Assembly: GCA_005798405.1 (NCBI GenBank)
Contig: SYJQ01000006.1
Span: forward strand, 1-43,485
From: Nitrosopumilaceae archaeon
Lineage (GTDB): Archaea; Thermoproteota; Nitrososphaeria; Nitrososphaerales; Nitrosopumilaceae
Direction: 5' to 3'
DNA length: 43,485 bases
Shown: piece by piece, positions 1-43,485 of the stretch
Position numbering within the stretch: position 1 is the stretch's first letter
How the letters are laid out: every line of letters begins with the position of its first letter
Translations under genes and position numbers: made by a program
Notes under the pieces: model-generated
Database searches by the model: none
The model's input: only the letters and a program-made list of their open reading frames with translations
What the model was told of the DNA's origin: nothing

Positions 1-39
1 AAAATAAAATAAAAAGTGACAGTCGTCTTTTCCTAACTT

Positions 40-684
40 CTAATATGTAGAAGTAGATTGGGACGATAGTCCAGTTGGTGTTGGTACAGATGGGAATTTG
101 TCTCCAACCTGTTGCTCTGCTACTGCAGATGCTTCTTGTAGGATTCTTTCGGTTTCCTCACTTGAAGCGCCAGTCTCCATGCTAAATGAGTCTCCGGCTA
201 AGGAGTCCATCATTAGACCATTGAGTGTCTGTGTCATGGAATTCAATTCCGAGTCTGCTTCTGGCATGAATCTTCCTAGTGATGACTTCAATCCCTTCAT
301 TGTAGACATCGCTGGGCCGATTGCTACCATAGCATCGCCTAGATCATGAATAGTTGTCAGTCTTAATTGGACTTGTTCCAATGACATTCTTGCATTGCCG
401 AGCATCTTTGTAACCTTACGAATTTCAGCTAATTCGTTTGACAAAACTCTGCTTGTACTTGTATCATGTTGCTGCATTGCAGTCACGACTCGCTGGAAGA
501 GTTGCGCGTCTCTTTCATGCAGTTTTCCAAGCATAGAGTCCATCTTTGATATTTGGACTTGTAGTTTGTTTACTGCTGTTTGGATTCGTGGTTTTAATGC
601 ACCTTGAGGTTTTATTGTCTCACGGAGTTTGTCGGTTACACCTGGTGTCTCTTGTCGAGCCCAAGTCTTATCGAAGTTTGGCAT
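40..684 (-). CDS. cdvB: CdvB-family ESCRT-III (Snf7-like) protein, copy 1
   Basis: This 214-residue protein matches the archaeal ESCRT-III core: a basic helical hairpin (residues about 20-110, with the LGNARMSLEQVQLRL stretch), further helices to about 150, an acidic helix near 170-192 and a proline-containing tail (FPSVPTPTG). In archaea, CdvB proteins polymerise on the inner membrane face and are remodelled by the AAA ATPase CdvC during division. A close paralogue lies at 25465-26106. Thaumarchaea usually carry several CdvB copies, so which one this is cannot be told from sequence. It is divergent from the racemase-like gene. Family assignment is firm; a role in division rather than vesicle formation is inferred. 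Confidence 0.9.
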   Translation of the reverse strand: MPNFDKTWARQETPGVTDKLRETIKPQGALKPRIQTAVNKLQVQISKMDSMLGKLHERDAQLFQRVVTAMQQHDTSTSRVLSNELAEIRKVTKMLGNARMSLEQVQLRLTTIHDLGDAMVAIGPAMSTMKGLKSSLGRFMPEADSELNSMTQTLNGLMMDSLAGDSFSMETGASSEETERILQEASAVAEQQVGDKFPSVPTPTGLSSQSTSTY

Positions 685-717
685 GTCAGGTGATTTAGAA
701 ATTAGCTCTTAATGGAC

Positions 718-752
718 AGAGTAAATTTAGATAAACTTTAGAGTAAATTTAG
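718..752. repeat. Tandem 13-bp direct repeat in the cdvB/racemase spacer
   Basis: The sequence AGAGTAAATTTAG occurs exactly at 718-730 and again at 740-752, a 22-bp period (about two helical turns). It lies between the divergent cdvB and racemase-like genes, 34-68 bases upstream of the cdvB start. The spacing fits binding of a regulator on one DNA face, but AT-rich sequence can repeat by chance. Confidence 0.4.
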
Positions 753-788
753 CTAACAAACTAATTCTAGATACAAATTTAATTAATC

Positions 789-1544
789 ATGGTAAAGATT
801 GCAGTCTTTGATTCAGGTTTGGGCTCATTATCTATAATTAATGCAATACAAAAAAAATGCAAGTCAGATATTATTTATTTTGCAGACCAGAAAAATTTTC
901 CTTATGGAAAAAAATCAAAAAAACAACTAGATACAATCATTAAACAAACAATAAAGATGTTAGAAGAAAATTTTTCTCCAGATGTCATAGTAATGGCATC
1001 AAACACTCCAAGCTTGATGCTAAAAATCACAAACAGAAAAGTAATTGGAGTGTATCCGCCATTAAGGGAAGCAATGTTGCTATCAAAGACAAAAAATATT
1101 GCAATGCTTGGAACGCAAGCTGCAATTAAAAGTAAAAGTTTGTCAAGTTACATAAAGAAATTTAATTTTTCAAAAAATAAAATTTACAAAGTAGATTCAT
1201 CCATATTAGTTGATCTTGTGGAATCAAACAAGTTTATTACAAACAAAAGATATTGCAAAAAAATTATCAGAAAAACATTATCAGATATTTTTTCAAATGA
1301 TATAGATGTAGCAACTTTATCAAGTACACACTTGTCATTTTTAAAATCATTGCTAAGTTTGGAATTTTCACATGTAAAATTTGTTGATCCTGCAGATATT
1401 GTAGCATGCAAAGTTCTTGCAAATATCAAAACAGAATCAAAGAAAAATACGATGAAAATTTTTACATCTGGAAATGTAACATCATTTCAAAAGAATCTGA
1501 ACAAATTGGGAATAAGAAATAAAGTAAATTACTTGTCTATTTGA
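789..1544 (+). CDS. Asp/Glu racemase-like protein lacking both catalytic cysteines
   Basis: The 251-residue protein has the glutamate racemase (MurI) layout: N-terminal FDSGLGSLS, YFADQKNFPYG near residues 30-40, an ASNTPS motif at 70-75 where active racemases have ACNTAS, GVYPP near 87-91, and SSTH at 178-181 where active racemases have GCTH. Both catalytic Cys positions are therefore Ser (71 and 179). Length is normal. Archaea lack peptidoglycan, so a MurI role is not expected. It may bind or isomerise another substrate, or be non-catalytic. Fold assignment is good; activity is doubtful. It overlaps the convergent cbiF by 8 bases. Confidence 0.75.
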   Translation: MVKIAVFDSGLGSLSIINAIQKKCKSDIIYFADQKNFPYGKKSKKQLDTIIKQTIKMLEENFSPDVIVMASNTPSLMLKITNRKVIGVYPPLREAMLLSKTKNIAMLGTQAAIKSKSLSSYIKKFNFSKNKIYKVDSSILVDLVESNKFITNKRYCKKIIRKTLSDIFSNDIDVATLSSTHLSFLKSLLSLEFSHVKFVDPADIVACKVLANIKTESKKNTMKIFTSGNVTSFQKNLNKLGIRNKVNYLSI

Positions 1545-2301
1545 CTTTAGCTTTTCTGTATCCATGACTGAATTTCTTGTCATACAGTTTTGAATACTCG
1601 TAAGTTTTTGGATCAATTACATCACTAATAATTACAATTGCAGTTCGTGTAATTTTTTCATCTCTGACTTTTTTTACAATATCATCTAGTGTTCCTTTGA
1701 TAATTTTTTGATCATCCCAGCTTGCTCTGTACACTACAGCGACTGGTGTAGATTTTTTGTATCCTCCAGCAACTGCCTCTTTTACAATATTAGAAAGCAG
1801 GTGAACGCTGAGGTAAAAAATAAGAGTTGCTTTATGTTTTGCAAGTTCTGATATCTTCTCTCTCTTTGGAACTTTGGTTCTTGATTCTGCTCTTGTAACA
1901 ATAATGGTTTGAGTAACACCGGGAAGTGTAAGTTGCATGCCAAGTGCAGCTGCTGAGGCTAAAAATGCAGTAATTCCTGGAATTATTATGGATTCAATTC
2001 CTTCTTTTGTCAGATTATCTATCTGTTCTTTGATTGCTCCATAGATTGATGGATCGCCATCATGCAGTCTAATTACTATCTTGCCATTTTTTGCATTTTT
2101 GCAAAGCAGATCAAAGATTTCTTCTCTTACTAGACCAGCTGCATCATGCAGTTCTCCTTTTTTGCATAACTTTAGAATTGGTGGAGGAATAAGAGATCCC
2201 GAGTAGACTATAACATCTGCTTTTTGAATTAATTTTTTTGCTTTGATTGTAATTAATTCCGGATCTCCTGGACCGCATCCTACAAAGTAAACTCTATACA
2301 C
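1537..2301 (-). CDS. cbiF: Cobalt-precorrin-4 C11-methyltransferase
   Basis: This is a tetrapyrrole SAM methyltransferase of 254 residues, the usual CbiF/CobM size. It opens with VYFVGCGPGDPELITIKAKKLI, the family glycine-rich motif, followed by ADVIVYSGSL, the loop RLHDGDPSIYGA, and PGITAFLASAAALG, all typical of the C11 enzyme. The reaction adds a methyl group at C11 of the corrin precursor in cobalamin synthesis. It is the last gene of a reverse-strand run cbiT-cbiL-cbiF and its start overlaps the end of cbiL by 8 bases, consistent with translational coupling. Confidence 0.92.
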   Translation of the reverse strand: MYRVYFVGCGPGDPELITIKAKKLIQKADVIVYSGSLIPPPILKLCKKGELHDAAGLVREEIFDLLCKNAKNGKIVIRLHDGDPSIYGAIKEQIDNLTKEGIESIIIPGITAFLASAAALGMQLTLPGVTQTIIVTRAESRTKVPKREKISELAKHKATLIFYLSVHLLSNIVKEAVAGGYKKSTPVAVVYRASWDDQKIIKGTLDDIVKKVRDEKITRTAIVIISDVIDPKTYEYSKLYDKKFSHGYRKAKVK

Positions 2302-3016
2302 GCTTTACCACCAAGATTGAAAAATATTTTGTTGTTAATGTTCCGTCATTGACTTCGCCCAGTGTAAGTTTTCGGATAATTTCATTTTCTGTTCCAAGAT
2401 CCTGTCCTATTGCAAAAATAGAATTATCAGGAAAGCCAGCTTCTCTTAGCAAGTCAATTACCTTATCAAAATATCTACCGTCCTTTAAGAAAACCATTGT
2501 CTCAGAATTTTTTGCAATCTCCTTTACTGTACTCAAGTCATAGCATGATGGAATTATTGCAACTTTTTCTGCGCCTTCTGCAATGCTTACACCAACTTTT
2601 GCTGCAAATGTAAACATGGAAACAATTCCTGGAATCACACTAATTTTAATTTCTGGGTGATTCAATTCAATGTCTTTATGCATGTAAATCCAAGTGCTGT
2701 ACAAGTATGGATCACCTATTGTAAGATAGACGACATTTTTTCCTGTCAATACTTTTTCAGCCATTATCTTTGCATTTTTCTTCCATGTTGCCTCAAGAAT
2801 CTCTTTGTCTTTGGTCATTGGAAAGATTAATTTTATGATCTCTTGGTTTTTTGATTTGTCAATTAGTGAAGATACAATGGAAAATGCAATGCTTGGCCTG
2901 TCCTCACCTGATGCGGGACACATTATGGTATCGGCGTTTTGAATTGCCTTTGCAGCCTTTACTGTAAGAAGTTCAGGATCACCTGGACCCACTCCGATTC
3001 CGATTAATTCAGGCAT
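2294..3016 (-). CDS. cbiL: Precorrin-2 / cobalt-factor II C20-methyltransferase
   Basis: A 240-residue tetrapyrrole methyltransferase beginning ELIGIGVGPGDPELLTVKAAK, with ADTIMCPASGEDRPS near residue 30, VYLTIGDPYLYSTW near 95-108 and PGIVSMFTFAAKVG near 128. The Y-L-T-I-G-D-P-Y-L-Y-S-T region and the length are typical of CobI/CbiL, which methylates C20 early in corrin synthesis. It lies between cbiT (36-base gap) and cbiF (8-base overlap). With three corrin methylation genes together, a function in de novo B12 production is well supported. Confidence 0.92.
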   Translation of the reverse strand: MPELIGIGVGPGDPELLTVKAAKAIQNADTIMCPASGEDRPSIAFSIVSSLIDKSKNQEIIKLIFPMTKDKEILEATWKKNAKIMAEKVLTGKNVVYLTIGDPYLYSTWIYMHKDIELNHPEIKISVIPGIVSMFTFAAKVGVSIAEGAEKVAIIPSCYDLSTVKEIAKNSETMVFLKDGRYFDKVIDLLREAGFPDNSIFAIGQDLGTENEIIRKLTLGEVNDGTLTTKYFSILVVKRV

Positions 3017-3052
3017 AAAAAACAGAGTTTTATTCCCAATTAAAAATCTAGA

Positions 3053-3640
3053 TTAGATCTTTGTTGCAGAAATTATTGTGACTGGATTTCTAGCAAGCAT
3101 CATGGTACCTGTTGAGGTCTTTCTGCTCTTAGAGATGGTTACTTGAGTAATATCTACAGAGTCAAACTGTAATTTCTCCAAAGATTTCAAGACAGAGTAC
3201 AAAGTCTCAATTAAGATTATTCCAATGACTATTCTTCCTCCAGATTTTAGTTTGTTTTGGCATAGATTGACAATCTCTTCTGTATCACCTCCAGTTCCCC
3301 CTACAAATATCGCATCAGCTAAATCAAGTTCTGAGATCTTTTCTTTTGCATTGCCAAGTATTACAGAGATGTTTGTCAGTCCAAATTTTTCAATATTTTT
3401 TTTTGTTAATTCAATTGCATTTGGATCATAATCTATTGCAATTACCTTACCTGATTCAACTTGAATTGCAGCTTCAATAGATATTGAACCGCTTCCACAT
3501 CCTATATCATATACAGTATATCCCGGACAAAGTCTTGCCTTGCTGATTTGTATTACTCGAACTTCTTCTTTTGTTATTGGTACACTCTCAGAGCGCTCAA
3601 ATGCATCATCAGGAATTCCAGGTGTTTTATAATTCCACAT
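3053..3640 (-). CDS. cbiT: Cobalt-precorrin-7 C15-methyltransferase (decarboxylating)
   Basis: A class I SAM methyltransferase with motif I VYDIGCGSGSISIEAA, an acidic VIAIDYDPNAIELTKKN strand, GNAKEKI, and the CbiT signatures DAIFVGGTGGDTEEIV and a late GTMMLARNPV. CbiT methylates C15 and decarboxylates the C12 acetate side chain. An upstream ATG at 3694 is in frame, but it would overlap the preceding gene by 44 bases and add residues not typical of CbiT. The ATG at 3640 gives PGIPDDAF near the start, as in known CbiT proteins, and an 10-base gap, so I use it (195 residues). Confidence 0.88.
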   Translation of the reverse strand: MWNYKTPGIPDDAFERSESVPITKEEVRVIQISKARLCPGYTVYDIGCGSGSISIEAAIQVESGKVIAIDYDPNAIELTKKNIEKFGLTNISVILGNAKEKISELDLADAIFVGGTGGDTEEIVNLCQNKLKSGGRIVIGIILIETLYSVLKSLEKLQFDSVDITQVTISKSRKTSTGTMMLARNPVTIISATKI

Positions 3641-3650
3641 AGACCAAAAC

Positions 3651-4118
3651 TTATGATATTGGAGAAGGGATGCCAGATGAGACTGTACCTGCATGTACTA
3701 TAGTATAGGTTAGAATCCAGACAAACAAGTACAGGAAAATATAACTTCCTATTCCTTGTGTTACTATTTTCTTTTTATCAGATGACGGTAATTGCATATT
3801 CATCGATTTTGCAATGAATATAGTCACGATAAACATAATGATCATAAATGCAATTGATGCCCATCTTCTTTCTTCTCCCTGAATATCTTCAAAGAGAAAA
3901 GTTGCAAGAGTGCCAGCAATTACTGCAAAACCAACCCGTAACCAGAATAGCCTGTCTAATTTCTTGTCTTTTTCACTTTTTCCTTCTTGATTTACTATAG
4001 GTGTGGGATCGCTTGATTCTGTCTCGGGAATTTCGTTGTTTTCCTCTTTAACTAACTCTTTTTTAGAATTCTCAGGATCAGGTGTTGGTGCTGATTTCTT
4101 TTTTTTGAATTTTGCCAA
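3651..4118 (-). CDS. Three-helix membrane protein, EMC6/Rab5ip-like
   Basis: This 155-residue protein has a charged, lysine-rich and disordered cytoplasmic N-terminus (1-54) and three predicted membrane helices (about 57-77, 86-104 and 122-142). The last helix, IFLYLFVWILTYTIVHA, closely resembles the C-terminal helix of eukaryotic EMC6 (pattern L-F-W-x-x-L-Y-x-x-V-H), and helix 1 has the small-residue pattern of the same family. EMC6 is a core subunit of the ER membrane-protein insertase. An insertase role here is inference. It is probably the first gene of the cbiT-cbiL-cbiF run. A generic hypothetical membrane protein is the alternative. Confidence 0.6.
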   Translation of the reverse strand: MAKFKKKKSAPTPDPENSKKELVKEENNEIPETESSDPTPIVNQEGKSEKDKKLDRLFWLRVGFAVIAGTLATFLFEDIQGEERRWASIAFMIIMFIVTIFIAKSMNMQLPSSDKKKIVTQGIGSYIFLYLFVWILTYTIVHAGTVSSGIPSPIS

Positions 4119-4222
4119 GTAAATTTCTAGGTTGACTCTGATTAGCCTTGTTTAAAATCTTTGGTCATAAAATGGGCATAAAATAGAGTAAGAGTATAAT
4201 TTCGGATACAGGACAGATTGTT

Positions 4223-6139
4223 GTGACTCTTGCAGGAATAGAACTTCGTTATTTGGTGAATCAGATTTCAGAGGAAGCAAATGATTACTATGTTAGTAAC
4301 ATCTACGGTGTGACAAAAGACAGCATACTATTCAAACTTCATCATACTGAAAAACCCGATATCTTTATGATGATATCCACATCTGGCGTTTGGTTAACAT
4401 CTGTGAAAATTGAGCAGATGGAGCCAAACAGATTACTAAAGAGATTACGAAGTGATCTGTTACGACTGAAATTAAAAAAAATAGAACAGATTGCATCAGA
4501 AAGAATTGCATATTTTACTTTTGCAGGATTCGATAAGGAGTTTGTAATTGTTGGTGAATTTTTTGGTGAAGGAAATATTTTGCTCTGCAACAACGAGATG
4601 AAGATTCTTGCATTGCAGCATTCTATTGATGTAAGACATAGAAAACTTGGTGTTGGTCTGGTGTATACACCACCACCTTTGAATGGCATAGATGTAATCA
4701 AGGTAACAGAGACAGATTTTGAAGAATTAAAGACATCAGATTTGGCTTCAGCAAAATGGCTTGGACGAACATTGGGATTGCCAAAAAAATATGTCGAGGG
4801 AATATTTGAAATCTCTAGTATTGAACCAAAATGTATAGGAAAAGATCTAACATCTGAACAAATAAAGAAACTTTACGATACAACAAAAGATATTGTTACA
4901 AATGTAATTACAGGCAAACATGAGCCAGTTATTATCAGAGATGAAAAAACAGAGATTGTTCCTGTCAGATTAGGAAAGTTAGATGAAAAATGCACCATTG
5001 TCAATAGCTTCATCGAGGGATTGGATACTGTTTTTACAGAAAATCTTGTAGAAGTGGGCAAATCAATTCAAACTGGCGGCTCTGATAAGAAAATAAAAGA
5101 ACTTGAGAGTCAGCTAGCAGAGCAAGAAAGAGCAATAGACACAGTAAAAGAAAAGTCAAGTCACATAACTAGTGTAGCCAATTCACTTTTTGAGATGATC
5201 TCAAAGGGCATTACATCTATTGAAGATCCAAGGGCTCAGGAGATTTTGGAAACTCACAAGTCGAAATTAGCTAAAGAGAAAGGATTTACACTTATCATAG
5301 TTGATGATGAAAAGATTAAGATAAACTCGCAATCACCAATGCAATCAATTGCATCAGTACTGTTTAATGAAGCAAAACAAAAATCAGGTGCAATAAAGTC
5401 AATTGAGCAAATTAAAATCAACACGCAAAAAAAGATAGCAAAGTTACAAAACAAAGCTGAGACAGAAAAAGAGTCAGTTTCATTTGCAGAGATTAGAAAA
5501 AAGAACTGGTATGAAAGGTACAGGTGGTTTTTCACATCAGATGGAATTCTTGCAATAGGCGGCAGAGATGCTCCCTCAAATTCTGCCGTAGTAAGAAAAC
5601 ATTTAGAAAAAAATGACAAAATATTTCATGGTGATATTTTTGGATCTCCATTTTTTATTCTAAAAGATGTAGAAAATCTACCTACAGCAAGTTTGAATGA
5701 GGTTGCTCATGCAACTGTTTGTTTTAGCAGAGCATGGAGAGAAGGAATGTATGGTGTTAATGCATATTGGGTAAATCCAGAACAAGTCAAAAAATCAGCC
5801 CCAAGCGGACAATTTCTTCCAAAAGGATCATTTACCATAGAAGGACAACGAAATTTTGTCAAGATATCCACACTAAAGCTTGCAGTAGGAATAATGCCAC
5901 AGGGAGATGATTATGTAGTGACATGTGGTCCTCCTGAAACAATTAAAAAAAATTCTATCTGTTATGCAATAATTGAACCACATGGATCAGAAATGGTAGA
6001 TATTGCAAAGAAGATAAGATTGGAATTTTTAAAACTGCAAGAAGAGATTGCAAAGAAGATAAGCATAGATGATTTTGTACGTGCACTTCCAGCAGGAGCA
6101 AGTCAGATTACAGAAGTGGGTTTAGGGGATGCCTCTTAA
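4223..6139 (+). CDS. rqcH: RqcH/NEMF-family ribosome quality-control protein (NFACT)
   Basis: The 638-residue protein has NFACT-N at about 1-200 (start GIELRYLVNQI; YVSNIYGV; SIDVRHRKLGVG near 134-146), a long helical hairpin at about 285-430, and the NFACT-R domain from about 430 (NWYERYRWFFTSDG, IGGRDAPSN, HGDIFGSPFFILK). Rqc2/NEMF/RqcH binds obstructed large ribosomal subunits and recruits tRNA to add C-terminal tails. The NFACT-N Asp-Arg motif appears as ER (93-94). The start is GTG with a TATAAT-like box at 4194-4199, 26 bases upstream, so the transcript may be leaderless. It overlaps the next gene by 11 bases. Confidence 0.92.
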   Translation: MTLAGIELRYLVNQISEEANDYYVSNIYGVTKDSILFKLHHTEKPDIFMMISTSGVWLTSVKIEQMEPNRLLKRLRSDLLRLKLKKIEQIASERIAYFTFAGFDKEFVIVGEFFGEGNILLCNNEMKILALQHSIDVRHRKLGVGLVYTPPPLNGIDVIKVTETDFEELKTSDLASAKWLGRTLGLPKKYVEGIFEISSIEPKCIGKDLTSEQIKKLYDTTKDIVTNVITGKHEPVIIRDEKTEIVPVRLGKLDEKCTIVNSFIEGLDTVFTENLVEVGKSIQTGGSDKKIKELESQLAEQERAIDTVKEKSSHITSVANSLFEMISKGITSIEDPRAQEILETHKSKLAKEKGFTLIIVDDEKIKINSQSPMQSIASVLFNEAKQKSGAIKSIEQIKINTQKKIAKLQNKAETEKESVSFAEIRKKNWYERYRWFFTSDGILAIGGRDAPSNSAVVRKHLEKNDKIFHGDIFGSPFFILKDVENLPTASLNEVAHATVCFSRAWREGMYGVNAYWVNPEQVKKSAPSGQFLPKGSFTIEGQRNFVKISTLKLAVGIMPQGDDYVVTCGPPETIKKNSICYAIIEPHGSEMVDIAKKIRLEFLKLQEEIAKKISIDDFVRALPAGASQITEVGLGDAS

Positions 6140-6623
6140 GGCAGAAGATGTTCCAATATTTTTTGTTGATGCGATGCTGGGAAACATTGCAAGAAAATTA
6201 AGACTGCTAGGCTATGATTCACAATATTTTTCAGATATTGATGATGAAAAATTAATTGAATCTGTAATTAAAGAAAAAAGAACAATCATTTCAAAGGATG
6301 TTGAATTAATTAATAAAGCCAAAAAACTCGGCATTAGATCAATTCACATTATACAAAAAGACGAGATTGAACAGTTTTTTGAAATAATTAGTGATGTGAA
6401 TTTGAAAATTCAGATAAATGGAGATACGTCAAGATGTCCCAAATGTAATTCATTAACTGAATCAGTTGACAAAGAAATCATAAAGGAAAAAATTCCTCAG
6501 GGAGTTTTCAAGTCAAATGACAGGTTCTGGAGATGCAAGGGTTGTAACAAGGTATACTGGGAAGGTACACATATTAAAAATCTGCAAGAGTTTGTAGGTA
6601 AGATAAATGAAAGATTACAATAA
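6129..6623 (+). CDS. Mut7-C RNase-domain protein with zinc ribbon
   Basis: A 164-residue protein with the Mut7-C (former DUF82) PIN-like fold: FFVDAMLGNIARKLRLLGYD at 10-29, an acidic YFSDIDDEKLI segment, and TIISKDVELINKAKKLG. The C-terminus has a zinc ribbon with CPKC (about 115-118) and CKGC (about 138-141), followed by KVYWEGTHIKNL. These proteins are predicted ribonucleases. It is co-directional with rqcH (11-base overlap) and the AMMECR1 gene (17-base overlap), which suggests one transcript and possibly a link to RNA or ribosome quality control. The family call is secure; the substrate is unknown. Confidence 0.88.
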   Translation: MPLKAEDVPIFFVDAMLGNIARKLRLLGYDSQYFSDIDDEKLIESVIKEKRTIISKDVELINKAKKLGIRSIHIIQKDEIEQFFEIISDVNLKIQINGDTSRCPKCNSLTESVDKEIIKEKIPQGVFKSNDRFWRCKGCNKVYWEGTHIKNLQEFVGKINERLQ

Positions 6624-7218
6624 TTTATCAGAAGATGATGGTCATATTCTTGTAAAGACTGCAAGAAGAATAGTTACTGAATATTTAAAAAATAACACAA
6701 AGCCAAAACTAGAAAAAGAATTTAAAAATAATTTTTCTTTTAAATCAGGCGTATTTGTAACTTTAAACAATACCATGGGATTAAGAGGCTGTATTGGATA
6801 TCCATTACCAGATAAATCATTGTTTGATGCTTTAGAAGATGCAGTGATATCAGCTGCAACAAAAGACCCAAGATTTCCTCCACTCAAACACAAAGAAATG
6901 GATTTAATTACATTTGAAGTGACCGTGCTTACACCGCCCAAGAAAATTATTGTAAGCAAACCTGAGGAATATCTCTCAAAGATCAAAGTAGGACGAGATG
7001 GATTAATTGTCAAAAATGGATTTTATTCGGGTTTACTATTGCCACAGGTTCCAGTAGAGTATGGATGGAATGAAGAAGAGTTTCTAGAATATACGTGTGA
7101 AAAAGCTGGATTGCCAAAAAATTATTGGAAAAATCCAGAAACAGAGATTCAAAAATTTGAAGGAATTGTTTTCAAAGAAGAAGAGCCAAATGGTACAGTA
7201 ATTAGAGAAGAGTTATAG
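6607..7218 (+). CDS. AMMECR1-domain protein
   Basis: The 203-residue protein covers the whole AMMECR1 domain, including the family hallmark GLRGCIGYPLPDKSL (around residues 58-72), ISAATKDPRFPPLKHKEMD and the late LLPQVPVEYGWNEEEFLEYTCEKAGL. The molecular function is unsettled. In other genomes it is often beside MEMO-family or radical SAM genes; here it closes the rqcH and Mut7-C run. Its ATG lies inside the end of the previous gene (17-base overlap). Its own 3' end overlaps the convergent dehydratase small-subunit gene by 17 bases. Confidence 0.9.
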   Translation: MKDYNNLSEDDGHILVKTARRIVTEYLKNNTKPKLEKEFKNNFSFKSGVFVTLNNTMGLRGCIGYPLPDKSLFDALEDAVISAATKDPRFPPLKHKEMDLITFEVTVLTPPKKIIVSKPEEYLSKIKVGRDGLIVKNGFYSGLLLPQVPVEYGWNEEEFLEYTCEKAGLPKNYWKNPETEIQKFEGIVFKEEEPNGTVIREEL

Positions 7219-7588
7219 GATTAGAAGATTCAGTATCTAGTGAGATTTTTTGTCCACTTTGAAGTGATGAAAATTTTTCATCATCTACAATTACAAGTGG
7301 AATGTTAGCCAGAGCACATCCAGTTGCAACAGTAAGATCTGCTTTTTGACAGATCATTGCAAGTGGTGCAGCATTATTTGATTTGATAGAGTAGATTGTA
7401 TATGCACCTACGCTGCTACCTACGCCGTTTGGAAATACTAGGATGCTATCTTTAATTGATTTGTGAAATAGCTCGTGATTTTTGTCGCTTATAACTCCAG
7501 TTTTTTTATCTACTGTACCTAGAAAGTTAATTGCATGTTGTGACTTTAGTATTATTCCCTGTGTTTTTCCTGAAACAAGAATTTTCAT
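7202..7588 (-). CDS. Phosphomevalonate dehydratase small subunit (aconitase X swivel, DUF126)
   Basis: A 128-residue swivel domain with the DUF126 pattern: GKTQGIILKSQHAINFLGTVD near the start, KDSILVFPNGVGSSVGAYTIYSI near 47-69, APLAMICQKADLTVATGCALANIPLV, and a final GQKISLDTES. With the large subunit it forms the archaeal aconitase X that dehydrates 5-phosphomevalonate to trans-anhydromevalonate phosphate in the modified mevalonate pathway, feeding membrane isoprenoids. The start overlaps the large-subunit stop by 4 bases (ATGA), indicating translational coupling. Confidence 0.92.
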   Translation of the reverse strand: MKILVSGKTQGIILKSQHAINFLGTVDKKTGVISDKNHELFHKSIKDSILVFPNGVGSSVGAYTIYSIKSNNAAPLAMICQKADLTVATGCALANIPLVIVDDEKFSSLQSGQKISLDTESSNPITLL

Positions 7589-8739
7589 CTTGTCTCATCT
7601 TCAATTATTTTAGAGAGTGATTTTAGATTGACATCTACACCGTTAGAATTTTTCAAATAATACGCTCCTTTGATGCTGTTTGTAGTAACTGAATCAACAT
7701 TTTCTTTGCTGATTAAAGGAGTAAGACATGTGCAGCAATCAGCAAGAATTTCGCATCCAGCTCGTTCTAGTTCATTGGTGTAGCCAATCTTTCTTGCTTG
7801 CTCCTTTACAGTTCTTGGACAAAAGATCATACATCTTTTCTTAAAGGAGCGGCCCTTTAGTTTACCAGCAAGTTCAGAGATCTCTTCTAGACCCAACTGA
7901 GGACTACCAAGTGTTATCAAATCACCTTTTTCTGAAGTGTTTAGCTCATCGTGAATCTCATTCATCTCTTTTTTATCAAAATCTACTTTTTCACATCCAG
8001 GATCTCCCTCACCAAAAAGAAATTTTGCACATGTTCCAGACGTTCCCATTCCACCACAGAGTGCCTTGCAGCTGCGTCTGTCCATTTCTCCCACACCTGA
8101 GATATTTACAGAATTGTTTCCAACTTTTCCTGCAAAAAATCCAAGCATTCCATATGTCAGCTCATTTGGATTATCTATCTTCATTCTAATTGTCAGATTT
8201 GGAGAGTCTTCTTTTCTTAGTGAAGAGTATGGACTTTTTCCAGTAATTGCACTTGCAAGTGCGCTAAATGCACTTTCTTTGTTAGTTTTTAGATTATCAA
8301 ATGAATTTGCATGTATTGCTGCATTGCTTTCTGCAAATGATACTTGTGTTCCCTCTTTTGGTATATCAAAAATCTCATATGGAATGCAGGAAAATGATGG
8401 AGTAACTCCCATTGTTTCATATGATTTTCTAATTGAGAGTTGTTTTGAAATAAAATTATCATCTAGATTATAATTTGATACATTATCAATATCAAAGCCC
8501 ATTGGATTAAGAGTAGTTTTGACTTTGACTCTGGCATTTTTACTAATACCAGATAAGAATTCCTCACCTGCATCTCCAATTGTGTTATAATTTACACCAG
8601 AAAGATGTGCCCACTCAATTGGGATTAGCTTCTCTGCATCTGTTGCTTCACCTGTTGCAACCAAAATTCTGTATGCCATCTGCATAATTTCGCCTTGCTC
8701 GCCTTTTAGTGCAGATTCTTCTTCTCTTGTTAGCTCCAA
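7585..8739 (-). CDS. Phosphomevalonate dehydratase large subunit (aconitase X, DUF521)
   Basis: This is the catalytic half of archaeal aconitase X. It has ELTREEESALKGEQGEIMQMAYRILVATGEATDA-type sequence at the N-terminus, LIPIEWAHLSGVNYNTIGDAG, a Cys-rich segment CKALCGGMGTSGTCAKFLFGEGDPGC, and CCTCLTPL near the end, with cysteines expected to hold the Fe-S cluster. An open frame extends to an ATG at 8895, but the family begins at LELTREEE. I therefore start at the TTG at 8739, 23-30 bases from a TATA-like box at 8761-8770. The longer start would run through the divergent nth gene. Confidence 0.85.
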   Translation of the reverse strand: MELTREEESALKGEQGEIMQMAYRILVATGEATDAEKLIPIEWAHLSGVNYNTIGDAGEEFLSGISKNARVKVKTTLNPMGFDIDNVSNYNLDDNFISKQLSIRKSYETMGVTPSFSCIPYEIFDIPKEGTQVSFAESNAAIHANSFDNLKTNKESAFSALASAITGKSPYSSLRKEDSPNLTIRMKIDNPNELTYGMLGFFAGKVGNNSVNISGVGEMDRRSCKALCGGMGTSGTCAKFLFGEGDPGCEKVDFDKKEMNEIHDELNTSEKGDLITLGSPQLGLEEISELAGKLKGRSFKKRCMIFCPRTVKEQARKIGYTNELERAGCEILADCCTCLTPLISKENVDSVTTNSIKGAYYLKNSNGVDVNLKSLSKIIEDETR

Positions 8740-8760
8740 CAGTACTAGTTTGACTATTAC

Positions 8761-8770
8761 AGATATAATA
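8761..8770. promoter_or_regulatory. Shared TATA-like box between aconitase X and nth
   Basis: The 56-base spacer between the divergent starts (8739 reverse and 8796 forward) has a single clear TATA-like element, AGATATAATA. It reads TATTATATCT on the reverse strand. Its centre is about 27 bases from the reverse TTG and 30 from the forward ATG, the distance expected for leaderless archaeal transcripts on both sides. One element may serve both genes. Confidence 0.5.
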
Positions 8771-8795
8771 CTTGTACGTAAAATTCCACATACAG

Positions 8796-9446
8796 ATGCA
8801 AAAAATTCTTCGTGGAATGATGGATACAATGACTTCCGTAAAGCCTCCAAGAATGACTGCATTAAGAGAGCTGCATGAAGCAGAGACGGGATCATTTAGC
8901 ATTTTAATTGGAACAATACTTTCAGCAAGAACAAAAGATGAGACTACAACAAAAGCAGTCAAAGTGTTATTTGCAAAATACAAAAATGCAAAGGAGCTTG
9001 CAAATGCCAAAACAAAAGATGTTGAAAAAATTATAAAATCAATTGGTTTCTATCACGTAAAATCAAAAAGAATAATCGAGGTTGCAAAAATTATTGATTC
9101 CAAGTACAAGGGAAAGGTTCCAGATAGTTTAGAAAAATTAGTAGAGCTGCCTGGAGTTGGAAGAAAGACTGCAAACTGTGTATTGGTTTATGCGTTTGAC
9201 AAGCCGGCTATTCCAGTAGACATTCATGTTCACAGAATTTCAAATAGATTAGGATTAGTAAATACAAAAACTCCTGAAGAAACAGAGCAGGAGCTAATGA
9301 AAAAGATTCCAAAAAAATTCTGGATTGATATCAATGACACTTTTGTAATGTATGGTCAAAACATTTGCAAACCAATATCACCAATGTGTAGTGTGTGTAA
9401 AATCAAAAGAGATTGTAAATATTTCAAAACTAAGAACGCTTCTTAG
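8796..9446 (+). CDS. nth: Endonuclease III (base-excision DNA glycosylase/AP lyase)
   Basis: A helix-hairpin-helix glycosylase with ILIGTILSARTKDETT, the HhH motif LVELPGVGRKTANCVL including the catalytic Lys, and VDIHVHRISNRLG including the catalytic Asp. The C-terminus has the [4Fe-4S] motif C-x6-C-x2-C-x5-C (CKPISPMCSVCKIKRDC). It removes oxidised pyrimidines and nicks abasic sites. A TTG at 8772 is in frame, but the ATG at 8796 fits the box at 8761-8770 and the family start, giving 216 residues. The 3' end overlaps the convergent gene by 17 bases. Confidence 0.93.
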   Translation: MQKILRGMMDTMTSVKPPRMTALRELHEAETGSFSILIGTILSARTKDETTTKAVKVLFAKYKNAKELANAKTKDVEKIIKSIGFYHVKSKRIIEVAKIIDSKYKGKVPDSLEKLVELPGVGRKTANCVLVYAFDKPAIPVDIHVHRISNRLGLVNTKTPEETEQELMKKIPKKFWIDINDTFVMYGQNICKPISPMCSVCKIKRDCKYFKTKNAS

Positions 9447-10098
9447 TGAGATACAAGATGCCTACCACTGTTCCAACGCCAGCAGCCACATAAAATGGAA
9501 ATAATGCAAATGGGTTCTTTGCGGGATCTCCTGAAATGAATTCTACAATCATGCTTCCTGAATTTACTGCAGGTGGATCAGTAGAGCTTTCCATTCCATG
9601 AATGGAATACGAATTAATTGCAAATACACCAATATCAAGATTAGATACAACTATTCTTGCACCGTTGTTAACTGTTAATCCTGCTCTTTCAGTGTACGAT
9701 ACGATTGTTTTAGATGTAGGAGACCATCCTCTCTCCAAATCACTGTGTACAACAACATATCCTTCCTTAGGAGTCTGTACAGCAATCCAGAATTTTTCAT
9801 CTGGTTGTGAGCCCATACCTACTTCAACAAATTTCTCAGGATTTTCTTTGTCATAGACTCTCAAAACTGCGTTTCCATCAGGGTTTGCATATACAAGATT
9901 ATTATCAATTGTAGCTTGCCAGCTTATTCCATGTGTTCTTTGCATTGGAATAATGACTGCATCTCTAAGAATTTTATTAAATTCGTATGATGGAATCTCT
10001 ATTGTGTCAATGATTAGTGTAGGATTTTTTGATTCTTCTGCAAAGACAGGTGTTATCACAAATACAGAAAGTAAAATCAGAACAAGAAGATACTTCAC
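9430..10098 (-). CDS. Secreted protein with C-terminal membrane anchor, unknown function
   Basis: The 222-residue protein has a clear signal peptide (KYLLVLILLSVFVITPVFA, cleavage near residue 20), a beta-rich extracellular region of about 170 residues, and a C-terminal membrane helix (about 196-216, FPFYVAAGVGTVVGILYL) with a short basic tail KKRS. The body has tryptophan and aromatic strands (GISWQATI, EKFWIAVQTPKEGYVVVHSDLERGW) but no motif I can name. It looks like a cell-surface protein anchored in the archaeal membrane. It is convergent with nth and upstream of no obvious partner, so context gives no function. Confidence 0.75.
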   Translation of the reverse strand: MKYLLVLILLSVFVITPVFAEESKNPTLIIDTIEIPSYEFNKILRDAVIIPMQRTHGISWQATIDNNLVYANPDGNAVLRVYDKENPEKFVEVGMGSQPDEKFWIAVQTPKEGYVVVHSDLERGWSPTSKTIVSYTERAGLTVNNGARIVVSNLDIGVFAINSYSIHGMESSTDPPAVNSGSMIVEFISGDPAKNPFALFPFYVAAGVGTVVGILYLTKKRS

Positions 10099-10128
10099 GA
10101 GCTAAATCTAGTTTGAGTGAATAAATAC

Positions 10129-11268
10129 CTAATCAACAAATGGGTGTGGATGTTCCAAAATTACCTTTGAGACTTCGGGTCTTAAGATAAATTCAGATGG
10201 GGATTTGCCTTCATCGATCATTTGTCTTAGCTTGGTTCCACTGATTTGCTCTTTTGCATCATCGCCATGTGGACATGCTCTTGGATTTGTATATGTCAGA
10301 CATTTTCTACAATAGAAAAATGCTGGGAAAAATATTGGAGTTATTTCTAATTCCGGATAATCATCAAATATTTTTTGTGCTGCAAATGGATCATAAAACG
10401 TTCCAACTCCTGCATGATCTCTGCCAATAATGATGTGTGAGCATCCATAGTTTTGTCTCATAATTGCATGATGAATTGCTTCTTTTGGTCCGGCATACTT
10501 CATCTCAGTATGTAACGTTCCAAGTTTACATCTGTTTTCTGGATAATAGTGCTCAATCATAGTTTCATAGCATTTTACAATAACTTCATCTATAAAGTCG
10601 CCAGACTTTTTCTTGCCAATTACTGGATTGACAAATACTCCATCTCTTGTTGTGATTGATGTCTTTTGTAGCATCTCATGTGCTACGTGTGGTGGATTTC
10701 TTGTCTGAAAAGCCACAATTGTCTTCCATCCTGCTTTAGCAAATGCCTCTCGTGTTTGCAGAGGCGTCAGCCTATATTTTCTAATTTCAGTCTCTTCAGG
10801 TCTTGCAATGTAATCAATTTTGCCACCAACCAAATAATCTTGCATGGACATTGTCTTTGCAACACCAGGATGTGAAGAATCATTTGTTCCGTATACTCCC
10901 TTTGCAGTCTTTTCTTTATCAAAGGTAAATGTCTCTTTGACATGCAAGATTGCTATGCCTAATCCCTGATGGTTTTGTAGTAACACTTTGCCAGCTTTTT
11001 TCATTTTTGCAGCTGTTGATTCATCTACATCAAGAACGATAGGAATTGTCCAAGCTAATCCATTTGATAGCCTGCCTTTTGATATGACATTTTCATAGTC
11101 TTTTTTGCCCAGAAATCCCTCAAGCGGACTAAAAATTCCATCTGCAATGTTTTCAACATCATTTGCAAGGTCTTCAGATATGGATATGGAGTATAATCCA
11201 GATGGATCAGCTTTGGTAATTCTATTTACCAGTGTTCCTCCATGTGGTTTAATCGAATTATCAGACAT
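10129..11268 (-). CDS. sat: Sulfate adenylyltransferase (ATP sulfurylase)
   Basis: A 379-residue single-domain ATP sulfurylase with [15 protein letters not shown] (the QxRN and HxxH active-site motifs, about residues 189-203), [17 protein letters not shown] near 276-292, and a Cys-rich element [16 protein letters not shown] near 321-336 as in archaeal and thermophile enzymes. It makes APS from sulfate and ATP, the first step of sulfate assimilation. It follows cysH with a 10-base gap on the same strand, so the two are almost certainly co-transcribed. Confidence 0.95.
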
Positions 11269-11278
11269 ACTAAATTCC

Positions 11279-11995
11279 CTATTTATGGTCTATATGAAGG
11301 CCACACTCTTTGTGCTCTCCTTGTTCCCACCACCAACGTCCTGCTCTCAAGTCTTCGCCAGGTTTGATTGCTCTTGTACATGGCTCACATCCAATACTTG
11401 GATAGCCTTTGTCAAGAAGACTATTGTATGGTAAATTATTTTTCTTGATGTAATCTTGAATTTGATCCCAAGTCCAATCTATTATTGGATTAATTTTTAA
11501 AATTCCACCATGTCCATGATCTATTTGGAAAATATTGACATCCTTTCTTACTTCTGTTTGATCACGTCTTAGTCCAGTAATCCAACCATCTAGTGTAGAC
11601 AACATTCTATTAATTGGATGTACTTTGCGGATCTCACAACATAGTTTTCTATTCTCTATACTTTCATAGAAAAGATTCATTCCTTTCTCTCTGACCATGT
11701 CTTCTACTTCTTTAGTATCAGGAAACAAAACCTCAATTGTTATGTTGTATTTTTTTCTCACGACATCCATAATGTCATAGGTTTCCTGTGGTAGTCTTCC
11801 TGTATCTAATGTAAAGAATCTAAACTTGGGATTGATTTTGAGCATAATATCCATAATTACTGCATCCTCTGCACCAAAACTTGATGCCTTTGCAACTCGT
11901 GGATGAAGATTTTCTGAAACCCATTGAAGTGCTTCGTTTGTTGTCTTTATTTTTGAATTAAGTTGATCTACTTGTTCTTGAGTAAATTTTTTCAC
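11279..11995 (-). CDS. cysH: APS/PAPS reductase with Fe-S cysteine motifs
   Basis: The 238-residue protein has the adenylyl-sulfate reductase layout: [12 protein letters not shown] (about 38-49), [26 protein letters not shown] (the CC pair), [12 protein letters not shown], and a C-terminal CEPC followed by ECGLHIDHK with the redox-active Cys. The CC...CxxC arrangement marks the [4Fe-4S] type found in APS-reducing enzymes. It precedes sat in a two-gene unit. A TATA-like box on the reverse strand near 12015-12024 is about 25 bases upstream. Use of APS or PAPS cannot be settled from sequence; cysC nearby keeps PAPS possible. Confidence 0.93.
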
Positions 11996-12078
11996 AGTTA
12001 CACTTGGATTGTTTTGTTTTATATTGATTACCCGGATTTATCCTAAATTATAAACAGGCACAGTTCAAAAAAGAAGAG

Positions 12079-13197
12079 ATGGAAGATATTTCTTACGTAG
12101 TAGTTTTCCCAACAGTTTTCTCTAAAAATAAAATTCCACAATTAATAATAAATATTAAAAAAATTCTAAAGATCCAAAATCAAGAATTCAAATCAGTCAA
12201 ACGTGATGGAGATGTCATTTTAGTAGATGCAAATGATCCAGTATTTTCATCATCTGCAATAAATTTACTTTTTGGTGTTGAAAAAATAGCTATTGCAAGG
12301 CAGGTAAAAAATGATTTTCAGAAAATTGTGTCAGAGATTACTACAGTAGGCGGAAATCTGCTCTTAAAGGGAGAAAAATTTCTTGTTAAAGTTGAAGGAA
12401 CATCAAAAGGATTTTTTACAAAAGATATTGAATTGGCAGCAACATCTGGCATTATAGAAAAAAAATCCAATATGGGTGCACGTCCAGGAACAGAAGAAAA
12501 TTTTGATAAATTACTTTACACGTATCTTACAAAAAATAATGCGTATGTTTGTATTTTTTCAGATAAGGGTCAGGGAGGCATACCATATCAATTACAAAAT
12601 AAAGATGTCATATGCAGTGTTTATGATGAGATTTCAGCAATTTCTTGTTTTGAAACAATAAAACAAGGATTTGATTCAAAAATAATAATCTGTTATAGAC
12701 AAAAATCTGAATTAATGAATTTGGTTAAAATGATCAATCAAATAATTCCAAGATTGGTAAAACGAGAAATTGTACTAGAATTTTTTCATGTCAAGGTTAA
12801 TCAAACTGGATCAAAAAATTATCTGATATTTGTAAATTCAATATTAGAAATTATGCTTCATGAAGCAAAATCAAATAAGATAAGTCATATATCACTTGCA
12901 TTATCTCCAATGATGTTTTCTACAAACTTTATTGATTATTCAATGAAACGTGTATTTCAAAAAAATATGATACCAGTAATGCCATTAAGTGGTGTGGATA
13001 CCAAACTTTTTGAAGAAGCCAAAGAGATCGGATTGGAAAAACAAATTCCAAAATTAGAAAAATTATTTATGATTAATTCAAATGAAATACCAAATTTTTC
13101 AAACAAAGACATAGATTTTGCTCTAAAGTCAAAGAAAAGCATCACTGTCAAAATTGGCCCAAATAATGTGCATGATATTCTTGATTCTCTAGAATAA
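12079..13197 (+). CDS. ThiI-like THUMP protein with degenerate PP-loop
   Basis: A 372-residue protein with a THUMP-like half (to about 155, including KFLVKVEGTSKGFFTKDIELAATSGI and VCIFSDKGQGGIPYQL) followed by a region aligned with the ThiI ATP-pyrophosphatase domain. At the PP-loop (180-187), where ThiI has SGGIDS, the sequence is SVYDEISA, so ATP binding is doubtful. The ThiI-like PLSGVDTKLFEEAKEIGLEKQ motif remains near 308-328. There is no rhodanese domain. It may be an RNA-binding paralogue rather than a sulfurtransferase. A TATA-like TTATAAAC at 12046-12053 lies about 30 bases before the ATG. Confidence 0.7.
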   Translation: MEDISYVVVFPTVFSKNKIPQLIINIKKILKIQNQEFKSVKRDGDVILVDANDPVFSSSAINLLFGVEKIAIARQVKNDFQKIVSEITTVGGNLLLKGEKFLVKVEGTSKGFFTKDIELAATSGIIEKKSNMGARPGTEENFDKLLYTYLTKNNAYVCIFSDKGQGGIPYQLQNKDVICSVYDEISAISCFETIKQGFDSKIIICYRQKSELMNLVKMINQIIPRLVKREIVLEFFHVKVNQTGSKNYLIFVNSILEIMLHEAKSNKISHISLALSPMMFSTNFIDYSMKRVFQKNMIPVMPLSGVDTKLFEEAKEIGLEKQIPKLEKLFMINSNEIPNFSNKDIDFALKSKKSITVKIGPNNVHDILDSLE

Positions 13198-13237
13198 AAT
13201 AACTGGAAATTTAAACGGCATTTGGAGATTGTAATCT

Positions 13238-14470
13238 GTGCTAAAAATCGGTGAATTCATCTATCCATGGGGAAGCGGCCACTATTCCCGAATGATGAGG
13301 CTAAATGCAGTGTTGGGAGATCACATAAAAGAGAAATTTGAAGTTCATTTTTCAAGCAAAGACCATGTTTATCATAAGTTACTAGAAAAATTTCCCAACC
13401 ATAAAGATCAAATTCATGAGATATTGATGCCAACCCCAATTGATGGTAAATTTGGACCAAGCATTACATTATCATTGTTGAATTTTTTACTGCCAGTTGA
13501 AAAAAATCCTCCTCTTGTAAAACAAGTCACAAGCTATTTGAGACAAGAAGGAAAATTGTATGATGAACAAAAATTTGATCTGGTAATAAATGATGGAGAT
13601 ATGGGTTCTAACATTATAGCAAAAAATCGTAATGTTCCAAGTTTGTTTATAACAAATCAGTTTAGACCAAAATTGTACAAGTCAAGATCTTATTTTTATC
13701 CCGCATTAGTTTATGTTTCAAAACAAATTGCAAAAGCTTCTAGAATTCTTGTAGCTGATTCTCCTCCTCCATATACTATGTGTGAATATAATCTAAATTT
13801 CACAGATGATGTAAAAGAAAAAGTAACTTATGTTGGCCATTTTACTAGTGTAAATATAGAGAAAAAACCAACATCTGATCTTGAAAAACTCATAGAGAAC
13901 TCTGAATTTGGATATTGGATGCGAACTGGAAATAAATCAACCAATGATGGAACAGGTCAGAGGTATGAAGATGTATTTTGTCAAAACGAAATGAAAAATG
14001 AAAAAAGAATCATCTCTCATGCAAAAAATGATCTAAGAATTAATTCTGTTTTAGGAAGAGATGGGGGAAAATATTCTATATCTGATGCTTTAGAGAAAAA
14101 AATAGATTGGATTCAAATCGATATAGGTTTTCTATCAGAGCAAGAAAAAGAAACTGTTTTGAATTTTTGTAAATATGCTGTAGTAAATGGTTCTCATACT
14201 GTAATGGGTGAAATACTTGGAGGAAAAGCAAAACCGATAATTGGTATTCCAATTTATGATGAACATACAAATAACATCAGATGGGCCGAAGAGAAAAACC
14301 TCGGAATACTTGCAGTTAACACAAAGCAAGTAATTGAGTCTATTTCGAGAATTAAAGATAATTATACTAAATTTGAGGAGAATTTGGCTGATTTTTCTAA
14401 AAATTTTGTACCTAATGGGGCAGAAAATGCAGCAAAGATAGCAGCAAGCATACTAGAAGAAAAGAAATAA
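13238..14470 (+). CDS. MurG-like/GT28-type glycosyltransferase
   Basis: The 410-residue protein has a GT-B shape. Its N-terminus FIYPWGSGHYSRMMRL contains the glycine-rich GxGHxxR element of MurG/MJ1255-like enzymes. A donor-site segment near 320-350 reads NGSHTVMGEILGGKAKPIIGIP, followed by YDEHTNNIRWAEEKNLG. The acceptor is unknown; a lipid or cell-surface glycan is likely for a marine archaeon. The start is GTG, with an AAATTTAAAC box at 13207-13216 about 27 bases upstream, so translation is probably leaderless. It is 40 bases after the ThiI-like gene. Confidence 0.75.
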   Translation: MLKIGEFIYPWGSGHYSRMMRLNAVLGDHIKEKFEVHFSSKDHVYHKLLEKFPNHKDQIHEILMPTPIDGKFGPSITLSLLNFLLPVEKNPPLVKQVTSYLRQEGKLYDEQKFDLVINDGDMGSNIIAKNRNVPSLFITNQFRPKLYKSRSYFYPALVYVSKQIAKASRILVADSPPPYTMCEYNLNFTDDVKEKVTYVGHFTSVNIEKKPTSDLEKLIENSEFGYWMRTGNKSTNDGTGQRYEDVFCQNEMKNEKRIISHAKNDLRINSVLGRDGGKYSISDALEKKIDWIQIDIGFLSEQEKETVLNFCKYAVVNGSHTVMGEILGGKAKPIIGIPIYDEHTNNIRWAEEKNLGILAVNTKQVIESISRIKDNYTKFEENLADFSKNFVPNGAENAAKIAASILEEKK

Positions 14471-14495
14471 TACATTATTTTGAGATTTTTAGTTA

Positions 14496-14562
14496 TCTGG
14501 CACGCGGGATGTTCGATGGGCGAACGGACCGCAAGGGATGACGATAAAATCCGCGTGTCAGA
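14496..14562 (+). ncRNA. Candidate structured RNA 1 (GC-rich hairpin element)
   Basis: The spacer 14471-14625 contains a GC-rich island inside AT-rich DNA. Bases 14496-14507 (TCTGGCACGCGG) pair with 14551-14562 (CCGCGTGTCAGA) as a 12-bp helix with one G-U. Inside, GTTCG (14511-14515) pairs with CGAAC (14521-14525) around a 5-base loop, leaving a purine-rich strand (14526-14550) unpaired. No long open frame is evident in it. The downstream gene has its own TATA-like element between this island and its GTG, so a separate RNA is more likely than a 5' leader. Strand is not certain. Confidence 0.55.
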
Positions 14563-14625
14563 TTTTAAATCGATCAGATAATAACGTGGGAACGCTTTTA
14601 TGGAAAAAATTAAGCCAAATTATTA

Positions 14626-14934
14626 GTGCCTAACTGTCCAGAATGTACTGCAAGAGAGAGAAAGAAAATTCAGCTAAAATACGAAGAAGAAACTGCAGAA
14701 GAAAATAGAGGCAGAGATGATTTGTTCAAATTATTTGATCAAGTGGAAATTCCTATGAAGATGGATTCTGCTACAAAACATTTCATTTGTAAGAGATGTG
14801 GACTATATGCTACACGTGAGCAAGTTTCAGACATAAAATACAGATTAAATCAAAAAGAGAAGACACGTGAAGATAAGCAAGATGATTATCTGGAATGGTG
14901 GCAAAAAAGCAAGAAAGACAAAGAACTAGACTAG
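14626..14934 (+). CDS. Small zinc-ribbon protein, unknown function
   Basis: The 102-residue protein has CPEC at residues 4-7 and CKRCG near 54-58, a split zinc ribbon separated by a charged helical stretch, then a very charged C-terminal helix ending in WWQKSKKDKELD. No named family is recognised; the pattern suggests a nucleic-acid or ribosome-associated small protein. The start is GTG. A CTTTTATGG box at about 14595-14603 is 25-30 bases upstream, fitting a leaderless transcript. It is followed after 12 bases by the next gene on the same strand, probably one operon. Confidence 0.7.
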   Translation: MPNCPECTARERKKIQLKYEEETAEENRGRDDLFKLFDQVEIPMKMDSATKHFICKRCGLYATREQVSDIKYRLNQKEKTREDKQDDYLEWWQKSKKDKELD

Positions 14935-14946
14935 AGATGTTATTTT

Positions 14947-15390
14947 ATGGTAAAAAAAACAGACGAAGAGAAACCAGCTAAGAAAGAAAAAAAGTCAGCT
15001 AAGAAAGACGATATTCCAGATTGGGTTTCAGATGAAATTCAAAATGCAAAATTTGAGAAACCAGAAGAGCTAAAAAGAACTGGATATATTCTTGAAATTT
15101 ATGATTCAGATAATAAAATAGATACTCAATTGTATGATCCGGTTGAAGATGGCAGACATATAGTTACATTGGATTTGCCAAAAAAAATTAAAACTTCAGA
15201 TTTGGAAAAAGGGGTAGTTTACGAATTTACTTTTGATCAACACAAAGCACCTCTAAGTAAAAAAGTATCAGAGTACCTCCAAAAAGAAAAGGAGATCGAT
15301 ATGAATGCGATATACCAATTTGAATTAAAAGGAATGGAATTGCTTGATGTAGGTTCTAGCGCATCTGTTGATGAAGAATTAGAAGAATAA
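14947..15390 (+). CDS. Conserved-looking hypothetical protein with Lys-rich N-terminus
   Basis: A 147-residue soluble protein. Residues 1-22 are almost all Lys, Glu, Ala and Asp, a disordered tail. The rest alternates strand-like segments (GYILEIYD, DTQLYDP, RHIVTLDLPKKI, VVYEFTFDQ, YQFELKGMELLDV) with an acidic end EELEE, which could be a small beta-barrel. I cannot name a family. It is 12 bases downstream of the zinc-ribbon gene and convergent with the SDR gene (2-base gap). Coding status is supported by the operon position and regular codon use. Confidence 0.65.
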   Translation: MVKKTDEEKPAKKEKKSAKKDDIPDWVSDEIQNAKFEKPEELKRTGYILEIYDSDNKIDTQLYDPVEDGRHIVTLDLPKKIKTSDLEKGVVYEFTFDQHKAPLSKKVSEYLQKEKEIDMNAIYQFELKGMELLDVGSSASVDEELEE

Positions 15391-15392
15391 GA

Positions 15393-16193
15393 CTAGTCTT
15401 TTGTTTTAGAGTTTAATTGTTTTTTAAAAGCCATACCCAAAATAGGATTAATCAAGTAGGGGAATGTATTTTTCATCCATACAGCCCCACGAACCACTGA
15501 AGGAACAATAATTTCTAATCGTGGAGAATTTGCAGCTCTTAAGATTGCTTTTGCAACTGTCTTATCGCTAAGAGATGTCGGTGAGTATTTTGGCATTTTT
15601 TTAAAAGAAGGATGATCAAAAAAGTTGGTTCTGACCATTATTGGACTGACAACTGTTATTCCAATACCAGTACCTTTAAGCTCGTGTTTTAGACCTTCTG
15701 AAAAACCTAGCATTGCAAACTTTGATGCACAATAAGATGCAATTCCAGGTAGACCAAAACTTGCTGCAACAGAGGCAACATTAACAATATGACCAGATTT
15801 TTTTTCAAGCATGGGTGAGAGAAAATTTTTGATGCAGTAAATCATACCAAAATAATTTGTTGCCATTTGAGATTCGATTTCTTCAGTTGTCAAATCAGAA
15901 ACAGAACCATAAATTGCAAATCCAGCATTATTTACTAAAATATCAATAGAACCGTATTTTTCTAAAACAAGTTTTGACATTTTTTCTACTTGTGATTTAT
16001 CAGAAACATCACATTCACAAACCAAAGTGGAAATATTGTATTTTTTTAGATCGTCAGCTATTTGTTCTAATTTTTGCCTTCTTCGTGCAACTAGAATTAC
16101 ATTGGAGCCTTTTTTGGCAAATTGTATAGCAGTTTCTTTGCCTATTCCAGATGAAGCACCTGTGATTAGTACAGTCTTATCTTTGAAATCCAT
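15393..16193 (-). CDS. Short-chain dehydrogenase/reductase
   Basis: A 266-residue classical SDR: nucleotide motif TGASSGIG at 11-18, VARRRQKLEQIADDLKK, structural NNAGFAIYG near 88-96, catalytic Ser in NVASVAASF, and SYCASKFAMLGFSEGLKHEL giving the YxxxK pair. The Arg-Arg at 37-38 after the second strand favours NADP(H). Substrate cannot be told. It has a hydrophobic segment near the C-terminus (PYLINPILGMAF), which may touch membrane lipid. It lies 34 bases downstream of the flippase-like gene on the same strand and may share its transcript. Confidence 0.88.
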   Translation of the reverse strand: MDFKDKTVLITGASSGIGKETAIQFAKKGSNVILVARRRQKLEQIADDLKKYNISTLVCECDVSDKSQVEKMSKLVLEKYGSIDILVNNAGFAIYGSVSDLTTEEIESQMATNYFGMIYCIKNFLSPMLEKKSGHIVNVASVAASFGLPGIASYCASKFAMLGFSEGLKHELKGTGIGITVVSPIMVRTNFFDHPSFKKMPKYSPTSLSDKTVAKAILRAANSPRLEIIVPSVVRGAVWMKNTFPYLINPILGMAFKKQLNSKTKD

Positions 16194-16227
16194 AAATCAA
16201 AAAATTCGTTAAAAGATAAAGTGGTTT

Positions 16228-17244
16228 CTATGATTTTTCTTTCTTTGGAATTTTACTCAAGGCTAGTTTGACCAGTAAAAACCAAGTTATCATAATGGGG
16301 ACATAGTAGGTAGCAATTCTCCAACCAATCACTGCGTCCCATGCAACTGTTCCTTGTGGAACGGTAAAATTGAATGGATCCAAGTTATTCAAATATGCAA
16401 CAATGCCAAACTCTGCCAATCCAGAACCGCCTAGTGTAATTGGCAGATTTCCAATTGCATTTGCACCCATTACGGCCATGATCGAATCAAAAATACCAAT
16501 CATGTAACCTGTTCCCATTGCAATTATCATAAAAGATATTCCATAAAATGACCAAGATGCAAGTGAAAAGAGAAAGGAGATTGTAAAGACTTTTTTTGAT
16601 TCTGATGTTCTAAGATTTTTTCTGCTCATTATACAAACTTCTTCCATCCAAGAGTTAGTCTGCTCAATGTATTTTTCCCCTTTTTCCTTAGCAAATCGTT
16701 TCGTTAAACTAACAAATATTCTGGGAACTTGAAAAGTTCTTCTAGATGATAAAAAGAACAGAACCATCCATAGAGAAGTTATAGTGATGCTGATTCCTAA
16801 AATTATTGTTCCTACAACATATGCTCCGTTCATCAATGCAAAAATGCCAGCTATAATTGATAACAAGCCTCCCGCAAAAACCTCAGTAACTATGTCCATT
16901 ATTGCAATCCATGTAGATTTTGAAGGTGCAACTCCTTTTTTATGTAAATAGTAAATTACAACAAATTCTGCACCTACAAACATAGGAGTAGTAAATTTGA
17001 TAAATTCGCTACCAATTCTAACACCACATAACTTCCAAAAAGAATCAAATTTTCCAAGATATTTGTGTGCAATGTATGCAAATTTTATTCCTTGAAGACC
17101 AAGTTTTATCAGCATGGCAATTACAGCTGCTACAAATGGAACAAGTCCTATTGCTAAAACATCTTCAAATTTTATATCAAATTGAATTGCAATAATAAAA
17201 ATAGGAATAAGAGTTGCCGGAATAGCAATAATTCTCCAATTCAT
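16228..17244 (-). CDS. Flippase-like membrane protein (UPF0104/LPG synthase TM family)
   Basis: The 338-residue protein is almost wholly membrane-embedded with about eight hydrophobic segments. It shows the lysylphosphatidylglycerol-synthase transmembrane (UPF0104) signatures: a SEFIKFTTPMFVGAEFVVIYYLHKKG segment (about 83-109), a central basic loop, and GANAIGNLPITLGGSGLAEFGIVAYL (about 263-288), where the family has its conserved P-x-x-x-G-G-x-G-x-x-E motif. Members are thought to move or modify polyprenyl-linked or lipid substrates. Co-direction with an SDR suggests lipid or glycan work, but that is inference. Confidence 0.82.
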   Translation of the reverse strand: MNWRIIAIPATLIPIFIIAIQFDIKFEDVLAIGLVPFVAAVIAMLIKLGLQGIKFAYIAHKYLGKFDSFWKLCGVRIGSEFIKFTTPMFVGAEFVVIYYLHKKGVAPSKSTWIAIMDIVTEVFAGGLLSIIAGIFALMNGAYVVGTIILGISITITSLWMVLFFLSSRRTFQVPRIFVSLTKRFAKEKGEKYIEQTNSWMEEVCIMSRKNLRTSESKKVFTISFLFSLASWSFYGISFMIIAMGTGYMIGIFDSIMAVMGANAIGNLPITLGGSGLAEFGIVAYLNNLDPFNFTVPQGTVAWDAVIGWRIATYYVPIMITWFLLVKLALSKIPKKEKS

Positions 17245-17344
17245 CGATAATTTTTTTTATGGATTCAAATATGAAAGTTGATTAATTTTGATAACAATAC
17301 AGAATGCCTGTATATAGGCACAAATTTTGAAAAACTTGAAGAAA

Positions 17345-17563
17345 TTAGCTGTTCAGTTGGTTGTTTTTTTGAATTTCTTGTTTAACATCAGCAAATAATG
17401 AATCTAAAAGGTCATAATTTGAAAAGTTTTTTTCTTCTAATAATTTGACGACTAGTTCTTTTAGATGTGTCTCTTTTTCATCAATAGAGTTCTGAATCAC
17501 AAATTTTATGCAATGATATGAGATATAGATCAGTCGGAATTTTATTTGATTATTGATTGCCAT
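17345..17563 (-). CDS. Small hypothetical protein
   Basis: A 72-residue open frame with an ATG start, placed between the flippase-like gene and the divergent GPN GTPase gene. The N-terminal half is mixed hydrophobic (IKFRLIYISYHCIKFVIQ), and the C-terminal half is charged and helical (ETHLKELVVKLLEEKNF, SLFADVKQEIQKNNQ). I see no family motif. The spacer would otherwise be nearly 400 bases, long for this genome, which mildly supports a real gene. It could be a small DNA- or partner-binding helical protein. Confidence 0.5.
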   Translation of the reverse strand: MAINNQIKFRLIYISYHCIKFVIQNSIDEKETHLKELVVKLLEEKNFSNYDLLDSLFADVKQEIQKNNQLNS

Positions 17564-17639
17564 TGTGGCATATTTTGAAGAATTAATGTCAAAAGTGCCT
17601 AGTTTGAAATATAAGCCAAGAAAGAAAATTTAGATAGAA

Positions 17640-18398
17640 TTGAAATCAATTTTTGTGACAGGAACGGCAGGGGCAGGAAAATCTCTGTTAACATCTAAAC
17701 TATACGAGTATTATACAAAAAATAGTGTATTTGCAGCTGTATTGAATTTGGATCCTGGTGTTAGAAATTTACCCTATACATGTGATATTGATGTTAGAGA
17801 TTATGTAGATGTAATAGATATAATGGAAAAATATGATCTGGGTCCAAATGGTGCAGTGGTAATGGCAAATGATCTTATTGCATCTAAGATTGATGAAATT
17901 CAAGAACAGATTGGCAAAGTGAATCCAGATTATTTGATTGTGGATACGCCTGGTCAAATTGAATTGTTTGCATATCGTTCTAGCGGTCGCTTTGTTGTAG
18001 AAAATATTTCATCTGAGGAAAAAACAAACATATTTCTTTTTGATGGTGCGTTAATTACTACTCCAGTAAATTTTGTCTCAATTGCCCTTCTTGCAACATC
18101 AATAAGATTACGCTTGAATTTATCAACAATTAACGTAGTTACCAAAACAGATTTGATAGGCTCTAAACTAAAAGATATTGTAGAATGGTCTAGTAATCTG
18201 AAATTATTAGAAAATGCCATTGCCAAAGAAGCAGATGGTGAGACATATAGCTTAACTACAAATATTTTACGAGGTTTGAATCTAGGCGGTTTTGCCCAAG
18301 GATTAATCCCGGTTTCTAATGTTACAGGAGAAGGATTAGTAAATTTGGAAGCAGCACTAAGCAGAATTCTTAATTTGGGTGAAGAGGTAGAAGATTAG
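17640..18398 (+). CDS. GPN-loop GTPase (Gpn/XAB1 family)
   Basis: A 252-residue GTPase with P-loop GTAGAGKSLLT at 7-17, NLDPGVRNLPYTCDIDVRDYV, the diagnostic GPN triad in DLGPNGAVVMAN (about 67-78), DTPGQIELFAYR (G3) and VVTKTDLIGSK (G4). Eukaryotic relatives help assemble and import RNA polymerase II; the archaeal role is not settled. The start is TTG. The stop is immediately followed by the TTG of thrB at 18399, so the two are coupled with no gap. Confidence 0.92.
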   Translation: MKSIFVTGTAGAGKSLLTSKLYEYYTKNSVFAAVLNLDPGVRNLPYTCDIDVRDYVDVIDIMEKYDLGPNGAVVMANDLIASKIDEIQEQIGKVNPDYLIVDTPGQIELFAYRSSGRFVVENISSEEKTNIFLFDGALITTPVNFVSIALLATSIRLRLNLSTINVVTKTDLIGSKLKDIVEWSSNLKLLENAIAKEADGETYSLTTNILRGLNLGGFAQGLIPVSNVTGEGLVNLEAALSRILNLGEEVED

Positions 18399-19319
18399 TT
18401 GGTATCAAAGATTACTGTAAGGGCACCATCTTCTACTGCAAATTTGGGTCCAGGATTTGACGTATTTGGATTAGCAGTTGATGCTTTTTTTGATGAAATT
18501 ACTTTAACAAAAAAGAAAAGCGGAATAAGTATAGTTACTGAAGATAATATTCCAACAGATCCGGATAACAATACGGCGGGATTAGTTGTTAAAAATATGA
18601 TAAAGAAGTTCAAAATTAAAAACGGTATAGAAATTAAAATAAAAAAAGGTGTTCCTGCAGGATTTGGAATGGGAAGCAGTGCAGCTTCTGCGGCAGCGAC
18701 TGTAATTGCATTTGATAAAATGTATGGATTGAAATTAGATGAAAAAACACTTGTAGAGTTTGCAGGATCTGGAGAAAAAGCCAGTGCAGGTTCTGTTCAT
18801 TATGATAACGTAGCAGCATCAGTATTGGGCGGATTTGTAATAGTAAGGACTAATCCCCTAAATGTGATCAAGATTGAACCTCCAATGAATCTAAGAATGT
18901 GCATTGCAGTTCCAAAGATTGATGTTCCAAAAAAGAAAACTAAGGTCTCACGAGGTGTGTTGCCTAAAAAGGTCAGCTTAATTGACAGTGTTGCAAACTT
19001 GTCAAATGCTGCAGCGATTGTTGCAGGATTTGTAAAAAAAGATCCAAAATTAATAGGTGATTCGATAAAGGATGTGATTGTAGAGCCTGCAAGACAACAT
19101 ATGATACCAGGATTTGTAAAGGTTAAAGAAAATGCTCTCAAAGCAGGTGCACTGGGTGTAACAATTAGTGGTGCAGGTCCTTCAGTAATTGCATTTTCAA
19201 ATAGTTCAGCAGATTTAAAGAAAATAAGTTTAGCAATGTCTAGAGGATTTGCATCAGCAAATACCAAATGTCAAACTATAATTTGTAAACCAAGCAAGGG
19301 TGCAATAGTAATAAAATAA
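18399..19319 (+). CDS. thrB: Homoserine kinase
   Basis: A 306-residue GHMP kinase with the N-terminal APSSTANLGPGFDVFGLAVD (about 7-26), the ATP loop PAGFGMGSSAASAAA near 87-101, and the late GVTISGAGPSVIAFS near 248-262. The N-terminal substrate motif is that of homoserine kinase, which phosphorylates homoserine for threonine synthesis, rather than mevalonate kinase. No other threonine gene is adjacent. It starts with TTG directly after the GPN GTPase stop and is followed after 16 bases by queC, giving a three-gene run. Confidence 0.92.
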   Translation: MVSKITVRAPSSTANLGPGFDVFGLAVDAFFDEITLTKKKSGISIVTEDNIPTDPDNNTAGLVVKNMIKKFKIKNGIEIKIKKGVPAGFGMGSSAASAAATVIAFDKMYGLKLDEKTLVEFAGSGEKASAGSVHYDNVAASVLGGFVIVRTNPLNVIKIEPPMNLRMCIAVPKIDVPKKKTKVSRGVLPKKVSLIDSVANLSNAAAIVAGFVKKDPKLIGDSIKDVIVEPARQHMIPGFVKVKENALKAGALGVTISGAGPSVIAFSNSSADLKKISLAMSRGFASANTKCQTIICKPSKGAIVIK

Positions 19320-19335
19320 TCTGGAAAGATAATTT

Positions 19336-20010
19336 ATGAAAAAAGCAGTCATTTTGTTTAGTGGTGGAGTAGATTCTATTTGTGTAGCTAGTTATTTGAA
19401 ATCAAAATATGATCTTTATGGAATTTCATTTTCATATGGTCAAAAAGCTGATAGAGAAGTCATTACAGCAAAAACTTTTGCAAAGAAGCTTGGACTAAAA
19501 CAGCATAAAATTATCGATATTGGTTTTATGAAAAAATTGTATGGAGATTCTAATGTTTTAACCAGTTCAAAGGGGGAAATTCCAAGTGAGTTTGATTACT
19601 CGATTGTTGTTCCAATTAGAAATGCAGTGTTTCTATCAGTTGCTTCAGCATGGGCGTTTACTCTTAATGCATCGTTGGTAGCATATGGCGCTCACACAGG
19701 AGATAAACACTATCCTGATTGCAGGCCAGTATTTGCAAAAAAGTTGGAATCGGCTTTCAATCAAGGTGAGATTGATGGAATAGATTCAGGATTACGAAAA
19801 AATATCAAAATATGGTCACCGTACCGTGAGGGTCTTTCAAAAAGTGACTTGTTAAAAATTGGTTTTAAGACTCTGGGTGATTCTATTTTTAAAACATGGA
19901 GTTGTTATTCCAGTAAAAAAGATCATTGTGGTAATTGTGAGTCTTGTAATAATAGAAAACTAGCTTTTCAAAAAGCTGGCATTACAGACAAAACAACATA
20001 TCTAAAATAA
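19336..20010 (+). CDS. queC: 7-cyano-7-deazaguanine (preQ0) synthase
   Basis: A 224-residue PP-loop enzyme with LFSGGVDSICVASYL at 7-21, SFSYGQKADREV near 34-45, VVPIRNAVFLSVA near 91-103, the catalytic-pocket segment AYGAHTGDKHYPDCRPVF, and four zinc-binding Cys in CYSSKKDHCGNCESC near the end. It converts 7-carboxy-7-deazaguanine to preQ0, which archaeal tRNA-guanine transglycosylase inserts on the way to archaeosine. folE and queE are within 1.7 kb on the other strand; queD is not in the window. Confidence 0.95.
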   Translation: MKKAVILFSGGVDSICVASYLKSKYDLYGISFSYGQKADREVITAKTFAKKLGLKQHKIIDIGFMKKLYGDSNVLTSSKGEIPSEFDYSIVVPIRNAVFLSVASAWAFTLNASLVAYGAHTGDKHYPDCRPVFAKKLESAFNQGEIDGIDSGLRKNIKIWSPYREGLSKSDLLKIGFKTLGDSIFKTWSCYSSKKDHCGNCESCNNRKLAFQKAGITDKTTYLK

Positions 20011-20013
20011 TCT

Positions 20014-20265
20014 CTAGTATTTGTTGTCAAGAATCTTCTTTTTGAAAACAAAATTTCTAATTACAATATACCAAATAAAGAATATTCCACCAACAATTCC
20101 CATAAACACATAATTTTGGATTTCTGGAGTTAGTCCTACTATAGAATTAGTAATTTCTCTTGAAACTAACATTGAAATTGCAATAACAATTCCAAATTCA
20201 ATTGCATACCATGTCCAATTAGGCCACGATTCTTTTGGAATGTGGACGTTAGGATTAGCTCCCAT
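20014..20265 (-). CDS. Small two-helix membrane protein, unknown function
   Basis: An 83-residue protein with a soluble start rich in Pro and Trp (NPNVHIPKESWPNWTWY), two membrane helices (about 21-38 and 53-72) and a short basic C-terminal tail (KKKILDNKY). No family motif is recognised. It is convergent with queC, 3 bases apart, and lies 43 bases downstream of folE on the same strand. Small proteins of this type are common in thaumarchaeal genomes. The hydrophobic pattern and position support a real gene. Confidence 0.65.
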   Translation of the reverse strand: MGANPNVHIPKESWPNWTWYAIEFGIVIAISMLVSREITNSIVGLTPEIQNYVFMGIVGGIFFIWYIVIRNFVFKKKILDNKY

Positions 20266-20308
20266 GGTGTTTGTCTAAAAGATTGATTATTTAATTTTTC
20301 AGGAGAAT

Positions 20309-20863
20309 CTATAGTGTATCAGAGGTACGTCGTCTAATCATAGTCATAATACTCTCTTTTTCCTCTTTATTTTCATAAATTCCTCTATATGCTGATGAGG
20401 TAAGTGTGGCATCATTTCTAACTCCCCTCATTTTCATACAGAGATGTTCTGCATCAGCTAAAACTACAACTCCCTTTACACCTTGAGCAAATAACTCATC
20501 AGCTATATTCTTGGTTAATCTTTCTTGAATTTGAAGTCTTTTAGAGTATTTTTCCACTAATCTTACTAGTTTTGAGATTCCAAAAACTCTGCCGTTAGGA
20601 GAGTATGCAATGTGGATCTTTCCAAAAAAGGGTAACATGTGGTGTTCACACATTGAATAAAACTGAATATTCCGTGCAACAACTACATCAGAATCTTCAG
20701 AAAATTGTACTGATAATTCAGAATCAGACTCGTATCCACCAAATATTTCCTGATACATGTTTGCAATTCTTTCAGGAGTGTCTTTAAGGCCTTCACGAGT
20801 TGGATCCTCGCCAATTTCTATGATTAGTTCTCTGATGAGTTTTTTTACACGCTCTTTATCCAT
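20309..20863 (-). CDS. folE: GTP cyclohydrolase I (FolE type)
   Basis: The 184-residue enzyme covers the GCYH-IA family: EDPTREGLKDTPERIANMY near 19-37, zinc and catalytic motif YSMCEHHMLPFFGKIHIAY near 69-87, GRVFGISKLVRLVE, and AEHLCMKMRGV near 139-149 with the second zinc Cys. It opens GTP to dihydroneopterin triphosphate. Many archaea use the unrelated MptA instead, so a bacterial/eukaryal-type FolE is a lineage marker. Neighbouring queC and queE suggest it feeds 7-deazaguanine synthesis; pterin cofactors are also possible. Confidence 0.95.
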   Translation of the reverse strand: MDKERVKKLIRELIIEIGEDPTREGLKDTPERIANMYQEIFGGYESDSELSVQFSEDSDVVVARNIQFYSMCEHHMLPFFGKIHIAYSPNGRVFGISKLVRLVEKYSKRLQIQERLTKNIADELFAQGVKGVVVLADAEHLCMKMRGVRNDATLTSSAYRGIYENKEEKESIMTMIRRRTSDTL

Positions 20864-20927
20864 TTGATGTTTTCACAGATTTTTTCTAGTATTTGAACCT
20901 AGTCTGGTTTTTAGGCTGGTGGTAAAA

Positions 20928-21641
20928 TTATGGAGCTCCAATAAATTTGTGAAGTTGAGGTACAACTTTAACATCAATGTAATATGGGTAAACTATGTCA
21001 TACAAATTTAATAGCAGATCTAAAGAAGGTTCTGCTATACCGTATGTTGGTTGTATAATGAATCCATTAATGTCTTGTTTTGAAATAATATGAAATATTT
21101 TATCAACTAAATCTTTAAAATCTTCTAACTTGGTTTTGGAGCTTACAACAATTTTGATATATGTAGTTTTTTTAGATGCAACAGATAATGTAAGACATTT
21201 CATTGCATTATCAATTAATCTTTCATAGTGTTTAGAATCTACAAAATCAGAATCTTTTGTTTTAAATTCTATTTTAACAATATCGATATATGGTAATACA
21301 TGATTAAATCTGTCAGAATCAAAGCATGACGATTCTAGATAAGTTGGAATTTTTTTAGATTGTATGTGTTTTGCAAGTTCAGCTACTGCATCATGTTGAA
21401 TTAAGGGATCTCCACCTGTAAAATTTACTTTATATGTTTGATTTTTAAGATTGGAGTCTATTAGTTTACACGCTTCCTCAATTGTGTATTCTTTTCCAGA
21501 ATCAAGTGGAAGTGATTCTTTAGTATCACAATAAAAACAAGTGAATGGACAACCAGCTAATCTAACAAAAAGTGTTTTTGTACCATAAAGAATTCCTTCT
21601 CCTTCAACTGATGTAAATATCTCAAATAATCTAACTTTCAA
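20928..21641 (-). CDS. queE: 7-carboxy-7-deazaguanine synthase (radical SAM)
   Basis: A 237-residue radical SAM protein. The cluster motif is CxxxCxxC at residues 31, 35 and 38 (CPFTCFYC), preceded by IFTSVEGEGILYGTKTLFVRLAG, the QueE opening. NFTGGDPLIQ is the GGE-like SAM motif, with Asp in place of the usual Glu. It converts 6-carboxytetrahydropterin to 7-carboxy-7-deazaguanine. It lies upstream of folE on the same strand with a 64-base gap and functions with queC. Confidence 0.92.
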   Translation of the reverse strand: MKVRLFEIFTSVEGEGILYGTKTLFVRLAGCPFTCFYCDTKESLPLDSGKEYTIEEACKLIDSNLKNQTYKVNFTGGDPLIQHDAVAELAKHIQSKKIPTYLESSCFDSDRFNHVLPYIDIVKIEFKTKDSDFVDSKHYERLIDNAMKCLTLSVASKKTTYIKIVVSSKTKLEDFKDLVDKIFHIISKQDINGFIIQPTYGIAEPSLDLLLNLYDIVYPYYIDVKVVPQLHKFIGAP

Positions 21642-21685
21642 GTAATTGTGGTAATTTTTTTCATTATTTATTCAATGAGTTTTGA

Positions 21686-21886
21686 TCAGTGCATTACTGG
21701 TTCTTTTGTGTAGAATAAACCAGAAATAAAGAAAACCACTCCTAAAATTCCAATTAGACTTCCTACAAATTCTACTGTGTTTTGCATTTCACCTTGTAAT
21801 GGAGCCAATAACCATGCTATCAAAGCTCCAACTATAATCATTGGAACTCCTACGCCAACAGTAATTGCCTTAGAAGCCATGCTCAA
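21686..21886 (-). CDS. Small two-helix membrane protein
   Basis: A 66-residue protein with two clear membrane helices (about 9-31, ITVGVGVPMIIVGALIAWLLA, and 41-58, FVGSLIGILGVVFFISGLFY) joined by a short polar loop containing QGEMQNTV, and a His-ending C-terminus. No family is known to me. It lies between the secreted helical protein and queE on the same strand (gaps of 40 and 44 bases). A similar short two-helix protein occurs at 29094-29303. Function cannot be assigned. Confidence 0.65.
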   Translation of the reverse strand: MSMASKAITVGVGVPMIIVGALIAWLLAPLQGEMQNTVEFVGSLIGILGVVFFISGLFYTKEPVMH

Positions 21887-21926
21887 TTCTGTTTAGAAAA
21901 TGTATATGAAGTTTATGTTAAGATGA

Positions 21927-22925
21927 TTAATCTCGAAGTTGTTCTAGTAGTGATGCCAATGATCGTAGCAAATCATTTGCTGTTTCAAATTCACCTTGAG
22001 ATAAGTGGCGTTTAATGGTTTGAAGTGTTTTTTTAGCATCTTCTAGATCCGCTTGACTTAATTTATCAGAGTTAGATAATTTTAGTAATGCTTTTTCAAC
22101 TTGCATAACTCGAGATTCTAATCGATCATTTTTTGTTAATTCAAATTGTTCTTTAATAGATATGATTTGTTTGATTTGTTTGATTATCTCATGTGGATCT
22201 GTTGCTGTGGAAAGATTTTCTCTAGCAGTTTCAAGTTTTTGGATTATATCTTCAGATAGTCTCTGATTTTTTGCGTTTTCAATTAATCTATCTAGTTGTT
22301 CTAGGTATTTTTGAGCATACTCTTTAGCACGTGATTGTTCTTGTTGAGATGCATATCCTCGAATTTCGCTATTAAGATCTGTGGTAATTTGTTTAATTTT
22401 ATAAATTGTCTGTAGTGCATCTTCAAATTGCTTATCTGTTATCTGTTTTTTTGCCGTTACAAAGAGATCGTCTAGTTCAGAAAAATCAATTGATGCACTA
22501 TATTTTTTAGCAATTACCTTAAGGTTATCAACATACTCTTGCATTCTAAGAAGATCGGCAGAAGGATCTTCTATTGTAGCTCTAAGAGTAGCCATTTCTG
22601 CTTTTGGAGATTGATTGTTTGTTAATTGTTGAGATATCTCTTTGAATATTCTCATTGCGGAAAGAAAATGTTTTTTTGCCAAGTCAGTGTCATTGTTTCG
22701 AAGAGATTCTTCTAAGGCATTGATTTGTTGTGTGCCTTCTTTGAAAAGTTGTTTTGTTTTATCTGATGAGTCTTGATTTATCTGACTTTCTAGTTGTTTA
22801 TGAGCATGTTTTGCAATTTTTAGAAGAATTGATGGATCAGTTTGGGCTTGAGCTGTGTTAGTCATGCCTCCTAAAACCATACTAGATACTAAAATCAACA
22901 ATGCAAGAGAGAGTATTTTTTTCAT
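21927..22925 (-). CDS. Secreted, all-helical coiled-coil protein
   Basis: The 332-residue protein has a signal peptide (KKILSLALLILVSSMVLGG, cleavage near AQA-QTD at about 28) and then about 300 residues of almost continuous amphipathic helix rich in Gln, Lys, Glu and Leu, with no second membrane segment. It is thus a soluble or wall-associated extracellular rod. Its ATG overlaps the stop of the membrane winged-helix gene by 4 bases, so the two are translated together. It might be the ligand or structural partner of that receptor-like protein, which is inference only. Confidence 0.7.
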   Translation of the reverse strand: MKKILSLALLILVSSMVLGGMTNTAQAQTDPSILLKIAKHAHKQLESQINQDSSDKTKQLFKEGTQQINALEESLRNNDTDLAKKHFLSAMRIFKEISQQLTNNQSPKAEMATLRATIEDPSADLLRMQEYVDNLKVIAKKYSASIDFSELDDLFVTAKKQITDKQFEDALQTIYKIKQITTDLNSEIRGYASQQEQSRAKEYAQKYLEQLDRLIENAKNQRLSEDIIQKLETARENLSTATDPHEIIKQIKQIISIKEQFELTKNDRLESRVMQVEKALLKLSNSDKLSQADLEDAKKTLQTIKRHLSQGEFETANDLLRSLASLLEQLRD

Positions 22926-23953
22926 TTTTCTTCCTCCAAATCTTTTTTCAATTTTACTAAATTTTGTAAATCTTTTTTATCAATTTCAATAACACCTAAT
23001 CTTTCTAATCTTTTTACAGCTCTCCACATAGTAGTTCTTGGTTGAAGGAATTTCTTTCTTAATTCACTTTCAAGTGCTTTACCTCCATTATCAGAGATGA
23101 ATTTTACAATCTCTTTATCATCTTCACGCATTTCAGGTCTAAAATTGAATATAGTTTCTGTATCAATTGATTTTGTTTCAATTTGTTTTTCAGAAATATC
23201 TTCTATTTGTGTAATTGGTTCTATTGATTTTATTTGTTTTCTTTTTAGAATTAATACTGTACCTATTACTGCAGCTATAATCGAACTACCAATTACTGCA
23301 GCATTTACATAATTAAATGGTGATTCATCTGGAATTGGTTGGTTAGTAGTCGGGTTTATGGGTCCACTAAAGATATAGTTTATCTCAGTTAATCCAGTAG
23401 TAAGATCAAGTTTTGTTTGCTCATCTACTAGTTCCATATTGTTAGGTAAACCACTAATTCCAACTATGACTGAATTTTTTGGCATAAGTAATGTATAATC
23501 AGATGGAGAATCAAATGAGAATGTCCAAACTCGTCCTTCTTTTGAAATTAAATCGTGAATATCATAATCAATTATAATGCTTGATGATCCAAGTGTATCA
23601 ATTATTGCTTTGTCCCCAATTACTTCTTCAGATAACAAAAATCCAGTCTCTCCTACTGCTACAAAATTATCAATTGATTTACCAAACAAATCAAGCTCAA
23701 AATCAGGTTCTAATGGATCTACTTCTATTTGTGAAGATACATGTGTGGACCCATCAGAATAAATGATTAGTTCAAGATTTCGAGTGGAGCTGAATGAGGT
23801 CTGAAGAGGCATCACTACTAGAACAATAATTAAGCCAGCAAGTATCAAAGGTGCCTTAACCATTGTTTCGAGAATACCATCAGTCCTTACAAAAAGCATT
23901 CCATCTTCTCGAATAGACTCTTCCCTATGAACGGGTCCGATTTGTGGGATCAT
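22922..23953 (-). CDS. Membrane-anchored winged-helix regulator with extracellular domain
   Basis: A 343-residue protein with a membrane helix at about 33-50, a beta-rich extracellular part at 51-214 (starting LELIIYSDGSTHVSSQIEV), a second helix at 215-236 followed by KRK, a polar linker, and a cytoplasmic winged helix at about 276-333 (ELRKKFLQPRTTMWRAVKRLERLGVIEI). The pattern fits COG2512-type predicted membrane transcription regulators. An ATG at 23863 is an alternative start just before helix 1. It lies 3 bases after the small winged-helix gene and overlaps the secreted protein gene by 4. Confidence 0.75.
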   Translation of the reverse strand: MIPQIGPVHREESIREDGMLFVRTDGILETMVKAPLILAGLIIVLVVMPLQTSFSSTRNLELIIYSDGSTHVSSQIEVDPLEPDFELDLFGKSIDNFVAVGETGFLLSEEVIGDKAIIDTLGSSSIIIDYDIHDLISKEGRVWTFSFDSPSDYTLLMPKNSVIVGISGLPNNMELVDEQTKLDLTTGLTEINYIFSGPINPTTNQPIPDESPFNYVNAAVIGSSIIAAVIGTVLILKRKQIKSIEPITQIEDISEKQIETKSIDTETIFNFRPEMREDDKEIVKFISDNGGKALESELRKKFLQPRTTMWRAVKRLERLGVIEIDKKDLQNLVKLKKDLEEEK

Positions 23954-23956
23954 TGG

Positions 23957-24244
23957 CTAGTACCTCAAGTTCATACTTTCGACAAGTCCCTGGAATCTCT
24001 TGAATTCCTGGAAAAATTGGAGTCCCTTTTCAGTAATCAAGAAGACTCTGTTCCTGTCGTTTTTGACTGACTCGACTAAGCCTGCTTCTACCAGTTTCTC
24101 ACATTTGTCTAGTACTGCGTAGTGAGATAGGTTGGCTTTGCGAGATATTGCAGATACAATGACTCCAGTACGACCACCATCGGCAGTTACGTCTAAGATG
24201 TCACCCATTATGCCCATTTCGGACCTGTATTGTTGTTTTGACAT
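23957..24244 (-). CDS. Small winged-helix regulator (HTH_45-like)
   Basis: A 95-residue winged-helix protein: GDILDVTADGGRTGVIVSAISRKANLSHYAVLDKCEKLVEAGLVESVKN-type helices, with a recognition helix around SHYAVLDKCEKLVEAG, then the wing RNRVFLITEKGLQFFQEFKRF. This is the compact archaeal repressor-like fold of Pfam HTH_45, common in Thermoproteota and Nitrososphaerota. It is the first gene of a tight reverse-strand run and may regulate it. A TTTAAAG element at 24288-24294 is about 47 bases upstream. Target genes are unknown. Confidence 0.8.
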   Translation of the reverse strand: MSKQQYRSEMGIMGDILDVTADGGRTGVIVSAISRKANLSHYAVLDKCEKLVEAGLVESVKNDRNRVFLITEKGLQFFQEFKRFQGLVESMNLRY

Positions 24245-24973
24245 GTGCTAGTATAGTATCAATTGGTTAATGAGGGACATTTTGAAACTTTAAAGCGGAA
24301 CACATAGCGGAACGGGTATTTCATCTCTCAAAATTGATAATTTTGGTCAAAATTGCTGTGGTGGTAAAAAAATCTCCAGTTTTCATATGCCTGAAATTTT
24401 TACGTATAAATCAATTTTTTTTAAAAATTCAAGAATAAATTATTTCTCTAGTATTTTTTGATGATTTTGATGATTTTTGATCTGTTTTGTCTATTTTTAA
24501 TATATAAGGAACAGAGAATGAAACATTATCTGAGTATATTCAACCTAAATGTTGATGTAAAAATAGTACTTTTTGAAGATAATTTTCAGATATGAAAATT
24601 ATTGGTATATCTTAAACTGATACTATAGGTATTCAATATGTCCTCAATTCTTACAACATTCCAAAATCTCCTAGAATAAGGTAGATTAAAGATAAAAAGA
24701 GATAGGCAAGAATCATATTTTTTAGAAATATGACAAAAGTATGATAGTTGTGTGTCATTTTAGTCGTCTAAAAAGTCCTAGTGATATTATAATAAACGGA
24801 TCTAGATTGGATACATAGTAAACATATAAAAAAATTTTATAATTTAAATTTGTAAATTAAATTTTGGGTGTAATAGCCATACTTTTTCTTTTCAATGATC
24901 AAAAAATCAGTCACTAGGTCAGCTTTGAGATTCATAATAACTTTTTATTCCCATTTTGAAAAGAGAACATAAA
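24245..24973. other. AT-rich 0.7-kb spacer without a supported gene
   Basis: This is the longest gene-free stretch in the window. It separates the winged-helix gene from the coiled-coil gene. I see only very short open frames (for example a 25-codon one at 24518), a strong TATA-like run at 24494-24507 (TTTTTAATATATAAG), and a repeated GCGGAAC near 24294 and 24307. No stable GC-rich fold was found. It could hold an AT-rich small RNA, a long regulatory region, or decayed sequence. Confidence 0.5.
24942..24949 (+). promoter_or_regulatory. TATA-like box deciding the start at 24974
   Basis: The run TTTTTATT lies about 29 bases before the ATG at 24974. The spacing suits a leaderless message beginning at that ATG and argues against the in-frame TTG at 24956, which would lie only about 10 bases after the box. 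Confidence 0.45.
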
Positions 24974-25450
24974 ATGTTTGATAAATTCAAAAAAGAAGAA
25001 GGTGGGGAAATGACAGAAGAAAGAGCTGGAGATGAACATGCAAATATGAAATCAAGAGGTGTTTCATCTAATGAAACAGTTGGAGAGATTGGAATTGTAG
25101 AATTAATGGATAAACGTGCCAAATTAGAAGAAGCAATTGATTATGTAGGATTAATGATAAAAAATCTGAAAGATAAGAGAACAGTTTTAGAAAAAGATAT
25201 CGAGGAAGAATCTGTTGATATTAAAAATCTGAAAGAAAAATTGGAGAAAGTAAGTCAGTATATTGAAGAGGAAAATAGAGGAATAAAAGAACTGACGCAT
25301 AAAAGACAACAAGTTGAAAATGAGGCAGATGAAGTAGGCTCCCTTATCAATAGTTTAAGAGACAGATTGTCTGGAATTGATAGAATAATAGATAATGAAG
25401 GTAATAAGGTTAAGAAAATTAAAGAATCAAGAGAATCTCTAGAAAGTTAA
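24974..25450 (+). CDS. Coiled-coil protein built of 21-residue repeats
   Basis: The 158-residue protein has a charged N-terminal third and then a continuous helix made of five in-register 21-residue units (residues 51-155), each with hydrophobic residues at positions 1, 5, 12 and 15 (for example LEKDIEEESVDIKNLKEKLEK, then VSQYIEEENRGIKELTHKRQQ). A degenerate sixth unit precedes them. Twenty-one residues is exactly three heptads, so a straight coiled-coil rod is expected. It is tail-to-tail with cdvB copy 2, 14 bases apart. Function is unknown; a structural or division-related role is a guess. Confidence 0.75.
   Translation: MFDKFKKEEGGEMTEERAGDEHANMKSRGVSSNETVGEIGIVELMDKRAKLEEAIDYVGLMIKNLKDKRTVLEKDIEEESVDIKNLKEKLEKVSQYIEEENRGIKELTHKRQQVENEADEVGSLINSLRDRLSGIDRIIDNEGNKVKKIKESRESLES
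25061..25438 (+). repeat. Six tandem 63-bp (21-residue) coding repeats
   Basis: Protein-level repeats of 21 residues run from 25061 to 25438: one degenerate unit at 25061-25123, then five units starting at 25124, 25187, 25250, 25313 and 25376. Shared features are a hydrophobic residue at position 1, Ile or Ala at 5, Ile or Val at 12, Leu or Ile at 15, and Lys or Arg near 18-19. DNA identity between units is low, so the duplication is old. Confidence 0.7.
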
Positions 25451-25464
25451 AAGTTAGAATTAAT

Positions 25465-26106
25465 CTAGAAAAATTTACTTTTAGTTGTAGATCTAGTGTT
25501 TGTAGGCATCGAGGGAAATCTATTTCCAACAGAACTTTCAGCTACAGCTGCTGCCTCTTGTAGAATTTTCTCAGATTCAGAATTGGTTGTTTCATCCATT
25601 CCAAATGTAGCATCACTGGAAAAACTATCAGTCATAAATCCACCTAGCATTTGTGCCATTTGATTAATTTCTTGATCAGCAGATGGCATGAATTTTACAA
25701 GAGATGATTTAAGATTCTTCATCAAGCCTATTGTGGGCATTATAGTAACTACAGTGTCACCAAGATCATGATAAGTTGACAATCTTAATTCAATTTGTTC
25801 TAATGCTATTCTTGCATTACCTAAAATTTTTGTAGTTTTCCTTACTTCTACTAATTCTTTGGATAAAATTCTACTTGTATTCACATCATGTGATTGAGTT
25901 GCTTCAACTATTCTTTTGAAAAGCTTACTGTCTCTTTCATTTAGTTTTATAATCATTGAATCAAGTTTGGAAATTTGTGTTTGTAATTGTTTGATTCCAT
26001 TTTCGATTTTAGGTTTTAATGCTCCTTTTGGATTAAATGTGTTATTGATTTTATCGGTAATTCCTAGTTTTTGTTGTTTATTCCACTTGTTTTGTAAATC
26101 AGACAA
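25465..26106 (-). CDS. cdvB: CdvB-family ESCRT-III protein, copy 2
   Basis: A 213-residue paralogue of the protein at 40-684 with the same pattern: KWNKQQKLGITDKINNTFNPKGALKPKI-type basic start, IEQIELRL-type helix (LGNARIALEQIELRLSTYHDLGD, about 97-119), VKFMPSADQEINQMAQML, an acidic EKILQEAAAVAESSVGNRFPSMPT segment and a basic tail ending KSKFF. The two copies differ mainly in the C-terminal tail, where CdvC and partner binding usually reside, which suggests separate roles. It is tail-to-tail with the 21-residue-repeat gene. Confidence 0.9.
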   Translation of the reverse strand: MSDLQNKWNKQQKLGITDKINNTFNPKGALKPKIENGIKQLQTQISKLDSMIIKLNERDSKLFKRIVEATQSHDVNTSRILSKELVEVRKTTKILGNARIALEQIELRLSTYHDLGDTVVTIMPTIGLMKNLKSSLVKFMPSADQEINQMAQMLGGFMTDSFSSDATFGMDETTNSESEKILQEAAAVAESSVGNRFPSMPTNTRSTTKSKFF

Positions 26107-26421
26107 TAAAATTGATCATGAGGTTTGTACTTAATTTCAGGTGTAAACATTGCTTAACAGTAAATAAAATATTACTAACAAGAATGTCTTTCCTAGAGAT
26201 TTAGGATTGAAATTCTTTGTGGATGGATTTTTTGGATGTGATTTGGAATCACAGAATTGTTATTTAGCGACTCGCCGCATAGAGGACATTTTACCATTCT
26301 ATGCTTGTGTGGATAAAAAAATTGTATTTAAATATTTTTTTTAGGCCTAAATTCAGAAAATCTACCCAATTTGAATAGTCAAATCTTTTTAAGTATAACA
26401 TGAAGAGGAATTTCTGAATTT
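26107..26421. other. Spacer between cdvB copy 2 and tfb with two hairpins
   Basis: This 315-base spacer has two perfect inverted repeats: TGTGATT (26237-26243) with AATCACA (26247-26253), loop of three; and GCATAGA (26277-26283) with TCTATGC (26298-26304), loop of 14. A small GC-rich patch (GCGACTCGCCGC, 26267-26278) adjoins the second. They may form a small RNA or regulatory site. A TATA-like run at 26385-26397 serves the tfb gene. Confidence 0.4.
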
Positions 26422-27333
26422 ATGGCTCAGAGTGTTAGTTCTAGTGACAAATGTCAACGTTGTAACAAAGGATCAATGCTAACTGATTCTAATACTGGAG
26501 AGATGTTTTGCTCCAAATGTGGCTTTGTTGCTACAGATAGAGTAGAACAAGAAGGGCCAGAGTGGAGATCGTTTTCTAAAGAAGAGGGTGATAATAGGAC
26601 TAGGACAGGTACGCCAACTTCTTTGGCTATGCACGACATGGGTCTTGCCACAATAATTAACCCTCAAAACAAGGATGCCACTGGAAAACCACTTTCTGCA
26701 ACAATGAAGAGCACAATTGAGAGATTAAGAACATGGGATAATAGGAGTCAGGTTCACGAGCCAGTTGATAGAAACTTTAGACAGGCATTTAGTGAGTTAG
26801 ATAGGCTAAAAACAAAACTTGCGTTATCTGATCCTGTTATTGAAAAAACAGCATATATTTACAGAAAAGCACTTGATAAGGGCCTTGTCAGAGGACGTTC
26901 AATTCCAGGTCTCATAGCAGCATCTCTTTATGCTGCATGTAGAAATACTGAAACTCCTAGAACATTAACAGACGTAGCAAATGGAATTAACATCAAAAGA
27001 AAAGACATTGCAAGATGTTACAGATTATTGTTAAGAGAATTAGATCTGAAAATGCCAGTTGTAAATCCCATTAAATGCATATCAAGAATATCTAGTATTG
27101 CAGAATTGTCAGAGAAAACAAAAAGAAAGGCAGTAGATATTTTAGATCAGGCTACTAAAATTGAGCTTTCTGCAGGCAAAGATCCAATGGGACTAGCTGC
27201 AGCAGCATTGTATCTGTCTTGTGTAATAAATGGTGAAAATAAAACTCAAAAAGATATTGCAGTTGCTGCAGGAGTTACAGAAGTAACCATTAGAAATAGG
27301 TACAAAGGCCTAAAAGAAGCTTTGGAGATATAA
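26422..27333 (+). CDS. tfb: Transcription initiation factor IIB (TFB), copy 1
   Basis: A 303-residue TFB with an N-terminal zinc ribbon (CQRC near 11-14, CSKC near 31-34), the B-finger region with EWRSFSKEEGDNRTRTG, and two cyclin-like repeats (about 115-195 and 210-300) ending TIRNRYKGLKEAL, the helix-turn-helix that reads the BRE. TFB recruits RNA polymerase to TBP-bound promoters. A second gene lies at 31280-32194 and the two share an almost identical DNA tract. A TATA-like TTTTTAAGTATA ends about 24 bases before the ATG. Confidence 0.95.
   Translation: MAQSVSSSDKCQRCNKGSMLTDSNTGEMFCSKCGFVATDRVEQEGPEWRSFSKEEGDNRTRTGTPTSLAMHDMGLATIINPQNKDATGKPLSATMKSTIERLRTWDNRSQVHEPVDRNFRQAFSELDRLKTKLALSDPVIEKTAYIYRKALDKGLVRGRSIPGLIAASLYAACRNTETPRTLTDVANGINIKRKDIARCYRLLLRELDLKMPVVNPIKCISRISSIAELSEKTKRKAVDILDQATKIELSAGKDPMGLAAAALYLSCVINGENKTQKDIAVAAGVTEVTIRNRYKGLKEALEI
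26629..26786. repeat. 158-bp tract nearly identical to the other TFB gene (inverted)
   Basis: Bases 26629-26786 match the reverse complement of 31827-31984 at all but one position by my reading (an A/G change in an Arg codon). Sequence on both sides of the tract differs much more. It covers the linker and the start of the first cyclin repeat. The pattern suggests recent gene conversion between the two tfb genes. Confidence 0.75.
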
Positions 27334-27374
27334 TGAGAAATTTATTTTTATAACAGGTCAATAATTTAACTTAA

Positions 27375-27803
27375 ATGAATAAAAAAATAATCATCATTTC
27401 TTCGGTGTTGATAATAGCTCTAATAGGATTATTGTTTAATCCAAGTGACAAGAAAAATAATGATGTAATTTTTCATGTTACTTTAGCAGATCCTGATTTG
27501 TACAAAAATGGAGTTTATTCTAATTCATTTACTGCAAATAAAGGAGATTATATTTTCAAATTTGTTCCCAATGGTGATAGCCCTCAATCTCTAACTATTT
27601 TGTTAAAAGGAAAAAACTATGATTTTTCTGAAAATTTTAAGTTGAAAGGAACTTTACATCAAACAGGAATATCAGAATACTATACGTGGGATTATGAAGG
27701 AGGAAAAGCAATTTCAATTCCAGCTCAACAAATTATAGAAATTGAAATTAATCCAAATGGAAATGAATTAGGTCCAGTATCAGTAGATATTATTGAAAAG
27801 TAA
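27375..27803 (+). CDS. Membrane-anchored or secreted small protein, unknown function
   Basis: The 142-residue protein starts with a signal anchor (KKIIIISSVLIIALIGLLF, 3-21) and has an extracellular beta-rich body: NDVIFHVTLADPDLYKNGVYSNSF, GDYIFKFVPNGDSPQSLTILLKG, and a late EIEINPNGNELGPVSVDI. The strand pattern is like a small cupredoxin or Ig-type sandwich, but no copper ligands are obvious. It sits 41 bases after tfb and just before the structured RNA at 27806. Function unknown. Confidence 0.65.
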   Translation: MNKKIIIISSVLIIALIGLLFNPSDKKNNDVIFHVTLADPDLYKNGVYSNSFTANKGDYIFKFVPNGDSPQSLTILLKGKNYDFSENFKLKGTLHQTGISEYYTWDYEGGKAISIPAQQIIEIEINPNGNELGPVSVDIIEK

Positions 27804-27805
27804 AA

Positions 27806-27959
27806 GGCGTTTACCCCTTAACAGCAGAACTTTGAGAGATTTCCTCTCGTGGTCAGGTCGTTAAAACGCCTGATTACCTTTTTCGTTCTGCGGGGTAACG
27901 CCGCTTTAGTCGATAGGAATTATATCCTTCGGCATTAATTGTTGTAGTTACTTCAACTA
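27806..27959 (+). ncRNA. Candidate structured RNA 2 (multibranched)
   Basis: A GC-rich island with extensive pairing. P1: 27806-27817 (GGCGTTTACCCC) with 27892-27902, 11 bp with one bulge. P2: GCAGAAC (27824-27830) with GTTCTGC (27885-27891), stacked on P1 after a 6-base bulge. P3: GAGAG (27834-27838) with CTCTC (27844-27848). P4: GGT-CAGG (27851-27857) with CCTG (27869-27872) and ACC (27876-27878). A 3' hairpin pairs TAGTT (27945-27949) with AACTA (27955-27959) before an AT-rich end. It does not match 5S, SRP, RNase P or tRNA landmarks. Strand and ends are inferred. Confidence 0.65.
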
Positions 27960-28280
27960 TTTAACATTTAGTATGAAAAATTATAATGTTTTATCAAATT
28001 TTATGAAAAATTTTATCATACTAAAAAAGATTAATGAAAACAATATCAAAATAATGAAAATTAAAAATTCAATATGAAAATGTAAAGATGATAATGATGA
28101 AAAATATTTGATTGGCATTTGATTTTGATAGAAGCAATTGATGAATTATTCCAGGAAAACAGATTAGATTTTGAATACAGTTTGTAAAATATGAAATTAT
28201 AAGATTATTCTCAAATTACAAGAATTGATCATACGAATAGGAATAAGGGTCATAAAATTCCATATTGTTAGTTTAAAGAG

Positions 28281-28290
28281 CTATAAATTA
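28281..28290 (+). promoter_or_regulatory. TATA-like box for the SDR gene at 28309
   Basis: CTATAAATTA is centred about 24 bases before the ATG at 28309. Its position supports that ATG over the upstream in-frame start at 28225, which would place the promoter inside the coding region. Confidence 0.5.
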
Positions 28291-28308
28291 CGAAATTTAT
28301 TGAAAAAA

Positions 28309-29055
28309 ATGTTGAAGTTATCTGGAAAAGTTGCAATTGTAACTGGTGGAAGTAGAGGTATCGGATTTGCAACTGCAAAAATTTTTGCAGAAAATGGTGC
28401 AAATGTAATCATAACAGCAAAAGATTCAACGAGATTAGAGTCTGCAGTTAGTCAACTTCCAAATACAATAGGAATTACAGCTGATATTAGAAATGAAAAC
28501 GATGTTAAAAAAGTAGTAGAACAAACTGTTGAGAAATTTGGCAGGTTGGATATTCTAGTAAATAATGCAGGGATTTTTCCAAAGATAAAACAATTACATG
28601 AAATAGATGAATCTGAATGGAATGATGTTTTAGATGTAAATCTTACAGGACAATTTAGAGTTACAAAGATGGCGATACCTCATTTACAAAAAACTTCAGG
28701 AACAATAATCAATATTTCATCTGATGCAGGATTAAAGGCATATCAAGGATTTAATGCTGATGCGTATTCGGCTGCAAAGGCAGGATTAATCATTCTTACA
28801 AAGTGTTGGGCATTAGAATATGCAAAAGACAAAATTCGAGTTAATTGTATTTGTCCTGGTGTTGTTGATACAGATATGACAAAACCATTTTTGAAAACTG
28901 AAAAAGATAGGGAATTTATGGATAATGAACATCCTATAGGCAGAATTGGTAAGCCAGAAGATGTAGCTAGAGCAGTTTTGTATTTTGCTTCTGATGATGC
29001 TGCCTGGACAACAGGTGCAATACTTGCAGTTGACGGTGGAGAATCAGTAAAGTAA
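28309..29055 (+). CDS. Short-chain dehydrogenase/reductase (FabG-like)
   Basis: A classical SDR of 248 residues from this start: LSGKVAIVTGGSRGIGFATA at 4-23, DIRNENDVKKVVEQ, NNAGIFPKI (NNAG motif), ISSDAGLKA with the catalytic Ser, YSAAKAGLIILTK (YxxxK), and VNCICPGVVDTDM followed by GRIGKPEDVARAVLYFASDDAAWTTG and the terminal AVDGGES, all hallmark segments of FabG-type reductases. Upstream in-frame codons to 28225 lack family similarity. Substrate is uncertain: 3-oxoacyl, sugar or steroid-like alcohols are all possible. Confidence 0.88.
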   Translation: MLKLSGKVAIVTGGSRGIGFATAKIFAENGANVIITAKDSTRLESAVSQLPNTIGITADIRNENDVKKVVEQTVEKFGRLDILVNNAGIFPKIKQLHEIDESEWNDVLDVNLTGQFRVTKMAIPHLQKTSGTIINISSDAGLKAYQGFNADAYSAAKAGLIILTKCWALEYAKDKIRVNCICPGVVDTDMTKPFLKTEKDREFMDNEHPIGRIGKPEDVARAVLYFASDDAAWTTGAILAVDGGESVK

Positions 29056-29093
29056 ATTCACATGGATTTAATACTGATTAAAAAGTACTGAAA

Positions 29094-29303
29094 ATGATGA
29101 CAGATAGGAAAAAAAAGGTCAAATTAATTATTTTATTAGGAATAATTTGGGTAGTCATCACATTACCGCTGCCTTGGATAGTCAATAATCCTCAAGTGTC
29201 AGAATCCCAATTTAATATAATAATTACAATTATTGGAGTAATGTCAATTCCATTTATTGTCCTAGGAGTGGTCTGGACATTAAAACCAGAGTTAACTACC
29301 TAG
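29094..29303 (+). CDS. Small two-helix membrane protein
   Basis: A 69-residue protein with a basic start (TDRKKKVK), two membrane helices (about 10-29, LIILLGIIWVVITLPLPWIV, and 41-63, IIITIIGVMSIPFIVLGVVW) and a short tail. The Pro pair in helix 1 is notable. It lies between the SDR and cysQ genes with short gaps (38 and 10 bases) and is probably in the same transcript. No family is recognised; it resembles in size the protein at 21686-21886. Confidence 0.6.
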   Translation: MMTDRKKKVKLIILLGIIWVVITLPLPWIVNNPQVSESQFNIIITIIGVMSIPFIVLGVVWTLKPELTT

Positions 29304-29313
29304 GTAATTACCA

Positions 29314-30129
29314 TTGAAAAATATTCCAATCTTAGACAAAATGCCAGAGTTAGATGTGGCTATCGAAGCTGCCTATAAAGCAGGAAATTCAATTTTAGAG
29401 ATATACGAAGGCAAGTATGAAACATTCACTAAAAGTGATGATTCGCCAATTACAGAAGCAGATCTAAAAAGTAATGAAGTCATCAAATCTATTTTATCAA
29501 AAACAAATCACAAAATATTATCAGAAGAAGATAGAGATGATCAGAAGAGACTATCAGAAGAGACTATTTGGATAGTTGATCCTCTTGATGGTACGTCTGA
29601 TTTTATAGATAAAACTGGAGAATTTACCGTAATGATTGCACTAATAAAAAATAAAAAACCAATCATAGGTGTTATTGGTTGGCCCACAGAAAAAACTATT
29701 TTTGCGGCACAAAAAGGATGTGGTGCTTTTAGATTTTCAAAAGGAAAATGGGAGGAAATATCTGTTACAAAAGTTTCAGAACTTTCAAAATGTAAAGCGG
29801 TTGGTTCACGACATCATCTTTCAGACAAAGAAAAAATGTTTATCAAAAAATTAGGAATTAAGGATTTTACTAGTATAGGAAGTTCATTAAAAGTGGGAAA
29901 AATTAGTTCAGGAGAAGCTGACGCATACATTACTACAACAAATAAAATGAAAGAATGGGATTCAGCTGCATCATATTGTTTAATTTCTGAAGCAGGTGGA
30001 AAAATGACTGATATGTCTGGTAATGATATTACATATAATAACAAAATAGTAACTCATCAAAACGGAATTTTAGTAACTAATGGATTAATTCATGATAAAA
30101 TAGTCAAGGAATTTAAAAAATTAGATTAG
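29314..30129 (+). CDS. cysQ: 3'(2'),5'-bisphosphate nucleotidase / inositol monophosphatase family
   Basis: A 271-residue Mg-dependent phosphatase with KSDDSPITEADLKSNEVI near 38-55, ILSEEDRDD near 69-77 (metal-binding EE), WIVDPLDGTSDF near 88-99, and KEWDSAASYCLISEAGGKMTD near 213-233. The SPITEAD and DPLDGTSDF pattern fits CysQ, which recycles PAP left by PAPS use, but inositol or fructose bisphosphatase activity is possible in this superfamily. The start is TTG; an ATG at 29341 is an alternative. Its 3' end overlaps cysC, a PAPS-making enzyme, which favours the CysQ role. Confidence 0.82.
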   Translation: MKNIPILDKMPELDVAIEAAYKAGNSILEIYEGKYETFTKSDDSPITEADLKSNEVIKSILSKTNHKILSEEDRDDQKRLSEETIWIVDPLDGTSDFIDKTGEFTVMIALIKNKKPIIGVIGWPTEKTIFAAQKGCGAFRFSKGKWEEISVTKVSELSKCKAVGSRHHLSDKEKMFIKKLGIKDFTSIGSSLKVGKISSGEADAYITTTNKMKEWDSAASYCLISEAGGKMTDMSGNDITYNNKIVTHQNGILVTNGLIHDKIVKEFKKLD

Positions 30130-30636
30130 GTTTCTTTTCTTAAGGAATTCCTTTACCTTTTTTGCGCTATCTGTTAGGGGTTCGTGCTCTGTATCAATTA
30201 GTAAATCTGGATTTTGTGGAGCATCATATGGATCGTCAATTCCTGTAAATCCTTTGATCTCGCCTCTTCTTGCCTTGGCATACATTCCCTTGACATCTCT
30301 TTGTTCACACTTTTCAACTGAACATTTAACATAACATTCAGCAAATTGGTCGCCTGAATTGATGATCTCTCTTGCATTGTCTCGATTTTCCTTGTATGGA
30401 GAAACAAGTGATACTGCTGATGGGACTCCATGTTTTAGTAATAATTTTGCTAGATGAGCTACTCTTTTGTTATGTTCATCTCTTCCTGCCTTGGAAAAAT
30501 CTTTTGGTGAAAACCACTCTCTTAACTCATCTCCATCAAGCATTGCCAGATTTGGAATGTCTTTTTGGAGTTCTTTAACAATTGTAGTTTTGCCTGAGCA
30601 TGGTAGACCAGTCATCCATAAAACAAATGGCTTCAT
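30121..30636 (-). CDS. cysC: Adenylylsulfate kinase
   Basis: A 171-residue P-loop kinase: LWMTGLPCSGKTTIVKEL (P-loop at 9-18), MLDGDELREWFSPKDFSKAGRDEHNKRVAHLAKLLLKHG with the APS-binding residues, SLVSPYKENRDNAREII, and GFTGIDDPYDAPQNPDLLIDTE. These are the family signatures of CysC, which phosphorylates APS to PAPS. It is tail-to-tail with cysQ (9-base overlap). With sat and cysH elsewhere in the window, sulfate activation is complete. Confidence 0.94.
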   Translation of the reverse strand: MKPFVLWMTGLPCSGKTTIVKELQKDIPNLAMLDGDELREWFSPKDFSKAGRDEHNKRVAHLAKLLLKHGVPSAVSLVSPYKENRDNAREIINSGDQFAECYVKCSVEKCEQRDVKGMYAKARRGEIKGFTGIDDPYDAPQNPDLLIDTEHEPLTDSAKKVKEFLKKRNLI

Positions 30637-30669
30637 GATTTTGAATTTTTCAGATAGGTCTTAAAGAGC

Positions 30670-31221
30670 TTACGTTAGAAACCAAGGGCGTTGTTCAAGG
30701 TACTCAATTTCTTTAATCATATTTTGCATCTTCGTTGTAATTGCTATAACGGATCGAAATTGTTCAAACATCTCCATCTCCTCTTCTTTTGATAGCACTT
30801 CATTTTCTGCCTTATCAAAGAATTTTTCCTCTTTTGACATATGATCCATAAGATAAATTGAATAAGTTCTAAGGAATCTTGCTACAGGTTCTCTTGCATC
30901 TTCTCCGTTTTTCCAACGTGTAAGATGTGTGGATATATTTTTTGCAATTCTTCGAGAAAACTCATGTTCTATCATTAGATCTCTTATCTCTTTTTTTAGA
31001 TGATCATAACTTGCCACACATGGAAAATACGAGTCTTCCTCTCTTGAATAGTGAATAGAGTCTAGAAATTCTGCAATTACCAGATTTATTTTTTCAATAT
31101 CGCTAAATGGTATGTCTTTTCCGTCATAGAGGTCCTTGTAGCATTTTATTATTATTTTATCTAGACGTTGGATTTGCTTATGGTCTTCACGTAAAGAGTC
31201 AGTTGCACTCAATGATATCAA
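30670..31221 (-). CDS. Hemerythrin-like domain protein
   Basis: A 183-residue four-helix protein with likely di-iron ligands H14 (REDHKQI), H57 with E61 (IHYSREEDSYFP), H86 with E87 (IEHEFSRR) and H127 with E131 (DHMSKEEKFF). These match the bacterial and archaeal hemerythrin-like pattern of HxxxE ligands on helices. Such proteins bind O2 or NO or repair iron centres. It lies 33 bases from cysC on the same strand. The extended C-terminal helix (about 135-183) is not part of the minimal domain. Confidence 0.85.
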   Translation of the reverse strand: MISLSATDSLREDHKQIQRLDKIIIKCYKDLYDGKDIPFSDIEKINLVIAEFLDSIHYSREEDSYFPCVASYDHLKKEIRDLMIEHEFSRRIAKNISTHLTRWKNGEDAREPVARFLRTYSIYLMDHMSKEEKFFDKAENEVLSKEEEMEMFEQFRSVIAITTKMQNMIKEIEYLEQRPWFLT

Positions 31222-31279
31222 ATTATTTATGATGATTTAATGTGTATCTAGTTTTAAATAAAAACAGAGTAGAAAAATA

Positions 31280-32194
31280 TTAAAGATTTAGGGAATCTTT
31301 GAGTCCCTTGTAACGATTCCTTATTGTTACTTCAGTTACATTAGCTGCTTCTGCAATGTCCCTTTGTGTTTTGTCTTCTCCATTTTTGACACAAGACAGA
31401 TACAATGCTGCTGCAGCTAATCCCATTGGATCTTTGCCTGCAGAGACTTCATTTTCTTGTGCCTGTTTGAGTACATTTACTGCGTATCTTTTAGTCTTTT
31501 CAGCAATTCCTATTCTGCTTGCAATTCTTGCAACACATTGGATTGAATCAGTTACTGGCATTTTCAGATCTAATTCTTTGACTAGTAATCTGTAACATCT
31601 TGCAATGTCTTTTCTTTTGATGTTAGCTGCTTGCTCAACATCTTTGAGATTTCTTGGAGTCTCTGTGTCTCTACAAGCTGCATACAATGCTGATGCCATT
31701 AGAGCAGAAATTGAACGTCCTCTGACAAGGCCCTTATCAAGTGCTTTTCTGTAAATGTATGCTGCCTTTTCAATAACAGCATCAGAAATTGCTAGTTTGT
31801 CTTTTAATCTGTTTAATTCACTAAAGGCCTGTCTAAAGTTTCTATCAACTGGCTCGTGAACCTGACTCCTATTATCCCATGTCCTTAATCTCTCAATTGT
31901 GCTCTTCATTGTTGCAGAAAGTGGTTTTCCAGTGGCATCCTTGTTTTGAGGGTTAATTATTGTGGCAAGACCCATGTCGTGCATTGTTAGTGATGTTGGT
32001 GCACCAGCTCTTGCTCTATCACCGTGTTCATCCTGTGTAAAGGATCTCCATTCTGGTCCAGACTCTTGTAATTTTTCAGTAATTACAAATCCACATTTGG
32101 AGCAAAACATCTCTCCTGATTCGTTATCAGTAACTAGTTTTCCTTGTGCGCATCGTGGACACAGTTCTTTCGTATTTTTAGATTTATTTACCAT
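31280..32194 (-). CDS. tfb: Transcription initiation factor IIB (TFB), copy 2
   Basis: A 304-residue paralogue of copy 1 with zinc ribbon CPRC...CSKCG (about 13-35), EWRSFTQDEHGDRARAGAPTS, and two cyclin repeats ending TIRNRYKGLKDSL. Differences cluster in the B-finger and the second repeat (ITEKLQESG; SIQCVARIASRIGIAEKTKRYAVNVLKQAQ), while the linker and first repeat are nearly identical to copy 1. Multiple TFBs let archaea choose promoter sets. The upstream TATA-like element on the reverse strand (CATAAATAC) lies about 30 bases before the ATG. Confidence 0.95.
   Translation of the reverse strand: MVNKSKNTKELCPRCAQGKLVTDNESGEMFCSKCGFVITEKLQESGPEWRSFTQDEHGDRARAGAPTSLTMHDMGLATIINPQNKDATGKPLSATMKSTIERLRTWDNRSQVHEPVDRNFRQAFSELNRLKDKLAISDAVIEKAAYIYRKALDKGLVRGRSISALMASALYAACRDTETPRNLKDVEQAANIKRKDIARCYRLLVKELDLKMPVTDSIQCVARIASRIGIAEKTKRYAVNVLKQAQENEVSAGKDPMGLAAAALYLSCVKNGEDKTQRDIAEAANVTEVTIRNRYKGLKDSLNL
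31827..31984. repeat. 158-bp tract nearly identical to the other TFB gene (inverted)
   Basis: Partner of 26629-26786. The two copies are inverted relative to each other and about 5.0 kb apart, so homologous recombination between them could invert the enclosed segment, which includes the structured RNA 2, SDR, cysQ, cysC and hemerythrin genes. Confidence 0.75.
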
Positions 32195-32368
32195 ATACGA
32201 TTCTAGGGTATTCAGCTTTTTCGTATTTATGAATCATCATCTTTTTGTTTAATTTTTAGATCAACTATGAAGCCTATAAAAACACAAAATAGTGAAATAT
32301 GATAATAAATTCAGGTAAAAATCATGAAAAATATCAAAAAAAGGATCAAAAAAGAGGAAAGGTAAGAA

Positions 32369-32668
32369 TCAAGACTGGAGTTTTTTATTAATAATTTGTA
32401 TATACTTTTGATTATATTCTGTAAATAATCTAATTTTATCTTGTGCTAGAGCCATGGCACCGGGTCTACTATTGATGTGTTTATTTGCAATTTGTTGTTC
32501 TTTTAACAATTTTTTCAAATCATCTTTGGTTTGTAATTCAAGCTCACTAATCAAGTTTTGAAGTTCATTTTCTAGTAATTTTTTTGTATCAGGTATTGCT
32601 GGTGGAATTGCTCCTATGATTTCTTTTGTGGTGATTTTTCCAAATACTTTTTTGTTTAGTTCAGTCAA
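32369..32668 (-). CDS. Small helical hypothetical protein
   Basis: A 99-residue soluble protein, mostly helical: an N-terminal segment with KITTKEIIGAIPPAIPDTKKLLENELQNLI and a charged second half LKKLLKEQQIANKHINSRPGAMALAQDKIRLF. The Ile-Pro-rich start is unusual for a pure coiled coil. I recognise no family. It has an ATG start and regular codon use. Spacers of 174 bases (to tfb) and 189 bases (to the zinc microprotein) surround it, so its partners are unknown. Confidence 0.55.
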   Translation of the reverse strand: MTELNKKVFGKITTKEIIGAIPPAIPDTKKLLENELQNLISELELQTKDDLKKLLKEQQIANKHINSRPGAMALAQDKIRLFTEYNQKYIQIINKKLQS

Positions 32669-32857
32669 TAGTTAAAACTCCATTTTATGTTATAAATTAA
32701 ATTTGGTATTACACATAATATAATATTTCTTGGAATAATTTTGTACACTAAATACTACTAGAAAATAAAGAGATAAAAAGTATGTATGCATTGCAATTAC
32801 TTTCTCAAATTTGATATTAGTGATGTAATTTAATTAGAATTTAAAAGAAAGTGGTAT

Positions 32858-32983
32858 ATGTTGATTAAAATAAAAACAAATTTAAAAATTTGTCAGTGTA
32901 ATAAGTGTAAAAGTTGTTATTTTGATTCAGAAAATGATAATAAATTATGTCATGCCTGTTTTCATGATATTCATAATCAATAA
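32858..32983 (+). CDS. 41-residue Cys/His zinc-binding microprotein
   Basis: A short open frame on the forward strand encodes 41 residues with six Cys and three His: C12, C14, C17 and C20 in CQCNKCKSC, then CHACFHDIH with C31, C34, H32, H36 and H39. This spacing looks like a zinc knuckle or ribbon rather than chance, and the frame runs cleanly from ATG to TAA. It overlaps the convergent RHH gene by 7 bases. Small zinc proteins are frequent in thaumarchaea. Function is unknown; expression is not proven. Confidence 0.55.
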   Translation: MLIKIKTNLKICQCNKCKSCYFDSENDNKLCHACFHDIHNQ

Positions 32984-33579
32984 TCATGTTCACTAAAGTC
33001 TGAACCTAGTGCAATTGTTGCAATTACTGTATTTTTAGTTGTTTGGAATTTGATGTTTTTATTTGACATGAATTGATTAAAAATTTCTTTTAATAATTGT
33101 TCAGTGAAAAATGACCAGTTCATGCCTAATTCATGTTGTATAATAAAATGATGTAATTCCCCTTCAATTCTATGATCTGATTTCATTCCAGATGCACGCA
33201 TGTAATCTTCTAATGTTTCAATACATCGTTTCAAATCATATTTTCCTTTCATGAAAAGAACTGTGTCTTTGATTAAGGGCAAAACGGTTTTAATAATTTC
33301 ATTGATATCTTCTCCATCCATTTCTGCACCAAGAGAGTCTAGGATTCCTTTAGGAATAGGAATCATGCCCATTTTATCACCAAAACGATCCCAAGTTACA
33401 TATTTCTCAAGAATTTGTTTTACCAAAACATTTTGTGATATGTTTTTGTGCATTGCCTCTGTTTCTAATTCTTCTACAATTTTAGCTGGCAGTCTATAAG
33501 TGATACTCCGTGTAGTTTCTTTTTTTGGGGGATGTGGCTGTCTATTAGTTGGAGTAGTTTTCATTGCATTTAACATCAA
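32977..33579 (-). CDS. Ribbon-helix-helix protein with larger C-terminal domain
   Basis: A 200-residue protein. Residues about 22-60 (TRSITYRLPAKIVEELETEAMHKNISQNVLVKQILEKYV) fit an Arc/MetJ-type RHH: a strand of alternating polar and hydrophobic residues, helix, turn with NIS, second helix. The remaining 140 residues are helical with no named match and could bind a ligand or a partner. It is 58 bases downstream of the amt stop on the same strand, so it may be transcribed with amt and could be a nitrogen regulator, which is inference. Confidence 0.7.
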   Translation of the reverse strand: MMLNAMKTTPTNRQPHPPKKETTRSITYRLPAKIVEELETEAMHKNISQNVLVKQILEKYVTWDRFGDKMGMIPIPKGILDSLGAEMDGEDINEIIKTVLPLIKDTVLFMKGKYDLKRCIETLEDYMRASGMKSDHRIEGELHHFIIQHELGMNWSFFTEQLLKEIFNQFMSNKNIKFQTTKNTVIATIALGSDFSEHDY

Positions 33580-33637
33580 TACTGAGTATATATGAGATTA
33601 TATCAAATCTGAAAATTTTTAAAATAATTGGTAAAAG

Positions 33638-34951
33638 TTATTTTTTATTGAAGAAAAACTTGTCTTTTTCTTCCAAGTCATCTACGTAAGTATCCATATC
33701 TAATTTGAATTCCTCTTCATCAGCATATGCTCGTTCTGCATGTTCACTGATATCTAATCCAGCATCTTCTACTTCTGCTGATACTCTAACACCAATTAAA
33801 AAGTCTAGAATTTTCATAATTACCCAAGTACCACAAAATCCAAGAGCTGCTGCTACTGCAACGCCGATTGCTTGAATTCCTAATTGATCTGGATTACCAT
33901 ATAGTAAACCGTTTGGTCCAGCTGGATTAACTAATTTACTTGCAAAGAGTCCAATTGAAAGAGAACCGATAATTCCTGCAACACCGTGTACTGAACTGAC
34001 ATCTAATGCATCATCTATCTTTAGTTTTTCCTTGAAGATTATAATTCCAGAATATGACGCAATACCTATTGCTATTCCAATTATAAAGGAATGTTCTACA
34101 CTAACATATCCTGATGCGGGTGTAATTCCTGCTAGTCCTGCAATAGCACCGTTAACTGCAGCTACAACTGAAGGCTTCCCAGTTCTCATCCAAGATAATC
34201 CTACCCAGATTAATGCAGAAACTGAAGAGGCCATATGTGTTACAATGACTGTGTTTCCAGCTAGTGAGCCAGAAGCTAATGCACTACCTGCATTAAATCC
34301 AAACCAGCCTAACCAAAGAAGTGATGAGCCTACTACTGCTAAAGGTATGCTGTGAGGAATTTCTATTGCGGGACCAAAGAATCTTCTACGACCAAGTACT
34401 ATTGCTGCTGCAAGTGCACCCATTCCAACACTAGTATGAATTACTATGCCACCTGCAAAGTCAACTACACCTAGTTTTGCTAACCAACCACCACCCCATA
34501 CCCAATGTACTAGAGGGTAATAGATCAAAATGGACCAAGAAGCTATGAATATTATAAATGACTTGAATTTCATTCGTTCTGCAATAGTACCTGTTAGAAG
34601 TAGTGGTGTAATTGCAGCAAACATTAATTGGAATTTTACAAATAGTACTCCAGGAATTGTCGGTGCATAAGAAAGTGCCTCGTCCCATGGAACTCCTTTT
34701 AGGAATACCCAATCCATGTTACCTATTATTCCACCTGATTCATCAGGACCAAAGGATAAACTAAAACCAAAAACAAACCACATTACACTAAGTAAGGCCA
34801 ATCCAAAGAAGATTTGCATAAAAACAGATACAGCATTTTTCTTTCTCAATAAACCAGATTCGAAAAGGCCTAGTGCAGGTATCATTAAAAGTACTAAACT
34901 TCCTGCTACAAGCATCCATGCTGTATCACCTGTGTCTATTGGCAACAGCAT
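33638..34951 (-). CDS. amt: Ammonium transporter (Amt/MEP/Rh family)
   Basis: A 437-residue protein with about eleven membrane helices. It shows GTIAERMKFKSFIIF, YPLVHWVWGGGWL, FAGGIVIHTSVGMGALAAA with the first conserved His, LGWFGFNAGSALASGS, and SSVHGVAGIIGSLSIGLFA with the second His. The C-terminal tail after helix 11 is long and acidic (DISEHAERAYADEEEFKLDM), which is where PII proteins dock in other organisms. Ammonium uptake is essential for an ammonia oxidiser. It is divergent from glnK at 35064. Confidence 0.95.
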   Translation of the reverse strand: MLLPIDTGDTAWMLVAGSLVLLMIPALGLFESGLLRKKNAVSVFMQIFFGLALLSVMWFVFGFSLSFGPDESGGIIGNMDWVFLKGVPWDEALSYAPTIPGVLFVKFQLMFAAITPLLLTGTIAERMKFKSFIIFIASWSILIYYPLVHWVWGGGWLAKLGVVDFAGGIVIHTSVGMGALAAAIVLGRRRFFGPAIEIPHSIPLAVVGSSLLWLGWFGFNAGSALASGSLAGNTVIVTHMASSVSALIWVGLSWMRTGKPSVVAAVNGAIAGLAGITPASGYVSVEHSFIIGIAIGIASYSGIIIFKEKLKIDDALDVSSVHGVAGIIGSLSIGLFASKLVNPAGPNGLLYGNPDQLGIQAIGVAVAAALGFCGTWVIMKILDFLIGVRVSAEVEDAGLDISEHAERAYADEEEFKLDMDTYVDDLEEKDKFFFNKK

Positions 34952-35000
34952 TTTTGAAGCTCTAAAACTAAATAATAATAACGAAATTAGATAACCATTT

Positions 35001-35062
35001 GATTATCACATGATTATCAAAATCTGAAACTATTATTTGTGAAAAACCTTTCAGGATTATCA
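35001..35062. promoter_or_regulatory. Three GATTATCA sites in the amt-glnK spacer
   Basis: The 8-base sequence GATTATCA occurs at 35001-35008, 35012-35019 and 35055-35062. The first two are 11 bases apart (one helical turn); the third ends one base before the glnK ATG. They are in the 112-base spacer between divergent amt and glnK. Spacing suggests a regulator site; the last would overlap the transcription start if glnK is leaderless. Chance is possible in AT-rich DNA. Confidence 0.45.
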
Positions 35063-35063
35063 A

Positions 35064-35393
35064 ATGCTAAGAATTGAAGCACTGCTTGGAAACAACGATG
35101 TAATGGCAATAAGTGAAGCATTAAGAAAGATAGAGATCGGTGGTATGACAGTTACTAAAGTACGAGGAAGGGGTAAACGTCCACCTGCACAAATTCACGC
35201 TGCAAAAGGAAGTGCCATATTTCAGCCTCAATTTAGTGAGAAATATGTGATAGTAGTAATCATTCCAGAGAACAAAGAGGATGAGGTAATCAATATCATA
35301 AAAACAAAAGGAACTGTTGGAAAGATCTTTGTTTCACCAATATTACGTGCTATAGATATTTCAACTGGTCATGAAGGGGAAGAAACAATCTAA
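35064..35393 (+). CDS. glnK: PII nitrogen regulatory protein
   Basis: A 109-residue PII protein: LRIEALLGNNDVMAISEALRKIEIGGMTVTKVRGRGKRPP, a T-loop, SEKYVIVVIIPENKEDEVINIIKTKGTVGKIFVSPILRAIDISTGHEGEE. The T-loop reads AQIHAAKGSAIFQPQ and lacks the Tyr51 that bacteria uridylylate, as in many archaeal PII proteins. PII senses ATP/ADP and 2-oxoglutarate and can block Amt. It is divergent from amt and tail-to-tail with the PII-fusion gene. A role in Amt control is likely from context. Confidence 0.93.
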   Translation: MLRIEALLGNNDVMAISEALRKIEIGGMTVTKVRGRGKRPPAQIHAAKGSAIFQPQFSEKYVIVVIIPENKEDEVINIIKTKGTVGKIFVSPILRAIDISTGHEGEETI

Positions 35394-35972
35394 TTAAAAT
35401 TCGTGTAAATTATTTCCATAAATAATTGTTGTATGTTTTAGTTGTTTCTCTATAGTTGGAAGATATCCCATAATACAATGGTTAACAAAATCACTGAATG
35501 ATTTTATTCTATAATCTGTTTGTAATTTTTCTTTATTATTTTCATATATTTTTATAAGTTTAATCAATGTAAATTTCTGAAGAGGAACTAATCTACTTCT
35601 TTTGATTATTGGTTTTGGAGAGAAGATTATTTCTTCGGATTCAAGATCTTGTTGAGCATTAAGAGTATTCATGTCAACAACTTCCTCCATTTCTGAAATG
35701 AAGATTTTTCCACCCTGATTTGCAGAAAAACCAGATTTTTTTGAAATTAGATTAATTACTTGCCTAGCATCTTTTTCTGAAACAACTAATTCTATTTTGG
35801 ATAGAGGAATTGCTTTAACATTGGTGGAGCCTACTTTTGCAACAAATTGCTTATCAAAAATTTTACTGTCTTCCAGATTTCGTTTATCTACGATTGAATA
35901 ACCCATACTACTTAATTCGTTAATTATAACAGGATATGTAGAACGCTTGATTATTGCCTCGATTTTTTTCAT
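35394..35972 (-). CDS. Divergent PII-like protein fused to a possible ribbon-helix-helix tail
   Basis: A 192-residue protein. Residues 1-103 follow the PII fold: MKKIEAIIKRSTYPVIINELSSMGYSIV, a short T-loop-like region at 38-55, SKIELVVSEKDARQVINLISKKSG and GKIFISEMEEVVDM. The C-terminal part is unusual: after a linker, residues 128-171 (strand-like LVPLQKFTL, helix IKLIKIYENNKEKL, turn, SFSDFVNHCIMGYL) resemble a ribbon-helix-helix. That would make it a ligand-sensing DNA-binding protein, but this needs structure prediction. It abuts glnK tail-to-tail. Confidence 0.65.
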   Translation of the reverse strand: MKKIEAIIKRSTYPVIINELSSMGYSIVDKRNLEDSKIFDKQFVAKVGSTNVKAIPLSKIELVVSEKDARQVINLISKKSGFSANQGGKIFISEMEEVVDMNTLNAQQDLESEEIIFSPKPIIKRSRLVPLQKFTLIKLIKIYENNKEKLQTDYRIKSFSDFVNHCIMGYLPTIEKQLKHTTIIYGNNLHEF

Positions 35973-36173
35973 AAAAAAAATTCAGATTTTATGTATTTAT
36001 TAGTCTAGCTAATTATCAACACTGATTTTAAAATTTATTCATAAAGAAATTAAAATTAATAATCAATATTTATAATGTTGAGTGCATTGCAATCAAAGGT
36101 TTTATTTTATTATAATATTACTGAATGAATACAAATTGATTGTTGTTTTAACAGCATATAGGAAATATCAAGA

Positions 36174-36181
36174 AAGGAGGA
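36174..36181 (+). promoter_or_regulatory. Strong Shine-Dalgarno before a short leader ORF
   Basis: AAGGAGGA lies 6 bases before the TTG at 36188. Such a strong site is rare in this window, where most genes look leaderless. It indicates that a transcript with a 5' leader passes here and supports translation of the 29-codon frame at 36188. Confidence 0.5.
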
Positions 36182-36187
36182 CAGACA

Positions 36188-36277
36188 TTGAAATTTTTCC
36201 ATAATTTTATAAATGAATTAAAAATGAAAAAAGAAAACTTGGAGGATCAAAATGACGTATTGTATTGGAGAATGTAG
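36188..36277 (+). CDS. Possible 29-residue leader peptide
   Basis: A TTG-start frame of 29 codons with a canonical Shine-Dalgarno 6 bases upstream. The peptide is basic and aromatic (KFFHNFINELKMKKENLEDQ...) and ends at 36277, inside the next gene's coding region in another frame (26-base overlap). The next gene has its own GGAGG at 36241-36245. This arrangement suggests translational coupling or a regulatory leader, though the tiny size leaves it uncertain. Confidence 0.35.
   Translation: MKFFHNFINELKMKKENLEDQNDVLYWRM
36241..36245 (+). promoter_or_regulatory. Shine-Dalgarno of the small zinc protein
   Basis: GGAGG lies 6 bases before the ATG at 36252 and supports that start. It is embedded in the coding sequence of the possible leader peptide. 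Confidence 0.7.
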
Positions 36278-36461
36278 AAAATACAAGGCATCAAAGCCAC
36301 CACAGATTGGAAGATATGCAGCAGGGCAAAAAAGATGCAATCATTGTGAAGTATTTGTAGACTATGATGGAATAACATGTCCTTGTTGTAACAGACAGTT
36401 AAGATGTTTACCACGAAGTAGAAAAGGTAAAGAAAAGTACCTTGAACAGATGGTCAAATAA
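36252..36461 (+). CDS. Small zinc-finger protein
   Basis: A 69-residue protein with CIGEC at 4-8, CNHCEVF near 29-35, CPCCNRQLRC near 43-52, and a basic tail (LPRSRKGKEKYLEQ). Eight Cys in total imply two zinc sites. I know this type of short Cys-rich protein as recurrent in thaumarchaeal genomes, but no function. The basic tail suggests nucleic-acid binding. It is preceded by a strong GGAGG, unlike most genes here. Confidence 0.75.
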   Translation: MTYCIGECRKYKASKPPQIGRYAAGQKRCNHCEVFVDYDGITCPCCNRQLRCLPRSRKGKEKYLEQMVK

Positions 36462-36540
36462 ACAATATTTATCTAAAATTAAGGTAAAAAATCATTAATT
36501 CATTGATAAAACATTATAAGAAATCAACCCAAGTAAAAGT

Positions 36541-36813
36541 ATGGCAATTCCAGAGGATGTTCAAGAATATGTTGAAAAAAATGTCAAATTAATGATATCT
36601 CAAACTGAAACATATCTTCCATTTATCAAAATAGCATTTCCTTATTCACAAAATTTGGCGGATGGGGTTTACAATCTGATTATAGGTAGTGCATTGTCTG
36701 TTTTTGTAAATCAATATGCGATGAGAATGAAATATCCATCAGCTGAAGATTTTGCAGAATTTGGAAAATTAACTTTCAAATATAGAGATCAGATAGATAA
36801 GTTTTTCAAATAA
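36541..36813 (+). CDS. Small hypothetical protein
   Basis: A 90-residue soluble protein with an N-terminal acidic helix (PEDVQEYVEKNVKLMI), a middle hydrophobic stretch (ADGVYNLIIGSALSVFVNQYAM) and a charged C-terminus (FGKLTFKYRDQIDKFFK). No family is recognised. It follows the zinc protein by 79 bases and abuts the Hsp20 gene tail-to-tail, with stop codons adjacent at 36813/36814. Codon use matches neighbours and the ATG is the only plausible start. Confidence 0.6.
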   Translation: MAIPEDVQEYVEKNVKLMISQTETYLPFIKIAFPYSQNLADGVYNLIIGSALSVFVNQYAMRMKYPSAEDFAEFGKLTFKYRDQIDKFFK

Positions 36814-37209
36814 TTATTTTATTTTTATTTTTTGATTAAAAATTGTCTTTGGAATTATTATTTTTAATCTCCCTTTTTCAAATTTTGCAGTAGTTTTTTT
36901 ATTATCAATTTTTCCTGGAAGTGAAATGGTCTTTTTAAAATATTCAAATTTTGTTTTTTTGCCAAATTTTTCTTCAGAGTATGTTTCTTTTAGTTTAGCT
37001 TCAACACTAATAGAATTTTCATCAAATGTAACTTTGATATCTTTTTTATTTACTAAAGGAAGATCAAATTCAAGTAACCAATATGTTCCATATTCTCTTA
37101 GACATGAAAGAGGAGAAAGTATTTGATGTTCTACATCATCATTAAACAATGAACTTATTGATGATGAAGCAATTCTAATTTCAAATTCTTTATCATTATT
37201 TTCAATCAT
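36814..37209 (-). CDS. Small heat shock protein (Hsp20/alpha-crystallin)
   Basis: A 131-residue sHSP. The alpha-crystallin domain runs from about 43 (YWLLEFDLPLVNKKDIKVTFDENSISVEAKLKE) through FEYFKKTISLPGKIDNKKTTAKFEKGRLKIIIPK, with the conserved G-x-L motif present as KGRLKI. It is the last gene of a reverse-strand run with PAC2 (4-base gap) and the CBS-HPF protein (2-base gap before PAC2), so it is likely co-expressed with them under stress. Confidence 0.92.
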   Translation of the reverse strand: MIENNDKEFEIRIASSSISSLFNDDVEHQILSPLSCLREYGTYWLLEFDLPLVNKKDIKVTFDENSISVEAKLKETYSEEKFGKKTKFEYFKKTISLPGKIDNKKTTAKFEKGRLKIIIPKTIFNQKIKIK

Positions 37210-37213
37210 GAAA

Positions 37214-37942
37214 TCACCGATAAATCTGTGGAGCTCTACTAGGCTGGTTTTCTAGTTGTTGCTGCTGTAAAGCACGAATGGTTTCTTCCATTAGATTTCT
37301 ATGTTGAATTCTAAGTCGTTCCATTTTCTTTTGTATATCAGTTGTATCTACTTTAACATTCAAAACTTTGGCCAGAGTTGTGATTGCTATAATAGAAGAT
37401 TCGGGATCAGGAAAGAATGGATGACATTCAGTGTATAAAATTAGGGCATGGATTTTTGATTTTCTAAAAACTGTTATCATTGCGGCGTCTGTTCCGAAAA
37501 TTGAACCTGTTAAAAATTTAGAAATTTGATTTGTATACAGAATTCCTTCTAAAGATTGATGTGTAGTTAATCCATAGATTTTAGGTGCATTTGGATCTTT
37601 GTTGATTGTTTCCATACCACTTACAATAATTATTTTTTGAATATCATTTTTCTTGCAATATTCTAGTATAGATTCTGCAAAATCATATGCTAAATACGGA
37701 TCAAATGGGAGATCAGAAATTATTGCAAAAAGATTATCCTTTTTATATATTCTAATTGGTGGCAATATTTCTCCATCTTCAACAAATAATGTTGGTGGAA
37801 GATCAGGATGATCTATTTCTCCTATTTGTTTCATATCTAAATTATGTATCAAATAAGAAATTGTGAATGTTCCTACAAGACCATTACTTGGAAAGCCAAC
37901 TATCAAAATATTTTCTTGGGATGTTATTTTACTAATATTCAT
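37214..37942 (-). CDS. PAC2-family protein (proteasome assembly chaperone-like)
   Basis: The 242-residue protein matches the archaeal PAC2/COG2047 family: NILIVGFPSNGLVGTFTISYLI at 11-32, DLPPTLFVEDGEILPPIRIY, DLPFDPYLAYDFAESILEYCKKN, IIIVSGMETI near 101-110, and FFPDPESSIIAITTLAKVLNVKVD near 176-199. In eukaryotes PAC2 aids proteasome assembly; archaeal roles are less certain. The C-terminus ends in a coiled coil (RIQHRNLMEETIRALQQQQLE). Tight spacing to Hsp20 and CBS-HPF suggests a protein-homeostasis operon. Confidence 0.88.
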   Translation of the reverse strand: MNISKITSQENILIVGFPSNGLVGTFTISYLIHNLDMKQIGEIDHPDLPPTLFVEDGEILPPIRIYKKDNLFAIISDLPFDPYLAYDFAESILEYCKKNDIQKIIIVSGMETINKDPNAPKIYGLTTHQSLEGILYTNQISKFLTGSIFGTDAAMITVFRKSKIHALILYTECHPFFPDPESSIIAITTLAKVLNVKVDTTDIQKKMERLRIQHRNLMEETIRALQQQQLENQPSRAPQIYR

Positions 37943-37944
37943 AA

Positions 37945-39111
37945 TTAGAATATGGGTAATCCAATCTTTCTGATACTATCTTTTGATCTATGTTTTGCCC
38001 TTTTAGATAAGGTTCTTAACAATTTTTCACTTAGATCTTCTAAAACTTCACTTAGATCAAACCCAATGGAATTAAAAATTAAAGGAGTGTGATGAGGAGT
38101 AATAATCATAATCGATACTTCATATTTTCCTTCTTTTTTATTTCCAGTTCTTTGTTGCTTTATTGAAACTCTAGCTTCATGTATTTCTGAATATACTTGT
38201 TGTAATCTCTTGAGAGTTTTTTCAAATTTAGAATTAATCAGAATTGCATTTTGTTGATCTTCAGGCATGCCAACAATGTATAGTGGGATTTGAGTTTCTA
38301 ATTTAGATGAAAGTAAACCAAGTATATCTCTAAAAGTAATAATGCCTTGAAGATTATCTTGTAGATTTACTAAACAACATGTTGTATCTGCTTTAAGCAT
38401 GGAATTGATAACTTTGTTTAAATCATCATTAGCAGAACATTGTGGAATTCTTGTACTTCCTGTGTTACCAATTTTAAGTTCTAATGCATGTTCAGTTTTT
38501 GTAACCATTGATTTTCTTCCTTGTTTTTCTGATGGCATAATTGATTGCAGTATATGATATGATGTGAGAACCTGTTTGATTTTACCTTGATTCAATACTG
38601 GTAGATGATCAATTCTTTTAGTAGTCATAATTCGTCTTGCATTACTAATAGATTCATCAGAAGGAATTGTTATTGGATTTTGAGTATAAATCAGATTAGC
38701 TTTAATCCATTTGTTATCCTTTGATGAAAGTAATTTGATAATTTGTTTAGCAGTTACCACGCCAATTATTTGATTCTTGTCTACTACAGGTACCTCTCTT
38801 ATTCTATAATGAGTGATGATATTTGCTACTTTCTGAACAGAATCATTCTGAGTTACATGTGGGATTGGATAAAGAAATGACTCAACTTTCATACTATCAA
38901 TATTTTTGGCGTTTAGTAGTGCTCTAATGTTTGTAGAAAGCACATTTTTATCTTTAAGATAAAAAACGTCATAAGAATTGTTCTTGGTGATTTTACTGAT
39001 TACATGTGAAAGTGTATCTGTTGGCTCTACAGTGGTTGCTTTTGAAATTAAAGATTTTACTTTGGTGGATTGAACATCGCTCATATGGGCATGAATTGTA
39101 TCAGTAATCAT
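37945..39111 (-). CDS. Four-CBS protein with C-terminal HPF/S30AE-like domain
   Basis: A 388-residue fusion. Four CBS units occupy about 17-70, 75-132, 138-193 and 210-268 (for example RIREVPVVDKNQIIGVVTAKQI, RIDHLPVLNQGKIKQVLTSYHI). Residues about 274-376 resemble the S30AE/HPF ribosome-hibernation domain: IPLYIVGMPEDQQNAILINSKF, VYSEIHEARVSIKQQR, EVSIMIITPHHTPLIF, then DLSEVLEDLSEKLLRTLSKRAKHR like the HPF C-terminal helix. CBS pairs often bind adenylates, so ribosome parking tied to energy state is a reasonable inference. First gene of a three-gene operon. Confidence 0.8.
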   Translation of the reverse strand: MITDTIHAHMSDVQSTKVKSLISKATTVEPTDTLSHVISKITKNNSYDVFYLKDKNVLSTNIRALLNAKNIDSMKVESFLYPIPHVTQNDSVQKVANIITHYRIREVPVVDKNQIIGVVTAKQIIKLLSSKDNKWIKANLIYTQNPITIPSDESISNARRIMTTKRIDHLPVLNQGKIKQVLTSYHILQSIMPSEKQGRKSMVTKTEHALELKIGNTGSTRIPQCSANDDLNKVINSMLKADTTCCLVNLQDNLQGIITFRDILGLLSSKLETQIPLYIVGMPEDQQNAILINSKFEKTLKRLQQVYSEIHEARVSIKQQRTGNKKEGKYEVSIMIITPHHTPLIFNSIGFDLSEVLEDLSEKLLRTLSKRAKHRSKDSIRKIGLPIF

Positions 39112-39203
39112 TTTGCTATACTAATTGTAAAATCTCCCTATTTTAAATTAAAAGAAAGCCTAGATTTTCATGATTGATTTTCATTAATGATATTCGAGTC
39201 GAT

Positions 39204-39210
39204 ATATTTA
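39204..39210 (+). promoter_or_regulatory. TATA-like box for the CBS protein at 39229
   Basis: TATATTTA-type sequence lies about 22-31 bases before the ATG codons at 39229 and 39235. This favours a start there over the upstream ATG at 39187, which precedes the box. Confidence 0.45.
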
Positions 39211-39228
39211 ACCAATAAAATCAATCTA

Positions 39229-40095
39229 ATGCTAATGTTGTTAAAAAATACAGATCTTAATAAAATAATTAAAAGAAGTATCACTGTAAGTCCCAATGCC
39301 AGTTTGTTGGATGCTAGAGAAATTTTACTTAGGCATAATTTAAAACGACTTGTTGTAACAGATGTAAAAAAACATCCAGTTGGAGTAATTACAGAAAAAG
39401 ATATTGCAAAAACAATCTATGCACTTGGAGACAAACCAATTAAATCTGTTAAAGTTTCTGGTTTTATGTCTAAAAAATTAATTACAGTAAAGAAATCAGA
39501 TTCAATCTATGACTGTGCTAAATTAATGAAAAAAAATCACATTAGTTCCATAATTGTATTAGGAAATAATGGCATTCTAGATGGTTTAGTTACAAAGACT
39601 GATCTTGCATCTATTTTTTTGACACATGCAATATCTCCTCTAAAGATTTCAAAGATTATGACTAGAAATGTAATTACAGCTATGCCTGGAGATTCATTAT
39701 TGTATGTAGAGAGTTTGTTAATTCACAATAGAATTGCAAGAATTGTCATTCAACGTGACAGGATACCTGTGGGAATTATTACTTACAGGGATTTTGTTCC
39801 AGCAAAATTACCTTATTGGTTAGCTCAATCAGCGGATCCAAAAGAAGTTGAAAATTATAAAATGAAGGGCAGTCTTGATGAATTTCAAGTAAATCAAATG
39901 AATCATCTTCTTCATTTCAAAGCTGTTGACATAATGTCATCAAATCCAATTACTGTTGAAGCAGATGAGGATGTTGGAGTAGCAGTATTATTAATGATAA
40001 GAAATGGAATTAGTGGATTGCCAGTTGTTAAAAAATCAAAACTGGTAGGAATTATCACCAAGTCAGATATTGTAAATGCTATTGCAGAAGCCTAG
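39229..40095 (+). CDS. Four-CBS-domain protein
   Basis: About 288 residues made almost wholly of four CBS units (LNKIIKRSITVSPNASLLDAREILLRHNLKRLVV; VKVSGFMSKKLITVKKSDSIYDCAKLMKKNHISSIIV; ISKIMTRNVITAMPGDSLLYVESLLIHNRIARIVI; AVDIMSSNPITVEADEDVGVAVLLMIRNGISGLPVV), each ending in a GxIT-D/Y-R/K motif. These usually bind AMP, ATP or related nucleotides, but no effector domain is attached. I chose the ATG at 39229 because of the TATA-like box at 39204; 39235 is equally possible and 39187 less so. Confidence 0.85.
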   Translation: MLMLLKNTDLNKIIKRSITVSPNASLLDAREILLRHNLKRLVVTDVKKHPVGVITEKDIAKTIYALGDKPIKSVKVSGFMSKKLITVKKSDSIYDCAKLMKKNHISSIIVLGNNGILDGLVTKTDLASIFLTHAISPLKISKIMTRNVITAMPGDSLLYVESLLIHNRIARIVIQRDRIPVGIITYRDFVPAKLPYWLAQSADPKEVENYKMKGSLDEFQVNQMNHLLHFKAVDIMSSNPITVEADEDVGVAVLLMIRNGISGLPVVKKSKLVGIITKSDIVNAIAEA

Positions 40096-40132
40096 ATTAT
40101 TTTATAATAATAAATAAGAAAACTGATTTATT

Positions 40133-40156
40133 TGAAATTTTAGGCACAAAATTTCA
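40133..40156. terminator. Perfect hairpin after the CBS gene
   Basis: TGAAATTTT (40133-40141) pairs perfectly with AAAATTTCA (40148-40156) around a 6-base loop, 38 bases after the CBS stop. It may mark the 3' end of that transcript or an operator for the following UspA gene. Archaeal termination mainly needs T-runs, so the role is tentative. Confidence 0.3.
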
Positions 40157-40267
40157 CAGATAAATTTTCAGTGAATAATTTGTTATTATATAGATTGTTC
40201 TAGTTTGATTATTATGATTGATAATCTTAATTTGGTGTTAAATCATAAAAGTTTGGATTGATTGTAA

Positions 40268-40696
40268 ATGATTAGAAAAAACATAAGGAAAATCCTTGTA
40301 CCTATGGATGGTTCCAAAAATTCTATGAGAGGACTAGATGAAGCAATTTATCTTGCAAGACAATGTCATGCAACAATTACCGGTTTGTATGTAATTCCCA
40401 TATATCCAAGAAACTTTACTGATTCTATAATGCCATATCAAATTCACCTTACTAAATCAGCTAAAAAATTTATGGAAACGGCAAAGACAATATGTGCACA
40501 AAGAGGAATTGTATTTAAATCTAAAATAGTGTTTGGAAGTCCTACTATAGAAATTGATGACATGGCTAGAAATAAAGAATTTGACATTATTGTTATTGGT
40601 TCAAGAGGTCAAAGTGGATTGAAAGAAGTTTTTTTGGGTAGTGTTGCAAAAGATATAGTTCATAAATCAAAAATTCCCGTATTAGTCATAAAGTAG
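40268..40696 (+). CDS. Universal stress protein (UspA family), copy A
   Basis: A 142-residue Usp with RKILVPMDGSKNSMRGLDEAIYLARQCHATITGLYVIP at the start and the ATP-binding signature G-2x-G-9x-G-S in IGSRGQSGLKEVFLGSVAKDIVHKSKIPVLVIK at the end. The first 45 residues are identical, with identical DNA, to UspA at 41934-42356. It overlaps the next Usp gene's GTG by one base, suggesting coupled translation. It lies in a CBS/Usp stress cluster. Confidence 0.92.
   Translation: MIRKNIRKILVPMDGSKNSMRGLDEAIYLARQCHATITGLYVIPIYPRNFTDSIMPYQIHLTKSAKKFMETAKTICAQRGIVFKSKIVFGSPTIEIDDMARNKEFDIIVIGSRGQSGLKEVFLGSVAKDIVHKSKIPVLVIK
40278..40398. repeat. 121-bp perfect inverted repeat, left arm
   Basis: Bases 40278-40398 are identical to the reverse complement of 42232-42352, base by base over all 121 positions by my reading. 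The tract lies in the 5' part of two UspA genes whose remaining sequence is clearly different, which indicates recent gene conversion. The arms are 1.8 kb apart. Confidence 0.9.
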
Positions 40697-41175
40697 TGAT
40701 TATGATGTTTTCAAAAATGTTAACTAGAATTCTTGTTCCATATGATGGATCTAAATATTCAGAAAAGGCATTAACTAGAGCTATGGAACTTGCACATAAT
40801 CTTGATTCAGAGATTTTTCTATTTTCTGTTGTTTATTTAGATTACATTCCATCTCCTGGTGGATTGTTAGGATTGACTAGGGGGAAATCAGAAAAAGAGA
40901 CCATGAAAAAATGGGCCAAATTAGTTAGAACAGATACAGAAAAAATGCTAAAAGTGGCTGTCAAAAGATGCAGTACAAAAGGAATTTCTGCATCATACAG
41001 CATTGCACATGGTAATGTTGCAAATGAAATTTTGAGTTTTGCAGAAAATAAGAGAATTTCATTAATTGTAATTGGTAGTCTTGGTTTGCATGGAATTGGA
41101 AAACTAAAGACGTTAGGAAGTGTCAGTAGAAGAGTTTCAGAACAAGCTAAATGTCCAGTATTGTTAGTTAGATAA
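40696..41175 (+). CDS. Universal stress protein (UspA family), copy B
   Basis: A 159-residue Usp with RILVPYDGSKYSEKALTRAMELAHNLDSEIFLFSVVYLDY at the start and VIGSLGLHGIGKLKTLGSVSRRVSEQAKCPVLLVR at the end. The ATP-loop spacing is one residue longer than in the other two Usp proteins here (10 rather than 9 between the glycines). An insertion near residues 50-75 (SPGGLLGLTRGKSEKETMKKWAK) is also distinctive. The start may be GTG at 40696 (one-base overlap with copy A) or ATG at 40702 or 40705. Confidence 0.88.
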   Translation: MIMMFSKMLTRILVPYDGSKYSEKALTRAMELAHNLDSEIFLFSVVYLDYIPSPGGLLGLTRGKSEKETMKKWAKLVRTDTEKMLKVAVKRCSTKGISASYSIAHGNVANEILSFAENKRISLIVIGSLGLHGIGKLKTLGSVSRRVSEQAKCPVLLVR

Positions 41176-41178
41176 GTT

Positions 41179-41409
41179 TTAAACTAATTCGCCTAGAAAA
41201 TGGACAACTTTGTTTACAACAATTACTGTCCTGTCTTTAGGAATATGAAATAGTTTTTCGGAATTATCAGATGATTGAATTATCAATTTTGAATAAGGAT
41301 CTTTAAGAGATTTGTATAGTATTCCCTTATCTCCTACTGATTGAGACCAATGTGTACCTTGTAAAAATGAGATGGTTTCAAATTTAATGACATGATAAGA
41401 AAAAACCAT
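41179..41409 (-). CDS. Small hypothetical protein
   Basis: A 76-residue protein of mixed strands: HVIKFETISFLQGTHWSQSVGDKGILYKSLKDPYSKLIIQ, then KLFHIPKDRTVIVVNKVVHFLGEL. The pattern of short strands suggests a small beta-barrel or SH3-like fold, but no family is recognised. It lies 9 bases after the CBS gene on the same strand and is tail-to-tail with Usp copy B (3-base gap), so it may be a partner of the CBS protein. Confidence 0.55.
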   Translation of the reverse strand: MVFSYHVIKFETISFLQGTHWSQSVGDKGILYKSLKDPYSKLIIQSSDNSEKLFHIPKDRTVIVVNKVVHFLGELV

Positions 41410-41418
41410 ATTTACAAT

Positions 41419-41856
41419 TTATTCATTTTGCATTCTAGTAATTATCTGATCACATATTCTTCTCATTTCAGAATCAGAGCCAATGCTACAAATTTTTACC
41501 AAATCTGTGGTTGTCACTATACCAATAATTTTATTGTCTTTTTTAACAGGAAGTTTATGAATATTTTTTGTTTTCATGATTTGTGCAGCTTCCCAAACTG
41601 TTTCATTTGGATCAATTTCAATTAACGGTGTAGACATTACTTCTTCTAATGAAGCAGTTAATGGTTTTTCTTTAGCTGCTATTCGTTTAACAAAATCTCT
41701 TTCTGTCAAAATACCTATTGGTAATTGATTTTTAGTTACAATGATACAACCGATTTCTTTTTCGTCCATCAGTTTAGCAGCATCTCTGATTGAAGTAGAT
41801 ATATCCAATGTAGCCAAATCACTAATCATTACATCTTTTACGAACGTATGTGCCAT
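41419..41856 (-). CDS. CBS-pair protein
   Basis: A 145-residue stand-alone CBS pair (Bateman module): VKDVMISDLATLDISTSIRDAAKLMDEKEIGCIIVTKNQLPIGILTERDFV and VMSTPLIEIDPNETVWEAAQIMKTKNIHKLPVKKDNKIIGIVTTTDLV. Such proteins often bind AMP or ATP and regulate partners. It is a paralogue of the CBS protein at 42473-42934 and is in the middle of the CBS/Usp cluster. No partner domain is attached, so a target cannot be named. Confidence 0.9.
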   Translation of the reverse strand: MAHTFVKDVMISDLATLDISTSIRDAAKLMDEKEIGCIIVTKNQLPIGILTERDFVKRIAAKEKPLTASLEEVMSTPLIEIDPNETVWEAAQIMKTKNIHKLPVKKDNKIIGIVTTTDLVKICSIGSDSEMRRICDQIITRMQNE

Positions 41857-41933
41857 ATCAGTATCTAAAATTTTCTTCTAATAAATGAGATCCTTATTTT
41901 CATACAAAGAAATTATTAGATATGAAAAAGTAG

Positions 41934-42356
41934 CTATTTTACTATTAAAACAGGAACTTTTGATTTATGTAAAACATAGTTCGAAGTACTTCCAAGAAAA
42001 GTCTCTTTAATAGAACCAATTCCTCTTGAGCCTATTACAATAATATCATATGATTTGTTGTTTGCGTAGTTTATGATTTTTGGTCCTTCATCACCATAAA
42101 TTATGTCATCATCAAAAAGAATACCGTTTTGTGCAGCACGTGTTTTTGCCTTTAACATGAATTTTGATGCATTGTTAAGTAGGTATTTTTCTAAGGATGA
42201 AATTTGTGAGTCTGTTACAGATTTGGCCAATGGAATTACATACAAACCGGTAATTGTTGCATGACATTGTCTTGCAAGATAAATTGCTTCATCTAGTCCT
42301 CTCATAGAATTTTTGGAACCATCCATAGGTACAAGGATTTTCCTTATGTTTTGCAT
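41934..42356 (-). CDS. Universal stress protein (UspA family), copy C
   Basis: A 140-residue Usp with an N-terminal segment identical to copy A (IRKILVPMDGSKNSMRGLDEAIYLARQCHATITGLYVIP), then a distinct middle (LAKSVTDSQISSLEKYLLNNASKFMLKAKTRAAQNG) and the ATP-binding signature IGSRGIGSIKETFLGSTSNYV. It is 77 bases upstream of the CBS-pair gene on the same strand. The identical N-terminus comes from a 121-bp DNA tract shared with copy A in inverted orientation. Confidence 0.92.
   Translation of the reverse strand: MQNIRKILVPMDGSKNSMRGLDEAIYLARQCHATITGLYVIPLAKSVTDSQISSLEKYLLNNASKFMLKAKTRAAQNGILFDDDIIYGDEGPKIINYANNKSYDIIVIGSRGIGSIKETFLGSTSNYVLHKSKVPVLIVK
42232..42352. repeat. 121-bp perfect inverted repeat, right arm
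   Basis: Partner of 40278-40398. Recombination between arms could invert the enclosed 1.8 kb, which holds most of Usp copy A, Usp copy B, the 76-residue protein, the CBS pair and most of Usp copy C. Confidence 0.9.
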
Positions 42357-42472
42357 AATTAATTCATAAAAGAACTAAATTTAAGATATACTATAGCATT
42401 CTCGGATTTGATTTTCAACAATGAGATTATGCAAAGCCACTAATATACAGAAAATTCAATATTTATTTGAAA

Positions 42473-42934
42473 ATGACTGATGCAGCAAAAATTACAGTTA
42501 GAGATGTTATGACTAAATCGGTAATTGCAGTAGATTCATCAATTACTGTAAATGAAGCAGCAAAAATGATGGAAGATGTAAAAGTTGGTGCAGTCATAGT
42601 AATGGAAAATAATACTCCTGTTGGAATTATCACTGATAGGGATTTTGCAGTAAAGATTGTAGCTCATGCTTATCAGATTACAACTTCAGTAAAACAGATT
42701 ATGTCAACTCCTCTAATAGGAATAAGTCCAGATGAATCAGTATGGATGGTTGCTGATCTAATGTATACTAGAGGCATTCGCAAATTACCAGTTATTGAAG
42801 ATGATAAAGTAATAGGAATTATTACTGCTACTGATCTTGTAAATCAGCTTGCTATATCAACAGATGAAGATATTAGAAAAATGTATCATGAATCAGTTAT
42901 CAAAGTATACAAACAATATAGTCCATACAGTTGA
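42473..42934 (+). CDS. CBS-pair protein
   Basis: A 153-residue Bateman module: VRDVMTKSVIAVDSSITVNEAAKMMEDVKVGAVIVMENNTPVGIITDRDFAVKIV and IMSTPLIGISPDESVWMVADLMYTRGIRKLPVIEDDKVIGIITATDLV. It is divergent from Usp copy C and a paralogue of the CBS pair at 41419. A TTG at 42467 is in frame, but the ATG at 42473 lies about 27-30 bases after a TAATATAC element (42440-42447) and is preferred. A hairpin 20 bases downstream may mark its 3' end. Confidence 0.9.
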   Translation: MTDAAKITVRDVMTKSVIAVDSSITVNEAAKMMEDVKVGAVIVMENNTPVGIITDRDFAVKIVAHAYQITTSVKQIMSTPLIGISPDESVWMVADLMYTRGIRKLPVIEDDKVIGIITATDLVNQLAISTDEDIRKMYHESVIKVYKQYSPYS

Positions 42935-42953
42935 TTAACCATTTATTATAGTC

Positions 42954-42973
42954 ATTAGTGATTTTCCACTAAT
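42954..42973. terminator. Hairpin after the CBS gene
   Basis: ATTAGTG (42954-42960) pairs perfectly with CACTAAT (42967-42973) around a 6-base T-rich loop, about 20 bases after the CBS stop codon. A 3'-end processing or termination signal is possible; evidence is positional only. Confidence 0.3.
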
Positions 42974-43052
42974 CTATGGATAATCTTGTGTTTGTCATGA
43001 GATTAACGGCTAAAGTAAGGCAGTGTTCTCATTTTGAACATAAAACTTATGA

Positions 43053-43062
43053 TTTTTATATG
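43053..43062 (+). promoter_or_regulatory. TATA-like box for the DUF1059 gene
   Basis: TTTTTATATG is centred about 26 bases before the ATG at 43084, the classic spacing for a leaderless archaeal transcript. Confidence 0.5.
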
Positions 43063-43083
43063 TTAGATATTTTTGCATAATGA

Positions 43084-43278
43084 ATGACGCTTAAATTACG
43101 ATGTCAAGATTATGGGTTTGAATGCGACTTTGTTTTAGACGGAGCAAAGAATTTTGCATTGCTTGAAAAACTAAGAGAGCATTTTGCAGAAGAGCATGGA
43201 ATAGAGTACACAAGTGAAGCAATTACACAGATGATTGTTAATCGTGGTCACTCTTTAGAATCTATTCGAAAAGAATAG
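43084..43278 (+). CDS. DUF1059 small protein
   Basis: A 64-residue protein matching DUF1059: LKLRCQDYGFECDFVLDGAKNFALLEKLREHFAEEHGIEYT, with the CxxxGxxC pair near 7-14 and the HFAEEHG motif near 33-39. The Cys and His pattern suggests a single metal site, though no function is established. The TATA-like box at 43053 and the ATG fit a leaderless message. The 207 bases after it to the window end hold no supported gene. Confidence 0.85.
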   Translation: MTLKLRCQDYGFECDFVLDGAKNFALLEKLREHFAEEHGIEYTSEAITQMIVNRGHSLESIRKE

Positions 43279-43485
43279 ATTAATTTTATTTAGATTTTAT
43301 TTAATAAATTAACATTTATTACAATGTGATTTCTACATCAATTAAAAATAACTCCAAGCAAAGCTAGAGGAATTTTTAGTAATCAAAATCCAATATTAGT
43401 TATAAAATTACCTGTTTCAATTTATTTTTATTGTAGTAATGATATATCTACGCGTTAGTAGTGTTAGAAAATTATTCAAATGAAT

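Follow-up and report, generated by a model that had tools for sequence, protein, structure and literature searches.

A family-wide structured RNA of the Nitrosopumilaceae with a leaderless nine-codon reading frame: a candidate ribosome-coupled regulatory RNA

The window (the whole 43,485-nucleotide stretch of DNA that was analysed), whose genus we infer to be Nitrosarchaeum rather than Nitrosopumilus, the genus named in the earlier note, almost certainly carries on its minus strand an RNA gene running from about 27935 to 27795. This gene lies between an SDR gene, divergent from it, and the gene of a 142-aa protein, convergent with it; genes for TFB, a Snf7/CdvB-like protein, APS kinase and inositol monophosphatase are found in the vicinity. 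The 142-aa protein gene (27375-27803), whose product has no Pfam match, is syntenic with the RNA family-wide, and its 3' end meets that of the RNA. Judged from sequence, the RNA gene would be a stand-alone, structured and so far undescribed one, with its own archaeal promoter and a candidate transcript. Its features, all on the minus strand, are the following.

27957..27969, minus: archaeal BRE/TATA box AAATGTTAAATAG (family consensus AAATNTTAAATAG), strongly conserved upstream
27942..27948, minus: promoter-proximal element CTACAAC (family consensus CTATAAT), from comparison of upstream regions
27795..27935, minus: putative stand-alone RNA gene, copy 1, about 140 nt, its ends placed by TATA spacing and the T-rich tail
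27934->27806, minus: core match of the covariance model
27906..27935, minus: predicted leaderless nine-codon ORF, AUG CCG AAG GAU AUA AUU CCU AUC GAC UAA (MPKDIIPID*)
27909..27933, minus: P0, 5' hairpin within the ORF; 78% of cells paired, two-sided changes in 5/5 pairs
27892..27901, minus: P1, 5' strand of the closing helix; 96.4% paired
27807..27817, minus: P1, 3' strand, assigned by covariation to the same helix as 27892..27901
27885..27891, minus: P2, 5' strand GCAGAAC; 97.0% paired, two-sided changes in 7/7 pairs
27824..27830, minus: P2, 3' strand GUUCUGC, pairing with 27885..27891
27818..27823, minus: 3'-side bulge separating P2 from P1
27853..27873, minus: P3 hairpin, variable in sequence and length; 90-93% paired, two-sided changes in all pairs
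27834..27848, minus: P4 hairpin GAGAG-GAAAU-CUCUC, the most conserved element, with a near-invariant loop G and U
27790..27805, minus: T-rich 3' tail, probable archaeal terminator, from family-wide T content

The assignment to the minus strand follows from an asymmetry of the pairs, a TATA box at a fixed distance and a T-rich 3' end. When the minus strand is read, the non-Watson-Crick cells of P1-P4 are G.U in 62 cases and A.C in 8, and each A.C on this strand would read as G.U on the other. In 91 distinct upstream regions, the TATA box, of consensus AAATNTTAAATAG, mostly occupies the fixed positions -35 to -24, and the 20 nt 3' of the RNA end contain 50% T across the family. Runs of T5-T7 are found inside the RNA on the plus strand in many homologues, the minus strand being mostly free of them. 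When the promoters of the RNase P RNA and the SRP RNA were inspected, an identical motif at the same place was not seen. The earlier note had read the RNA on the plus strand, where the folding energy is indeed lower; this advantage stems, however, from G.U pairs in P0 and beside P3, and the pair asymmetry, the promoter, the T-rich end, the internal T runs and the coding frame described below make a plus-strand RNA hardly conceivable. The strand signal of P0 is mixed, a C.A mismatch being common in copy 1. This mismatch of copy-1 P0 (27909-27933) is kept in about half of the divergent homologues and is possibly a bulged A; copy 2 has U-A or U.G instead.

The locus folds far better than expected from its composition. 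For 27790-27980, z is -7.0 on the plus and -5.0 on the minus strand, and it is -5.6 for the minus-strand RNA alone, none of 200 shuffles folding as well in each case. On the minus strand, the architecture is composed of a 5' hairpin (P0), a 10-bp P1, a 7-bp P2, a 3'-side bulge and the hairpins P3 and P4. Among 92 distinct sequences, 92.9% of cells pair and two-sided changes are found in 31/35 pairs. Shuffles give 85 two-sided cells where the real alignment gives 395, and slid controls reach at most about 50% pairing. In 48 divergent sequences, 93.2% of cells pair and 29/35 pairs show two-sided changes, which exceeds all 500 shuffles, slid structures pairing at 46% or less. Alignments made with the covariance model are biased in favour of the structure, to which they were fitted, but first counts on sequence-only alignments go in the same direction. 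The model was used because sequence-only MAFFT misaligned the P1 3' strand between copies 1 and 2; RNAalifold on MAFFT alignments undercalled the structure. In a mutual-information scan, the 13 top-scoring column pairs all belong to the model, and when covariation was screened for additional pairs or a pseudoknot, nothing stood out beyond it. The multibranched fold proposed earlier thus holds in outline, as a closing helix, inner helices, a branched domain and a separate end hairpin each show covariation, whose absence would have spoken against the candidate. Its details are changed: only two hairpins (P3 and P4), rather than four helices, branch above P1-P2, the supposed 11-bp closing stem is a 10-bp P1 stacked across the 3'-side bulge on the 7-bp P2, and what was taken for a 3' hairpin (27909-27933) is the 5' hairpin, which contains the nine-codon ORF.

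The earlier statement that the element is neither a terminator nor a 5S, SRP, RNase P or tRNA molecule is borne out by Rfam and ARAGORN searches. With Rfam 15, at gathering and relaxed thresholds, neither the window nor 20 divergent homologous loci match any family, the output being limited to sub-threshold chance matches outside the RNA; the candidate therefore survives a comparison that the earlier note had regarded as potentially fatal. ARAGORN finds no tRNA or tmRNA in the window. The locus matches neither RNaseP_arch nor Archaea_SRP, and the RNase P and SRP RNAs of the genome lie elsewhere (C51:12320-12598, 187 bits, and C13:980-1291, 105 bits). An H/ACA guide RNA was also considered and rejected, as the P1-P2 bulge is one-sided and an ANA box is absent before the T-rich tail.

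The covariance-model search proposed earlier was run, and the matches are family-wide, well beyond a single genus. By BLASTN, homologues are found in 17/18 genomes of the genus and 155/250 of the family, often two per genome. A model built from 15 copy-1 sequences (R1) matches 181/400 genomes of the order, all of one family among the matches listed; in this order-wide sample, family genomes without a match are mostly the less complete ones, plus the genera g7, g9 and g22, and g7 has a weak match under looser filters. A model built from the 48 divergent sequences (R2) finds the RNA in 63/63 GTDB Nitrosopumilaceae genomes and in 0/335 others of a phylum-wide sample, with one to about five copies per Nitrosopumilaceae genome. 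Among named records, the P4-P2 motif is carried by Nitrosarchaeum, Nitrosopumilus and other Nitrososphaerota.

Copy 1 has the same gene neighbourhood throughout the family, from Nitrosarchaeum as far as genomes resembling, in our view, Nitrosopelagicus (brevis) and Cenarchaeum (symbiosum), and this neighbourhood includes no consistent sense gene downstream. The location of copy 2 differs among genera; in the genome of the window (G000), it lies on a short contig (G000:C49:336-458, L002). Its ORF in Nitrosarchaeum has eight codons; some species have another in-frame AUG three bases further 5', which brings the count to nine. A third, diverged paralogue (G000:C41:9388-9504, L283), present in Nitrosarchaeum and Nitrosopumilus, has the same promoter and a nine-codon ORF. 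Nitrosotalea-like genomes (G178, G179 and G188) have 3-5 matches at relaxed thresholds, two of which lie 8-10 kb apart.

The leaderless ORF, which the earlier reading had overlooked together with the archaeal promoter, the paralogues and the family-wide distribution, is a constant feature of these RNAs. A start and a stop are found in 176/176 distinct 5' regions, about 90% of which have exactly nine codons. The start codon is at a single fixed position in 170 of the 176 (ATG 163, GTG 5, TTG 2), and the remaining 6, shifted by the aligner, likewise have nine codons. In these 170 ORFs, the length is nine codons in 152 cases, eight in 15, ten in 1 and twelve in 2, and the stop is TAA in 100, TAG in 50 and TGA in 20. 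Frame 0 has no internal stop in any of 101 distinct ORFs; the two remaining frames have one in 75/101 and 42/101. In a phylogeny of the RNA body, with the ORF excluded, at least 33 switches of stop-codon type and at least 7 switches of start codon have occurred, and the frame is never lost. The ORF stop lies 3-4 nt upstream of P1 in nearly all. As the A of the AUG follows the centre of the TATA box by about 26 nt, which is archaeal promoter spacing, the ORF should be leaderless, and transcription would start at or beside its AUG.

The peptide, for its part, is not conserved: 82 peptides are found among 95 ORFs, and the synonymous share of inferred changes (22/110, 20%) does not exceed the 26% expected at random (p = 0.19). 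Nine codons are kept even where the hairpin sequence is wholly replaced (MLVKPQKMA*, MIVESLQMA*, MQKHVNYNK*). Just as the RNA, its strand and its structure emerge from comparison of homologues, so do the frame, its length and the lack of constraint on the peptide. Translation of the nine-codon frame is thus very probably conserved, and evolution seems to keep the act of being translated, not the sequence of the peptide. The nine-codon length could in part be inherited instead of selected; its maintenance across paralogues and replaced hairpins is a counterpoint.

The interpretation of these constraints that we favour is that the RNA acts in trans, that one ribosome translates the nine codons and terminates against P1, and that the act of translation is itself the function; we give it a probability of about 0.45. 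A ribosome would load at the 5'-terminal AUG, read nine codons and terminate with P1 directly at its mRNA-entry side. Counted from the first P-site base while the stop codon occupies the A site, P1 would start about 10-11 nt further downstream; the dimensions used here are those of the bacterial ribosome, which unwinds mRNA near that distance as it enters. As P1 would lie near the unwinding point, the stop could be reached without unfolding P1-P4, so that one ribosome would be held on the RNA while P1-P4 remains folded. Within a stretch of about nine codons, moreover, a second ribosome could not yet follow. Loading of the ribosome might be coupled to offering the near-invariant P4 hairpin to a partner, be it protein or rRNA, and the RNA would then be a ribosome-associated regulatory RNA. 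This geometry and the loss of peptide constraint suggest that what is conserved as a function is occupancy by a single ribosome, with P4 as the contact for the partner. In a bolder form, advanced with more reserve, the RNA would belong to a new class, in which a fixed nine-codon leaderless ORF is a ruler by which a single terminating ribosome is parked or counted at the border of the fold, its loading driving a regulatory or ribosome-binding function in trans.

Other explanations share part of this evidence. Translation of the mini-ORF could simply serve the RNA, in that repeated passage of a ribosome over the first 30 nt would protect the 5' end or gate decay or folding. Conservation of the start, stop and length without that of the peptide would be expected, as would P4 being the most conserved element, since the active part would be P4 or P3 of a trans-acting non-coding RNA; taken alone, however, this explanation accounts neither for the nine-codon length nor for the stop 3-4 nt from P1, and we consider it rather unlikely. 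The RNA could also be a decoy or hibernation factor, abundant copies of which would engage the 70S ribosome at the leaderless AUG and hold it under low energy. The leaderless start, the ORF sized for a single ribosome, the several copies per genome and the strong, constant promoter are all in line with such a role, and archaeal sRNAs with ribosome occupancy are described in Haloferax (PMC12482152), but a stop codon would release the ribosome rather than hold it, which makes this unlikely.

Two further possibilities give the ORF a more classical role. The start, frame and stop bear a genuine coding signature, which could be that of a dual-function small mRNA whose product is the nonapeptide and whose stabilising 3' structure is P1-P4. 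The peptide shows no purifying selection, however, with 82 different sequences among 95 ORFs and a synonymous share no higher than expected by chance; this possibility is very unlikely, and a dual-function sRNA was rejected. Alternatively, a structured domain downstream of a short leaderless ORF recalls leader-peptide regulation, in which an attenuator or riboswitch acts in cis on a downstream gene, and a sense gene is indeed found 200-450 nt downstream at a few copy-2 sites. The lack of a consistent downstream sense gene nevertheless disfavours cis-regulation: the syntenic gene downstream of copy 1 is convergent in the loci examined, the neighbours of copy 2 vary between genera, and the T-rich tail directly follows P1. 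A cis-acting leader or riboswitch was hence rejected as well, being highly improbable, and the earlier view that the RNA is not a riboswitch of the SDR gene is supported.

Individual features of the RNA recur in leader peptides, dual-function RNAs and ribosome-associated sRNAs, but it fails those of their defining tests that were run, as a gene in cis is absent and the peptide is not conserved. Like leader peptides (attenuators and erm-type leaders), it has a very short ORF by a structure, with conserved start, frame, length and stop, and in both cases translation, not the product, can matter; leader peptides, however, act in cis, whereas the archaeal RNA stands alone, with neither the peptide nor stalling codons conserved. 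SgrS and RNAIII likewise combine an ORF and a structured part in one small RNA, but their proteins are conserved and longer, whereas here the nonapeptide drifts and only length and frame stay. tmRNA is also a structured RNA with a very short ORF; the present RNA differs in having no tRNA-like domain or CCA end, an ORF at the extreme 5' end and a peptide that is not conserved. In Haloferax volcanii, sRNAs with ribosome occupancy, some without detectable protein, are likewise small archaeal RNAs, but of a different lineage, and the accessible part of the report does not describe a shared family, structure or nine-codon frame (PMC12482152). Tan1, an abundant ncRNA of 229 nt from marine Euryarchaeota, is likewise a lineage-specific structured RNA of marine archaea, but it belongs to a different phylum, the accessible part of its description does not mention a mini-ORF, and it is set apart here by description, not by sequence (PMC5069720). 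The present RNA is not described in Rfam or in the accessible literature. Prior detection of its transcript as an unnamed small RNA is possible; small-RNA work on marine metatranscriptomes reportedly exists from earlier.

Nitrosopumilaceae ammonia-oxidising archaea are among the most abundant cells of the ocean. If the ruler interpretation is true, such an RNA would be near-universal in the family of the ocean's dominant ammonia oxidisers; a multi-copy, family-wide RNA of this kind was not found in Rfam or in the literature searched. A conserved nine-codon ORF that is independent of its peptide is an unusual constraint, and it would offer a minimal system in which the question of whether translation per se can be the function of an RNA is directly testable. 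The covariance model also allows public transcriptome and ribosome-profiling data to be read again.

Shine-Dalgarno mimicry by P4 (GAGGNNAUC vs GGAGGUGAUC) is kept as a lead only, as the P4 loop does not converge on UG. One homologue has an exact 9-mer Shine-Dalgarno match in P4: in L108, it contains AGGAGGUGAUC, which would be fully complementary to the 3' end of archaeal 16S rRNA, most members matching only in part. A 16S or 23S rRNA gene was not detected in the MAG G000 despite its 96% completeness, which is probably a gap of the metagenome assembly. In the third paralogue, P4 is enlarged, and its relatives carry ACAUGU twice, a doubling that could form a pseudoknot.
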